From positions 1-43,865 of the forward strand of contig JALUYA010000038.1 in NCBI GenBank assembly GCA_027018875.1: a DNA stretch of 43,865 nucleotides, read 5' to 3'. The position numbers were made by a program, and so were the translations under genes. Numbering within the stretch: the first letter of the stretch is position 1; every line of letters starts with the position of its first letter. The DNA is from Gammaproteobacteria bacterium (GTDB lineage Bacteria; Pseudomonadota; Gammaproteobacteria; JAKDMP01). Positions 1 through 43,865 of the stretch are shown here, piece after piece. The notes beneath the pieces are model-generated. The model made no database searches. It was not told the DNA's origin and was given only the letters and a program-made list of their open reading frames with translations.

Positions 1-49
1 GCTTGCGATACTTCTCGAACCCTTCCTCGGACAGACTCTGTTGGCGCAT
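1..49 (-). CDS. IS5-family transposase, N-terminal fragment
   Basis: The reverse strand reads MRQQSLSEEGFEKYRK from an ATG at 49 and runs off the left edge. This matches the usual start of IS5-family DDE transposases (M-R/K-Q..., then FEK-R/Y-RK before TRRE). Only 16 residues are visible, so the catalytic domain cannot be checked and the element may be intact or broken outside the window. It points away from the genes to its right. The family call rests on a short motif and is an inference. Confidence 0.6.
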   Translation of the reverse strand, partial: MRQQSLSEEGFEKYRK

Positions 50-120
50 CCCCGATTACTCCGTGCAGCAGAAATCCATAACGCGTATTATCCCAAATCA
101 GGGGAATTAATCAGAGCTTA
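1..120. mobile_element. end of an IS5-type insertion sequence (partial)
   Basis: The transposase start at 49 is followed by about 70 non-coding bases. They end in AATTAATCAGAGCTTA at 105-120, which on the other strand reads TAAGCTCTGATTAATT. That resembles the terminal inverted repeats of some IS5-group elements, but the partner repeat is outside the window and no target duplication can be confirmed. The boundary near 120 is therefore an estimate. I see no gene between 121 and 300; that stretch is AT-rich at first and then carries pyrimidine runs. Confidence 0.45.
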
Positions 121-300
121 CTTAGATATATAGACGAGACCTTCTCGTAAGAATCCATTACTGTGAACATTTTGACTTCTGATTAGCGCGACATCCCCTT
201 GTGCTAGATAAACTTTACTTCCTCCTCTAGGTGTCGCACCACTCCCGACTTTTGAACAGGCATTTCCAAGCTTGACTGTAGACCACTTCCCCCCCATCCC

Positions 301-624
301 TTAATCCTCCGGTTTCTGCAAAACCACTCGCGCCTGATAGATCTGATCCTTAAACGATTCCGGCACTTCATCCCACAGGAACAGATCCACCCGAAAGGGT
401 AGGTCGCTTTCTTCAAAGGCTTCCCGAAGCTCGGCTACTGCATCTTCCTGTGCGGGATCCGCAAAGACCACCAGATCCAGATCCGACCAGGGTTTAGCCG
501 TGCCCTTGGTGCGGGAACCATAGGCCCAAACTTCTGTATCGGGCAGATAGCGCCTCAGCAGCCCATGAACTAGGGCGCGATCTCTCCCGCTGAGCTGCAA
601 GGTTTTGGCTATCTGGGCCTTCAT
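301..624 (-). CDS. MNT-type nucleotidyltransferase domain protein (antitoxin-like partner of HEPN)
   Basis: A 107-residue minimal nucleotidyltransferase. The signature GSRTKGTAKPWSDLDLVV carries the G-S motif and the metal-binding D-x-D (DLD) near residue 50. In this family the small NTase pairs with a HEPN protein; characterised pairs are toxin-antitoxin modules in which the MNT protein neutralises the HEPN RNase, often by AMPylation. The start overlaps the stop of the upstream HEPN gene by 4 bp (621-624, ATGA), the usual translational coupling. The third acidic residue is probably in RVDLFLWDE. Function is inferred from family and pairing. Confidence 0.85.
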   Translation of the reverse strand: MKAQIAKTLQLSGRDRALVHGLLRRYLPDTEVWAYGSRTKGTAKPWSDLDLVVFADPAQEDAVAELREAFEESDLPFRVDLFLWDEVPESFKDQIYQARVVLQKPED

Positions 625-1037
625 AATCCGGTGTGCCCCCTGAGCTGTTCGTACAGGGCGGTAGCATCTCGGATGAAATCTTCCATGCGTGCCAACGCTT
701 TCTGGGCCTTTTCGCCGCTGTAGTCGTGGGCGGTGTCAACCCGAAGGTTGGCGTACTCGATCCAGTCCTCCATGGAGCCGGGCAATAGGTGATTTTCGTA
801 GGCTAGGCGAAAGATGGGTTTGGGACTGTTGGGTACCTCGGGAACGCCCAATTCCTCCGAAAGATAGCGCTTTAACACTTTCCACAGGCAGTCATACAGG
901 GTTTCAAAGCGCTGAATTACCGACTCAGCTACTGCTTCTTGTAGCAAGTCGGGCAAGGCAGTATCCAAAGAGCGGTAATTCTCGAACTGTGCTTGCAGGT
1001 GGCGAAGCGCTTTTTCAAATTTGCTGTAGTCGATCAT
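621..1037 (-). CDS. HEPN-domain protein, HI0074-type nucleotidyltransferase partner (toxin-like)
   Basis: A 138-residue protein of the HI0074 group (nucleotidyltransferase substrate-binding, HEPN fold). It contains FETLYDCLWKVLKRYL in the middle and NLRVDTAHDYSG in the C-terminal half. The latter gives the R-x4-H motif (RVDTAH) that forms the RNase site in active HEPN toxins. It is translationally coupled to the MNT gene downstream. Its ATG (1037-1035) overlaps the TGA of a short remnant that reads like the C-terminus of HsdM ([11 protein letters not shown]), so the gene looks as if it was once coupled directly to an hsdM. Toxin activity is an inference from the motif and pairing. Confidence 0.85.
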   Translation of the reverse strand: MIDYSKFEKALRHLQAQFENYRSLDTALPDLLQEAVAESVIQRFETLYDCLWKVLKRYLSEELGVPEVPNSPKPIFRLAYENHLLPGSMEDWIEYANLRVDTAHDYSGEKAQKALARMEDFIRDATALYEQLRGHTGL

Positions 1038-1087
1038 AACTCTTTCCCAAATCTCAGCCCCTCCAGATTCTTCTTGATGGTGGTTTC
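1034..1087 (-). pseudogene. remnant of an hsdM 3' end
   Basis: Read on the reverse strand, these bases encode [17 protein letters not shown] and then a stop. The first 11 residues ([11 protein letters not shown]) equal the tail of the full hsdM at 1584-3206. Positions 1058-1087 are identical, base for base, to 1602-1631. The remnant has no start and no upstream part. It sits between the ygiT-like gene, whose stop codon lies inside it, and the HEPN gene, whose ATG overlaps its stop. It is best read as the other half of a duplicated insertion site. Confidence 0.75.
1058..1087. repeat. direct repeat, copy 1 (30 bp, hsdM tail)
   Basis: Thirty bases identical to 1602-1631 in the same orientation. 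The match continues imperfectly for a few bases beyond 1087. The two copies bracket the DUF4258/YgiT gene pair almost exactly, which is the arrangement left by insertion into, or recombination at, the hsdM 3' end. Confidence 0.9.
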
Positions 1088-1310
1088 AAGCCGCATAACG
1101 CAGCACTTCCAGCTCGGCGTTGCGTTCGAGGGCTTTTTCCGCCTGTTCATAGAGCCGCCGGGTGGTCTGTTCGTCGAGGTAGTATTCCCCGCATTGGGTG
1201 CATACCTGGGCGGGGACCTCCTTGACGAGCAGGACGGTCGAGCCGCGTTCCAGGGTGACAGTGACCTTGCCGGGCGCGGTTTCTCCGGTTTTGCAGATGA
1301 TGCATTTCAT
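1086..1310 (-). CDS. YgiT-type zinc-finger protein (antitoxin-like partner of DUF4258)
   Basis: A 74-residue protein beginning [10 protein letters not shown], with CxxC at residues 3-6 and a second CxxC in AQVCTQCGEYYLDE. This is the paired-cysteine zinc site of YgiT/MqsA-type N-terminal domains. The usual C-terminal DNA-binding domain of MqsA is absent, which is normal for the short YgiT-type proteins that accompany DUF4258 or MqsR-like proteins. The internal ATG at 1310 is chosen because it starts the zinc site and overlaps the DUF4258 stop by 4 bp (1307-1310). An antitoxin role is inferred from pairing. Confidence 0.8.
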   Translation of the reverse strand: MKCIICKTGETAPGKVTVTLERGSTVLLVKEVPAQVCTQCGEYYLDEQTTRRLYEQAEKALERNAELEVLRYAA

Positions 1311-1594
1311 GGTGATTTCCTCCGTTTGAATGTCCCGTCCCATTGTCCGGGGTCGGGGCGATAGACGGTCACGATCCAGCAGACGCGGCTTTCCTCGTCC
1401 CGCGCCAACACCAGATGGATCGGCTGCTCTTGCCAAAATCCGAGCAGCAGCCAGGCGGGATAGGGCTGCTCGTCGGGGTAGTGGTGGATGATCTCCCCCT
1501 CCCGCGCCACATGAAAGACGGCTTCTGGTGGTATACGGCGTTCGAACATGCGCTTGAAGGCATGTTTGGAGAGCTGGATGTCACTACAATCCAT
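1307..1594 (-). CDS. DUF4258 protein (toxin-like)
   Basis: A 95-residue protein with the DUF4258 pattern: an early [18 protein letters not shown] segment (H, R and E residues on a predicted helix), then [20 protein letters not shown], then a strand-rich end with [21 protein letters not shown]. The fold is related to RelE/BrnT-like small toxins, and genes of this family are commonly found next to YgiT-type zinc proteins, as here. Its ATG lies inside the 3' end of hsdM (11-bp overlap, 1584-1594), so it is probably translated from the hsdM transcript. Toxicity has not been shown and is inferred. Confidence 0.8.
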
Positions 1595-3206
1595 AACCCA
1601 ACCCCTCCAGATTCTTCTTGATGGTGGTTTCCAGCTCGCGGCTCTTGTCGAACTGCCCGTAGAGCTGTGCGGTCAGCTCCGCCATCTTCTCCTCGAAGGG
1701 CACGCCGTCGTCCTTCACGGCTTCGGCGCCCACATAGCGGCCCGGAGTGAGCACATAGCCATGCCCCTTGATGTCTTCCAGCGTCGCGGATTGCCACCAG
1801 CCGGGCTTGTCTTCGTATTCACCGCCTTCGCTGCGCCAGGCATGATAGACACCGGCGATGGTGTCGATCTCTTCCGGGGTCAGTTCCCGGTGCACCCGGT
1901 CCACCAGTCGGCCCATGCGGCGGGCGTCGATGAAAAGCGTCTCGCCGCTGCGGTCGCGGAGGGTTATCCCCTCACCCCCGGCCCCTCTCCCGGAGGGAGA
2001 GGGGGGAACTGGGTCGGCCCCGTTCCTGGAGGGAGAGGGGAGCTTACGGGCGTTCTTGTTGCGGGTGAGGAACCAGAGACAGACGGGGATCTGGGTGGTG
2101 TAGAAGAGCTGGCCCGGCAGGGCAATGATGCAGTCCACCAGGTCGTCCTCGATGATCCCCTTGCGGATGGCCCGCTCGGCGTTGGTGGCGGTGGACATGG
2201 AGCCGTTGGCCATGACGAAGCCGGCGATGCCGTTGGGGCCGAGGTGGTGGATGAAGTGCTGGATCCAGGCGTAGTTGGCGTTGCCCGCCGGCGGCACGCC
2301 GTATTTCCAGCGCACATCTTCTTTCAGGCGCTCGCCGCCCCAATCGGACATGTTGAAGGGCGGATTGGCGAGGATGGTGTCGGCCTTCAGATCCTTGTGC
2401 AGATCGTTGTGGAAGCTGTCGGCCTGGTGGGGGCCGAGGTCGGCGTCGATGCCGCGGATGGCCAGGTTCATCCGGGCCAGCTTCCAGGTGGTGGGGTTGG
2501 ACTCCTGCCCATAGATGGCGATGTCGCCCAGCCTGCCGCCGTGCTCCTCGACGAACTTTTCGCTTTGCACGAACATGCCGCCGGAACCGCAGCAGGGGTC
2601 GTACACGCGGCCCTTATAGGGCTCGATCATCTCCACCAGCAGTTGCACTACGCACTGGGGGGTGTAGAACTCGCCGCCGCCCTTGCCTTCGGCGGCGGCA
2701 AAGTGGCCGAGGAAATATTCGTAGACCCGGCCCAGCGGGTCCCTGACACCGGATTCCCTGGCCTTCAGGTCGATGTCGCCCACCAGCTTGACCAGCTCGC
2801 CAAGGCGGGTCTTGTCCAGGGTGGGCCGGGAGTAGTCCTTGAGTAGCACGCCCTTGAGGCTGGGGTTTTCCCGCTCGATGGCGGTCATGGCCTCGTCGAT
2901 CACCTTGCCGATGGTGGGCTGGGGCGCCTGGGCCTGGATCTGTTCCCAGCGGGCCTCGGGCGGCACCCAGAAGATGTTGTCGGCCAGATATTCGTCCCGG
3001 TCTTCGGGGTCGGTGTATTCCGTCTCCGCCGTGGCGGCCAGCTCGTCATACTTGTGCTGGAAGGCGTCGGAGATATATTTGAGAAAGATCAGCCCCAGCA
3101 CCACGTGTTTGTATTCCGAGGCGTCCATATGGCCGCGCAGCTTGTCGGCCATCTCCCACAGCTTGCTCTCGAAGCCGAGATTGGCGCCGTTATTGGTCTT
3201 GCTCAT
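1584..3206 (-). CDS. hsdM: type I restriction-modification N6-adenine methyltransferase subunit HsdM
   Basis: A 540-residue DNA adenine methyltransferase subunit. Visible features are the N-terminal helical domain ([14 protein letters not shown]...), AdoMet motif [11 protein letters not shown] near residue 203 and the catalytic NPPFN near residue 281. GGGAGGAAGG precedes the ATG. An extra stretch of about 28 residues (near 387-415, rich in P, S and G) interrupts the conserved NKNARK...[14 protein letters not shown] segment and is encoded by a GC-rich palindromic repeat; the frame stays open. No hsdS or hsdR lies in the window: downstream come two toxin-antitoxin-like pairs and an IS5 end. HsdM alone cannot choose a target, so it is either an orphan or works with subunits encoded elsewhere. 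Confidence 0.93.
1602..1631. repeat. direct repeat, copy 2 (30 bp, inside hsdM)
   Basis: This is the copy inside the intact hsdM reading frame, encoding [10 protein letters not shown]. It is identical to 1058-1087. The distance between copies is 544 bp, and deleting one repeat plus the spacer would join hsdM directly to the HEPN gene with an ATGA overlap. Confidence 0.9.
1964..2045. repeat. GC-rich palindromic repeat inserted in frame in hsdM
   Basis: The stretch contains CCCCTCTCCC followed by GGAGGGAGAGGGG (around 1983-2005) and a second, weaker GGAGGGAGAGGGG half near 2028-2040. This is the style of dispersed palindromic repeats known from many proteobacterial genomes. It translates on the hsdM strand as a low-complexity P/S/G/R insert with no place in the family alignment. 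The length keeps the reading frame, so the methyltransferase may still fold with an exposed loop. Confidence 0.7.
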
Positions 3207-3274
3207 TCCTTCCTCCCATCATGAACCTTAAGACTGAATCGTCTCCCCGGCACGATATGCAAATACCCCGAACA

Positions 3275-3466
3275 TCAGTCCTGGGATGCCGTGCTTTGTT
3301 GTTTTATCCAGTGGTCGATTTCCGTGTGCGAGAATCGCCAGGCTCCGCCGGCCTTGAACGCAGGAATCTTCCTTACTGCCGCCAGCCGATAGATCGTGCG
3401 TTTCCCAACCTTCAGATAGGCAGCTACTTCATCGAGGGTGAATATCTCACCGGCTTTGTCAGTCAT
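3275..3466 (-). CDS. excisionase/AlpA-like helix-turn-helix DNA-binding protein
   Basis: A 63-residue single-domain protein: EIFTLDEVAAYLKVGKRTIY, then RLAAVRKIPAFKAGGAWRFS and HTEIDHWIKQQ. This is the winged HTH of the excisionase (helix-turn-helix 17) family, common in mobile islands and next to restriction-modification genes. The start at 3466 is chosen because homologues begin a few residues before the EIFTLDEVA motif. It lies 68 bp upstream of hsdM on the same strand and is probably the first gene of the operon, where it could regulate hsdM or serve excision. No integrase is visible here. Confidence 0.8.
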   Translation of the reverse strand: MTDKAGEIFTLDEVAAYLKVGKRTIYRLAAVRKIPAFKAGGAWRFSHTEIDHWIKQQSTASQD

Positions 3467-3560
3467 TTCTCTCACTAGGGGTTTTCGCCTTATGAATATT
3501 GGCAATTTTGGTAAGGATACGTCAAAATCAGGCAGGATGGAATAATAATTGGGGAGCAAC

Positions 3561-3728
3561 ATGGCCGAAGAGGCGGGATCAAGGGAGATGATTGTCCCCG
3601 TGATGCTCCCTTTCTATCCCCGGGAGTCTGCCGGGTTTGCAGGTTGCATTGCCCTTCTGTCTGAGGAGGGTAAACTGCGCCCTTTGCGGTTCGTGATTTC
3701 GTCCGAGAAACAGCCGGTAAAACGATGA
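3561..3728 (+). CDS. possible small protein, 55 residues, unknown
   Basis: An ATG at 3561 preceded by GGGGAG at a good distance (5 bases) opens a 55-codon frame ending TGA at 3728. The product starts MAEEAGSREMIVPVMLPFYP and ends SSEKQPVKR; its composition is protein-like, with no transmembrane segment or known motif that I recognise. It is divergent from the excisionase-like gene and convergent with the BON lipoprotein operon. A modest hairpin with a T-run lies downstream (3858-3879). Otherwise the 3467-3909 stretch holds nothing I can identify. Coding status needs comparative support. Confidence 0.4.
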   Translation: MAEEAGSREMIVPVMLPFYPRESAGFAGCIALLSEEGKLRPLRFVISSEKQPVKR

Positions 3729-3857
3729 AATTGTTGTGACGGGCCGGGGAACCTTTTCTCTTGCGCCGCTCTTTCTGGTGCAGCTCCAGGGGGCGAGTTC
3801 TGATAGGATTTTCCCGCCGACCAGGGTAAGGAGGGGGCGCATGAGAAGTTACAGGTA

Positions 3858-3879
3858 GCCTTGCGGAAAGGCCGTTTTT
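3858..3879 (+). terminator. weak candidate terminator
   Basis: GCCTT-GCGGA-AAGGC hairpin at 3858-3872, followed by CG and five T (3875-3879). The stem is only 5 bp, so this is a weak candidate; it would end a transcript coming from the small frame at 3561. Confidence 0.3.
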
Positions 3880-3909
3880 CACGGACCCGGCGACAGGGTG
3901 GCAGTGTGC

Positions 3910-4269
3910 TTATCGGTCGCAAGAGTCATCTACGCCGGTCACCCCTTTCAAGGCACCGATTTTTCCGAAGGTGCGGGCTCGCAACTGGGGGGTGGGGAAG
4001 GGACCGCAAAAACTGATCTCGCCGTCGTGAACAAAAAATTTCAGCTTCAGCGGGGCCAGAACGGGATCGGATCCGAGGCGCTTGCGCACCGCAAGGGCAA
4101 GCCGGCGGTTCCGATCCGCTTGCGTTGCCTGATGGCGGGCATAATTGCCGGCCCATTCCGCGTGGGTGTCGTGATTGGGCGTGATTACGAAGACGCAGCC
4201 GCCCAAGGCTCCCAGGCCGAGCAGGGCCAGCGTGGCGGCCGCCAGGCCGATATGCGGCGGGTGTTTCAT
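3910..4269 (-). CDS. BON-domain lipoprotein
   Basis: A 119-residue protein with a lipoprotein signal: a hydrophobic stretch ending LGLGALGGC (lipobox LGGC, Cys about 25). The body contains alternating segments typical of a single BON domain: LALAVRKRLGSDPVLAPLKL, FFVHDGEISFCGPF, and KIGALKGVTGVDDSC. BON proteins bind phospholipids or envelope surfaces. The start overlaps the DUF4097 stop by 4 bp (4266-4269), so it is the last gene of the GntR-ABC operon and probably acts in the periplasm or outer-membrane inner leaflet with the DUF4097 protein. Confidence 0.72.
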   Translation of the reverse strand: MKHPPHIGLAAATLALLGLGALGGCVFVITPNHDTHAEWAGNYARHQATQADRNRRLALAVRKRLGSDPVLAPLKLKFFVHDGEISFCGPFPTPQLRARTFGKIGALKGVTGVDDSCDR

Positions 4270-5138
4270 GGTTCGATTCCCTTGGTGAGCGGACTTCCCA
4301 GGGACAAGATTACATTGCCGATTCCCGCCTGGAGCTTGTAAGCCGTCTTGGCGTCGCCACGGAGCTTCTGCGTGGCGGCGGTGATATTGCGTTTGTAGCC
4401 CTTGCGGATGCGTTTTCCGTCTACCTGTAGTTGAACGTTACCGATGCCGCTGGCAAGGTGGATGTTGCCATAGTCGGAGGCGGCGATGCGCACGCGGATC
4501 TGGCCCGTTCCGAGTTCGGCCGTTACCGGGCCACGCGGAAGCTCGGCCTTCAAGCGCCCTACGCCGAGCTTCACCTTGAGTCCCCCGTAGAGCCCCTGAA
4601 CCTGCACCTCCCCGACACCGCCGATCAGCGAAAAGGCCATCCGTGGTGGTAACCACAGGGTCCATTGGGCCGACCAGCCGGTCACATTGATATCGGTTTT
4701 GCTAATTGCGTTCGTTTCAATGGTGATGGTAGATCCACTCTCGGAGGTGGCCGGGGTGGCCGCGCTCGAGGAGTTGGGTGCCGGCAGTTGCATTGTCTGG
4801 TTCCGGGTGTTCAGTCCGATCACCAGCGTATGGCCTCCCCGCCGAGTCCGGATCGCAAGATCCCTTGGCGGACGCTTTCCAGGTCCCCCTATCCTCCAGT
4901 CGAAGATAAAGTGAAGCGTTTTACCGGAGTGAATTTTGGCCCTCAGGCGGATGGTATGGTCTGTGCTCGGGAGCACGCGTACCTTGCCCGTTGACAGCAG
5001 CAGCTTGATCTGGTCGATACCGCTGGCGGGTAGGGTTTTTGTGAGTGTCGGCAGGGTCCCGGGAGCGGGGGCGGGTGTCGCCGCCGCGGCCAAGGGAAAC
5101 AGGAGTACGAGGGTCAGATATAGTGGAGTGGTTTGCAT
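4266..5138 (-). CDS. secreted DUF4097-like adhesin-fold protein
   Basis: A 290-residue protein with a cleavable signal peptide (MQTTPLYLTLVLLFPLAAAA). A long region of short repeating strands follows: LSTGKVRVLPS, GGVGEVQVQGLYGGLKVKL, GVGRLKAELPRGPVTAELGTG, ASGIGNVQLQV and QAGIGNVILSLG. This is the right-handed beta-helix-like pattern of DUF4097/DUF2807 proteins. The ATG at 5138 is used because a signal peptide starts there and GAGGAGC precedes it. It lies 11 bp after the permease gene. DUF4097 proteins commonly sit in GntR/ABC or anti-sigma operons; the molecular role is unknown. Confidence 0.75.
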   Translation of the reverse strand: MQTTPLYLTLVLLFPLAAAATPAPAPGTLPTLTKTLPASGIDQIKLLLSTGKVRVLPSTDHTIRLRAKIHSGKTLHFIFDWRIGGPGKRPPRDLAIRTRRGGHTLVIGLNTRNQTMQLPAPNSSSAATPATSESGSTITIETNAISKTDINVTGWSAQWTLWLPPRMAFSLIGGVGEVQVQGLYGGLKVKLGVGRLKAELPRGPVTAELGTGQIRVRIAASDYGNIHLASGIGNVQLQVDGKRIRKGYKRNITAATQKLRGDAKTAYKLQAGIGNVILSLGSPLTKGIEP

Positions 5139-5149
5139 GGGAAAGCTCC

Positions 5150-6031
5150 TCAGCGGGTGGCGGTGTAACGCCGGGCGATGATGGCCAGGATGATCAGGAT
5201 AATTCCGATTCCAACGCCGATCCACATCGAAGGCAGGGTGAGAAACCGGGTGGTGCGATCGAAATTTGAACCGGCAAAGCCTAAAGCGTTGAGCTGGGTG
5301 GGACTCCAACTGAATGCGACCGGACCAATGGGCATGTTGGCGAGATGGCGGGCAAAGAAGGAAAACAGGTGACTGCTGCGCAACGCGATCAGCTCGATGA
5401 ACCCGGCGATAACGGGAGGCAGAACGGCCCAGAGAAAGGGCACCCGCGGCGCGGCCGCCGAGGCGAAGAGCAGCCAGCCGATGTAGGGCAACCACCACAG
5501 GAACTGGATCAGGATGGCGTAGGCAAACAGGCCCCAGGCGCCGAGCAGCGCCAGGGGAGAGAAGACGCTGAAGCCGGCGGCGCCGCGGGCGCCCGCGGCG
5601 AGGGCGAGCATGACGAGCACTAGAAGGCTGGTGGCCACGGTTACCAGCCAGACGAATGCCGGCCCGACCAGCCCCGCGGTGACAACCTTTCCGAGTACAT
5701 TGCGCGTGTCGGAAACGGGCAGCGAGCGCCAGAACAGGACGGAGCCGTTGCTCCGGTCGGAATACAGCGCCTGGATTAGGTAGATGGCCAGGGCGTAAGC
5801 GAAAATCCCGTAGATGAAGGATCCCATGGCGAGAATAAGCCTACCGACCTGGGCCGGATCCGCCCGGCCTGATGGTTGCACATTGATCCAGCCCGTGGCG
5901 AATCCTATGGCGAAAATCAACCCGGCCAGGGTGATCAGACCGAGCAGGAACAGTGGCAACCACACCAGGATGCCGCGGTATTCCCAGAACTCACGGCGGA
6001 TCTGCACGGTGAAGGGGCGAAGCATATTCAT
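5150..6031 (-). CDS. ABC transporter permease (ABC-2 type)
   Basis: A 293-residue integral membrane protein with about six hydrophobic segments, starting near ILVWLPLFLLGLITLAGLIF and ending near MWIGVGIGIILIILAIIA. It overlaps the ATPase gene by 4 bp (6028-6031) and forms the membrane half of the same exporter. An in-frame ATG two codons later (6025) is an alternative start. The substrate is not visible; relatives next to YtrA-type regulators are often linked to antibiotics, peptides or envelope stress. Confidence 0.85.
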   Translation of the reverse strand: MNMLRPFTVQIRREFWEYRGILVWLPLFLLGLITLAGLIFAIGFATGWINVQPSGRADPAQVGRLILAMGSFIYGIFAYALAIYLIQALYSDRSNGSVLFWRSLPVSDTRNVLGKVVTAGLVGPAFVWLVTVATSLLVLVMLALAAGARGAAGFSVFSPLALLGAWGLFAYAILIQFLWWLPYIGWLLFASAAAPRVPFLWAVLPPVIAGFIELIALRSSHLFSFFARHLANMPIGPVAFSWSPTQLNALGFAGSNFDRTTRFLTLPSMWIGVGIGIILIILAIIARRYTATR

Positions 6032-6888
6032 GAGTGGTCCTCCTGCTGCATTGTGGCTAGGAACAGGTCGGTCAGCCGGGGTTGCTGCACTTCGCCTAGG
6101 GCGGCGAGGCGCTCGCGGTCCCGGTTCGCGAACAGGAATACGTGCCGGCCGAGCAGCGTTTGTTCCTGTACCGGCTCGAGGGCGCGGGCCTCGGCGGCGC
6201 GATCGGCACCGACCAGCACGGTGGCATAGCGCTCGGCGAGTTCGTCCATCGTGGCGCGAAGCACGATCCGACCCCGGGCGATAAACGCCACGTCGGTGAG
6301 AATATGTTCGACCTCTTCCACCTGGTGGGTGGAGATGACGATGGTGCGGTCCCCGTCGAAGTAGTCATTAAGTAGATGAGTGTAGAAGGTCTTGCGAAAC
6401 AGGAGGTCGAGCCCCAGCGTAGGTTCGTCCAGGGTGAGCAGGCGGGCGTCGATGGCCAGGATCAGCGCCAGGTGGGTTTGTACGATCATGCCCTTGGAGA
6501 GCGTTTTTATCCGTCGCCGGGGGTCAATGCCGGCCTCACCGAGTAGGCGCTTGGCCTCGGCGCGGGAAAACCGGGGGTGGATGCCCGCGAGGTAATCGAA
6601 TAATTGTGATATCCGCGCCCAGCGGGGGAGGGTGGCGGTGTCGGCGATGAAGGCGCACTCGCGCATCAGGCGGGTGTGTTCACGCCAGGGGTCAAGGCCC
6701 AGTACCGACAGTTTGCCGGCGGCGCGGAGCAGCCCGGCCAGGGTTCTCAGCAGGGTGGTCTTGCCGGCACCGTTGGGGCCGATCAACCCGAGAATTCGAC
6801 CCGGGCCCACTTCGAGCGATAGCCCGTCCAGGGCACGTGTGTCGCGGTAGGTCTTGGTTAGGCTTGTAGCCTCGATTACGGTATTCAT
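6028..6888 (-). CDS. ABC transporter ATP-binding protein
   Basis: A 286-residue ATPase. Walker A GLIGPNGAGKTTLLRTLAGL is near residue 33, the signature LSKGM replaces the classical LSGGQ in the middle, Walker B is LLTLDEPTLGLD, and the switch histidine is in VISTHQVEEVEH. This is the BcrA/YtrB-like exporter class. Its ATG shares one base with the GntR stop (TGATG at 6886-6890), so regulator and exporter are co-translated. It drives the permease at 5150-6031. Confidence 0.92.
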   Translation of the reverse strand: MNTVIEATSLTKTYRDTRALDGLSLEVGPGRILGLIGPNGAGKTTLLRTLAGLLRAAGKLSVLGLDPWREHTRLMRECAFIADTATLPRWARISQLFDYLAGIHPRFSRAEAKRLLGEAGIDPRRRIKTLSKGMIVQTHLALILAIDARLLTLDEPTLGLDLLFRKTFYTHLLNDYFDGDRTIVISTHQVEEVEHILTDVAFIARGRIVLRATMDELAERYATVLVGADRAAEARALEPVQEQTLLGRHVFLFANRDRERLAALGEVQQPRLTDLFLATMQQEDHS

Positions 6889-7250
6889 CAGGACTTCCTC
6901 TTAAGGTGCTGCATGAGTTCGGCGGGATCCAGCCCCAGGCGCTGGATCTTTTTCACGATGCGGGGCCACTCCTCGTTGAGAAATTCCTCGCGCTTGCTGC
7001 GGGCGAGCTTGCGGCTGACTCCCGTGCGCACGAACATACCGAGCCCGCGCCGCTTTTCGACCAGGCCCTGGTCCACCAACAGTTGGTAGGCCTTGAGCAC
7101 GGTGAGCGGGTTGATCTGGTACTCGGCGGCCACCTGGCGTACCGACGGCAGCGCGTCGCCATCATTTAGGGTGTTATCGAGGATCATGGCCAGGATACGT
7201 TCCTTGAGTTGCAGATAGATCGGCTCGGTAGCGTTCCAGTCGGGGTTCAT
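6888..7250 (-). CDS. GntR-family transcriptional regulator, YtrA subfamily
   Basis: A 120-residue protein, the short length typical of YtrA-type GntR regulators. The N-terminal winged HTH shows EPIYLQLKERILAMI, ALPSVRQVAAEYQINPLTVL and GLVEKRRGLGMFV; a short helical dimerisation tail follows with no ligand-binding domain. It is the first gene of the ABC/DUF4097/BON operon. Members usually repress their own operon and are relieved by cell-envelope-active compounds. A 5-3-5 palindrome lies 57 bp upstream (7307-7319), and a related palindrome overlaps the promoter of the divergent-side neighbour (8024-8043). Confidence 0.9.
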   Translation of the reverse strand: MNPDWNATEPIYLQLKERILAMILDNTLNDGDALPSVRQVAAEYQINPLTVLKAYQLLVDQGLVEKRRGLGMFVRTGVSRKLARSKREEFLNEEWPRIVKKIQRLGLDPAELMQHLKRKS

Positions 7251-7306
7251 AGTCGTTCCTCATCTAGGGCGATCCGCCGGCATGCGGTATCTGCCGCGCT
7301 GTTGTA

Positions 7307-7319
7307 TGTTACTATAACA
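7307..7319. promoter_or_regulatory. candidate GntR operator upstream of its own operon
   Basis: TGTTA-CTA-TAACA, a perfect 5-bp inverted repeat with 3-bp spacer. On the operon strand it contains TATAGT, a plausible -10 element, so binding would block the promoter. No clear -35 is seen. The half-site matches that of the palindrome at 8024-8043. Confidence 0.6.
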
Positions 7320-7325
7320 CTATGA

Positions 7326-8006
7326 CTAAAAAAATGCATGCTTATTGCCCGGGTTGGGGAAAATGGTTGAGGATAAAGCCGGGCGCAAGCCATAAATCCC
7401 GCCTTGTTCTCTCGATTTTCCAGGGGGAGGTGAGATGAATCCGAGCGTTGGGCAAGGGCGTAACCCGGAGCGGCCTGGTTTGCCTTGCCGGTTGTTCAGC
7501 CACGGGGGTATAGCGGCGAGTTGTCGGCGGCGTTGCCCGGTGAGTTCGGTGGTCAGCGCAAGCCGGTAAGCGGCGAGATCCGTGCTCAAGGCCCGGGCGA
7601 TCGCGCTTTTTTTGAGGCGGGGGCGCTGTTGCGACACCAATCGATCCAGGCGGATTCGGGCCTTTTCCTGGTGACTGTCGGCCACCACGGGGAGGGCACC
7701 GGCTGGTTTCCGGCGGAATTGCCGGGCGAGTTCTTTGGTTACCGCAAGCCGGTAAACGGCGAGATCCGTGCTCAAGGCCCGGGCGATCGCGCTTTTTTTG
7801 AGGCGGGGGCGCTGTTGCGACACCAATCGATCCAGGCGGATTCGGGCCTTTTCCCGGTGACTGTCGGCCACCACGGGGAGGGCACCGGTAGGCTGCCGGC
7901 GGTGTTGTCCGGCGGGTCCGGCGAGCATCGTTGAAGTGGAGAGCAGGGGAGCGGCTGAAGTTGCATTCAGGGCGAGGATAAGAGGCAGTAGGAGGGGAAT
8001 AGGCAT
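7326..8006 (-). CDS. secreted tandem-repeat protein, unknown family
   Basis: A 226-residue protein with a predicted signal peptide (MPIPLLLPLILALNATSAAP). Two 62-residue repeats follow, each with ALPVVADSH-(R/Q)-EKARIRL, DRLVSQQRPRLKKSAIARAL and STDLA-YRLA-T-EL; they look basic and helical. The last 65 residues are low-complexity with no recognisable fold and may be poorly constrained. I do not recognise the repeat family. The strand is chosen because it has a signal peptide, a strong promoter (TTGACT-16-TATACT) and a palindromic operator over the -10; an opposing frame also reads through the repeats but has none of these. Confidence 0.65.
   Translation of the reverse strand: MPIPLLLPLILALNATSAAPLLSTSTMLAGPAGQHRRQPTGALPVVADSHREKARIRLDRLVSQQRPRLKKSAIARALSTDLAVYRLAVTKELARQFRRKPAGALPVVADSHQEKARIRLDRLVSQQRPRLKKSAIARALSTDLAAYRLALTTELTGQRRRQLAAIPPWLNNRQGKPGRSGLRPCPTLGFISPPPGKSREQGGIYGLRPALSSTIFPNPGNKHAFF
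7561..7746. repeat. tandem repeat unit 1 (186 bp)
   Basis: The first of two direct 186-bp units inside the secreted protein gene. Over its first 142 bases it differs from the next unit at only two positions that I can see, so the duplication is recent or kept uniform. Confidence 0.85.
7747..7932. repeat. tandem repeat unit 2 (186 bp)
   Basis: The second unit, encoding the N-terminal protein repeat on the reverse strand. Its last 44 bases diverge from unit 1, which marks the edge of the recent duplication. Confidence 0.85.
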
Positions 8007-8023
8007 GACAGTCTCGGTAATGG

Positions 8024-8062
8024 TGTTATAGATAAGTATAACAGCAAATATTAGAAAGTCAA
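8024..8062 (-). promoter_or_regulatory. promoter and operator of the tandem-repeat protein gene
   Basis: On the reverse strand TTGACT (8062-8057) and TATACT (8040-8035) are separated by 16 bp, a near-consensus sigma-70 promoter. A perfect inverted repeat TGTTATA-6-TATAACA occupies 8024-8043 and covers the -10. It carries the same TGTTA/TAACA half-sites as the operator in front of the GntR operon, though with a longer spacer. Repression by the neighbouring GntR protein is the simplest reading. Confidence 0.65.
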
Positions 8063-8078
8063 TTACCCTGAAATTTGA

Positions 8079-8222
8079 ATGAGTCTATTGATTGTCGAGT
8101 GGATGACGATGCTGTATGGAGGCAAGATACGCCGCAACAAGGTTCTGCGGAATTCGGGGGGATTACCCGTAGCGAACACCAACCCGTCGGAGTACCTTGC
8201 GAGCGCCGCGGAAGTGCTTTGA
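8079..8222 (+). CDS. doubtful small frame, 47 residues
   Basis: ATG at 8079 opens a 47-codon frame beginning MSLLIVEWMTMLYGGKIRRN and ending ASAAEVL. The composition is protein-like, but no clear ribosome-binding site precedes it and I recognise no family. It could be a real small gene, the remnant of a longer one, or chance. The rest of 8007-8303 contains the promoter of the left gene and a TATAAA (8277-8282) that may belong to the malate dehydrogenase promoter. Confidence 0.25.
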   Translation: MSLLIVEWMTMLYGGKIRRNKVLRNSGGLPVANTNPSEYLASAAEVL

Positions 8223-8303
8223 GAGTTAAAATAATTCCTGTTGGTTCCATTTGCGGTCTCCTTGACGGAGTCTGCTTATAAATTTTGCATAAGGAGTGGA
8301 TTT

Positions 8304-9284
8304 ATGACTCAGCCCATACGTATTGCAATCACCGGTGCCGCCGGTAACATCGGCTATGCGCTGGCTTTTCGGATCGCCGCCGGTGATCTGCTCGGTTCCC
8401 AACAACCGGTAATATTGCACCTTATCGAAATTCCCCCGGCGGCAAACGCCTTGGAAGGCGTGGTAATGGAATTATCCGACTGTGCCTTCCCGCTGGTGCG
8501 TAATATCGTGCCGAGTACGACCCCGGAAGAAGGGTTCCGTGATATCGATATAGGGTTTCTGGTCGGCGCCAAGCCGCGTGGCCCGGATATGGAGCGCAAG
8601 GATCTGCTCCAGGATAACGCGCGGATATTTTCCGTTCAGGGCAAGGCGCTCAATGCCGTCGCCAAGCGTGATGTCCGGGTGTTGGTGGTAGGCAATCCGG
8701 CCAATACCAATGCGCTGATCGCCAGCTCCAATGCCCCCGATCTCGATCCCGGCTGTTTCAGTTCCATGATGCGCCTGGATCATAACCGGGCGCTGGCCCA
8801 GCTGGCGGCCAAGCTCGATGTCCATGTCACCGATCTGCGCCAGATGATTGTGTGGGGGAATCATTCCGCTACACAATTCCCGGATATTGCCCAGGTATTG
8901 CTCCGGGGGCGGTCGGCGCGCGAAGCCGTATCCTGGGATTGGTACCGGGATCAATTCATCCCCACTATCCAGCAGCGTGGAGCCGCAATCATCAAGGCTC
9001 GTGGTGCCTCATCGGCAGCCTCGGCGGCCTCGGCGGCAATCGATGCAGTTCGCGACTGGGTTCGCGGAACACCCGCGGATGACTGGGTTAGCATGGCGGT
9101 TCCCGCCGACGGAAGTTATGGCATCGAACCGGGAATTTTCTATGGCTACCCGGTGAAATGTCGGGGGGGCAAGGTTTCGATTGTGCCTGGTCTGAGCTGT
9201 GATGATTTCGCCCGGGAGCGGATGCGGGCCAGCGAAAGGGAGTTGCGTGAAGAGCGTACCGCGATAGAGCAATTGCTTGGCTGA
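8304..9284 (+). CDS. mdh: malate dehydrogenase
   Basis: A 326-residue NAD-dependent malate dehydrogenase that interconverts malate and oxaloacetate in the TCA cycle. The Rossmann loop reads [17 protein letters not shown], the substrate arginine loops include [15 protein letters not shown], then [20 protein letters not shown] and the catalytic histidine in [12 protein letters not shown]. This is the cytosolic-type (type 2) family found in many proteobacteria and differs from the E. coli form. AAGGAGTGG lies just before the ATG. It stands alone in transcription direction, followed by a separate promoter for the next gene. Confidence 0.96.
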
Positions 9285-9316
9285 GGAGAATCCAGTCCCC
9301 TTATTTAAACAGTTGT

Positions 9317-9346
9317 TTGAATTCAGGGAGCGATTTGGGCTATAGT
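9317..9346 (+). promoter_or_regulatory. sigma-70-like promoter of the acyl-CoA dehydrogenase gene
   Basis: TTGAAT (9317-9322), 18-bp spacer, TATAGT (9341-9346). The predicted transcript start near 9353 leaves too short a leader for the ATG at 9361 and supports initiation at 9385. Confidence 0.6.
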
Positions 9347-9384
9347 GAATTGCATCGGATATGGTTACCGTAGAGGTGCCGGTA

Positions 9385-11871
9385 ATGAATGCAGTTTTTG
9401 CCCTATTTTTATTGTTCGGACAATTGTTGGCGGGATTGTTGGGAGCGTTGTTCGCGGGCGTTAAGCGTGGCCTGTATCTCTTGTTGGGGGCTGTTTTCGG
9501 CGCACTGGGATACGCGGTGGGCTGGCTTTGGCGTGGCCTGGCGTTATCGGCCCGGGTCGCGGGGCTTGTGGTAGTTCGCCGGCGGTTGATTTCTGCGCCA
9601 TTGCTGTCCCAGTTCCGCCGGGTATTGCCGCCGATGTCCGATACCGAGCGTGCGGCACTCGAATCCGGTGGTGTGTGGTGGGAACGGGATCTGTTTTCGG
9701 GGATTCCCGACTGGGGAAAACTGCATGCGATGCCCCCGGCAACCCTGAGCAAAGAGGAAAAGGCCTTTATTGACGGGCCGTGCGAGACACTCTGCAATCG
9801 CCTGGATGAGTGGAAGATTACCCACGAATGGGCGGATTTGCCCCCGGATGTTTGGCAGACTTTGCGCCAGGAAGGGTTTTTCGCGATGATCATCCCCAAG
9901 CGCTATGGCGGCCTTGAGTTTTCCAATTACGGGCACGCCCAGGTTTTGTTGAAAATTGCCAGCCGCAGTCCAACCGCAGCGGCGACCGTGGCGGTGCCGA
10001 ATTCGCTGGGGCCGGCCGAGCTGATTCTGCATTATGGAACCGACGCGCAGCGGGAGTACTATTTGCCCCGGTTGGCCGATGGTCGCGAAGTACCCTGCTT
10101 TGCCCTGACCTCGCCCAGCGCCGGTTCCGATGCCACCTCGATCCGCGATACCGGGGTGATCTGTATGGGCCATTGGGAGGGCCGTGAGGTCATCGGCATC
10201 CGCCTCAATTGGGATAAGCGCTATATCACCCTGGCGCCGGTGGCAACCCTGCTCGGACTAGCCTTCAAGCTTTATGATCCCGAACACCTGGTCGGCGATC
10301 GGGACGAATATGGGATCACCTGCGCCTTGATTCCGACCAACCTTCCCGGTATTACAATTGGGCGGCGACATCTGCCGCTCAACGTACCTTTCCAGAATGG
10401 CCCGACCCAAGGCAAGGATGTGTTCGTGCCGCTGGATGCCATTATCGGTGGAATCAAGATGGCGGGTCATGGCTGGCGGATGCTGGTGGAAAACCTGTCG
10501 GTGGGCCGCTCGATTTCTCTACCGACCAATGCCACCGGGGGAGCCATGCGAACTCTCCATGCGGCCGGGGTTTATGCGCGGATCCGCAAGCAATTCCGGG
10601 TGCCCATCGCCGAGTTCGAGGGAATCCAGGAGCCGCTCGCGCGGATGGCGGCCGACGTGTATACCATGGAGGCCACGCGGCGGATGACGCTGGCCGCCCT
10701 GGACCAGGGCGAGCGTCCGGCGGTAGCCGCGGCGATCGTGAAGTACCACGTGACCGAGTTCGGCCGCCGGGTGGCCAACGATGGCATGGATATTCATGGT
10801 GGCAAAGGCATTATTTTGGGGCCGAGTAACTACCTGGCCCGCAACTGGCAGGCGGTGCCGATTGCCATCACCGTCGAGGGGGCCAATATTCTTACCCGCT
10901 CGCTGATGATCTTCGGCCAGGGTGCGATTCGCGCCCACCCCTTCATCTGGGAAGAAATGAAGGCGGCGGAGGCCAATGATTTGCCGGCCTTCGACCGGGC
11001 ATTTTTCGGTCATGTCGGCTTGTTGCTGCGCAATGCGGCCCGGGCCGGTCTGGCGGCACTCAGCGACGGGCGGCTCGGCACCCGGGTGCCTGCCGATAGT
11101 GCCTTGACCCTCCGCTATCGCCGGTTATCCCGTTATAGTTCGACCTTCGCGCTCCTGGGTGATATGAGCATGCTTTCTTTGGGTGGTGCACTTAAGCGCA
11201 GAGAACGTTTGTCGGCCCGTCTTGGTGACCTGCTGAGTTGCCTGTACATGGGTTCGGCGGTTCTCAAGCGGTATGCCGAAGAGGGCGAATGTGCGGAGGA
11301 TCTGGCGCTGGTGGAATATGCCTTGGATGATTTGGAACGCCGTTTGGATACAGGGATTGATGAAATTTTGGCGAACCTGCCGAATCGGCTGCTGGCCCGT
11401 CTGCTACGGGCGTTGGTGCTGCCCTATGGCAAACGCAATACTCCCGCCAGCGATGCCCTGGGGAATCGTGTGGCGGCGGCGGTTACTCACCCGAGCGCGA
11501 CTCGCAACCGCCTGGTTGCCGGGATTCACCGCGGTACTCCGGATGGCTTGACGATGCGGATGAATGAGGCGTTGGAGCTTGCTATCTGGGCCGAACCGCT
11601 TGAGCGGCGGATTGGCGAGGCGGTCAAGTCGGGTAGGATCGGTTCGGTGCCCGGTGCCGGGGAGGCCGAACTGCTTACGCCGGCGATTGCCGCCGGGGTG
11701 ATTTCCGCGGCCGAGGGCCAGCGCTTGACGCACTACTATTCTTTAGTGCGACAGTTTGTGGCCGTCGATGACTTCACCACCGAAGAGATTGCGGTCAACT
11801 CACCCGCCGCAAACGAAACCCAGCGGGTGGCGGCTTGGCGTGAAGCGCGGCGACGGGTGCATGCGGCCTGA
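9385..11871 (+). CDS. fadE: acyl-CoA dehydrogenase, FadE type
   Basis: An 828-residue FadE-like acyl-CoA dehydrogenase for the first step of fatty-acid beta-oxidation. The N-terminus has two hydrophobic segments (FALFLLFGQLLAGLLGALFAG and a second near residues 30-50), which suggest membrane attachment. The FAD-dependent core follows, with CFALTSPSAGSDATSIRDTG, MDIHGGKGIILGPSNYLARN and AITVEGANILTRSLMIFGQG. The C-terminal 250 residues correspond to the DUF1974 region that marks the FadE subfamily. The start at 9385 is used because TAGAGGTG lies 7 bases upstream. No other beta-oxidation gene is in the window. Confidence 0.93.
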   Translation: MNAVFALFLLFGQLLAGLLGALFAGVKRGLYLLLGAVFGALGYAVGWLWRGLALSARVAGLVVVRRRLISAPLLSQFRRVLPPMSDTERAALESGGVWWERDLFSGIPDWGKLHAMPPATLSKEEKAFIDGPCETLCNRLDEWKITHEWADLPPDVWQTLRQEGFFAMIIPKRYGGLEFSNYGHAQVLLKIASRSPTAAATVAVPNSLGPAELILHYGTDAQREYYLPRLADGREVPCFALTSPSAGSDATSIRDTGVICMGHWEGREVIGIRLNWDKRYITLAPVATLLGLAFKLYDPEHLVGDRDEYGITCALIPTNLPGITIGRRHLPLNVPFQNGPTQGKDVFVPLDAIIGGIKMAGHGWRMLVENLSVGRSISLPTNATGGAMRTLHAAGVYARIRKQFRVPIAEFEGIQEPLARMAADVYTMEATRRMTLAALDQGERPAVAAAIVKYHVTEFGRRVANDGMDIHGGKGIILGPSNYLARNWQAVPIAITVEGANILTRSLMIFGQGAIRAHPFIWEEMKAAEANDLPAFDRAFFGHVGLLLRNAARAGLAALSDGRLGTRVPADSALTLRYRRLSRYSSTFALLGDMSMLSLGGALKRRERLSARLGDLLSCLYMGSAVLKRYAEEGECAEDLALVEYALDDLERRLDTGIDEILANLPNRLLARLLRALVLPYGKRNTPASDALGNRVAAAVTHPSATRNRLVAGIHRGTPDGLTMRMNEALELAIWAEPLERRIGEAVKSGRIGSVPGAGEAELLTPAIAAGVISAAEGQRLTHYYSLVRQFVAVDDFTTEEIAVNSPAANETQRVAAWREARRRVHAA

Positions 11872-11963
11872 TTGAAGTAGGCTGCCGCGTGGAGTGTGAA
11901 CCATTTCCAGACCGGGAGCCGGGAGTCCGGTAGTGGCGGGTACTACCTGTGGATCGGGTGCAT

Positions 11964-13913
11964 TCAGTCCTTTCCGGCGGATGGGTGGGTTTCTCCCTTG
12001 GCTTTGGATATGCCGGCGGCCGCGGCCACGCGGTTACGGCCATTGGACTTGGCCCGGTACAGCGCCTGGTCGGCCGCGGCAAGCAGGGTTTCGGCCTGTT
12101 CGCACCCGGGGCCCAAGGCGGCAATACCCAGACTGATCCGCACATCCAGCCCGGGCGCGACTTGGGACCAGTCGTACCCGGCTACCCGCAGGCGCATGTT
12201 TTCACAGGCCGTTAGGGCTTCTTCCCCGCTGGTTTCCGGAAAAACGATGACAAATTCTTCTCCTCCATAGCGCCCGGCGCTGTCGGTGGCCCGCAAGTGC
12301 GACCGGAACAGTTCGGCGATGGCGCACAGTACCTGGTCTCCGGTGGCATGCCCCCAGGTATCGTTGATCTGTTTGAAGTAATCCAAATCGGCCATGGATA
12401 CCGCCAGGGGATGCCCGAAACGTATGGCGCGATAGATCTCCTGTTGCAGCACCGAGTCGATTTCACGGCGGTTGGGGAGTTTGGTCAGCGGATCGTGCCG
12501 GCTTTGCTGATCTACCAGTTTGAATAGTCTTGACTGTTCGCGCAGGGCTTGCTCAAGCGACTGGGTGGTATGTTCCAGTGCCGCGGTGCGGCTGGCCACG
12601 CGTTCCTCCAGGGTTCGCCGATGTTGCTCGAGTACATCTCTTAAGCGGGTATTGGCGATGGCGGCGCCGACCTGGTTAGCGAAATTTTCCAGCAGGCGTT
12701 TGTGGGTGGGATTGAAGGCGTGGGCCGTGTAGTCCTGGACACTCAATACGCCGACGACCTGTTCCCTGAAGCGTATGGGCAGGGCGATCAGTGCGAGCGG
12801 TTCCCGCCCCGTTATCAGTATGCGTTGGAGTGCCGGATGGTCGCTGCCGCGGGTATCGGGAATAAAAATGGCCTCATCGTGCTCCACCGGCCAGGTCAGC
12901 AGACCCTCACCCAGCGGCCGGCGCCGGGGTGGTTTGAGAACACCGTCATCATAGTTGAGGCGGATTTCGATTTGTCGTCGCTCGGGGAGATAGAGGGCAA
13001 CATGGAAAACCGAAAAAGCCACCAGTTTTCGGGTTTCGGTAAAGATGACCTCAAGCAGGTTGTCGAGATCCAGGTTGGCATTGGCCGCCTGGTTCACCCG
13101 ATCGATCGCCGTGAGTTCGCGCACCCGCTGGCGTTCGCGTTCCATCGTGATGCCCAGGCGGTTGAATACCAGCGCGGCGCTCAATACGAAGGCAATGAAA
13201 ACGGCAAAGCCGAGCGGGGGGATGTTGGCATAGGTCAGGGCGGCAACCAGCCCGGTGAAGCCGACTCCCGCCTCGGTCAGAAAGGTTACCCAGTCGATCG
13301 GTGGATAGCGGCGGGAGCGGGAAGCCGGCCGTCTCCATGCCAGGCCAAGGAACAGGATTTCGTTGATAATCTGCAGGGTCAGGACCAGGACGACGACCCG
13401 GGCGAGATCGGTCAGGCTCAGGCTGACCAGGGGAACGGATCCCCCGAGGACGAGATAGAGATTACCCGCGGCTAGGGCGGTGATAAAAAACATACCGGCA
13501 TTGGCGCCGATCCGAAATAACCACTTGATCCAACCATGTCCCTGGGGGGTGGCCAGGCTCCATAGGGCGACGGCGGTGGCGGTGGCCAGGGCACCCCAGA
13601 GGGGGCCCAGAACCAGCAGAGCGGCGACTTGGGTCAAGGCGGCGAAGGAGATGTAGCCGCTTGCATGGCGGTGGACGGCCTGGCCCGGTACCGCCAGGCT
13701 CAGAAGCACCAGTGTCATTAGAGTGAATAAAACCAAGGCGCCAATCGCGCTGGAATTTAGGTGTAATCCCATGGTCGAGGCCGCGAGGCCCAGCACCGTG
13801 GCCAGCCCGGCATACAAAGCGGCCACCCATCCGGGAGTGGGTGTCCCCCCATGGTGCTCCCCATGGTGCTTTGTTACGAGTGCATTTAATATTGCAATAC
13901 GAAACCGACTCAT
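11964..13913 (-). CDS. membrane GAF-GGDEF diguanylate cyclase
   Basis: A 649-residue protein. About eight hydrophobic segments occupy residues 25-250. A GAF-type sensor follows (about 290-430; AFSVFHVALYLPERRQIEIR, LALIALPIRFREQVVGVLSV), then a coiled coil, then a GGDEF domain (about 485-640). The catalytic signature is GRYGGEEFVIVFPE near residue 550. RATD sits five residues before GGEEF, so the allosteric inhibitory I-site (RxxD) is present. It should make cyclic di-GMP at the membrane. It is divergent from the DUF4136 lipoprotein gene, only 18 bp between starts. Confidence 0.92.
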   Translation of the reverse strand: MSRFRIAILNALVTKHHGEHHGGTPTPGWVAALYAGLATVLGLAASTMGLHLNSSAIGALVLFTLMTLVLLSLAVPGQAVHRHASGYISFAALTQVAALLVLGPLWGALATATAVALWSLATPQGHGWIKWLFRIGANAGMFFITALAAGNLYLVLGGSVPLVSLSLTDLARVVVLVLTLQIINEILFLGLAWRRPASRSRRYPPIDWVTFLTEAGVGFTGLVAALTYANIPPLGFAVFIAFVLSAALVFNRLGITMERERQRVRELTAIDRVNQAANANLDLDNLLEVIFTETRKLVAFSVFHVALYLPERRQIEIRLNYDDGVLKPPRRRPLGEGLLTWPVEHDEAIFIPDTRGSDHPALQRILITGREPLALIALPIRFREQVVGVLSVQDYTAHAFNPTHKRLLENFANQVGAAIANTRLRDVLEQHRRTLEERVASRTAALEHTTQSLEQALREQSRLFKLVDQQSRHDPLTKLPNRREIDSVLQQEIYRAIRFGHPLAVSMADLDYFKQINDTWGHATGDQVLCAIAELFRSHLRATDSAGRYGGEEFVIVFPETSGEEALTACENMRLRVAGYDWSQVAPGLDVRISLGIAALGPGCEQAETLLAAADQALYRAKSNGRNRVAAAAGISKAKGETHPSAGKD

Positions 13914-13931
13914 TTTCAGAGGCCCCAGCTT

Positions 13932-14483
13932 ATGCGTATTGGATTCCGTATTTCGTGGCTAATCTTCGTCTTGGTGCTTGTGGCCGGCTGCGCGACTCAA
14001 GTGAATTATCAATATAATAGCGCACCATACGCCGGGTGGCGATATTTTTCCTGGCGGGGGCCGGGGCATCAACGGCTAAGAAATCCGCTGATCGATAGCG
14101 GCATCCTTGCAACCCGGGTGCACAAGGCGGTGGTGGCAGTCTTATCCAAGAGGGGTTATAGGCAAGCTCCAACTTCGGCGAGCACCGATTTCATCGTTAC
14201 CTATCACACTACCTTGCAGGAAAGACAAGTGCCTGCGGCCGCCGATGTGGGGTTTGTCTATGGGGGTTGGGGGACGCTACCCTTTGGTACGGTAGTGGTT
14301 GCCAGGCCCAACCGGAAAATACGTCGGGCGGACCTGATCATCGATATAATTGACGCGAAAACCGATAAGCTTGTGTGGCGCGGGTGGGTCTCGCGTTCAC
14401 TTGGCCCCAGTGATTACTCTCGCAAGGCCGTGACTGAAGCGGTTGCGCGGATCTTGAGCAAATTTCCCCCGTCAGGGCATTGA
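13932..14483 (+). CDS. DUF4136 lipoprotein
   Basis: A 183-residue lipoprotein: a signal with lipobox LVAGC (Cys about 20), followed by the DUF4136 pattern. YAGWRYFSW stands near the start, LATRVHKAVVAVLSKRGYRQ and STDFIVTYHTTL in the middle, GTVVVARPNRKIRRADLIID and TDKLVWRGWVSRSL near the end, then a C-terminal helix of KAVTEAVARILSKFPP. The family is found in the outer-membrane lipoprotein fraction and has no established function. AGAGG is upstream of the ATG. It lies 8 bp before gspA. Confidence 0.88.
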   Translation: MRIGFRISWLIFVLVLVAGCATQVNYQYNSAPYAGWRYFSWRGPGHQRLRNPLIDSGILATRVHKAVVAVLSKRGYRQAPTSASTDFIVTYHTTLQERQVPAAADVGFVYGGWGTLPFGTVVVARPNRKIRRADLIIDIIDAKTDKLVWRGWVSRSLGPSDYSRKAVTEAVARILSKFPPSGH

Positions 14484-14491
14484 TACGGTTC

Positions 14492-16003
14492 ATGTACGCT
14501 GAATTCTTTGGTCTTACCCGAACGCCATTTTCAATTGCACCGGATCCGCGTTATCTCTATCTGAGCCGGCAGCATCGAGAGGCCCTGGTGCATCTGGAGT
14601 ATGGGGCTAGTGAAAGCAATGGTTTCGTGCTCCTAACCGGGGAGATCGGCAGTGGGAAAACGACACTGGTACGGCGGTTGCTGGAGCAGTTACCTTCCAG
14701 AGTGGAGGTGGCCTACCTGTTTAACCCCGATTTGACGCCGGAGGCGATGCTATGTGCCATTTTGTCGGAATTTGGAGTCGAGATTGCGGGGACCTCGACG
14801 ACGCGCGAGGCGCTTGCCTCGCGGTTGTACCGGTACCTGCTGAGCGCCCATACCCGGGGGCGGCGCGTGGTGGTGGTGATTGACGAGGCCCAACGGCTCA
14901 GCGCGGTGGCGCTGGAGGAGATCCGCCTGTTGACCAATCTGGAAACCAACCAGTGCAAGCTTCTCAACGTGATTTTGGTGGGGCAGCCCGAGCTCCGGGA
15001 TGCACTCATGCGCCCGGAGTTGCGCCAACTGACCCAGCGGATTACGGCAAGGTATCATTTGGGGCCGCTCACGTTGGATGAAACCCGGCTCTATATCGGG
15101 CACCGCCTGCGTCTGGCCGGGGCGCCGGGACGAATTTTCAGCCCCGCCGCCATACGCCTGATCCAGCGTAGATCTCATGGCATCCCCCGCTTGATTAACC
15201 AGATTTGTGAGCGGGCGATGATGGGAGCCTATGCCCGGGGCCGGCGCGAGGTTAGCGTTTCTTTGGTCCACGAGGCGGTGCGTGACCTGGCGGGGTTGCC
15301 CGCCAGGGGCAAGGCGATGGGTCGGCCGTTGCTGTTGCTGTTGGCGCTGATCGCCGGGGGAGGCGCCTTTGCCTGGTGGGCGGGCCGAGGCACTGGCCCG
15401 GAGAGGCCGGTGAACATCTCTGTGGCATTCCCGCAATGGGTGGTCTCCGCTTCGGCGGCAGGTCCGGCCAGGGAGCTTCTGCGCTTATGGGGGGTTGCCC
15501 CTACCCCGGGTGATTCCCCTTGTCGCAGCGCCGGACTGCAAGGCCTTGCTTGTTTGCACACCGAAGGAGATTTGGCGTTACTGCGGCTGCTTAACCGCCC
15601 CGCCGCGCTGATGCTTGTAGTAGGCAAACACCGGGTAACGGTCATCGTTGAACATATCGGCGCAAGCCATGTTCGTTTGGCCCTGGCGCCGGGAATCGAG
15701 CGGGAATTTAGCCTGGCGGTACTGGAAAAATACTGGTATGGGCAAATGTGGCTCTTGTGGCGTCCACCCGGGGGCACCGTCTTGCTTCGCCCCGGCATGC
15801 GTGGGGCCGGGGTGGCCTGGTTGCGCCGGTCTTTGGGCATGCCGGGGCATGCCCGGGATCGCTTTGGGACGGCACTTGAAAAAGCCGTTCGTGTATTCCA
15901 GCAACATGTGGGCCTGGCCACCGACGGGATCGCCGGTCCGCGAACCCTGATAGCATTGAGAAGCCGGCTGGAACCCTTGGCGGGTCCCCGGCTGGGAGGA
16001 TAA
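14492..16003 (+). CDS. gspA: GspA/ExeA-like AAA ATPase with peptidoglycan-binding domain
   Basis: A 503-residue protein. Residues 1-25 read MYAEFFGLTRTPFSIAPDPR, the hallmark of ExeA/GspA. Walker A is LTGEIGSGKTTLV near residue 50, Walker B VVVIDEAQRLS near 130. A single transmembrane segment lies near 276-295, and the periplasmic part ends with a peptidoglycan-binding type 1 domain near 431-500 (RPGMRGAGVAWLRRSL, FGTALEKAVRVFQQ, LATDGIAGPRTLIAL). In Aeromonas, ExeA with ExeB remodels peptidoglycan to let the type II secretin assemble. ATG at 14492 is preferred over a TTG at 14480 because homologues begin MYAEFF. Confidence 0.9.
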   Translation: MYAEFFGLTRTPFSIAPDPRYLYLSRQHREALVHLEYGASESNGFVLLTGEIGSGKTTLVRRLLEQLPSRVEVAYLFNPDLTPEAMLCAILSEFGVEIAGTSTTREALASRLYRYLLSAHTRGRRVVVVIDEAQRLSAVALEEIRLLTNLETNQCKLLNVILVGQPELRDALMRPELRQLTQRITARYHLGPLTLDETRLYIGHRLRLAGAPGRIFSPAAIRLIQRRSHGIPRLINQICERAMMGAYARGRREVSVSLVHEAVRDLAGLPARGKAMGRPLLLLLALIAGGGAFAWWAGRGTGPERPVNISVAFPQWVVSASAAGPARELLRLWGVAPTPGDSPCRSAGLQGLACLHTEGDLALLRLLNRPAALMLVVGKHRVTVIVEHIGASHVRLALAPGIEREFSLAVLEKYWYGQMWLLWRPPGGTVLLRPGMRGAGVAWLRRSLGMPGHARDRFGTALEKAVRVFQQHVGLATDGIAGPRTLIALRSRLEPLAGPRLGG

Positions 16004-16006
16004 GCG

Positions 16007-16657
16007 ATGTCGTTATTGTATGAAGCTTGGCGCCGGGTGCGGGGAGAAGAAGCACGGCTGGATGCCGTTCTGGGGGTTGGGCCGCCGGGGGTGCGGCGAT
16101 CCATGGGCAAGATGCCCTGGGCGGGGTGGTTGCTCGCGGTGGTACTTGCCGCTATGGTGGGGGCACTGGCAAGCTATGTTTGGTGGTCGCGCCGGGCACC
16201 GGCGCCTGCGGCGCGTATCCAATCCATGTCCGCCAAGATACCCTTGAAGATATCGACTTCTTCCGGGGGGGTACTCAAATCGGGTTTTCGCGATACCGGG
16301 GCGCCGGCGTCCGGTAAGACGACGGGACAGGGGGCGGTCCCGGTCGTGGCAACCGGAGTCGCATCGCAAGTGGCATCAGAAAAAAGTAGACCTGTCGCGC
16401 CGGGTGGAGCTTTGCGCGCGAGTGGCCCCGCTATACTACTGGCCTCTGCTCCGGCTTCGATTCGGGAGAGTTTTCCGCCAGTCAAGGTTGTCGTACACGT
16501 ATGGAATTCGAGTGCATCGCAGCGGTTGGTGATGATTGGGAGCCAAACCTACCGCATAGGGGATGAGATCGCGCCGGGAGTGCGACTGGTCGACATCACC
16601 CGTACCGGCGAGATCGTGAGTTATCACGGGTATCGGTTGATCTTGCCGGGCGGGTGA
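16007..16657 (+). CDS. gspB: GspB-like general secretion pathway protein B
   Basis: A 216-residue protein with an N-terminal cytoplasmic stretch (MSLLYEAWRRVRGEE), one transmembrane segment near residues 38-61, a proline/alanine-rich linker and a C-terminal domain of about 55 residues. That domain (VHVWNSSASQRLVMIGSQ, YRIGDEIAPGVRLVDIT, EIVSYHGYRLIL) is the GspB/PilP-like fold. GGGAGGA lies before the ATG, 3 bp after gspA. It should pair with GspA at the cell wall. No gspC-gspM genes are visible here, so its secretin must be elsewhere or lost. Confidence 0.87.
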   Translation: MSLLYEAWRRVRGEEARLDAVLGVGPPGVRRSMGKMPWAGWLLAVVLAAMVGALASYVWWSRRAPAPAARIQSMSAKIPLKISTSSGGVLKSGFRDTGAPASGKTTGQGAVPVVATGVASQVASEKSRPVAPGGALRASGPAILLASAPASIRESFPPVKVVVHVWNSSASQRLVMIGSQTYRIGDEIAPGVRLVDITRTGEIVSYHGYRLILPGG

Positions 16658-16675
16658 AGCCACCAGGCCCTTGAG

Positions 16676-17566
16676 TTACGGGGGAGTGAACTGAATCGAT
16701 TGGCGGACCCGGATCGGTTGGGTGCGCGGCGCGAACCGCCATTGTTTTACCGCCCGGATTGCAGCGAAATCGAAAATCCTTGGGGGCCGGGAATTTATTA
16801 CGTGAACATTGGCGGTATGCCCGTTGGGTTCGATCGTGAACTCGACTGTGACCACTCCCCGAATCCCCTGGCGGTAGGCAGCCGGTGGGTATTGCGGTGC
16901 GACCAGGTGCAGGGCGTTGACGGAGGCTTGGCTCAGGCGAGGCGTCTGTTGGTGGGATATGAGTGGTATGGTTCCTCGGGCCGGATTTCGGCCGCTGGGT
17001 GGCCTGAAAACCAAGGTCTGGGTCACTTGGGCGGTCACGCTATGGCCATCCCGCATGGCGGGGGTAAAGCGCCATTGATGCACCGCCTTGCGGGCAGCCT
17101 GGTCAAATAGCCCGGGAGGGTGCGCCGCGAGAATGTGGATATCGACGGGGTGGCCCTGACGGTTTACGGTAAAATTGAGGGTGACCCAACCGCTTACGTT
17201 TTGACGATAGGCCGTGGCGGGGTAATGGGGGGGAGGCCGACGCAGGGGCTGAGGCGGCGTGGTCGGTTGTGGTGTGGCTGCGCCCAAGGCGGATCTTTGC
17301 GTGCCGGAGGTGGGGGGTGCCCCCGGACCGAGGTTAAGTTGAAGTTTTAACAGGGGCTTTTGTACATGTACCCCAGGGGGGTGGGGCGTGTTGAGGGAGG
17401 ATTTTGGCGGCGTTACGACCAAGGTGCCGAGATTAGTGCCTGGTGAGGGGCCTTGGGTATTTCCGGCTTTGGCGATGCCTGTCACGGATCCCGCTATCGT
17501 CAGCACCAAAAGTACCAAGCCGAAAGACCGCGTATGGTGGTTACAATGTTGGGGGTATGGTGTCAT
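16676..17566 (-). CDS. periplasmic protein with two TonB C-terminal domains
   Basis: A 296-residue protein with a hydrophobic N-terminal signal or anchor (SFGLVLLVLTIAGSVTGIA), a proline-rich linker, and two TonB C-terminal domains. The first is near 110-190 (PHYPATAYRQNVSGWVTLNF ... ARKAVHQWRFTPA), the second near 215-296 (PQYPPAAYRQGIRGVVTVEF ... IRAVKQWRFAPR). Classical TonB has one such domain and an ExbBD partner; neither exbB nor exbD is in the window. AAGGAG precedes the ATG. It is convergent with gspB (18-bp gap) and divergent from the M14-like gene. Duplicated TonB domains also occur in non-transport periplasmic proteins, so transport is not assured. Confidence 0.85.
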   Translation of the reverse strand: MTPYPQHCNHHTRSFGLVLLVLTIAGSVTGIAKAGNTQGPSPGTNLGTLVVTPPKSSLNTPHPPGVHVQKPLLKLQLNLGPGAPPTSGTQRSALGAATPQPTTPPQPLRRPPPHYPATAYRQNVSGWVTLNFTVNRQGHPVDIHILAAHPPGLFDQAARKAVHQWRFTPAMRDGHSVTAQVTQTLVFRPPSGRNPARGTIPLISHQQTPRLSQASVNALHLVAPQYPPAAYRQGIRGVVTVEFTIEPNGHTANVHVINSRPPRIFDFAAIRAVKQWRFAPRTQPIRVRQSIQFTPP

Positions 17567-17641
17567 GGCTCCTTTCCTTTCCGGTATTTCGTACGCGTAC
17601 TTGATGTACCATGCTCTATCCGTTTACTTCGTGACCATTGT

Positions 17642-19360
17642 ATGACTCGTTGGCTGGTTCTGGTACCCCTGATCTTCTCGATTTTCTCGATGACGCCCGT
17701 GGCCGGGGCGACTTTGGGCTTTTCGCCGGGTTATGCGGCGAGCATGAGGCAGCTTATACAGTGGAGTACGGCATCTCCTTATGTCACGGTGCATCGATTT
17801 GGCACCAGCGCCGCGGGGCGGCCATTACAGGCAGCCATCGTGTCGTCGCCTCCCAATTCAACCTCGGTAGGAGCCTTGACGGCACACAAGCTGGTGGTTT
17901 TTGTGTTGAGCGGCCTGGATGTGGGCGATGTGGCCGGCAAGGATGCGAGCTTGGCCTGGTTGAAACAAGTGGCGGATGCGGCTCGGTCGCCGGGTTGGCT
18001 CAAGCAGTTGACCGTCGTCGTGGTACCGGCCCTGAATGCCGACGGCCTGGCACGGCTTAGCGGCAAGACGGGAATTCCCGTAACCCAGGCCCAGGATGCT
18101 GCATTTCAGGGAACTCCGGGTCTGGTTGATCTACGACATGATTTTCTTTATGCGCGCTCTGCGGCGGTTCGATCCTGGCTGCGACTGGTACGCCAATGGC
18201 AACCCGATGTTTATATCGTGCTCAGAACCAATTTGCGCCAGCCTCCGGGTCGTTATCGGCTGGCTTGGTCGCAGCCTCCACCGATCGGCTATGCCCTTCC
18301 CGTAGCCCGCTGGCTACATGCCGCTTTTGGTGATTTGACGCGGCTTTTTTATCGAGTGGGCTTGGGGGTTACCTCCTGTTACCAGGCTCGACGGCTGGCG
18401 GTGTTGGAAGCAGGACTACAATCCTGTCCACCGGAAAAAGGTGGCCTGGCGCAACTGGCCCTGCTCGACAATCGTCCCGAGTTAACCTTGATTTTGCCCC
18501 GTGATCAAGACTATTCCCGTGCGGTAGAGGCCGGTACGCTCGGTCTCAAGACCGTGTTGAGCCGGTTGGCCGGACGGAGTCGCTCTTTGCTTGATGCGCT
18601 TGCCCGGGCAGAGCGAGATCCCTTGGGAGGAAAGAGCCGATTCCCAATTGGGTTTGATTTTCGCGGGCGAGGCGATTCACGGCGGTTTGACGGCTATCAG
18701 TACACCACCATGCTGTCACCTATTTCCGGAACCGTATGGGCACGATACCTGCCTCACCACCCCAAGACTTATGTTCTTCCATGGGCTCGTAATATCGGGG
18801 TTACGGGGTGGTTGAAGCCGTGGCCTACCTATGCCCTGAGCGGCGCCTGGCGCCGGGTGATCGATTTGTTGAAATTGCATGGGGTTACCGTGCAGACGGT
18901 CACGAAGCCACGAAACACTCGGGCGGCAATCTATTACCTCGATCAGAGCCCCGAATCCGGATTGGGACGTGAACCTCGGGCGGTGGCCTATACTCCGGTT
19001 ATGGCTACCGTGACCTTACCGATGGGAAGCGTAATTATCCCGGGCAGCCAGCCCCAGGCCAAGCTGGTGGCTGCCTTGTTGTTGCCTAGATCCCCGGTGG
19101 CGGTGATTCATGGCGGCTATCTTCGGGGTTTGTCTACGACTCATGTGATGGTTCCCAATGCGGCGTTGGAGCAACGGGCCCGAGATGAGCTTTCCAAGAA
19201 CCCGAACCTGGCGCGTAAGTTTGCCCGCCGGTTGGCCGAGAACCCCGAGTTTGCCCGTAGCCCTTCGCGGAGGTTGGCTTTTTTCCTGCGCCACAGCGGA
19301 TCGCAACAACCTTTACTGGATGTTTATCCGGTATATCGTTTGGCCCCACCGGGAAAATGA
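17642..19360 (+). CDS. M14-family carboxypeptidase-like protein without zinc ligands
   Basis: A 572-residue secreted protein with a signal peptide (MTRWLVLVPLIFSIFSMTPV). It follows the M14 layout: FGTSAAGRPLQAAIVSS, LSGLDVGDVAGKDASL near residue 90-103, VVVPALNADG near 135, LRHDFLYARSAAVRSW near 165-180, and QPDVYIVLRTN near 190. In active members these read (I/L)H-x-x-E in the second block and DLH or DNH in the last. Here the His and Glu are both replaced by Asp (LDVGD), and the third ligand by Arg (VLRT). It therefore looks like a pseudo-peptidase that may bind rather than cut its ligand. Confidence 0.78.
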   Translation: MTRWLVLVPLIFSIFSMTPVAGATLGFSPGYAASMRQLIQWSTASPYVTVHRFGTSAAGRPLQAAIVSSPPNSTSVGALTAHKLVVFVLSGLDVGDVAGKDASLAWLKQVADAARSPGWLKQLTVVVVPALNADGLARLSGKTGIPVTQAQDAAFQGTPGLVDLRHDFLYARSAAVRSWLRLVRQWQPDVYIVLRTNLRQPPGRYRLAWSQPPPIGYALPVARWLHAAFGDLTRLFYRVGLGVTSCYQARRLAVLEAGLQSCPPEKGGLAQLALLDNRPELTLILPRDQDYSRAVEAGTLGLKTVLSRLAGRSRSLLDALARAERDPLGGKSRFPIGFDFRGRGDSRRFDGYQYTTMLSPISGTVWARYLPHHPKTYVLPWARNIGVTGWLKPWPTYALSGAWRRVIDLLKLHGVTVQTVTKPRNTRAAIYYLDQSPESGLGREPRAVAYTPVMATVTLPMGSVIIPGSQPQAKLVAALLLPRSPVAVIHGGYLRGLSTTHVMVPNAALEQRARDELSKNPNLARKFARRLAENPEFARSPSRRLAFFLRHSGSQQPLLDVYPVYRLAPPGK

Positions 19361-19419
19361 TCTTCTGATTTTTTATGATGAGAAAAAATTGAATAGGCTG
19401 GAAGCGCCGGGAGGTTTTT

Positions 19420-20661
19420 ATGCGGGTATTACTGGTTGACCATTCCCGGGTGTCACGGTTTTTTTGGCGTGAACACCTGAGGCAGGTGGGCCATGTCATG
19501 CTTGAGGCGGATGATGCCGCGAAGGCCCTGGCGGTGCTTGGCCGGGAATCGGTGGATTGGATGTTGGTGGCCCAGACCCTGGTCGGAGGCAGTGGGTTGG
19601 AGCTGATTGGCCGGATACGCGCCGACTCCGCTTTCCGCGGTTTGCCGATAGTACTTCTTTGTGGTGGGCGTACGGATTCCCTGGTTCATGCGGCGCGGGA
19701 GCTGAATGTCCATGCGGTTGTGGATAAGGCGGATGTGGCTACGGTCTTGGATGCATTGGCGCTGGCCGAGACTGCAGACAGGCAAATGGAAGGAGGGCGA
19801 GTCCTGTATCTTGAAGATAGTCCTACGGCGGTGTATCGCATGCACGAGATCCTGGTGCAATTGGGTCTCGTGGTCGATCACGTCAAGACGGGTGACGAAG
19901 CACTTTCGGCGCTCCAACGCTGGCGCTATGATCTGGTGGTGACGGATGTTCACCCGGAAGGGGGGTTGAATGGTGCCGAGTTGATTCGGTCATTGAAAGC
20001 GGCATCCGGAGGGGAATTCGGTTCCCCGGTACTGGGAATCTCGGCCTCCGATTCGCCTCGGGATCGGCAAATATTGTTTCGCGCGGGTATTGATGATTTT
20101 GTCACTAAATCTGCGTTGCCGGAAGAGGTTAATGCGCGGGTGATGACGCTGCTTGCTGCAAGGCGAGGCCGAGCTGCGGGTCAGAGTGCGGCTTTTGACT
20201 ATGACACAGGGTTGTTGCGGCGTATATTGTTTATCCGAATGGCGGAGAAAATGCTTGGCCAGGCCCGTCGGCATGAGTTTCCAGTGGCTCTGGTGTTGAT
20301 CAGGATGGGACCTGTTCCGGAGCATGGTATGGAATCCGCGGAGCAGATGTTGTCCGAATTCGGCTCTCTGATCGAGCGTTCTTCGCGCCTGGGGGATCTG
20401 GCGGGGCGTTGGGGCGCGGAGGAGTTCTCCCTATTGTTGGATCATTGTTCTCCGGCGGATGCCGCCGAGCGGGCGAGGAGATTGTTCGACGCGGCACGGG
20501 CGCAATGGACCGATGCATTGAGCTTGCCCCTCGCGGCAGGTTGTACGGGCGGAGTAGGCGAGGCCCTGGTGTTACCCTTATTGTTTGAGGCGGCCCGCCA
20601 GGCTTGCGAGGAAGCAGTGCAGGGTCACGGGGGAGTCGTGCTGGCCGGTGGTGAGCGGTAG
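19420..20661 (+). CDS. REC-REC-GGDEF protein with degenerate output domain
   Basis: A 413-residue protein beginning MRVLLVDHSRVSRFF. The first receiver (about 1-118) lacks the phosphoacceptor: the usual LLDxxMP strand reads WMLVAQTL. The second receiver (about 127-245) keeps the acidic pair (LYLEDSP), the phosphoacceptor in VVTDVHPEG near 175, and the lysine in DFVTKSAL. The last domain is a GGDEF relative whose signature is GRWGAEEF near 329-336, with GA in place of GG. It probably senses through the second receiver and may bind rather than make nucleotide. GGGAGG lies before the ATG. Confidence 0.85.
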   Translation: MRVLLVDHSRVSRFFWREHLRQVGHVMLEADDAAKALAVLGRESVDWMLVAQTLVGGSGLELIGRIRADSAFRGLPIVLLCGGRTDSLVHAARELNVHAVVDKADVATVLDALALAETADRQMEGGRVLYLEDSPTAVYRMHEILVQLGLVVDHVKTGDEALSALQRWRYDLVVTDVHPEGGLNGAELIRSLKAASGGEFGSPVLGISASDSPRDRQILFRAGIDDFVTKSALPEEVNARVMTLLAARRGRAAGQSAAFDYDTGLLRRILFIRMAEKMLGQARRHEFPVALVLIRMGPVPEHGMESAEQMLSEFGSLIERSSRLGDLAGRWGAEEFSLLLDHCSPADAAERARRLFDAARAQWTDALSLPLAAGCTGGVGEALVLPLLFEAARQACEEAVQGHGGVVLAGGER

Positions 20662-20684
20662 GCGGGGGATCCCGTCCGGTGTCG

Positions 20685-21101
20685 TTACGCCGGGGGCCAG
20701 AGTCCCAGCACCAGGGCAATGGTGACGAGAACCAGCAGTCGATGGCCCATATCAATCAGCCAGTCCTTGGCAATGCGGCGGCGGAATACGCCATCCATGA
20801 GCGAGGCTGAGGCCGTGAAGGCAAGCCAGACCAGCCCGGCCAACGCCAGGGTAAATCCGAGATCGGAGCGTCCACACAGGATTAATAAAACTTCGAGCGT
20901 GAAAGCCTGGATACTGCTTGCAAGCAGTGCCAGGGCATAGAACGCCAATCGGCGCGGCGACGTGTGTTCGATCTGTTCCAGTGCCGTGGGCGTGAATCGA
21001 AGCCATAGCGGCCCGAAGGTGAATGGGGCGTACCAGACGGCTCCCGCAATCCAGCCGGCGATTGCCGCTACCAGGGCACTCAAGGCTTCATAGGGTGTCA
21101 T
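20685..21101 (-). CDS. DUF1761 membrane protein
   Basis: A 138-residue membrane protein with four hydrophobic segments. The N-terminal motif AIAGWIAGAVWYAPFTFGPLW is the DUF1761 signature, and a C-terminal GHRLLVLVTIALVLGLW segment closes the family pattern. The ATG at 21101 overlaps the stop of the ABC permease by 4 bp (21098-21101), so it is the last gene of that operon. The family has no known function. A longer in-frame start further upstream would extend into the permease and is less likely. Confidence 0.8.
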   Translation of the reverse strand: MTPYEALSALVAAIAGWIAGAVWYAPFTFGPLWLRFTPTALEQIEHTSPRRLAFYALALLASSIQAFTLEVLLILCGRSDLGFTLALAGLVWLAFTASASLMDGVFRRRIAKDWLIDMGHRLLVLVTIALVLGLWPPA

Positions 21102-21880
21102 GATTTCAGTCCTGATCCTCGTTTCAATAGCCACAGCGATACGGCAAAGAGTATCACTAAAAACCCGAACATCATCCCGAAACCTTCTCCCGGGCTGATA
21201 TCCGAAGTGCCCAAGAACCCAAAGCGTAAGGTGTCGATCATGTACAACATCGGATCTACCCGCGTGAGGTGACGCCAAAATGGTGGCAGCACACTGATTG
21301 AGTAAAATACCCCGCCAAGATATTGCAGTGGAGTGAGGACGAAGGTTGGAACGATCGAGATGTCGTCAAACTTTGTCGCGAACAATGCATTAAGTAACCC
21401 CCCCAGGGAAAACACTGCCGCGGTAAGTATGGCTGCACCGATAATAATCCAGGGATGGGTGATCGGAAGATGGGTGAAAAGGCTTGCGATGACGGTTATA
21501 ATGCCTCCGACCAGGAGCCCGCGCATCATCCCGCCGAGCATGTATCCCGCAAGGATCATGAAATTGGGTAGTGGAGATACCAGTAGTTCCTCGATATGAC
21601 GGGAAAATTTTGCACCGAAAAAGGAGGAAACTACATTTGAGTATGAATTGGTGATAATCGCCATCATGATAATGCCGGGGGCGATGAAGGCCATGTAATC
21701 GACGCCATCCATTTTACCGATCCGGGAGCCGATAACCGTTCCAAAGATGAGGAAGTACAGCGTCATCTGAATTACCGGGGGAACCAGGGTTTGGACCCAG
21801 ATGCGCATAACCCTCCGGATTTCCTTGCGGACGATGGTGTAAAAACCGATCCAGTCGGCGCGCAGACGCTCAGTGTGCAT
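21098..21880 (-). CDS. yadH: ABC-2 type exporter permease, YadH-like
   Basis: A 260-residue permease. It starts with a cytoplasmic ADWIGFYTIVRKEIRRVMRIW segment and has six transmembrane helices. Typical ABC-2 stretches are PPVIQMTLYFLIFGTVIGSR, SVVSSFFGAKFSRHIEELL-like sequence, and TPLQYLGGVFYSISVLPPFW. It closely follows the YadH pattern, an uncharacterised exporter of gammaproteobacteria. It overlaps the ATPase gene by 11 bp. Confidence 0.92.
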   Translation of the reverse strand: MHTERLRADWIGFYTIVRKEIRRVMRIWVQTLVPPVIQMTLYFLIFGTVIGSRIGKMDGVDYMAFIAPGIIMMAIITNSYSNVVSSFFGAKFSRHIEELLVSPLPNFMILAGYMLGGMMRGLLVGGIITVIASLFTHLPITHPWIIIGAAILTAAVFSLGGLLNALFATKFDDISIVPTFVLTPLQYLGGVFYSISVLPPFWRHLTRVDPMLYMIDTLRFGFLGTSDISPGEGFGMMFGFLVILFAVSLWLLKRGSGLKS

Positions 21881-22793
21881 CGGGTTGCTGCCGTACCAGG
21901 TTCATGAATACCTCCTCGAGCCGATTGGTCTTGGTGCGCATACTGAGAATTTCAATTCCAGCTGCATTGAGCCGGGAAAAAACCGCATTGATACCGTGTT
22001 CATGGTCGATTTCGATCTCCAGGGTGTTGGGGTCGGTAAGGCGTGCCGGGCAACCCGGCAGGTCGGGAGCCTGGGTCAATGGGTGTAGCAGGTCGAACAC
22101 GAAGGTTTCCTTCTTCAGTTTTTTTAATAACTTGCGCATACTTCCGTGTTCCGCCAGTTTGCCATGGTGGATAATGGCGATTTGACGGCACAGGTTCTCG
22201 GCCTCTTCGAGATAGTGGGTAGATAAAATAATAGTTTTACCCTGCTGGTTGAGGTGCCGCAAATAGGTCCACATGGAACGGCGTAGTTCGATATCTACGC
22301 CCGCGGTGGGTTCATCCAGGATGAGCAACGGCGGATCATGAATCAGGGCCCGGGCGATCATCAGTCTGCGTTTGAAACCGCCCGAAAGCTCCCGCGCATT
22401 TTGCCGGCGGTATTGCCAGAGATCGAGACTCCGGAAAATTTTCTCGGTACGCTGGTGGGCAAGACTTCGGGGTACCCCATAGTAGCCCGCCTGGTTGATC
22501 ACGATGTCGATAACCCGTTCAAATAGATTGAAGTTGATTTCCTGGGGAACCAGTCCGATCTTTGACTTGACGCCGGCCGGATCTCGATCCAGATCGATGC
22601 CGAACACTTCGACCTGACCTGAACTCTTGGTTACCAGGGAGGTGATAATGCCGATCAGGGTGGTTTTACCGGCCCCATTGGGACCGAGGAGCGCGAAAAA
22701 TTCTCCTTCGGGAACTTCAATATTGACTCCGCGTAATGCCTTGGTACCGTTCTTGTAAGTCTTGCTTAGGTTTTTTACGTACAGTGCCAGCAT
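21870..22793 (-). CDS. yadG: ABC transporter ATP-binding protein, YadG-like
   Basis: A 307-residue ATPase with Walker A LLGPNGAGKTTLIGIITSL near residue 37, signature LSGGFKRRLMIARAL, Walker B LLILDEPTAGVD and switch histidine in IILSTHYLEEAE. The C-terminal extension (ETFVFDLLHPL ... IEILSMRTKTNRLEEVFMNL) matches YadG. With YadH it forms an exporter of unknown substrate. The 55 bp upstream contain an AT-rich TAGAATAATAAAG that may be part of the promoter, but no good -35 is seen. Confidence 0.93.
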   Translation of the reverse strand: MLALYVKNLSKTYKNGTKALRGVNIEVPEGEFFALLGPNGAGKTTLIGIITSLVTKSSGQVEVFGIDLDRDPAGVKSKIGLVPQEINFNLFERVIDIVINQAGYYGVPRSLAHQRTEKIFRSLDLWQYRRQNARELSGGFKRRLMIARALIHDPPLLILDEPTAGVDIELRRSMWTYLRHLNQQGKTIILSTHYLEEAENLCRQIAIIHHGKLAEHGSMRKLLKKLKKETFVFDLLHPLTQAPDLPGCPARLTDPNTLEIEIDHEHGINAVFSRLNAAGIEILSMRTKTNRLEEVFMNLVRQQPDAH

Positions 22794-22841
22794 AGATTTC
22801 CGTTAACCCAAACTTTATTATTCTACTCAGGTTGGCGGGTT

Positions 22842-22873
22842 AAAAAAAGCCCCGCGGTATGCAACCGCGGGGC
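22842..22873 (-). terminator. rho-independent terminator of the sedolisin gene
   Basis: Perfect 9-bp stem GCCCCGCGG / CCGCGGGGC (22849-22873) with a 7-base loop. On the reverse strand it is followed by seven T (22848-22842). It ends the transcript of the S53 peptidase. Confidence 0.92.
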
Positions 22874-22895
22874 AAAAGACTAATGTAGCCGAGAC

Positions 22896-25286
22896 TCAGG
22901 GATGGCTGAGGCAGAAAGTATAATTGCCACTTCCGGAATAGGAATAAACCTCCCAAATATAGTATCCGCTGGAGCCGGCATAGTTGATTGACTCGCTGGA
23001 GGTGGTCCCGGTTGAGCTTGCAATTTGCTCCCAACCCCACCAGGAATTCCACTGGTAGAGATACAGGTCGAAGTCAGCCGAGCTGGGGCCGCTGAGCCTG
23101 CCTTTTTCCGCACCGGATCCGGCGTAATAGTAATTGCCGTTCGGCTGGTACTGATAATCGCCGCTTGATGACAGGGTGCCGGTGTATTTAGTGAAGCCGC
23201 TGGGACAAGCGCTTGCCACGACCTGTTTGACCGTGATGGTTTCCGTCGCGGTATTCGAGACGTTTCCTGCACTGTCGGTGGCATGGAAGGTAAACGAGTC
23301 GGATCCGTAGAAGTTATTGGCCGGCGTATAGGTGAAGGCACCGGTCGCGGCATTGGTGATCGAGACCGAGCCATGGGTCGGCTGGCTCACGATGGCGAAG
23401 CTTAGCGTGTCTCCGTCGGAATCGGAAGCCGACATCGTACCCGATACCGCCTGGTTTTCGTTGGTGCTTACCGCGCCATTACTGGCCACCGGAGCTGTAT
23501 TGGTTGGCGGCGGCGGTGCGGTACCGCCGGCGGCGGCCACGATATCATTGATCAGGCTAGTGGCGATGGGCGTACCCCAGCCGGTGGGATGATCCCAGCC
23601 GGTACCGGCACTAAAGGCTCCATTGCTGCCGCTGGTCACGTCGTTGAAATCGTTCGCGTAGTTGCTGCTGTTAGCATCGTTGTAGACCGCCTCGTTGGCC
23701 TGGCCAAGACGGGTTCCGCCATTGTCGGAAACGCCGATAGCCCACAGGCCCGCGAGTTCCGGGGCGACGAAGCTGGTGCCGCCATAGACCGCCCAGGAAC
23801 CGTTTAGCAGTACCGAATAGCCGGTATTGGGGTCGGCATCCATGGACAGGTCGGCGGTATTGCGCTTGCCGTTTTGCGGCACGCCCTGCCCGACTTGCCA
23901 GCTCGGCTCGCTGTACACGCTGCTCTCGGCTCCACCCCCGTTACTCCACGCGGTTTCGCTGGAAATCGTGTTGCCCGAGGTGAGAACCAGATTGGTCCCC
24001 CCTGCGGCGAGCACGTAGGGATCCGAGGAGGGGTAGTCGGCCGTGTCGGAGTTGCTGGTGCTATCCGCAGAGCCATTGTCGCCGGCGGCGGCAAATACCG
24101 AAATACCCTGAGCCGCAGCCTGCTTGAAGATGTTGTCGTCGGCCGTCATGGTGGACGAACTCATGTTCGACTCGGCCGTGCCCCAGCTGGTGGTCATCAC
24201 CTGGGCCGTGTTGTCGGTGACGATCTTGTTGTAGGTATCGGTGAAATCGGTCAAGGACGCGTTGTTGGCGTCATAGACGATGATGTTTGCGCCGGGCGCC
24301 ATGGCTCCGCTGCGTTCCACATCAATGGTCGTTTCCCCGGTACCAGACGTGGCTGTGGCACTGCCATCCACGTTGATCATCTGGATGGTGTGGGTCGGCA
24401 GTCCGTACTGGTTCCAAAAGCCGTCGTAGTCGCTGGCAGAGAGATTGGTGCTCTGCGCGGTCGCGATGGCGATGGTCACGCCGTTGCCGTTGGCCGTATT
24501 GGTGATCGATGGCCAGGCGTAGGCGGTCGCGATCTGTTGCGGCGAGAAGCCGGACGGGGTCGTATTAGCATTTGCCGCTGCCGCCGAGCTTCCCTGGCCG
24601 CGACGGAAATTCCCATCCCAAGTGCCGAATCGGCCGTCTGTACGAATTTTATATCGCCGGTTTTGCAAGATAGTGTGATTCATCGCGCGGCGATGCATCG
24701 GGTGCAGAACGGCGGCATTGCTGAGGCCGATCACCGCCTGGACATAGCGGGCAATTTTGCTTGGTAGACGCGGACGCATGCCAGGGGCAAAGAATTGGCG
24801 ACCATGGAACGTATAGTTGTTGATCCTGACGCCGAAAGTCTGTTCAACTTGCCTGGTTATGCCTACGGCGCGGATCAGCGTGCGATTTCTGGATACCGAG
24901 CGTACCAGCAGCCCTTGAGAGCGAAGGTAGTTGATAACGAGCTGAACCTGGCCGGGAGTCGGTCCGTAAAGACGGGTAAATTGCTCCGGTGTAAGAAATT
25001 TATGGTACGCGGAGCTTGCCGGGTTCTGCACGTTGCGCAGGAAAGCGTTGAGTTGCTGGGTGTGGCGCAACTTCATCCCGATGGTGAGCTTGATGGTCGC
25101 GTTGGATTGATGCGGCCCGTTCAACTGTGCCCGGTTGACTATGGCGGGAATCGCCTGGATGACGAGCTGTTTGCTGACGGTCTGTGGGGTGGCCGCCTGG
25201 GCATACGCGCCCGTCATGATAAGTGCGGCGACCGCAGTAGCTGGAAGCAGCCGCCGCGCAGTGGCGCCAAATCCTGAAAATCGCAT
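22896..25286 (-). CDS. secreted S53 peptidase (sedolisin/kumamolisin type) with C-terminal accessory domains
   Basis: A 796-residue secreted serine-carboxyl peptidase. A signal peptide (about 1-31) is followed by the pro-kumamolisin activation domain (about 40-190; NPASSAYHKFLTPEQFTRLY). The catalytic domain follows: Glu and Asp in GETTIDVERSGAMAPGAN (near residue 318), the oxyanion Asp region GSADSTSNSDTADYPSSDPY, and Ser in YGGTSFVAPELAGL (near 503). After it come a cadherin/Ig-like module (about 590-690; NENQAVSGTMSASDSDGDTL) and a C-terminal beta-sandwich resembling a PPC domain. Sedolisins act at acid pH. AGGAGG lies before the ATG. Extracellular protein breakdown is the likely role. Confidence 0.93.
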   Translation of the reverse strand: MRFSGFGATARRLLPATAVAALIMTGAYAQAATPQTVSKQLVIQAIPAIVNRAQLNGPHQSNATIKLTIGMKLRHTQQLNAFLRNVQNPASSAYHKFLTPEQFTRLYGPTPGQVQLVINYLRSQGLLVRSVSRNRTLIRAVGITRQVEQTFGVRINNYTFHGRQFFAPGMRPRLPSKIARYVQAVIGLSNAAVLHPMHRRAMNHTILQNRRYKIRTDGRFGTWDGNFRRGQGSSAAAANANTTPSGFSPQQIATAYAWPSITNTANGNGVTIAIATAQSTNLSASDYDGFWNQYGLPTHTIQMINVDGSATATSGTGETTIDVERSGAMAPGANIIVYDANNASLTDFTDTYNKIVTDNTAQVMTTSWGTAESNMSSSTMTADDNIFKQAAAQGISVFAAAGDNGSADSTSNSDTADYPSSDPYVLAAGGTNLVLTSGNTISSETAWSNGGGAESSVYSEPSWQVGQGVPQNGKRNTADLSMDADPNTGYSVLLNGSWAVYGGTSFVAPELAGLWAIGVSDNGGTRLGQANEAVYNDANSSNYANDFNDVTSGSNGAFSAGTGWDHPTGWGTPIATSLINDIVAAAGGTAPPPPTNTAPVASNGAVSTNENQAVSGTMSASDSDGDTLSFAIVSQPTHGSVSITNAATGAFTYTPANNFYGSDSFTFHATDSAGNVSNTATETITVKQVVASACPSGFTKYTGTLSSSGDYQYQPNGNYYYAGSGAEKGRLSGPSSADFDLYLYQWNSWWGWEQIASSTGTTSSESINYAGSSGYYIWEVYSYSGSGNYTFCLSHP

Positions 25287-25751
25287 AAAGATCCTCCTGG
25301 TCTGTTGGCTAAATGGAAAGAAAACACCCGCTATTTCCGATTACCGGGTATTTCCCCTGTAACCTCGATCGAGGTTGTCGAACCTGATCTTGCGAAAGGT
25401 CCGTACCTCACTACACTTGGTCCATGGACGAATGTCAAGGCTTTTTCGTTATTTGTACGAAAAGTACTACAAAGATTTGCCCTTGACGAGGCCGCAACCG
25501 GGAGCTGGGAACCCCTCGGGTTTGGGTAACCGTGACGGATATGGAAGAAAGGCAAGACGGAAATGTTCTGATTTTTCGGTGCATAGCGGATCTACGCAAC
25601 GAGAGGCCGGAGATATTTTGGCCGTTCTCCCGGTAATGCAGTGGATTGTTTCCAAGGCCGAGATGCTTCCGGCAGCCTGCTTGATCATGGAATCCGGTGG
25701 CAGGGCTGGTAAAATACCATCAATCCCAAAGTTATTGAGCATCAGGAACCC
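25287..25751. other. gene-free stretch between sedolisin and NDUFA9-like gene
   Basis: No convincing gene. It contains a perfect 16-bp palindrome AACCTCGATCGAGGTT (25361-25376), and a 7-bp inverted repeat TTTTCGT-7-ACGAAAA (25443-25463). Either could be a regulator site for the sedolisin promoter, which must lie here, or for the gene on the right. I see no strong sigma-70 promoter. Confidence 0.6.
25361..25376. promoter_or_regulatory. 16-bp perfect palindrome upstream of the sedolisin gene
   Basis: AACCTCGATCGAGGTT reads the same on both strands, 75 bp upstream of the peptidase ATG. A dimeric regulator could bind it; no candidate regulator is adjacent. Confidence 0.4.
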
Positions 25752-26717
25752 ATGTATACCATCAAGGATAAACAAATCGTTGTTTTCGGCGGCAGCGGCT
25801 TTCTCGGGCGGGTGGTGGTCAATCGTCTGGCTCGCGGCGGTGCTTATGTCACCGTGGTTTCCCGCCACCCGGAGCGGCACCGGGAGCTTAAGGTTTTACC
25901 CCGGCTGCAGCTGGTGACCGGAGACGTCCGTGATCCCGCCTGTGTCGGGCGCATATTGGACGGGCAGAACGCGGCGGTAAATCTTGTTGGTGTGCTGGGT
26001 GGCGGTGGCAGGCGGTTGCAGGCCTTGCATGTTGATTGGCCGGCGAGGTTGGTGCAGAGCGGTACCGGCCTCGAGCGCTTGGTTCACGTCAGTGCGATAG
26101 GTGCCGACCCTGATGCGCGCAGCCAGTACCTGGCATCCAAGGGCGAGGGCGAAGCCCGAATTCGCACGGCTGGGATACCGTGGACAATCATTGCCCCGAG
26201 TGTCATCTTCGGGCCGGGCGACGGCTTGTTTGGTCGTTTTGCCCGGTTGTTCGAAATGGTTCCCGGGGTGATACCGGTGATCAAGCCCCGAGCGCGGTTC
26301 AGCCCCGTTTATGTCGCCGATGTGGCCGCGGCAATCGGGTACAGTTTGACCCGGCCGGATCTGGCCGGAGAAAGGTTAGAGGTGGGTGGGCCCGAAACTT
26401 GGACCCTACGCGAAATCATGTGTTATACCCGTCGCCTGATCGGTGTTCGCCGGTTATTGTTGAATGTTCCGGATGGACTCGCCTCGATTCAGGCTGCATG
26501 GATGGGGCTGTTACCCGGTGAACCGTTCTCCTCCGATCAGTTGCGAACGCTGGGAGCCGGTTCGGTGGTGACCGATAACGCGTTGGAGCGACTGGGGGTT
26601 GAGCCGACACCGGTTAGCGCCGTTGTGCCATATTACCTGGGAGACCAGAGGCGTCAGGTCGTGTTCAATAGGTACCGTCACAGTCATTCCAGAGACGTTT
26701 CGATTACGCTCTCCTGA
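25752..26717 (+). CDS. NAD(P)-binding protein, complex I NDUFA9-like family
   Basis: A 321-residue extended short-chain dehydrogenase-like protein. The nucleotide-binding loop is VFGGSGFLGRVVVNRLA near residue 11; VSAIGADPDARSQYLASKGEGE holds the position of the catalytic segment, and YxxxK is replaced by YLASK. PSVIFGPGDGLFGRFARLF, then RFSPVYVADVAAAI and EVGGPETWTLREIM are typical of the NDUFA9 group. Bacterial members are often found near cca or respiratory genes; the substrate is unknown. It lies 21 bp before cca on the same strand and is probably cotranscribed with it. Confidence 0.88.
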   Translation: MYTIKDKQIVVFGGSGFLGRVVVNRLARGGAYVTVVSRHPERHRELKVLPRLQLVTGDVRDPACVGRILDGQNAAVNLVGVLGGGGRRLQALHVDWPARLVQSGTGLERLVHVSAIGADPDARSQYLASKGEGEARIRTAGIPWTIIAPSVIFGPGDGLFGRFARLFEMVPGVIPVIKPRARFSPVYVADVAAAIGYSLTRPDLAGERLEVGGPETWTLREIMCYTRRLIGVRRLLLNVPDGLASIQAAWMGLLPGEPFSSDQLRTLGAGSVVTDNALERLGVEPTPVSAVVPYYLGDQRRQVVFNRYRHSHSRDVSITLS

Positions 26718-26738
26718 GGCCATGGCGGGCGCTTCGCT

Positions 26739-28010
26739 ATGAAAATCTATCAGGTTGGCGGAGCGGTGCGGGATCGGCTTTTGGGACGTAGAGTCAAGGA
26801 GCGCGATTGGCTGGTGGTGGGATCGACCCCCGGCGAAATGGAGGCACTCGGCTACCGGCCGGTCGGTCGTGATTTCCCAGTCTTTTTGCATCCGAAAACG
26901 GGGGAGGAATATGCCTTAGCCCGCACCGAGCGCAAGACCGGTCCCGGCTATCATGGGTTCAAATTTCAGGTGGATCCGGGAGTAACCCTGGAGGAAGATC
27001 TCGCCCGGCGCGATCTTACCATCAATGCTATGGCCGAAGATGAGTCGGGGCGCATTTATGATCCCTACGGGGGACAAAAGGACCTAAAAGCCCGCCTTTT
27101 GCGCCATGTTTCGCCGGCCTTTCGGGAGGACCCGGTGCGAATACTTCGCCTGGCCCGTTTCGCGGCCCGTTATGCCCCCTTGGGTTTTCGTATTGCCCCT
27201 GGAACCGTCGCCTTGATGCGGAAGATGGTTGTCGCCGGTGAGGCGGATCATCTGGTTCCCGAGCGAGTGTGGAAGGAATTGGAGCGGGCTCTCGCGGAAT
27301 CTTGCCCGGACGTATTTATCCGGGTTTTGAGAGACTGTCATGCGCTGGCCCGGGTCATGCCGGAGGTGGATCGCTTGTTCGGTGTGCCGCAACCGGGTAA
27401 ATATCATCCCGAAATCGATACCGGGGTGCATGTGTTGATGGCACTGCGGCAAGCGGTCGGGTTGCAGGCCGATCCCATGACGGTGTTTTCCGTGCTGATG
27501 CATGATCTGGGCAAGGGAGTAACGGCGGGCGCTCAGTGGCCGCGCCACATTGGGCACGAGGCCCGCGGGGTTCCCCTGGTCGAGGTTCTGTGCGCTCGCC
27601 TGGGGGCACCGCGGGCATGGCGGGAACAGGCTATCCTGGTGACCCGTGAGCATCTCAATATTCATCGGGTACTGGAACTTCGTCCTGCCACCTTGCTCGA
27701 TCTGCTGGGGCGTTTGGATGCTTGGCGCCGCCCGCGACGCTTTCGCGCCGTATTACAGGCCTGTGAGGCCGATGCCCGTGGTCGCAAGGGCTATGAAGAA
27801 GTTGCTTATCCGCAGCGGACCTGGTTGGAAACCCTCCAGTCCGTGACTCACGAGGTACGGGTCGATACCGTAGGGATCCAAGGGCCGGCAATAGCCCGGG
27901 CACTGAATCAGGCTCGGCTGGCGGCTATTCGCGGTATCTTGGATAAAAAACCCGGAGCGAGTACTCGCTCCGGGTCGGGTCCCTATAGGGGAGGTGTAAC
28001 TGGTCGGTAA
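26739..28010 (+). CDS. cca: multifunctional CCA tRNA nucleotidyltransferase
   Basis: A 423-residue enzyme that adds or repairs the CCA end of tRNAs. The start [16 protein letters not shown] is the class II signature, ERDWLVVG carries the metal-binding acids, [10 protein letters not shown] and [15 protein letters not shown] follow, and an HD phosphohydrolase domain (VLMHDLGKG, near 255) is present as in gammaproteobacterial forms. The tRNA-Thr gene in this window does not encode CCA and needs this activity. The last 19 residues (after ILDKK) are encoded by a hairpin that serves as the terminator of the convergent degQ gene, so the tail is unlikely to be under protein-level selection. Confidence 0.95.
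27945..27974 (-). terminator. rho-independent terminator of degQ, inside the 3' end of cca
   Basis: Stem CCCGGAGCGAG (27951-27961) and CTCGCTCCGGG (27964-27974), 11 perfect pairs with a 2-base loop. On the reverse strand it is followed by six T (27950-27945). It lies 47 bp past the degQ stop and inside the coding sequence of cca. Confidence 0.88.
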
Positions 28011-28021
28011 GACTGGATGCG

Positions 28022-29416
28022 TTAACGGATGGTCGTGAAGAACATCGAATTGCCGCGACGAACCGTTAATAACAGGGTGCCTTTGTAGGTACTCAGCGCC
28101 TGATTGAATTCCGCCAGGTTACGCAGGGGATGGTTTTTGATCGCAATGATGATATCACCCGGTTGCAACCCCGCTTTCGCGGCCTGGCCGTTGGGAGCGA
28201 CCGAGGTGACCACCACGCCCTGGATCTTGCCATAGAGCGGCGAGCTTTGAGTCAGGTTACTGAAGGTGGCACCGAGTGATCCGTGACCGCCGGCTGCGGC
28301 GCTGGATGCAGTGGTTCTGGGCCCGATCCGGGCGTCGATGATCCGGCGTTCACCGTGGCGATAGAGTACCAGCTTGAGCGGGGTTCCAACCCGGCGAATA
28401 CCGATGTAATTGCGTAACATGCTGGCACTTTTCACCTGATGTCCATTGACTTCGGTGATCACATCGCCTTGCTTGAGCCCAGCCTTTTCCGCCGCGGAAC
28501 CCGCAACGACTTGGGCGACCAGTGCCCCGGTCGTGCCGGGTTTGAGTTTGAATTGCTTGGCCAGCGAGGGGTTAAGATCCTGAACCTCGACACCCAGCAC
28601 GCCGCTCTCAACCTTGCCGTACTTGATCAGTTGCTCCATGACTACCTTGGTAATGTCGCTGGGAATGGCAAAACCGATACCGATATTTCCCCGGCTCCTA
28701 CCGGAAGTTGCAATGGCGGTATTGATACCGATCATCTTGCCGGCCATGTTGATCAGTGGCCCACCGGAATTACCTGGATTGATGGCGGCATCGGTTTGAA
28801 TGAAGTCGTCGTAGCTGCCGAAGGGACCCAGGGCCGGGGTTCGGCCTGCCGCGCTGATGATGCCGAAGGTGGCCGTGCCCTTCAGTCCCAGAGGCTCGCC
28901 GATGGCGATCACGAAATCGCCTACATGCATCTTGCTGGAGTCTCCAATTGGCAGTTGGGTCAGGTGCTTGGCATGGATCCGGATCACAGCCAGGTCGGTA
29001 TTTTTGTTTACACCGATCACCGTGGCCTTGTAGCTTTGTTTGTTGTAAAGCGTAACGGTGATGGCCTTGGCATCGCGGATGACATGGTAATTGGTCAGAA
29101 TATATCCCTTGGCGGCATTGACAATAACCCCAGTCCCGAGACTGATAAAGGGTTGCTCGACCGTCTGATTCGGGGGAGTCCCGAAGAACTGTTGAAACAG
29201 CGGGTTCATGAATGGTCCCCGTATCCGGCGCTTGATGATGCCGGTGGTGGAGATATTGACTACTGCCGGCATGGCTTTTTTGATAAGGGGCGCCAGGCTG
29301 GGCATGCCGCGTGAGTTTTGTGGGAACCCGCTCGCATAGGTCGGTGGAATGCCCGCCATGGCAAAACCGCCAAATAAGGCTATGGCGAAAAACAGTGTAT
29401 TCAATCGTCGGATCAT
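28022..29416 (-). CDS. degQ: DegQ/HtrA periplasmic serine endoprotease
   Basis: A 464-residue HtrA-family protease and chaperone of the periplasm. A signal peptide (MIRRLNTLFFAIALFGGFAM) is followed by a trypsin-like domain: His in ILTNYHVIRDA (about 110), Asp in NTDLAVIRI (about 140), Ser in NPGNSGGPLI (about 217). Two PDZ domains follow, near 265-355 (AGLKQGDVITEVNGHQVKSA) and 380-464 (AGLQPGDIIIAIKNHPLRNL). ATG at 29416 is used; an in-frame ATG at 29428 is an alternative. A sigma-E-like promoter lies 80 bp upstream, fitting the known stress control of htrA genes. Confidence 0.95.
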   Translation of the reverse strand: MIRRLNTLFFAIALFGGFAMAGIPPTYASGFPQNSRGMPSLAPLIKKAMPAVVNISTTGIIKRRIRGPFMNPLFQQFFGTPPNQTVEQPFISLGTGVIVNAAKGYILTNYHVIRDAKAITVTLYNKQSYKATVIGVNKNTDLAVIRIHAKHLTQLPIGDSSKMHVGDFVIAIGEPLGLKGTATFGIISAAGRTPALGPFGSYDDFIQTDAAINPGNSGGPLINMAGKMIGINTAIATSGRSRGNIGIGFAIPSDITKVVMEQLIKYGKVESGVLGVEVQDLNPSLAKQFKLKPGTTGALVAQVVAGSAAEKAGLKQGDVITEVNGHQVKSASMLRNYIGIRRVGTPLKLVLYRHGERRIIDARIGPRTTASSAAAGGHGSLGATFSNLTQSSPLYGKIQGVVVTSVAPNGQAAKAGLQPGDIIIAIKNHPLRNLAEFNQALSTYKGTLLLTVRRGNSMFFTTIR

Positions 29417-29495
29417 GGTTTTTTCCATTGGTGTGGGTGAATTCAAAACATAGTGACCGCCCCCGCGCGCGTGGTACCGGTCACCCTGCCTAAAC

Positions 29496-29523
29496 TGCGA
29501 CCCGGGGACATGGGCGAAGTTCC
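29496..29523 (-). promoter_or_regulatory. sigma-E-like promoter of degQ
   Basis: On the reverse strand GGAACTT (29523-29517), a 16-bp spacer, and TCGCA (29500-29496) match the extracytoplasmic stress consensus GGAACTT-N15-17-TCnnA. Start of transcription would be about 75 bp before the ATG. Confidence 0.6.
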
Positions 29524-29547
29524 CATGCCTCCGGGTCGGGAGGCTGC

Positions 29548-29979
29548 TCAAGAGAGCTCGACACGGATTTTGCGTGGTTTTGCCCGAGCCTGCTTGGGGA
29601 TCTCTATCTCGAGTACGCCGTGGTTCGATTTAGCCTTGATGCTTTCGGAATCGGCCGTATCGGGTAGGGAAAAACGGCGGTAAAACTGGCCGCTGACCCG
29701 TTCTACCCGGTGCCATTCGCCTTCATTCTTCTCATTCGATTCATTGCGCTCACCACGGATGGTTAGCATGCCGTTTTCCATCGAGACTTCGATATCTTTG
29801 GGATCCACGCCCGGGAGATCGGCCCGGATCAGGAAATGATCCTTATCTTCCCGGATATCCACTGCGGGAATCCAACTGGTTGCAATGATGCTCGCATCGT
29901 CGCGATGTTCTTCACCACCGGCTAATTCGCGCTGTAGTTGGTGCAGTAAACTTAGGGGTTGGTAGGGGGTTAAAGCCAT
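29548..29979 (-). CDS. small heat-shock protein, Hsp20 family
   Basis: A 143-residue alpha-crystallin-type chaperone. The N-terminal region MALTPYQPLSLLHQLQREL is followed by the crystallin domain: WIPAVDIREDKDHFLIRADL, PGVDPKDIEVSMENGMLTIR, and the closing GVLEIEIPK motif near residue 126. It binds unfolding proteins in the cytoplasm without ATP. TAGGAG precedes the ATG at 29979, and a heat-shock sigma promoter lies 50-80 bp upstream. It runs in the same direction as degQ, with a separate promoter for each. Confidence 0.94.
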   Translation of the reverse strand: MALTPYQPLSLLHQLQRELAGGEEHRDDASIIATSWIPAVDIREDKDHFLIRADLPGVDPKDIEVSMENGMLTIRGERNESNEKNEGEWHRVERVSGQFYRRFSLPDTADSESIKAKSNHGVLEIEIPKQARAKPRKIRVELS

Positions 29980-30030
29980 GATACATACTCCTATAGATTG
30001 ACAGAAATGGCCTCGTGACCACTGCTTTTT

Positions 30031-30058
30031 ACATGGGGTTTGGTAGGCCTGATTCAAG
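30031..30058 (-). promoter_or_regulatory. sigma-32 (heat-shock) promoter of hsp20
   Basis: On the reverse strand CTTGAAT (30058-30052), 13-bp spacer, and CCCCATGT (30038-30031) match the RpoH consensus CTTGAAA-N13-15-CCCCATnT almost exactly. It lies upstream of the small heat-shock gene. Confidence 0.75.
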
Positions 30059-30089
30059 GGGAATACCGGAAAATCACTCCATTTACAAA

Positions 30090-30105
30090 ACACTAGATGT
30101 TGTGT
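30090..30105. promoter_or_regulatory. NrdR-box-like site upstream of nrdJa
   Basis: ACACTAGATGTTGTGT matches the NrdR consensus acaCwAtATaTwGtgt at 14 of 16 positions. NrdR boxes usually come in pairs three turns apart; only a poor second match is seen, near 30151-30166, so the site may work alone or be incidental. Confidence 0.5.
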
Positions 30106-30186
30106 TTCAGGTTTTTTCGCGAGCACTGAGAGCAAATGGTGGATTGCCTAATAAAATATATGTTTATCAAATAATTAGTCCTGGGC

Positions 30187-30214
30187 TTGACAGGTGGATA
30201 CAGGGGGGTATGCT
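30187..30214 (+). promoter_or_regulatory. sigma-70-like promoter of nrdJa
   Basis: TTGACA (30187-30192), 16-bp spacer, TATGCT (30209-30214). It leaves a leader of about 100 bases before the nrdJa ATG. Confidence 0.65.
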
Positions 30215-30234
30215 GTAAATCAATACCCCAGTAT
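30198..30234. promoter_or_regulatory. candidate CsoR/RcnR-type operators over the nrdJa promoter
   Basis: ATAC-AGGGGG-GTAT (30198-30211) and ATAC-CCCA-GTAT (30223-30234). The first has the short A/T inverted repeats around a G-tract typical of CsoR/RcnR/FrmR operators and covers the promoter spacer and -10. The regulator would have to be encoded outside the window. Confidence 0.35.
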
Positions 30235-30318
30235 ATGGGGGTCTTCGGAGGTGGGTTCCAGGTGCTTCCGGCCTTTTAGTTACGGGCTTTGCCCGCTTGA
30301 GCAGGGGAAACAACGGTT

Positions 30319-32469
30319 ATGGGTATTGCGCGCAAGCAGAAATCCTTGTCGGTCGGCCGAATTCCGATGCAGCCGGCTTCGGCCGACATCTGGGACAAAA
30401 AATATCGGCTTCAGTCTAAGGATGGAACCGCCATCGACGGTTCTATTGACGCAACCTGGCAGCGCGTGGCGCGGGCGCTGGCCGATGTCGAGCTTCCCGA
30501 ACAGCGCGAGCACTGGTATGAGCGGTTCCTGTGGGCACTGCGCCGGGGAGCCATTCCTGCCGGACGGATCATCTCCAATGCCGGAGCACGGGATTACAAG
30601 CCGGCTACCTCGACTATCAATTGCACCGTCTCGGGGACGATTCCTGATTCGATGAACGGTATTCTGGAACGGGTTCACGAGGCAGGGTTGACGTTAAAGG
30701 CCGGATGTGGCATCGGGTATGAATTTTCGACTCTCCGCCCGCGTGGGGCCTATGTTTCCGGTGCCGGCGCCTATACGTCGGGTCCGCTGTCATTCATGGA
30801 TATCTACGACAAGATGTGCTTCACCGTCTCCTCGGCCGGTGGGCGGCGTGGTGCCCAGATGGGTACCTTCGACGTCAGCCATCCCGATGTAATTGAGTTT
30901 ATCCGCGCTAAGCGTGAGGATGCCCGCTTGCGCCAGTTCAATCTTTCGCTCCTGGTTAGTGAGGCCTTCATGCAGGCGGTCGAATCCGATTCCGACTGGG
31001 CGTTGGTTTTCCCGCTTCCCCGGAACGAGGCCGAAAGGGAAGAAATTGACCTTACGGATGAAACGAAGGTACTTTGGCGTGAATGGCCTACTCATGCGGA
31101 GAGTTATCTTGTCAACGAAGTAGGTCTGGTCGCTTGCAAGGTCTATCGGCGTATCAAGGCGCGGCATCTGTGGAATCTCATTATGGCCTCAACCTACGAT
31201 TACGCTGAACCGGGATTCGTTCTTATCGATAGCGTTAACCGGATGAATAACAACTGGTTCTGCGAGGATATCCGCGCGACCAACCCCTGTGGCGAGCAAC
31301 CCTTGCCGCCGTATGGTTCATGCCTCTTGGGGTCGGTAAATCTTACTCGATTCGTGAATAATCCGTTTACCAGACAAACTGCTTTTGAATGGGGTGAATA
31401 CCGCGAGGTTGTGAAAGTGTTTACCCGGATGCTGGATAACGTAGTTGAGATCAACGGCTTACCCCTGGAACAGCAACGCGCCGAGATTTTCCGCAAGCGA
31501 CGTCACGGGATGGGGTTTCTCGGGCTGGGTTCTACCCTGGCGTTGCTACGCATGAAATATGGCAGCCCGGAATCGATCGCATTCACTGAACGGGTGGCGC
31601 GGGAGATGGTTCTTGCGGGGTGGCGCGAGAGCCTGTCGTTGGCGCGGGAGAAGGGACCGGCGCCGATCATGGAGGAGGATTTCACGGTGACTCCGGAGAT
31701 GTTGCGCAAGCGCCCGGAGATGGCCCGTGACGGCATTAAGGCGGGCCAGGTGCTCAAGGGTCGCATTTTGTGGGCGCGCTACAGCCGGTATATGCAACGG
31801 TTGGCGGAAGAGGATCAGCAGCTTGTCGATGCCCTTGCCGCGACCGGAGGACGCTTTACCCACCATACCTCGATTGCGCCGACCGGCACGATTTCCCTAT
31901 CGCTGGCCAATAATGCATCGAACGGTATCGAGCCGTCCTTTGCCCATCACTATTTCCGCAATGTAATCCGCGAGGGACGCAAGAGCAAGGAAAAAATCGC
32001 CGTCTACTCCTTTGAGCTGCTCGCCTATCGCCATTTGATCGATGCGCAGGCCACGGTTGATTCCGAGGATCCCGAGCACAGATTGCCCGAGTATTTTGTG
32101 ACTGCGGATGAAATCACTCCACGCCAGCATGTGGATATCCAGGCAGCGGCCCAGCGATGGGTGGACTCGTCCATTTCCAAGACCGCGAATGTTCCCACGG
32201 ATTATCCCTACGAGGACTTCAAGGATATTTACCGCTATGCCTGGAAGCAGGGACTGAAGGGATGCACTACATTTCGCTTCAATCCCAAAGTTTTTCAAGG
32301 GGTTCTGGTGAAAGAAAAGGATTTGAAGAATACGGTTTATCGCTTTGTGCTGGAGGATGGCACGGTGGTGGAAGCCAGGGGCGATGAGCAGATCGAATAT
32401 GACGGCCAGATGCATACCGCGGCCAACCTGTTCGATGCCTTGAAGGAAGGATATTACGGAAAATGGTAA
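30319..32469 (+). CDS. nrdJa: adenosylcobalamin-dependent (class II) ribonucleotide reductase, catalytic subunit
   Basis: A 716-residue class II ribonucleotide reductase that makes deoxyribonucleotides with adenosylcobalamin, with or without oxygen. The active-site signature is NPCGEQPLPPYGSC (Asn near residue 322), TSTINCTVSG carries the first redox cysteine near 102, and PTGTISLSLANNASNGIEP closes the barrel. Residues typical of the C-terminal part are in a separate gene (nrdJb), the split form known from Pseudomonas. AGGGG lies 11 bases before the ATG. Sites for metal-type regulators and possibly NrdR lie upstream. Confidence 0.94.
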   Translation: MGIARKQKSLSVGRIPMQPASADIWDKKYRLQSKDGTAIDGSIDATWQRVARALADVELPEQREHWYERFLWALRRGAIPAGRIISNAGARDYKPATSTINCTVSGTIPDSMNGILERVHEAGLTLKAGCGIGYEFSTLRPRGAYVSGAGAYTSGPLSFMDIYDKMCFTVSSAGGRRGAQMGTFDVSHPDVIEFIRAKREDARLRQFNLSLLVSEAFMQAVESDSDWALVFPLPRNEAEREEIDLTDETKVLWREWPTHAESYLVNEVGLVACKVYRRIKARHLWNLIMASTYDYAEPGFVLIDSVNRMNNNWFCEDIRATNPCGEQPLPPYGSCLLGSVNLTRFVNNPFTRQTAFEWGEYREVVKVFTRMLDNVVEINGLPLEQQRAEIFRKRRHGMGFLGLGSTLALLRMKYGSPESIAFTERVAREMVLAGWRESLSLAREKGPAPIMEEDFTVTPEMLRKRPEMARDGIKAGQVLKGRILWARYSRYMQRLAEEDQQLVDALAATGGRFTHHTSIAPTGTISLSLANNASNGIEPSFAHHYFRNVIREGRKSKEKIAVYSFELLAYRHLIDAQATVDSEDPEHRLPEYFVTADEITPRQHVDIQAAAQRWVDSSISKTANVPTDYPYEDFKDIYRYAWKQGLKGCTTFRFNPKVFQGVLVKEKDLKNTVYRFVLEDGTVVEARGDEQIEYDGQMHTAANLFDALKEGYYGKW

Positions 32470-32536
32470 GTATCCCGGATGTGGTGTCATCCGGATAGCG
32501 GGTACATAACCTTGGATTTCCCGAAGGAGTTGGAAA

Positions 32537-33235
32537 ATGGCTATAAAGATAGATAAACCCATTGTGGAATATGAAGTTTCTAAAACAGTAACCAGGCCTG
32601 TCCCGAAGGTCGAACCGGCGGCGGTGACCAAAACGGCCGAAGTTATCCGTATGAACGAAAAACTGGAACGGCCCGATCGCCTGATTGGCGTGACTTACAA
32701 GGTCAAGCCGCCGGTGTCCGATCACGCCATGTACATCACTATCAACGACATCGTTCTCAACCAGGGGACCGAGCACGAGATGCGCCGGCCGTTCGAGATT
32801 TTTATCAACTCGAAGAACCTGGATCACTTTCAGTGGATCGTTGCCCTGACTCGGATCATCAGTGCGGTATTTCGAAAGGGGGGTGATGTCGTCTTTTTGG
32901 TGGAAGAATTGAAGGCGGTATTCGATCCTCGTGGAGGGTACTGGAAACCCGGCGGCAAATTTATGCCAAGCCTTATCGCCGAAATCGGCGAGGTAATTGA
33001 ACGCCATTTGATCGAAATCGGGATGCTGCAAGCGCCCGATCCGGATGAGGCGCAGAAGCGGTTTATCGAGCAAAAGCGGGAGGAATTCAAGCAAGCCGGC
33101 AAAACGCAGGATTCCTTCTCCGAAAATCGGTTTCCCGAGGGTGCCCAGTTGTGCATGAAATGCAATACCGTTGCAGTGGTGATGACGGATGGGTGCATGA
33201 CATGCTTGAATTGCGGTGATTCCAAGTGTAGTTAG
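32537..33235 (+). CDS. nrdJb: class II ribonucleotide reductase, C-terminal subunit (TSCPD domain and zinc ribbon)
   Basis: A 232-residue protein. The middle is a TSCPD domain (HAMYITINDIVLNQGTEHE, HFQWIVALTRIISAVFRKGG) and the end is a cysteine cluster (LCMKCNTVAVVMTDGCMTC, then LNCGDSKC). In the class II enzyme these pieces form the C-terminal region, whose cysteines pass electrons to the active site. Here they are a second gene, 67 bp after nrdJa, as in Pseudomonas NrdJb. AAGGAG precedes the ATG. The two products are expected to act together. Confidence 0.88.
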   Translation: MAIKIDKPIVEYEVSKTVTRPVPKVEPAAVTKTAEVIRMNEKLERPDRLIGVTYKVKPPVSDHAMYITINDIVLNQGTEHEMRRPFEIFINSKNLDHFQWIVALTRIISAVFRKGGDVVFLVEELKAVFDPRGGYWKPGGKFMPSLIAEIGEVIERHLIEIGMLQAPDPDEAQKRFIEQKREEFKQAGKTQDSFSENRFPEGAQLCMKCNTVAVVMTDGCMTCLNCGDSKCS

Positions 33236-33623
33236 CGGCCAATGAATCAGGCTAAGGAAATATTTCGGATGGTCCCCGCCCGGGGAGTTGACTTGGCGTG
33301 AAGTGAGGCGGGTGCAGGCCTAAGCGCTACAGCTGTGAATTCCACTGCTAAGGGTTCACCCCCAGGCCGCGATTGCGGCAACGAAAGCAGGACGGTGCAT
33401 GAGCCGCCGGATAAGATGACCATGTATCTCGGATAATTTCCGCCGTTCCCGGGCCGGTATTCGAGAGAGAAAAGCCTGTTCGCAAGCAATGTCTTGTCAA
33501 TAGGGTGAAATTCTGTGCCCCGAGGTAATGGCTCACCAAAATCCCCGGGGGAATTTGGTGTTAATGCGGCAACACCCGTACAATGCGGAGCAATGTGGTT
33601 CATTTCTTGTGGCAAGTGATGTT
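33236..33623. other. gene-free stretch between nrdJb and plsY
   Basis: I see no convincing gene on either strand. A leftward frame of about 120 codons covers it, but it has no recognisable motif or ribosome-binding site. A long inverted repeat CACCAAAATCCCC / GGGGGAATTTGGTG lies at 33534-33560, 64 bp before plsY, and could be a hairpin in the leader or an operator. No known structured RNA could be recognised. Confidence 0.55.
33534..33560. repeat. inverted repeat upstream of plsY
   Basis: A near-perfect 27-bp palindrome, two arms of about 13 bases with no loop. There is no T-run on either side, so it is not a standard terminator. Confidence 0.5.
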
Positions 33624-34253
33624 ATGTTGTTAACAACCGTGGCGGTGGTCCTTGCGTACCTATTGGGTTCGGTGCCCGGGGGACTCGTGCTGGGCCGCCT
33701 GATCGGCGTCAACCTGCTCAACCAGGGCAGTGGGAATGCGGGGGCAACCAATGCCTGGCGGGCGCGTGGGCCGGCTTTCGCAATTACGGTTTTTTTGTTT
33801 GATGCCGCCAAGGGGGTGGTGGCCGTCATGCTGTTGCCGCGTATCGCACCGGCTCCGCCCTGGCTCCCCGAAGCCTGTGCGGCCGCGGTTCTCATTGGCC
33901 ATGTTTATCCAATTTGGTACGGATTTCGGGGGGGCAAGGGGTTTGCCACCTTGTTGGGGATTGTGGTTGCATTGACTCCCCTGGCACTACCGGCACTGAT
34001 AGGCGTATGGTTCTTGATTCTTGTGCTGAGCGGCTATGTCAGCCTGGCGACGCTGGCAGCCGCACTGGCTTATCCTTTTTTCTTGTTCGTGGTTCCGTTG
34101 TTTCGATATCCTTCCCTATTGCCCCTGTTGATTTTCTCCACCGGGGTGACGCTGTTCTTGTTTTATACCCATCGGGATAATATAAGGCGGCTGATGGCGG
34201 GAACCGAGAACCGCTTCGAGCGGGTACGCTGGTTTAAGCATGGGCGATTCTAA
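33624..34253 (+). CDS. plsY: glycerol-3-phosphate acyltransferase PlsY
   Basis: A 209-residue membrane enzyme that transfers acyl from acyl-phosphate to glycerol-3-phosphate, the first step of phospholipid synthesis. Family motifs are visible: YLLGSVPGGLVLGRLIG near the start, GSGNAGATNAWRARG, then HVYPIWYGFRGGKGFATLLG, and HRDNIRRLMAGTENRF at the end. Five hydrophobic segments fit the known topology. The ATG at 33624 is chosen because it begins the first transmembrane segment. It overlaps birA by 14 bp. Confidence 0.95.
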   Translation: MLLTTVAVVLAYLLGSVPGGLVLGRLIGVNLLNQGSGNAGATNAWRARGPAFAITVFLFDAAKGVVAVMLLPRIAPAPPWLPEACAAAVLIGHVYPIWYGFRGGKGFATLLGIVVALTPLALPALIGVWFLILVLSGYVSLATLAAALAYPFFLFVVPLFRYPSLLPLLIFSTGVTLFLFYTHRDNIRRLMAGTENRFERVRWFKHGRF

Positions 34254-35187
34254 GCCGGATTGTGGTGCGGTGGCCGAAGTGCTGGCGGGTGCCGATGGTG
34301 TTTTACTGAATCGCCGAGCACTACGCGAGTGTCTTGGCGGGTGGCCGGATGAGCGCCTAGATATCGCTATCCGGGAATTATGGGCGCTGGGCGCGCCGCT
34401 GGTGATTGGCCCGGAAGGGGTGGGATTGCGGCAATTCGACTCCCTGGATCGCGAGTGGCTGGAGAGTCGGGTTGACGTGGAATTGCTGGTTACTCGGGTA
34501 TGCACCTCAACCAACGAGCTTGCCCGGCGCTGGTGCGGATCATTGCCCGTGCTGTGCCTTGGGGAGGCGCAGACGCTGGGGCGTGGCCGGCACGGTCGTC
34601 TTTGGAAGCAGTCCTACGGCTCGGGGTTGGCGTTGTCGCTGGCGGTTCGGTCAAGGCCCGAGGATCGCGGGCCGGTTGCCTTGGCATTGGCGGTTGCGCT
34701 GGTGCAGATGTTGCGAACATTGGGCTATGGTGACGTGGGTCTTAAGTGGCCCAATGATTTCTACTCCCGAGGCGCTAAGTTGGGGGGGCTTTTGGTACTG
34801 GCTGAAAGTGGGGTAGAGTCGCGATTGATAGTGGGGTTGGGGTTGAATGTTCATCATGCGCCGCATGTGAGCGGGCGCAAGACAATAGCCCTTGCGGATC
34901 TTATGTCAGGGTCGCGGCGCAATCCACTGGTGGTTCGCTGCCTGGAAGCTCTGTTAAGTGGGCTTGAACTTTATCGTTCCAGGGGGTTTAATGCGTTCAT
35001 TGGCGCTTGGCAGGCACAGGATGTGTTGCAGGGGAAGGAGGTAGTGATCGAGACCGGGCAGCGTTCGCGTATCTCCGGTATAGCTTGCGGCGTAGATGGG
35101 GGGGGGGCATTGAAAATTCAGTCCTCGGGGGGAATGCGGCGGGTGCTTTCGGGTGAGGTGACACTGGGTGCATGGACGGGCGGTTGA
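34240..35187 (+). CDS. birA: biotin operon repressor / biotin-[acetyl-CoA-carboxylase] ligase
   Basis: A 315-residue bifunctional BirA. The N-terminal 70 residues form the winged HTH used for repression. The ligase domain follows with GRGRHGRLWKQSYGSGLALSL (the biotinyl-AMP loop), KWPND near 170, KLGGLLVLAESG, GLGLNVHH, and the C-terminal SH3-like cap. It attaches biotin to carrier proteins. It overlaps plsY and coaX, so the operon is plsY-birA-coaX-SPOR. Confidence 0.95.
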   Translation: MGDSKPDCGAVAEVLAGADGVLLNRRALRECLGGWPDERLDIAIRELWALGAPLVIGPEGVGLRQFDSLDREWLESRVDVELLVTRVCTSTNELARRWCGSLPVLCLGEAQTLGRGRHGRLWKQSYGSGLALSLAVRSRPEDRGPVALALAVALVQMLRTLGYGDVGLKWPNDFYSRGAKLGGLLVLAESGVESRLIVGLGLNVHHAPHVSGRKTIALADLMSGSRRNPLVVRCLEALLSGLELYRSRGFNAFIGAWQAQDVLQGKEVVIETGQRSRISGIACGVDGGGALKIQSSGGMRRVLSGEVTLGAWTGG

Positions 35188-35903
35188 TTGTTAATTTGGG
35201 TAGTCGGAGCCTTGCTTGGCGTGGCTTGGGCCTGGAGGGTCGAGAGTCCCACAAGGGGGCTCCAGGGCGGTGTTTTTTCGATATGGTACCCCTTGAATCC
35301 TGGCCCCGGGAGGTGATTCTGGGGAGCGTTGCCACGGTATCGCTAACGGCTGATTTGGTTTCCATGCTGCGCCGCCATGGAGCCAGAGTGCGGGAGTTGC
35401 GATCGGCGCAAAGCGTGTCGGGGGTACGCAATGCGTATACGGTACCCGAGCAGTTGGGCATCGATCGTTGGGCGGCTTTAGTGGCGGCGTATCGACAATG
35501 CGGTGGCCCGCTGGTGGTGGCCGATTGTGGTACGGCGGTGACGCTCGATGTTGTAGACGGTGAAGGACGGCATCGAGGCGGTGGCATCGCACCCGGGATG
35601 GGACTGATGCGTGATGCCTTGGCCATGGGCACTCGAGTAGATGTGGAATCAATACAACCGGAAGCCTCGGGTCAACTGGGTTGCACGACTGAGATGGCCG
35701 TTGCCTATGGTATTGAATCCGCCATACTGGGGATGATACAGAGATTGGTTGACCAGGCGGAAGTATCGTGCGGACCGATTTCTTATCGGTGGCTCACGGG
35801 CGGAGAGGCGCCGAAGTTGGCCGCTCGCCTCGAGGGGAACTGGCGGCATGCGCCACAGCTAGTACTGGACGGCCTTGAATTACTGGCGGATAGTTTCGAA
35901 TGA
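35172..35903 (+). CDS. coaX: type III pantothenate kinase with degenerate first motif
   Basis: A 243-residue CoaX, which phosphorylates pantothenate as the first step of coenzyme A synthesis. Canonical parts are PEQLGIDRWAALVAA (catalytic Asp in G-x-D-R-W, about residue 98), VADCGTAVTLDVVDG and GGGIAPGMGLMRDAL. The first phosphate motif, normally D-x-G-N-S/T-x-x-K-W, reads VNLGSRSLAW: Asp is Asn, Asn is Ser, Lys is Ala. It may be slow, depend on other residues, or be inactive. It overlaps birA by 16 bp and the SPOR gene by 4 bp. Confidence 0.9.
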   Translation: MDGRLIVNLGSRSLAWRGLGLEGRESHKGAPGRCFFDMVPLESWPREVILGSVATVSLTADLVSMLRRHGARVRELRSAQSVSGVRNAYTVPEQLGIDRWAALVAAYRQCGGPLVVADCGTAVTLDVVDGEGRHRGGGIAPGMGLMRDALAMGTRVDVESIQPEASGQLGCTTEMAVAYGIESAILGMIQRLVDQAEVSCGPISYRWLTGGEAPKLAARLEGNWRHAPQLVLDGLELLADSFE

Positions 35904-36574
35904 GACTCACCGTCCTTATTCTTCTATTGGCCAATGTGGCGGTGTTTCTCTGGTTGCGTTGGGCCGGTCCTGTGATGGTGCGGGACCAAAACTTGATTCC
36001 GTATCAGAGGAAAGGTGTTCGGCTGAATTTATTGTCCAAGCCGGGGATTGCTGCTCGGTATTCTCCGGGGGGGGGATGCCTGGCCTTGGGTCCCCTGAGG
36101 ATGGTTAAGCAGAGTCGGAAGATAATCGGGAAGCTAGTTACCGCGGGAATTGCTCATGTTGGCATTGCGCGTGGAGCGGGGAAAGTGCCTGGATATGGAG
36201 TGTTTTTAACCGGGTTTAAGGATCTTTCTGCGGCCCGACAAGCACGATTCCGAGCGCCGCCCCTGGGTGGTGTGGAGCCATCCTACCGCTTATCGGTGGC
36301 GGACGGGCGGGTTAGTATTTTCTTGGGTTTATATAAGGATCGGGTGTGGGCCGCAGCCCCTGAGACAAGGTTGCGGGCGCTGGAGTTCCAGCCAATAGAG
36401 CGGGGCCAGGCGCTTGTTCGTGAGCGGTTTTGGGTTGTTTTTCCCCCCGGCATCCCGGTTGCGGTTGCCTGGAATTTTGCTAATAGGGTGGATTTGGGAT
36501 ATCGTGCGTGTTTACAGAAGCACGGATTCGCTGTTAAGCTAAATCTCAGGGATGTTCATCGAGCGTTCGCGTAA
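35900..36574 (+). CDS. SPOR-like single-pass membrane protein
   Basis: A 224-residue protein with one N-terminal transmembrane segment (LTVLILLLANVAVFLWLRWA) and a periplasmic part with CLALGPLRMVKQSRKI and GYGVFLTGFKDLSAARQAR. These fit a weak SPOR-type fold (peptidoglycan binding). Proteins of this kind follow coaX in several gammaproteobacteria. It overlaps coaX by 4 bp and ends 6 bp before the tRNA-Thr gene. The function is unknown. Confidence 0.65.
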   Translation: MRLTVLILLLANVAVFLWLRWAGPVMVRDQNLIPYQRKGVRLNLLSKPGIAARYSPGGGCLALGPLRMVKQSRKIIGKLVTAGIAHVGIARGAGKVPGYGVFLTGFKDLSAARQARFRAPPLGGVEPSYRLSVADGRVSIFLGLYKDRVWAAAPETRLRALEFQPIERGQALVRERFWVVFPPGIPVAVAWNFANRVDLGYRACLQKHGFAVKLNLRDVHRAFA

Positions 36575-36580
36575 TTCTGC

Positions 36581-36653
36581 GCTGGCGTAGCTCAGCCGGT
36601 AGAGCGGCTGCCTTGTAAGCAGCGGGTCGGGGGTTCGATTCCCTCCGCCAGCA
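36581..36653 (+). tRNA. tRNA-Thr (anticodon TGT)
   Basis: 73 bases with acceptor stem GCTGGCG / CGCCAGC, discriminator A at 36653, D-arm GTAGCTCAGCCGGTAGAGC, anticodon loop CTTGTAA giving anticodon TGT, and T-arm GGGGGTTCGATTCCC. The three bases after the discriminator are CCG, so CCA is not encoded and must be added by the cca product. It starts 6 bp after the SPOR gene and is likely transcribed from the same operon. In related genomes this tRNA leads into a tRNA-tuf cluster, which is absent here. Confidence 0.96.
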
Positions 36654-36811
36654 CCGGGTATCGTCCTGAATCTGTCGGGCGGTAGGTGATTTTGTCATGC
36701 AGCCCAGGGATAGCAAGAATTGGCCCCCGTGCTTCCCCTCCACCGGTAACGAATCTTGACTTCAGCGATCTCTCGGTTGATATTCTCGGGCGAGGATGGG
36801 GTTTGATCATG

Positions 36812-36839
36812 TTGCAATATGATGAATTTATGCTAGTAT
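36812..36839 (+). promoter_or_regulatory. promoter of lpxC
   Basis: TTGCAA (36812-36817), 16-bp spacer, and TAGTAT (36834-36839) preceded by TGC, an extended -10. It fits the break from the ftsZ side of the cluster, which gives lpxC a promoter of its own. Confidence 0.65.
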
Positions 36840-36882
36840 TCCAAAATTATTGTCGATTTGCAGTTCCGGGAGTCCATGGTTG

Positions 36883-37806
36883 ATGATTAAACAACGTACG
36901 CTTAGAAACAGCATTCGGGCGACGGGAGTCGGGTTGCATACGGGGAAAAAGGTATTTATAACGCTGAGGCCGGCGGCACCGGATACGGGTATTGTTTTCA
37001 GTCGCGTCGATAGTACCCCCCCGGTTGAAATCAAGGCTAGCGCGCTGAATGTGGGCGATACCACGTTGGGCACTACGTTGATCAGGGACGGGTTGCGTAT
37101 CGCAACGATCGAGCATCTGCTTTCGGCCTTGGCGGGGCTTGGCATTGATAACCTCTATGTGGACCTGTCGGCGCCCGAGGTACCCATCATGGATGGGAGT
37201 GCGGGGCCGTTTGTGTTTTTGCTGCAATCCGCCGGTATTGAGGAACAGAATGCTCCCAAGCAGTTTATTCGTATTAAAAAACCGGTCGAGGCGCGTCAGG
37301 ACGGGAAATGGGCTCGGCTTGAGCCTTATGAGGGTTTTGGAGTCGAGATTGAAATTGATTTCGATCATCCGGTATTTAAGCAGCATAGCCGTCGCGGGGA
37401 GATCGATTTTTCAAGCACCTCTTTTGTTAAGGAGGTGAGCCGGGCTCGAACCTTTGGGTTTCTGCGCGATATCGAATATTTGCGTCAACGTAACCTGACG
37501 CTTGGAGCCTCACTCGATAACTCGATTGCGATCGATGATTTTCGTATTCTCAACGAAGACGGATTGCGTTACGAAGATGAATTCGTGCGTCACAAGATTC
37601 TTGATGCGGTAGGAGATCTGTATTTATTGGGGCACACCCTATTGGGTCGGTATCGAGCTTTTAAGCCGGGGCATGGACTGAATAATGCCATTTTACGTGA
37701 GCTGCTTCTTCAGCCCGATGCATACGAAGAGGTAACCTTTGAGCAGGAGGTGGGGAATGAGCCGATTTCCTACGTTGGGCCGGCATGGGGAACAGCCATC
37801 GCTTAG
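36883..37806 (+). CDS. lpxC: UDP-3-O-acyl-N-acetylglucosamine deacetylase
   Basis: A 307-residue zinc deacetylase, the committed step of lipid A synthesis. The start [20 protein letters not shown] is canonical; the zinc ligands lie in IEHLLSAL (near 78) and [15 protein letters not shown] (near 237), and the catalytic His in [12 protein letters not shown]. It is normally next to ftsZ at the end of the division and cell-wall cluster; here it follows the tRNA-Thr operon. It is convergent with dciA, sharing 4 bp at the stops. Confidence 0.97.
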
Positions 37807-38156
37807 ACTTGGTGAGAGTCTCGGTTGAACAGACCGAGCAATTTTTTAAGTTGATGGCGGGGAATTTTGCGTCCTGCGGCGGGGGGCTTGAGGTGTCTGT
37901 GCTGCGGCAGGGTGAGAAAAACGAGGTGTGGCAATGCGCCAATCTGGCGAGCGGCGCATTGCGCCAACGCAGGTGCCATGTAGCGCAGGCGCGTGTTCCA
38001 TGCCGGCGAGTCGGAATAGATCACCAGCCGGTTTCCGTTCAGGCTGACCCCGATCAGGTGCGCAGCCATATCGGGGGGCAGTACGCCTTGCAATGTTTGG
38101 CGAAGTTTAAGGAGGCGCTTGGCATGTTTGTAAACGGCGAGATGTTTCTCTTTCAT
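37803..38156 (-). CDS. dciA: DciA-like (DUF721) replicative helicase loader
   Basis: A 117-residue protein of the DUF721 family, now called DciA, which helps load DnaB helicase in bacteria lacking DnaC. Visible features: [51 protein letters not shown]. These match the conserved core, with the usual strands followed by NTRLR. ATG at 38156 is preferred; a TTG at 38198 would add 14 residues. The order lpxC-dciA-M23-secA is conserved in gammaproteobacteria. It overlaps the lpxC stop by 4 bp. Confidence 0.85.
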
Positions 38157-38227
38157 GCCGATTTCGCCGATACGTCGGAAGGATGTGTGAGGATTCAAAG
38201 TAGTTGCAGCAAGGCGACGGTAAGGCT

Positions 38228-39151
38228 ATGGAAGTAATTTTACTCGGTCGGACGGGTCGTATGTGGCGCATGGTTTTACGCCAATCTCATGGGATTGGCG
38301 CCGCCGCGATTGTACTATTGTTTCTGGCGGGTGCGGGGACAGCCGGTTATTTTCTGGGACAGCGCTCGGCGGGGGCGCCATTTATTGCCGAAAGTCGCGA
38401 GCTTCATGCCGAGATTACCCACCAGATGGCTGCCCTGACGCAACTGAAGGCGCGGAGTCAAGCCGGGATTGATGCCGTTGCTGCCCGCATGGCCCGCGTT
38501 GATGCTCAGATCAATCGCGTGAATGCGATGGGCGCGGAAATCGTACGTTTATCCGGCATAAAACACAGTGGCTTTAATTTCAGTACCCCTTCCGGCGAGG
38601 GGGGAGCCGAGCCGGTGGCCGAGGTTCCGTGGGCGGTTCCCGGCCTGAATGGTGCGTTGAATGCCTTGTCCGGGCGCATCTGGAGGAGTGAACATCGGCT
38701 TGCCGCGCTTGAGGCTTTATTGCTACATCGCAAGCTTGATGCCGAAATTGTACCGCGGGGAAAACCCGTTAGATATGGCTGGATCTCTTCGGGTTGGGGT
38801 TGGCGCACCGACCCGTTCACCGGCAAGCGTGAGTTTCACCGGGGGATAGATTTCGCCGGCAAGCGTGGCGAGAAAGTATATGCTATTGCCGCCGGTGTGG
38901 TGACATGGGCTGGGCCACGGTATGGATTTGGGAATCTGGTGATCGTTAACGATGGTAATGGTTATGGAACCTATTACGCACATAATGAAAAGGTGCTGGT
39001 CAAGGTGGGAGAGATTGTTCGCCGTGGGACTCCTCTCTCCTTATTGGGCGATACGGGCCGCTCGACGGGGCCTCACCTGCATCTTGAAATTCACCATGAT
39101 GGGGTTGCGGTCGACCCCCTGAAGTATGTCACGCGTCGGGGAAGGGGCTGA
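38228..39151 (+). CDS. M23-family metallopeptidase, membrane-anchored
   Basis: A 307-residue protein with a single N-terminal transmembrane segment (AAIVLLFLAGAGTAGYFLG), a coiled-coil-rich middle and a LytM/M23 domain near residues 180-300. The zinc ligands are in FHRGIDFAG (His, Asp) and HLHLEIH (His), with YAHNEKV as the catalytic His segment. It should cut peptidoglycan cross-links or act as an envelope regulator. It is divergent from dciA and lies 91 bp before secA, as in many gammaproteobacteria. Confidence 0.93.
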   Translation: MEVILLGRTGRMWRMVLRQSHGIGAAAIVLLFLAGAGTAGYFLGQRSAGAPFIAESRELHAEITHQMAALTQLKARSQAGIDAVAARMARVDAQINRVNAMGAEIVRLSGIKHSGFNFSTPSGEGGAEPVAEVPWAVPGLNGALNALSGRIWRSEHRLAALEALLLHRKLDAEIVPRGKPVRYGWISSGWGWRTDPFTGKREFHRGIDFAGKRGEKVYAIAAGVVTWAGPRYGFGNLVIVNDGNGYGTYYAHNEKVLVKVGEIVRRGTPLSLLGDTGRSTGPHLHLEIHHDGVAVDPLKYVTRRGRG

Positions 39152-39172
39152 CCCGATTTTCCGTACCGCCCT

Positions 39173-39181
39173 TGCTAGAAT
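39173..39181 (+). promoter_or_regulatory. extended -10 element before secA
   Basis: TGCTAGAAT, an extended -10 (TGn-TAGAAT) 62 bp before the secA ATG, with no clear -35. It may supply a secA promoter in addition to read-through from the M23 gene. Confidence 0.4.
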
Positions 39182-39242
39182 AGATACTAGGTCTGGTGTG
39201 GCTATGGCCCGCCAGTTGCTCATGATTGGTTAACGGCTCATT

Positions 39243-41960
39243 ATGCTTGGATCTATCGTTAAACACATCGTCGGCAGCCGTAATCAGCGGTTGATCAAAC
39301 AGATTTCCCGTGTCGTGGCGGAGGTTAATGCGTTTGAGCCGCAAATGCGGGGGTTGGCGGATGAGGCACTCCGGGCTAAGACGGATGAATTTCGAGATCG
39401 GTTAAAACAGGGTACCACGCTGGATGAATTGCTTCCCGAGGCATTTGCCGTGGTTCGTGAGGCTGCGCGGCGACGTCTCGATCTGCGGCATTACGATGTT
39501 CAAATAGTTGGTGGAGTGGTCCTGCACCGCGGCAAGATTGCCGAGATGGCGACCGGAGAAGGCAAGACGCTGGTGGCGACTCTTCCTGCCTATCTCAATG
39601 CCTTGTCTGGAAAGGGGGTGCACATCGTTACGGTCAATGAGTATTTGGCGCATCGCGATGCGGACTGGATGCGTCCCGTGTACGAAGCACTGGGGTTGAC
39701 GGTTGGGTTTACCCTTTCGGGCCAAACCCCCGAGGAAAAACGGGCGGCTTACGCGGCGGATATTACTTATGGTACCAATAATGAATTTGGCTTTGATTAT
39801 CTGCGAGATAACTTGGCCTTCTCCCTTGAGGAACGGGTCCAACGGGGCCTGAATTACGTCATTGTCGATGAGGTTGACTCGGTTCTCATTGATGAGGCCC
39901 GTACCCCGCTGATCATATCCGGTGCGGCAGAGGAAGATATTTCCCTTTATACCAAGGTGGATAAGATTGTGCCTCGTCTCACCCCGCAAAAGGAAGAAGG
40001 CGGCCCGGGTGACTTCTCGGTGGATGAAAAGCAAAAACAAGTCTACCTTACCGAGGATGGGCATCAGAAGATCGAGAAACTGCTGACCCAGGCCGGATTG
40101 CTCAAGCCCGGGGATAGTCTGTACGCCCCGCATAATATGATCCTCATGCACCATATCAATGCGGCTTTACGGGCGCACTACCTCTATAAACGGGAGGTGG
40201 ACTACATTGTTCGCAATGGTGAAGTGATTATCGTCGACGAGTTTACCGGGCGCACGATGGAGGGGCGACGTTGGTCGGAGGGTCTGCATCAGGCAGTCGA
40301 GGCCAAGGAGGGTGTAGGCATTCAGGCGGAAAATCAGACGGTTGCCTCGATTACCTTTCAGAATTATTTTCGTATGTATAACAAACTGGCGGGTATGACC
40401 GGTACGGCGGATACCGAGGCCTACGAGTTTCAGGATATTTATAAGCTCGAAGTTGTGGTTATCCCGACCAACAAGCCGATTGCGCGCAAGGATTTTCCGG
40501 ATCAGGTTTACATGAGCCAGTCCGAAAAATTCGATGCTATCGTGGAAGACATTACCGATTGCCACCGGCGCGGTCAGCCGGTACTCGTCGGAACTACTTC
40601 AATCGAGGTGTCCGAATACTTATCAGGACTGCTGAAGAAACGAAAAATTCCGCACAATGTCCTCAACGCCAAACAGCACGAACGCGAGGCCGAGATCGTT
40701 GCCGAAGCCGGCCGGCCCGGCACAGTGACGATCGCAACCAACATGGCCGGGCGCGGAACCGACATCGTTCTCGGCGGGAATCCAGACAAGGAACTTGAAG
40801 CCGCGGGAGGAGATCAATCCAGCCGTGCAGCAATTCATGCCGAGTGGGAAAAACGGCATGCACAGGTTCTTGCCGCGGGAGGGCTGAGAATCATCGGTAC
40901 CGAGCGACATGAATCGCGACGCATTGACAACCAGTTGAGAGGGCGGTCAAGCCGTCAGGGTGATCCGGGCTCCAGCCGCTTCTACTTGTCCCTGGAAGAT
41001 AATCTCATGCGTATTTTCGCTTCGGATCGAGTCAAATCGATCATGGAGCGGGTTGGGATGCAGAAGGGTGAGGCCATTGAGCATGCCTGGGTTACCAAGG
41101 CGATTGAGAACGCCCAGCGCAAGGTGGAGGCACATAACTACGATATCCGTAAGGAATTGCTTGATTATGATGATGTCTCTAATGATCAGCGCAAGGTTAT
41201 CTACCAAGAACGCTCCGAACTCATGGCAGCCGAAGATGTCTCAATGATGGTCCAGGAAATGCGTGCGGATGCCATTAACAATGTGCTTGATGAGTCTATC
41301 CCTCCCGATAGTATCGAGGATATGTGGGATGTGCCGGCGGCAGAGCAGGCGCTGGAACGGGAATTTGGGATTCGCCTACCGCTGGCCTCCTGGCTGGAGG
41401 ACGGCAAACTGGATGAAACAGGGCTTAGGCAACGAGCTATCGAAGCTTTTACCAAGAACTATGCGGAGAAAGAGGCGGCCGTTGGATCCGAAGTCATGCG
41501 CCAGTTCGAAAAAGCGATGATGCTCCAGGTACTGGATCAGTTGTGGAAAGAACATCTTTTGGCAATGGATCATCTGCGTCAGGGGATTCATCTGCGGGGC
41601 TATGCCCAGCAGGATCCTAAACAGGCGTATAAGCGCGAAGCCTTTGATATGTTTACCGAGATGCTGGAGAAGTACAAGCTTGAGGTGACGGCAATTCTCG
41701 CTCGGGTTCAAGTTGAGGGCAGTGCGGATGTTACGGCGGTGGAAGCTGAACGGCGTGCCGCCGGATCCCAGAACTATCGTTATCAACACGCCGAGGCCAG
41801 CGGGGTGGGCGCGGGCGGGGAGGTGCAAGCCGATGTGCCCAAGACCGAACCCTTTGTTCGTTCCGGGCGCAAGATCGGGCGCAACGAACCCTGTCCTTGT
41901 GGCTCCGGCCTGAAATATAAATATTGCCACGGGCGGTTGAATCAGCGCGCTGCCGGTTGA
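39243..41960 (+). CDS. secA: preprotein translocase ATPase SecA
   Basis: A 905-residue motor of the Sec pathway that pushes proteins through SecYEG. Walker A is [16 protein letters not shown] near residue 103, Walker [21 protein letters not shown], helicase motif [18 protein letters not shown], and the regulatory [12 protein letters not shown]-type motif reads [13 protein letters not shown]. The C-terminal linker ends in the zinc site [14 protein letters not shown], which binds SecB and phospholipid. Length and motifs are complete. The gene is next to mutT as in E. coli, though separated from ftsZ. Confidence 0.98.
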
Positions 41961-41980
41961 ATCGACCGGGTCACGGATAA

Positions 41981-42910
41981 ATGATCTTACCGGTCGCGGC
42001 AGGGGTGTTGACGCGATCCGATGGCCGGGTTCTGGTCTGTGAGCGACCTCAAGGCCAGTCTCATGCGGGTTTTTATGAGTTTCCCGGAGGGAAAATCGAG
42101 CCGGGAGAAACTCCGGAGCAGGCTTTGCACCGGGAGTTGAGCGAGGAGATCGGCGTCGATCCGGTTGATGTCCTGCCGTTGATTCGACTGGAACATTCTT
42201 TTCCGGAATACCGGGTTCAGCTTTATTTTTTTCAGGTGGTAACTTGGCGGGGAATGCCGGTTCCACGTTTAGGCCAAACCTTGATGTGGAAATCCCCGCA
42301 GATCCTGCCGGGGCTGCCCCTGTTTGCGGCCAATCGTTCGGTGGTCAGCGCCTTGCGCTTGCCACGGCGCCTTCTGGTGGTATCCGATCCTGCGATAGTG
42401 AATCAGGAAAGATTCCTGGAGCAGCTGGAAGAGGTATTGAATTCGGGTAGGGCGGATGGGGTGATATTGCGGATTCGAAATACTCATCCCGATCCGGAAT
42501 GGTTGTGTCGGGTCATCAAGTACAGCGCTGGATATCCGGTTATGTGTAACTCTGGAGGTATTGTTTTACCTACCGATGGATTCGCCGGTTTGCATTTACC
42601 GGCCGGAACCCTGAAACAATTTCGGGAGCGGCCGGAATATAAGGGATGGATAGGTGCTTCGGTTCATACGCCTGTCGAGGCCGAAAAAGCACGGGCACTA
42701 GGTCTGGATTATGTGCTTATCGGCAATGTCGGCCCGACTCCAACTCACCCGGGGCGCCATCCGCTGGGCTGGTTTGGCTTTGAGGAGCTTGCCTGGACGG
42801 CGGGTTTGCCCGCCTATGCCATCGGCGGGTTGCATCCTGATGACTACCAGCTGGCCCGGTCTCACTGGGCACAAGGGGTTGCCGGGATGCGTGCCTTTTG
42901 GGGTAATTGA
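41981..42910 (+). CDS. mutT: Nudix hydrolase (MutT) fused to a thiamine-phosphate-synthase-like domain
   Basis: A 309-residue fusion. Residues 1-125 hold the Nudix box GGKIEPGETPEQALHRELSE plus EIGV (pattern GX5EX7REUXEEXGU) for 8-oxo-dGTP clean-up. Residues 130-309 resemble ThiE/TenI: GADGVILRIR-like strands, YPVMCNSGG, GFAGLHLPAG, IGASVHTPVEAEKARALGLD, and VLIGNVGPTPTHPGRHPLGW. The fusion is common in gammaproteobacteria; whether the second half keeps activity is unknown. It lies 20 bp after secA. Confidence 0.93.
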   Translation: MILPVAAGVLTRSDGRVLVCERPQGQSHAGFYEFPGGKIEPGETPEQALHRELSEEIGVDPVDVLPLIRLEHSFPEYRVQLYFFQVVTWRGMPVPRLGQTLMWKSPQILPGLPLFAANRSVVSALRLPRRLLVVSDPAIVNQERFLEQLEEVLNSGRADGVILRIRNTHPDPEWLCRVIKYSAGYPVMCNSGGIVLPTDGFAGLHLPAGTLKQFRERPEYKGWIGASVHTPVEAEKARALGLDYVLIGNVGPTPTHPGRHPLGWFGFEELAWTAGLPAYAIGGLHPDDYQLARSHWAQGVAGMRAFWGN

Positions 42911-42983
42911 TCTACTGGGAAGTATGTTTTGTAGTCGTTCCTGCACTCCTGGGTTTTCAGCACGGGCAGTTCGGGAGTGATAC

Positions 42984-43781
42984 TCAGAAACGGCATAAGT
43001 TTAAGGTAAAAGAGATATTTTTGGCCAAGGTTTCGGCTCGCCTGCCATGCGGGGAGAGCCGGAAAAATCGGATTGTGATTCGATGTCGCCCCGCGCTGAT
43101 CTGAGGGAATATGTCACCGCGATGTGGCAGTGTAATGCGTAGCAGTGTAGGCGGATTATCTGTTGCCGGGATGCAGGTGTATTGCCCGGTGGATACCTGG
43201 ATCTGTTCCGGTATTCCCGATTCGCGCAGGTGGTGCAGAATTAGGCGTAAGGCGCTTTCCATCGGCTCCAACTTGTTCAGCCAGCGGAAAAGATCCTGGC
43301 TACATTCATCTCCAGGCCGATCCGACCAGCAGTGCAGCGCGGGTAGATCGAAAGCGCAGGTGCTGCCGGTAATTCCACTGCGACCGCGAACCAGGTTCAG
43401 AACTGCATTGGATTTCAGTTCCTTCGGAGGATGTTCCATTAGTGCATTGAATTGGGACTTTATCCGCTCAAGAACACTGAGTGTAGAGTCCAGTCGTTGT
43501 TGATCTACGTCCCCGCTGTCGCGCAGCTGAATCAGTAGAAGCTGCTGACGTTCGAGTTCGGTCAATATTTTCCATTTCAGATCACCACGCTCGGTCAGTG
43601 TAATCAGATCTACCAGGTTTGTGAGTGCCATTCGACTGATGGCGGAGACGGAGGTAAACCGCATTTGCGCGTGAATCTCGTTCAGCAGGGGGTCAAGGCG
43701 AAGAAAGGCACGAATCCTTTCATTCAATGGATGTTCAAAGATATGGCTCTTTTGAATTCCGAGTGGGTTAATGTGCCACAT
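42984..43781 (-). CDS. zapD: cell division protein ZapD, start replaced by insertion-sequence DNA
   Basis: A 265-residue frame whose body is ZapD, the FtsZ-ring stabiliser: HIFEHPLNERIRAFLRLDPL (E. coli has LFEHPLNEKMRTWLR), LERIKSQFNALMEHP, DLFRWLNKLEPMESALRLIL. The E. coli neighbours mutT and zapD are in the same order here, zapD on the other strand. Residues 1-11 (MWHINPLGIQK) come from the end of the insertion sequence at the right, and its ATG lies inside the last codons of the transposase. The native start is gone; translation may start from this ATG or another codon, or fail. coaE, normally upstream of zapD, is missing, so the promoter has probably been cut off too. Confidence 0.8.
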   Translation of the reverse strand: MWHINPLGIQKSHIFEHPLNERIRAFLRLDPLLNEIHAQMRFTSVSAISRMALTNLVDLITLTERGDLKWKILTELERQQLLLIQLRDSGDVDQQRLDSTLSVLERIKSQFNALMEHPPKELKSNAVLNLVRGRSGITGSTCAFDLPALHCWSDRPGDECSQDLFRWLNKLEPMESALRLILHHLRESGIPEQIQVSTGQYTCIPATDNPPTLLRITLPHRGDIFPQISAGRHRITIRFFRLSPHGRRAETLAKNISFTLNLCRF

Positions 43782-43865
43782 GCGGGTTGAGTTTCGAGAA
43801 GTCGAGCTTGCCGGCCAGGAGGAAGATCACGGTACGGATCGTGGCGAACTTGGTGTAGCCACGTG
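43768..43865 (-). CDS. transposase, C-terminal fragment
   Basis: The last 32 codons visible before the right edge read GYTKFATIRTVIFLLAGKLD, then FSKLNPHVAH and a stop at 43768. The short hydrophobic helix and NPH-V ending resemble the C-terminal tails of IS transposases, but the family is not certain. The sequence just past the stop, ending AATTCAAAAGAGCC at 43748-43761 (reverse strand), may be the terminal repeat. It reads towards zapD and supplies the DNA that now forms the start of that gene. Confidence 0.5.
   Translation of the reverse strand, partial: RGYTKFATIRTVIFLLAGKLDFSKLNPHVAH

Follow-up and report, generated by a model that had tools for sequence, protein, structure and literature searches.

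Although defence genes cluster, there is little understanding of how a tightly coupled operon can take up a single gene or a pair and stay intact. This question is raised by a type I restriction-modification locus in a 43,865-nucleotide stretch of gammaproteobacterial DNA, contig JALUYA010000038.1, that we call the window. All genes of the locus are on the minus strand. The intact hsdM gene (1584-3206) encodes a methylase subunit of 540 amino acids (Pfam N6_Mtase, 6e-103; HsdM_N, 1e-26; PADLOC MTase_I). It is followed by a gene for a toxin-like DUF4258 protein (1307-1594; PF14076, 1.9e-18), with its ATG inside the hsdM end and an 11-nt overlap, and by a gene for an antitoxin-like zinc-finger protein of the YgiT/MqsA type (1086-1310; PF15731, 5e-7, just over cut-off; TIGR03831 YgiT_finger, 7.6e-14) that overlaps the DUF4258 gene by 4 nt. 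These are the sole genes between two hsdM tails. As the original prediction stated, bases 1058-1087 and 1602-1631 are identical at 30 of 30 positions and bracket the pair. The right copy is the native 3' end of the intact hsdM and contains GGAGGGG upstream of the DUF4258 start; the left copy is an hsdM 3'-end remnant with a reading frame that ends on the ATG of the HEPN gene (TTATGATC). The remnant sits within a separate 20-codon ORF (1034-1096), recognised from the sequence and its start geometry, whose ATG shares 11 nt with the YgiT stop and whose TGA overlaps the HEPN ATG. We call this a relay ORF. The repeat can be extended to 45 nt at 89% identity (1047-1091 and 1591-1635). Searching the source genome (2.2 Mb, 54 contigs) for the 30-mer with up to three mismatches returned two sites only, both in the window, and a reversed-pattern control returned none. 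A 24-base part of the repeat had no exact match in viral contigs.

Downstream of the remnant are genes for a HEPN-type nucleotidyltransferase substrate-binding protein of the HI0074 family (621-1037; PF08780, 5e-24; TIGR01987 over cut-off) and a minimal nucleotidyltransferase, MNT (301-624; PF01909, 8e-11; PF18765). The HEPN protein is of the PF08780/HI0074 type with no match to PF01934, and the MNT scored 40.7 bits against the MntA equivalog model, under its cut-off of 60, so neither matches a HepT/MntA type VII toxin-antitoxin system. The DUF4258 and YgiT/MqsA-finger genes are adjacent, as in a predicted toxin-antitoxin pair of the DUF4258/MqsA type. Last comes a probable hsdS 5' end (118-297), identified by eye from its translation, that stops after 59 codons. 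Positions 1-124 are the end of a multicopy repeat with 11 matches in its own genome, five of them at 99-100% identity, one of which is the window itself. This is probably an insertion element, and it probably interrupts hsdS and terminates the contig. The Methylase_S part (PF01420), matched on contig C12 of the same genome only, forms the start of that contig and is followed by hsdR (C12:4748-7966; HSDR_N, 4e-52; T1RH-like_C, 5e-141). The hsdS gene is apparently interrupted, with its probable 5' part in the window, and C12 would be the continuation of a type I operon whose HsdM carries both N6_Mtase and HsdM_N domains.

The original prediction called for loci with other content between two hsdM tails, and we found many. 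A second hsdM tail stands behind at least one cargo gene in 23 of 227 hsdM loci (window included) spanning bacteria and archaea, and in 12 of the 23 it lies directly before hsdS. L051, from Calothrix elsteri, has the order hsdM-cargo-tail-hsdS. The cargo includes DUF4258/YgiT, DUF1016/YhcG, RhuM, ORF6N, AlbA, HEPN/MNT and others. The same construction with other cargo makes the hsdM-hsdS junction a putative recurrent entry point. An hsdM gene's own tail was repeated 0.06-5 kb downstream in 19 of 217 testable loci (18 of 216 with the window left out) compared to 5 of 362 other non-hsdS ORFs (p 7e-5); in a first control, which drew on ORFs from either strand, the counts were 8 of 554 for these and 13 of 129 for hsdM. 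Loci L245, L246, L270 and L160 were added by HMM, blastn or inspection to reach 23. The ends of hsdS recur too (7 of 174), and the difference between the two genes has a p of 0.10; within the operon, hsdM therefore does not clearly stand out. Sampling of loci was non-random, one set being the best 80 of at least 576 relatives, and the 227 include a few that are truncated or whose hsdM end is in doubt (e.g. L053, L227, L290). In E. coli, 945 of 5,426 genomes had a chromosomal match to a related hsdM-hsdS-hsdR stretch (434 over at least 80%); the 60 matches listed contained no tail-cargo case, insertion sequences being the only extra genes named in the longer ones.

The window remnant scored 65 in the own-tail test (cut-off 45) and gave a weak tail-HMM match of 6.7 bits (E 0.21). 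Minus-strand HMM controls had best matches below 1 bit in three runs; in a fourth the best was 7.7 bits, for a match in L277 that covers almost the entire tail and may be a genuine hsdM end on the minus strand. This last match exceeds the HMM score of the window remnant, and the case for short remnants therefore draws on the own-tail test and on position rather than on the HMM by itself. Weak HMM matches were left out (L100, L099, L040, L171, L172, L181, L208, L214, L277, L250, L263, L289, L255 and L236). Two candidates were inspected and dropped: L167, and L274, where a remnant-like stretch that even has a relay-type start is by eye the C-terminus of a HEPN-like cargo protein.

These results are consistent with the following account. 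The operon would have started in the order hsdM-HEPN-MNT-hsdS, and the DUF4258/YgiT pair would have been inserted, most likely brought in behind an hsdM 3' end, by recombination within hsdM at one junction and, at the other, by end-joining within the final codons of the resident gene. The last 15 or so codons of that resident hsdM would stay behind the cassette, and ahead of it the intact tail would start DUF4258. The remnant would be translated as a 20-codon relay ORF, with ribosomes arriving at the YgiT stop and finishing at the HEPN start, and would thereby keep HEPN-MNT-hsdS coupled to hsdM. We propose that the resident tail is kept because the hsdM 3' end doubles as the translation-initiation region of the next gene, usually with a Shine-Dalgarno sequence and start codon, and we infer that relay translation happens and matters. 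The repeat anatomy, its recurrence, the existence of both empty and occupied sites, the relay-ORF geometry of many loci and the Shine-Dalgarno enrichment are all read from sequence, and we regard this account as a whole as fairly probable.

The tail of hsdM in hsdM-hsdS loci usually does encode a Shine-Dalgarno sequence and the next ATG. The median strength was -7.0 kcal/mol before hsdS, in the 77 of 102 hsdM-hsdS loci with a usable ATG, versus -2.1 inside hsdM; among several in-frame ATGs the one nearest offset -8 was chosen, which favours starts near the stop. The window has a modest signal of this kind ahead of its next gene (-4.2), and L051, L158 and L187 have weak ones (-2.4 to -0.9). A remnant read from a start that overlaps the cargo stop was present in 16 of 19 testable remnant loci against a background of 24% (453 of 1902 frames, closed own frame excluded; p 5e-8). 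Excluded from this count were four of the 23 loci: L144 and L240, where the tail is fused to the cargo protein, L256, with a larger, decayed hsdM fragment, and L160, with a frameshifted hsdM and a 24-nt remnant. Remnant junctions are shared by L158 and L161 and by L044 and L045, and counting one of each pair gives 14 of 17.

Recombination at hsdM, homologous or illegitimate, could instead leave functionless pieces of tail that are on their way to being lost. The relay pattern was first spotted by eye in an initial set (12 of 12), and loci found later had it in only 4 of 7 (p 0.06; 0.015 with a looser background). The first relay start in L245 is 21 nt beyond the stop, and L246 and L279 have none at the stop. 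Some remnants have decayed or fall within a gap (L256, L160, L279, L246). No recognised remnant was found in 69 of the 89 loci that have genes separating hsdS from hsdM; 38 of these 69 already have an hsdS that overlaps the stop of the preceding gene, so a tail is not a requirement. Passive scarring is nevertheless unlikely to be the explanation, given the excess of relay frames over background, the start overlap at the downstream gene in remnant loci, and a dN/dS of 0.33 between the L044 and L045 remnants, like that of the intact tails (0.35), on 55 codons only. The window row of the dN/dS comparison was out of register and was disregarded.

How the pair arrived is addressed by related loci. 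Family f72 holds an empty site (L194) alongside occupied ones (L158, L187, L161). Over the 45 nt past the stop, the L158 remnant has 37 matches to the empty site versus 16 to its own intact copy, the intact copy of L158 has 45 matches to the RhuM locus L195, and the L187 remnant has 37 matches to L161. Two archaea (L044 and L045) carry a common tail copy and leader behind different cargo, DUF1016 proteins just 34% identical. Remnants start about 15 to 57 codons ahead of the stop (24 nt in L160), and those of L245, L246, L270 and L098 fit other hsdM lineages better than their own hsdM, more weakly in the short L270 and L098. The claim that a cassette entered at the hsdM tail and duplicated it is not supported as stated, since remnant length varies and these four fit other lineages. 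The remnant is more plausibly what is left of an hsdM that was resident earlier than a duplicated tail, and an incoming hsdM end with its cargo, joined into the resident tail, fits the compared junctions better. In homology-facilitated illegitimate recombination, one homologous anchor and one end-joined side yield a partial repeat of the anchor. The expected product is the same as that seen here, where we infer the process from its products.

The original suggestion that the hsdM 3' end acts as a landing site is partly supported, by recurrence with different cargo and by empty and occupied sites. It does not hold in the sense of a fixed-core attachment site or a target-site duplication, as variable remnant length and foreign-lineage fit show; we dropped the former because remnant starts and junctions vary, and a transposon with a fixed-length target-site duplication fails on variable length and other-lineage remnants. 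The pair could still be a mobile cassette integrated site-specifically with the hsdM 3' end as its attachment core, like islands that rebuild gene ends. Gene ends are classic integration targets, direct repeats flank the cassette exactly, and cassettes vary among the related loci of f72. We consider this improbable, because only DUF4258 and YgiT lie between the repeats, with no recombinase or integrase, because the repeats have no constant core, and because the same toxin-antitoxin type has different right junctions in the window, L245, L051 and L246. It is still harder to believe that the remnant is kept for a useful HsdM C-terminal peptide, one binding HsdS or HsdM for example, for although remnants conserve an amino-acid motif and intact-versus-remnant dN/dS is below 0.4 in L044, L045, L051, L158, L161 and L187, that low ratio may partly predate insertion, leaders are unrelated and of any length, remnant lengths vary, and L144 and L240 fuse the tail to the cargo.

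Under the account of insertion behind an hsdM end, HEPN/MNT was likely present in the window genome before the pair arrived. As the prediction had anticipated, hsdM can be joined straight to HEPN: a HEPN match lies within 2.5 kb behind hsdM, with no extra pair, in 17 of 135 other loci, and the HEPN ORF shares 4 nt with the hsdM stop in L059 (GTGA), L155 (ATGA) and L168 (TTGA). Among the loci surveyed we found no close relative of the window locus that lacks the DUF4258/YgiT pair. In L270, HEPN/MNT is itself the cargo ahead of a tail copy. The window remnant has hardly changed, perhaps for no other reason than a recent origin.

A broader reading, which we advance tentatively and with more doubt than confidence, is that the hsdM 3' end is a portable port for recombination and translation because it encodes a conserved protein stretch and, at the same time, the signal at which the next gene starts. 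In many phyla, defence cassettes would use repeated tails to enter, to stack and to be exchanged, with ordinary recombination and no integrase; every cassette added would create a relay ORF through which ribosomes pass on to hsdS. If the arrival of cargo leaves in place a gene end that is also the start signal of the gene after it, a testable rule follows: seek repeated hsdM tails. This rule offers a route to the genes that type I loci carry as cargo, among them pairs whose function is unknown, and to dating the order of additions, and it lets one ask whether cargo expression depends on HsdM.

Parts of this arrangement have known counterparts. DUF4258 is listed as a toxin family of the RelE/ParE superfamily with activity given as 'Unknown', and DUF4258-MqsA fusions have been counted, in the part of the source available to us (PMC11980606). 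Here, the genes are separate and DUF4258 comes first; the row in that published table reads 'A/T' (PMC11980606). Accessory defence genes or genes of unknown function are embedded among hsd genes in EcoprrI (PrrC) and in Campylobacter jejuni (rloA/rloB), and the accessible text on these loci makes no mention of an hsdM-tail remnant or relay ORF (PMC12707154, PMC2928727). The window resembles them in having extra genes inside a type I locus and differs in having DUF4258/YgiT cargo between hsdM and HEPN. As far as the portion available to us goes, duplication of the HsdM C-terminal tail is mentioned solely as one stage of a model for type IB enzymes, in a source that also describes stop/start overlap and translational coupling of hsdM and hsdS in EcoKI (PMC3510504). 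The window has the same kind of overlapping junction between the methylase and the next gene, and carries it in two copies separated by cargo.

Bases 1058-1087 and 1602-1631 of the window are identical at 30 of 30 positions, as the original prediction stated, and identity is 89% when the repeat is extended to 45 nt. No other copy of the 30-mer was found in the contigs of this genome with up to three mismatches allowed. The genes around the repeat are all on the minus strand. The end of the intact hsdM (1584-3206) overlaps the start of a DUF4258 gene (1307-1594) by 11 nt. This is followed by a YgiT/MqsA finger gene (1086-1310), a HEPN gene of the NTase_sub_bind/HI0074 type (621-1037), an MNT gene (301-624), and 59 codons resembling the HsdS N-terminus (118-297). 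The left copy, a remnant of an hsdM 3' end, lies on the same strand inside a small ORF (1034-1096) with an ATG within the YgiT end (TATGCGGCTTGA), 20 residues, and a TGA overlapping the HEPN ATG. We call such an ORF, which runs through a remnant from a start overlapping the stop of the preceding cargo, a relay ORF. Positions 1979-2040 within hsdM hold two palindromic repeats that keep the reading frame; alignments of many relatives are interrupted in this same region (residues 388-416, approximately), as if in-frame insertions are tolerated there. An ORF at 7326-8006 has an internal repeat with a period of 62 residues.

Past the hsdS-like codons, the contig edge is the end of a repeat with several copies in this genome, and hsdS is probably split there by a multicopy element (window 1-297; C12:1-9000, locus L298). 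C12, another contig of the genome, starts with a Methylase_S part and a DUF559 domain in the same ORF; downstream are an IrrE-type protein, DUF4411, a Fic protein, and HsdR. We infer that C12 continues the hsd operon of the window, which probably once had the order hsdM-HEPN-MNT-hsdS ... hsdR. In L240 the IrrE/DUF4411 pair recurs as cargo, lying between hsdM and a tail copy. HEPN matches occurred within 2.5 kb behind hsdM in 17 of 135 other loci, and MNT alone in one more. In L059 (GTGA), L155 (ATGA), and L168 (TTGA), with starts called mechanically, the HEPN ORF and the hsdM stop share 4 nt. In many HEPN loci, such as L059, L108, and L183, MNT appears fused to the HsdS N-terminus behind HEPN, judging by ORF length and position. 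The HEPN loci elsewhere support the earlier proposal that HEPN-MNT stood next to hsdM before the DUF4258/YgiT pair arrived.

We surveyed 227 hsdM loci from reference genomes (the best 80 of 576 HsdM relatives), genomes of the window's phylum, class, and one family, a cyanobacterium's phylum, plasmids (4), and viral contigs (31). An ORF's own tail recurred 0.06-5 kb downstream for hsdM in 19 of 217 testable loci, for hsdS in 7/174, and for other ORFs in 5/362. With the window excluded, hsdM still differed from other ORFs (18/216 versus 5/362, p = 7e-5); the difference between hsdM and hsdS was not significant (p = 0.10). Three of the five other-ORF matches (L048, L053, L042) are paralog- or repeat-like, L143 is like a short repeated motif, and the fifth is L222. 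Remnants in L245, L246, L270, and L160 were added by tail HMM, blastn, or inspection, those of L270 and L160 being weak. The total of 23, window included, comes from cyanobacteria, Planctomycetota, the window's phylum, archaea, and one viral contig. The repeat in the window is confirmed and belongs to this recurrent pattern. In 12 of the 23 loci hsdS lies directly behind the remnant (L034, L044, L045, L051, L098, L158, L161, L179, L240, L245, L270, L279); elsewhere the next feature is HEPN (window, L241), ORF6N (L187, L160), another ORF, or the contig end. The 3' ends of hsdS apparently reappear downstream as well in L077, L144, L272, and L269 (just under the cut-off), with cargo or a short gap in between. 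In L040 (3482-4621, +1172), a gene judged by eye to be aminotransferase-like has some 32 codons from near its end repeated immediately upstream of hsdM, as though the end of that gene had been the entry point of the hsd locus.

Other content between two hsdM tails, which the original prediction had named as possible support, is present in many types. DUF4258/YgiT occurs in the window, L051, L245 (DUF4258 match split over two frames), and L246 (finger protein only 34% identical to the window's). Other cargo comprises DUF1016/YhcG nucleases (L034, L044, L045, L267), RhuM (L187, L206, and by eye from neighbours L158), ORF6N (L158, L098, and by eye from neighbours L161), KilA-N (L160), AlbA/Schlafen with HATPase_c_4 (L061, L144), an IS200-like transposase (L058), Hypoth_Ymh (L179), HEPN with MNT (L270), a HepT-like gene (L279), and IrrE-type with DUF4411 (L240); HEPN precedes the remnant in L241.

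Remnants start roughly 15 to 57 codons before the stop, that of L160 being 24 nt long. As a match to the remnant, the locus's own intact tail ranked 55th among collected tails in L245, 152nd in L246, 34th in L270, and 23rd in L098, the last two less firmly because these remnants are short. The right junctions of DUF4258/YgiT differ among the window, L245, L051, and L246. Simple duplication of the resident tail is opposed by the variable starts, the matches to other lineages, and the differing junctions. An attachment site with a fixed core does not fit the starts, ranks, and junctions. Joining of an incoming hsdM end, together with its cargo, into the resident hsdM would fit them; in the window the remnant's nearest match is the hsdM of that locus, so source and resident would have been alike there.

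In family f72 the comparison covered 45 nt beyond the stop. The remnant of L158 matched the empty site L194 at 37/45 and its own intact copy at 16/45, and that intact copy matched L195 (hsdM-RhuM-hsdS) at 45/45; L156 is likewise without cargo. The L187 remnant matched the intact end of L161 at 37/45. L161 carries a decayed ORF6N cassette alone, and in L187 RhuM is wedged before an ORF6N cassette, the remnant marking the junction between the two. Cargo without a recognisable remnant was found in L143, L162, and L195. The archaeal loci L044 and L045, whose intact hsdM ends are identical at 146/165 nt, have the same tail copy and leader behind DUF1016 proteins only 34% identical. These comparisons show that the hsdM end is where cassettes are gained or exchanged, and that the remnant and the former downstream gene form a continuous stretch. 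The original prediction of a landing site was largely right about the place and wrong in detail about the process.

hsdS lay directly behind hsdM in 102 loci, starting no later than the last base of the hsdM stop codon in 92; genes intervened in 89 (remnant in 20), and no hsdS was recognised in 36, including the remnant loci window, L034, and L058. The start could be placed in 77 of the 102, with an offset of -11, within GlyTyrGly codons, in 55. Median anti-Shine-Dalgarno energy was -7.0 kcal/mol at these 77 starts versus -2.1 in random hsdM-internal windows, and 78% versus 16% reached -5. Start placement and energies together indicate that the hsdM end usually doubles as a start signal for the gene that follows. 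Among remnant loci, the energy before the next gene ranged from -10.5 (L270) to -0.9 (L187), with -4.2 in the window. Judged from sequence, the tail may be retained for this role.

Relay ORFs could be assessed in the 19 of 23 remnant loci with a definable plus-strand cargo stop. In 16, a start in the remnant frame overlapped the cargo stop, lying 4, 8, or 11 nt ahead of the stop's end, and the frame was open through the remnant; the other two frames gave 0/38, about half being closed by the cargo's own stop. The background over ORF ends in remnant loci was 453/2853 frames, or 453/1902 (24%) without the ORF's own frame. Against the stricter value, enrichment was significant (p = 5e-8), also when L158/L161 and L044/L045, which share remnant junctions, were counted once each (14/17, p = 6e-7). 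The pattern was first noted by eye and is partly post hoc: the first set gave 12/12, and loci found or recognised later gave 4/7 testable (p = 0.06, or 0.015 against the less strict background). The tail is fused to the cargo protein in L144 and L240 instead; L245 (start 21 nt past the stop), L246, and L279 are exceptions. dN/dS between L044 and L045 was 0.33 for remnants and 0.35 for intact tails (55 codons). In L241 (+4321 to +4569), the relay ORF seems by eye to join the first ~30 codons of an MNT gene to an hsdM tail before a HEPN gene. The remnant often lies within a relay ORF, a good case as geometry and weaker in the later loci, with a putative relay function.

Among the titles and abstract openings listed for literature on hsdM/hsdS, cargo, and coupling, none concerned repeated hsdM tails; subscription journals were mostly outside this scope, making novelty provisional. 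PMC3510504 describes overlap and coupling of EcoKI hsdM-hsdS and a type IB evolution model with a postulated duplicated HsdM C-terminal tail. DUF4258 is presented in PMC11980606 as a toxin family of the RelE/ParE superfamily with 'unknown' activity, together with DUF4258-MqsA fusions. The most useful new point is the hsdM end as a start signal, with a remnant often in a relay ORF; accessory genes embedded in type I RM loci are already known, as described in PMC12707154 and PMC2928727.

Follow-up and report, generated by a model that had tools for sequence, protein, structure and literature searches.

A shared operator predicts joint control of a secreted tandem-repeat protein and a gntR-ABC exporter operon in a gammaproteobacterium

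The DNA analysed here, hereafter the window, is the whole 43,865-nucleotide contig JALUYA010000038.1 of a gammaproteobacterial genome assembly. Its minus strand carries six genes, transcribed in the order 226-amino-acid open reading frame (ORF), gntR, ABC ATPase, permease, DUF4097-like gene and BON-like gene, and mdh runs in the opposite direction from position 8304. The gntR gene (6888..7250) encodes a 120-amino-acid YtrA-type repressor, and its stop is overlapped by the start of the ATPase gene (6028..6888; Pfam ABC_tran, E 1.2e-19), which links the regulator to the ABC transporter genes. A probable ABC-2-type permease follows (5150..6031), for which ABC2_membrane_5 scores below threshold (E 0.023) and which has a syntenic counterpart in G001, the only other genome of the window's family in our set and a member of another genus. 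The last two genes encode a secreted DUF4097-like protein (4266..5138) and a small BON-like protein with a lipobox-like ALGGC (3910..4269). This gene order is the one given by an earlier reading of the sequence alone, whereas two of the names in that reading are weakly supported, since neither window protein passes Pfam. The protein at 4266-5138 has no Pfam match to DUF4097 (PF13349) and owes its name to similarity with its G001 orthologue, which does pass (25.7 versus 22.9 bits); the protein at 3910-4269 fails the BON cutoff (PF04972, 12 bits versus 27, E = 0.27).

The regulator itself exhibits the traits of the YtrA subfamily, including a winged helix-turn-helix, a length of about 120 residues with a short C-terminal helical part, ABC linkage, and a long palindromic operator (about 24 bp) whose half-sites lie far apart. 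Its N-terminus is the GntR winged helix-turn-helix according to Pfam (GntR PF00392, 53.2 bits versus a cutoff of 27), and the protein aligns nearly end to end with the small GntR structures 3tqn (5-113) and 3neu (1-116). Its N-terminal part aligns with the solved structures 2du9 and 6sbs, and 2ek5 is another solved relative. The closest namesakes in NCBIfam belong to the PmtR system, with the window GntR failing the PmtR cutoff (NF047563, 47.9 bits versus 200) and the PmtA score of 108 bits also lying far below its cutoff. The genome encodes only one GntR protein of this YtrA type.

Beside the operon, at 204-3562, lies a mobile-island-like stretch. It comprises an MNT-like nucleotidyltransferase and HEPN-like pair (301-624, 621-1037), a YgiT/MqsA-like ORF (1086-1436) with a small partner (1307-1594), a type I restriction methylase HsdM-like gene (1584-3206), and an HTH_17 protein (3275-3562; Pfam E 3.9e-16). 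All of these names except HTH_17 come from reading the translations.

The first gene of the series (7326..8006) encodes a protein of 226 residues with a signal-peptide-like start and a syntenic homologue in G001. The ORF is present as the sequence-only reading had drawn it, with a 186-bp direct repeat of 62 codons in two copies (copy 1, 7700..7885; copy 2, 7514..7699) that are 92% identical to each other. Helix is predicted for most of the protein. Searches of Pfam and NCBIfam returned nothing above cutoff and no match to a toxin or bacteriocin family, and AlphaFold run with two sequences gave mostly helices with a mean pLDDT of 56, which is too poor for a fold search. Among 274 genomes of the class, homologues were confined to the sister genus and two weak matches (best E 8.4e-5, in a 505-amino-acid frame).

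Upstream of this gene is a sigma-70-type promoter on the minus strand (8035..8062; TTGACT, 16 nt, TATACT) that agrees with the consensus at 10 of 12 bases. Its -10 hexamer TATACT sits inside a palindrome (8024..8043; TGTTATACTTATCTATAACA on the minus strand), which we call operator 2. The sequence-only reading had proposed both this promoter, with its -10 under an operator, and the palindrome TGTTATA-6-TATAACA, and each is found where it was placed. A second site, operator 1 (7300..7319; TGTTGTATGTTACTATAACA, or TGTTATAGTAACATACAACA on the minus strand), precedes gntR and has the -10-like hexamer TATAGT inside it; the -35 of the gntR promoter is poor. Here the same reading had reported a palindrome TGTTA-CTA-TAACA, which does exist, but its register of 7307-7319 was wrong and the full site extends from 7300 to 7319. 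Once operator 1 is read from 7300, the two sites have the same 7-6-7 layout, TGTTGTA-TGTTAC-TATAACA and TGTTATA-GATAAG-TATAACA, and share the 20-bp form TGTTRTA-N6-TAYAACA. The view that the spacers differ is thereby rejected, and the equal spacing makes the case for one regulator stronger. Between the repeat ORF and gntR no terminator was detected on the minus strand, and thus transcription could possibly read through from the former into the latter.

Exact matches to TGTTRTA-N6-TAYAACA occur in the window only at 7300-7319 and 8024-8043, and allowing up to two mismatches adds no others. Shuffled versions of the window (n = 100) held 0.09 sites on average, and none of the 100 held two. Genome-wide (2.2 Mb), three sites are observed, compared to about 0.003 expected from the dinucleotide content of the window. 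This rarity, the shuffles, and the co-occurrence of operator and GntR described below led us to reject a chance origin. The related proposal, that two unrelated or accidental palindromes are bound by different regulators, draws on the 5-3-5 reading of 7307-7319 only and faces the common 7-6-7 layout, the conservation of both sites in the sister genus, their rarity and their association with GntR; we consider it extremely improbable. As the sequence-only reading had also suggested, one YtrA-type repressor very probably controls both the gntR-ABC operon and the repeat gene, a prediction well supported by the shared operator sequence and geometry, the sister-genus conservation and the single GntR of this kind in the genome.

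In G001, the order of gntR, repeat-type first gene and mdh is the same as in the window, and both operators are kept. The promoter of the first gene, whose product we call the leader, retains its -35, its -10 and the operator, and the bases between them have changed. Identities to the window proteins are 69% for GntR, 64% for the ATPase, 47% for the permease, 38% over 287 residues for the DUF4097-like protein, 48% over 75 residues for the BON-like protein, and 31% for the leader, which is the fastest-changing gene of the comparison. The two leaders are nonetheless recognizably related (phmmer E 3.9e-14 and 3.3e-7 in the two directions), with conservation of the frame, the signal peptide and a helical motif around LDR(L/M)V ... 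PRL ... ARAL. The G001 BON-like gene (L033, approximately 5090-5400, minus strand) diverges after about 70 residues and ends early in a frameshift-like manner.

Whether selection still acts on the repeat ORF is uncertain, and in this genome the ORF may be degrading or freely evolving. One explanation would be that it has ceased to function as a protein gene: operator 2 would then be the ancestral operator of the operon, the 186-bp duplication and a 3' end that runs on would have brought about the decay of the leader, and gntR-ABC alone would be served by operator 1. The differences between the repeat copies, which are spread 5/5/4 over the codon positions and give nine non-synonymous changes and one synonymous change among 10 changed codons, show no sign of purifying selection since the duplication and fit such decay, although 10 codons are too few to reject constraint. 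Codon periodicity is absent from the last 58 codons, and an antisense ORF of 149 amino acids is equally open opposite the gene; yet the first three-quarters of the ORF are periodic, and the start, signal peptide, promoter and operator are all kept in the sister genus along with the protein similarity. On balance, we judge decay to be unlikely, with a functional leader the preferred reading.

To place the locus among its relatives, we used 80 loci from a scan of named genomes with GntR alignment, which cover Gammaproteobacteria (including xanthomonads and Massilia) and metagenome-assembled genomes (MAGs) labelled Acidobacteria or Verrucomicrobia. In 78 of the 80, the operator precedes gntR with at most two mismatches to its form. 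A consensus over 74 loci, RGTGTTATAGTTNACTAYAACACY, is a palindrome of about 24 bp with the frame RGTG-N16-CACY, and the -10 position reads TATAGT, TATACT or TGTAGT in all but one of them. Its outer bases, GGTG-N16-CACC, fit the motif given for Xanthomonas citri YtrA (PMC6746942); operators 1 and 2 agree with six and seven, respectively, of the eight defined bases.

Furthermore, operator and regulator tend to occur together. Among 185 genomes of the class, 12 encode the GntR and eight contain the strict operator: both are present in seven, GntR only in five, the operator only in one, and neither in 172 (Fisher p = 4.7e-9, a value that overstates independence because the genomes are related). 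Five of the 12 GntR-bearing genomes yielded no strict operator, and two of these five have looser sites. In a genome that does not encode this GntR, a perfect palindrome, TGTTATACAAAAGTATAACA, stands before a MazEF-like toxin-antitoxin pair (L042, G008:C50:4718-4737) and is probably that pair's own operator.

The relatives also clarify the position of the repeat gene. The operator lies within 150 bp of gntR in 14 of the 78 loci and across a longer gap in the other 64, where one ORF fills a median of 82% of the gap. An ORF with a strongly hydrophobic N-terminus is found in this gap on the sense strand in 63 of 64 cases versus eight on the antisense strand. The order operator, leader, gntR, ABC is present in 63 of the 78 relatives, whose operons include a gene for a small secreted or membrane protein. 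In most of them a single operator precedes leader, gntR and ABC genes, and as a result the repeat protein is best viewed as a lineage-specific first gene. The simplest reading of these arrangements is that the repeat protein fills, in the window's family, a first-gene slot of long standing, and that the operator directly before gntR is the more recent one; among the loci compared, only this family shows an operator on each side of the leader.

All-against-all comparison divides the leaders into at least 15 groups that share no detectable sequence similarity, and the repeat protein matches only its G001 counterpart. Xanthomonad leaders have 80-110 residues and end near MPYYSFA, those of Woeseiaceae have 54-87, and those of Acidobacteria about 190. 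A 104-residue secreted-type protein between operator and gntR in one genome (L034, G006:C55, approximately 9400-9790 of the contig) has no detectable relative in the set. Many otherwise unrelated leaders (L029-type; for example L055, L059, L094, L101 and L116) end in a hydrophobic-aromatic stretch, such as ..LGLLLFRRG, ..MPYFSFA or ..LVFERAGG, which possibly reflects a shared C-terminal function. The sequence-only reading had called for a genome search for gntR operons beside similar repeat proteins; such a neighbor turned up in the sister genus, and the other loci carry unrelated proteins in its place. More tentatively, the leader slot of YtrA-type gntR-ABC operons in Gammaproteobacteria and Acidobacteria-labelled MAGs might hold one secreted protein that is replaced, lineage by lineage, by unrelated families and whose repression is shared with the exporter and, in some genomes, also with an RND pump. 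Such a pairing of a constant regulator and a changing secreted partner would then constitute a general module for envelope defence or inter-bacterial interaction, and the tandem-repeat protein would be one of its forms.

Could the leader itself be the agent that the co-regulated ABC exporter handles, as an antimicrobial, signalling or inducing molecule? This is how phenol-soluble modulins relate to PmtR-PmtABCD of Staphylococcus aureus (PMC5080381), the closest NCBIfam namesake, albeit with scores far below cutoffs, and the window repeat protein is very basic (charge +28), with leaders that change rapidly and are unrelated between lineages. Against this, the Sec-type N-termini of leaders would make an ABC exporter unnecessary, and no toxin or bacteriocin family was matched. 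Charge is likewise not a common property of the leaders (median -2), and we discarded a cationic antimicrobial nature as a trait common to them. We regard this alternative as improbable, somewhat more so than decay of the ORF, and an antimicrobial or protective role for the repeat protein as speculation, given that the leaders have in common neither charge nor detectable sequence and that its two repeat copies bear no mark of purifying selection after their duplication.

The control proposed by the sequence-only reading extends past the locus to which it had been confined, with its shared character upheld. The third genomic operator, on contig C3 (L133, G000:C3:11000-20000; gene 2669-4918), stands 16 nt upstream of the start of a 749-residue secreted-type protein for which DUF5916 is sub-threshold (19.3 versus 22.6 bits), and it agrees with the repeat-gene operator at 18 of 20 bases. 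We rejected the idea that the two promoters are nearly identical: the upstream 25 bp agree at only 13 positions of 25, which 201 of the 87,680 window positions also attain, and so only the operator counts as shared. Additional operators in other genomes precede RND-type membrane-fusion genes in G001, G018, G167 and G181 (L135, L136, L138, L142), a TolC-like gene in G018 (L137), and a serine carboxypeptidase gene in G001. The carboxypeptidase passes Pfam, and the RND, membrane-fusion and TolC names come from reading translations. As judged from sequence, these targets fit a regulon of exporter and envelope genes.

Taken together, we estimate a probability of about 0.8 that the YtrA-type GntR encoded at 6888-7250 represses the leader, itself, the ABC exporter, the envelope genes and the C3 gene through the shared operator, and that the leader is a lineage-specific envelope accessory. 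From the operators, promoter layout, synteny, co-occurrence and hydrophobic N-termini, all of which were computed directly, we infer binding, repression, inducer and leader function as follows. A GntR dimer would bind TGTTRTA-N6-TAYAACA over the -10 hexamer in both promoters and, because the operator contains this hexamer, the bound repressor would block RNA polymerase. The inducing signal is probably either an envelope-active compound or a disturbance of envelope synthesis; it would take GntR off the DNA, and the leader, the repressor, the ABC exporter, the two envelope proteins and the C3 secreted-protein gene would then be turned on together. The leader would most likely function within the envelope, assisting either the exporter or the stress response.

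These observations define the operator of a widespread small repressor at the sequence level, which allows the regulon to be traced in any genome. One position in an exporter operon is held by many unrelated secreted proteins, an uncharacterised set under one predicted control that could be induced and tested together, and the operator before RND efflux genes in several genomes links the repressor to drug efflux.

The sequence-only reading knew of no described system with this combination, a claim that was too strong: operons that join a YtrA-type GntR to ABC genes and begin with the gene for a small membrane protein are already known (Bacillus subtilis ytrG), and the operator fits the X. citri YtrA motif. 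In B. subtilis, the ytrGABCDEF operon likewise carries, along with a small GntR repressor and ABC genes, the gene for a further small membrane protein, YtrG; the repressor, YtrA, has a second target operon, ywoBCD, and induction is by lipid II cycle inhibitors (PMC12772383). In contrast to the window, YtrG is a transmembrane protein, not a repeat protein, DUF4097 and BON genes are not described in that operon, and the inverted repeats are 13 bp apart (PMC4730234). S. aureus PmtR is also a YtrA-type GntR that represses the operon in which it is encoded together with an ABC exporter, and it is released by peptides that its exporter removes (PMC5080381); it differs in having a 36-bp site, no described leader gene, phenol-soluble modulins as exported substrates, and a response limited to the pmt genes. 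The YtrA protein of Sulfolobus acidocaldarius uses one and the same site over the transcription start to repress both its own operon and a further membrane-protein gene (PMC6746942), yet has a 14-bp core operator, a shorter C-terminal helix and an archaeal promoter.

The likeness extends to the xanthomonads. The relatives compared (Pseudoxanthomonas, Luteimonas, Dyella and Thermomonas) share 60-67% identity and the same operator upstream of gntR, with leaders of 80-110 residues that, unlike these shared parts, have no detectable similarity to the repeat protein. The GGTG-N16-CACC frame of X. citri YtrA fits the consensus of the relatives. HpaR1 of Xanthomonas campestris represses its own gene and, unlike the regulator proposed here, is also a global activator (PMC4730234); by this analogy, it is not certain that the window GntR acts by repression only, without activation. 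A description of the diversified secreted first gene was not found among the open papers that were searched. Compared with these systems, the regulator and operator are of a known kind, and the diversified secreted first gene is the new part.
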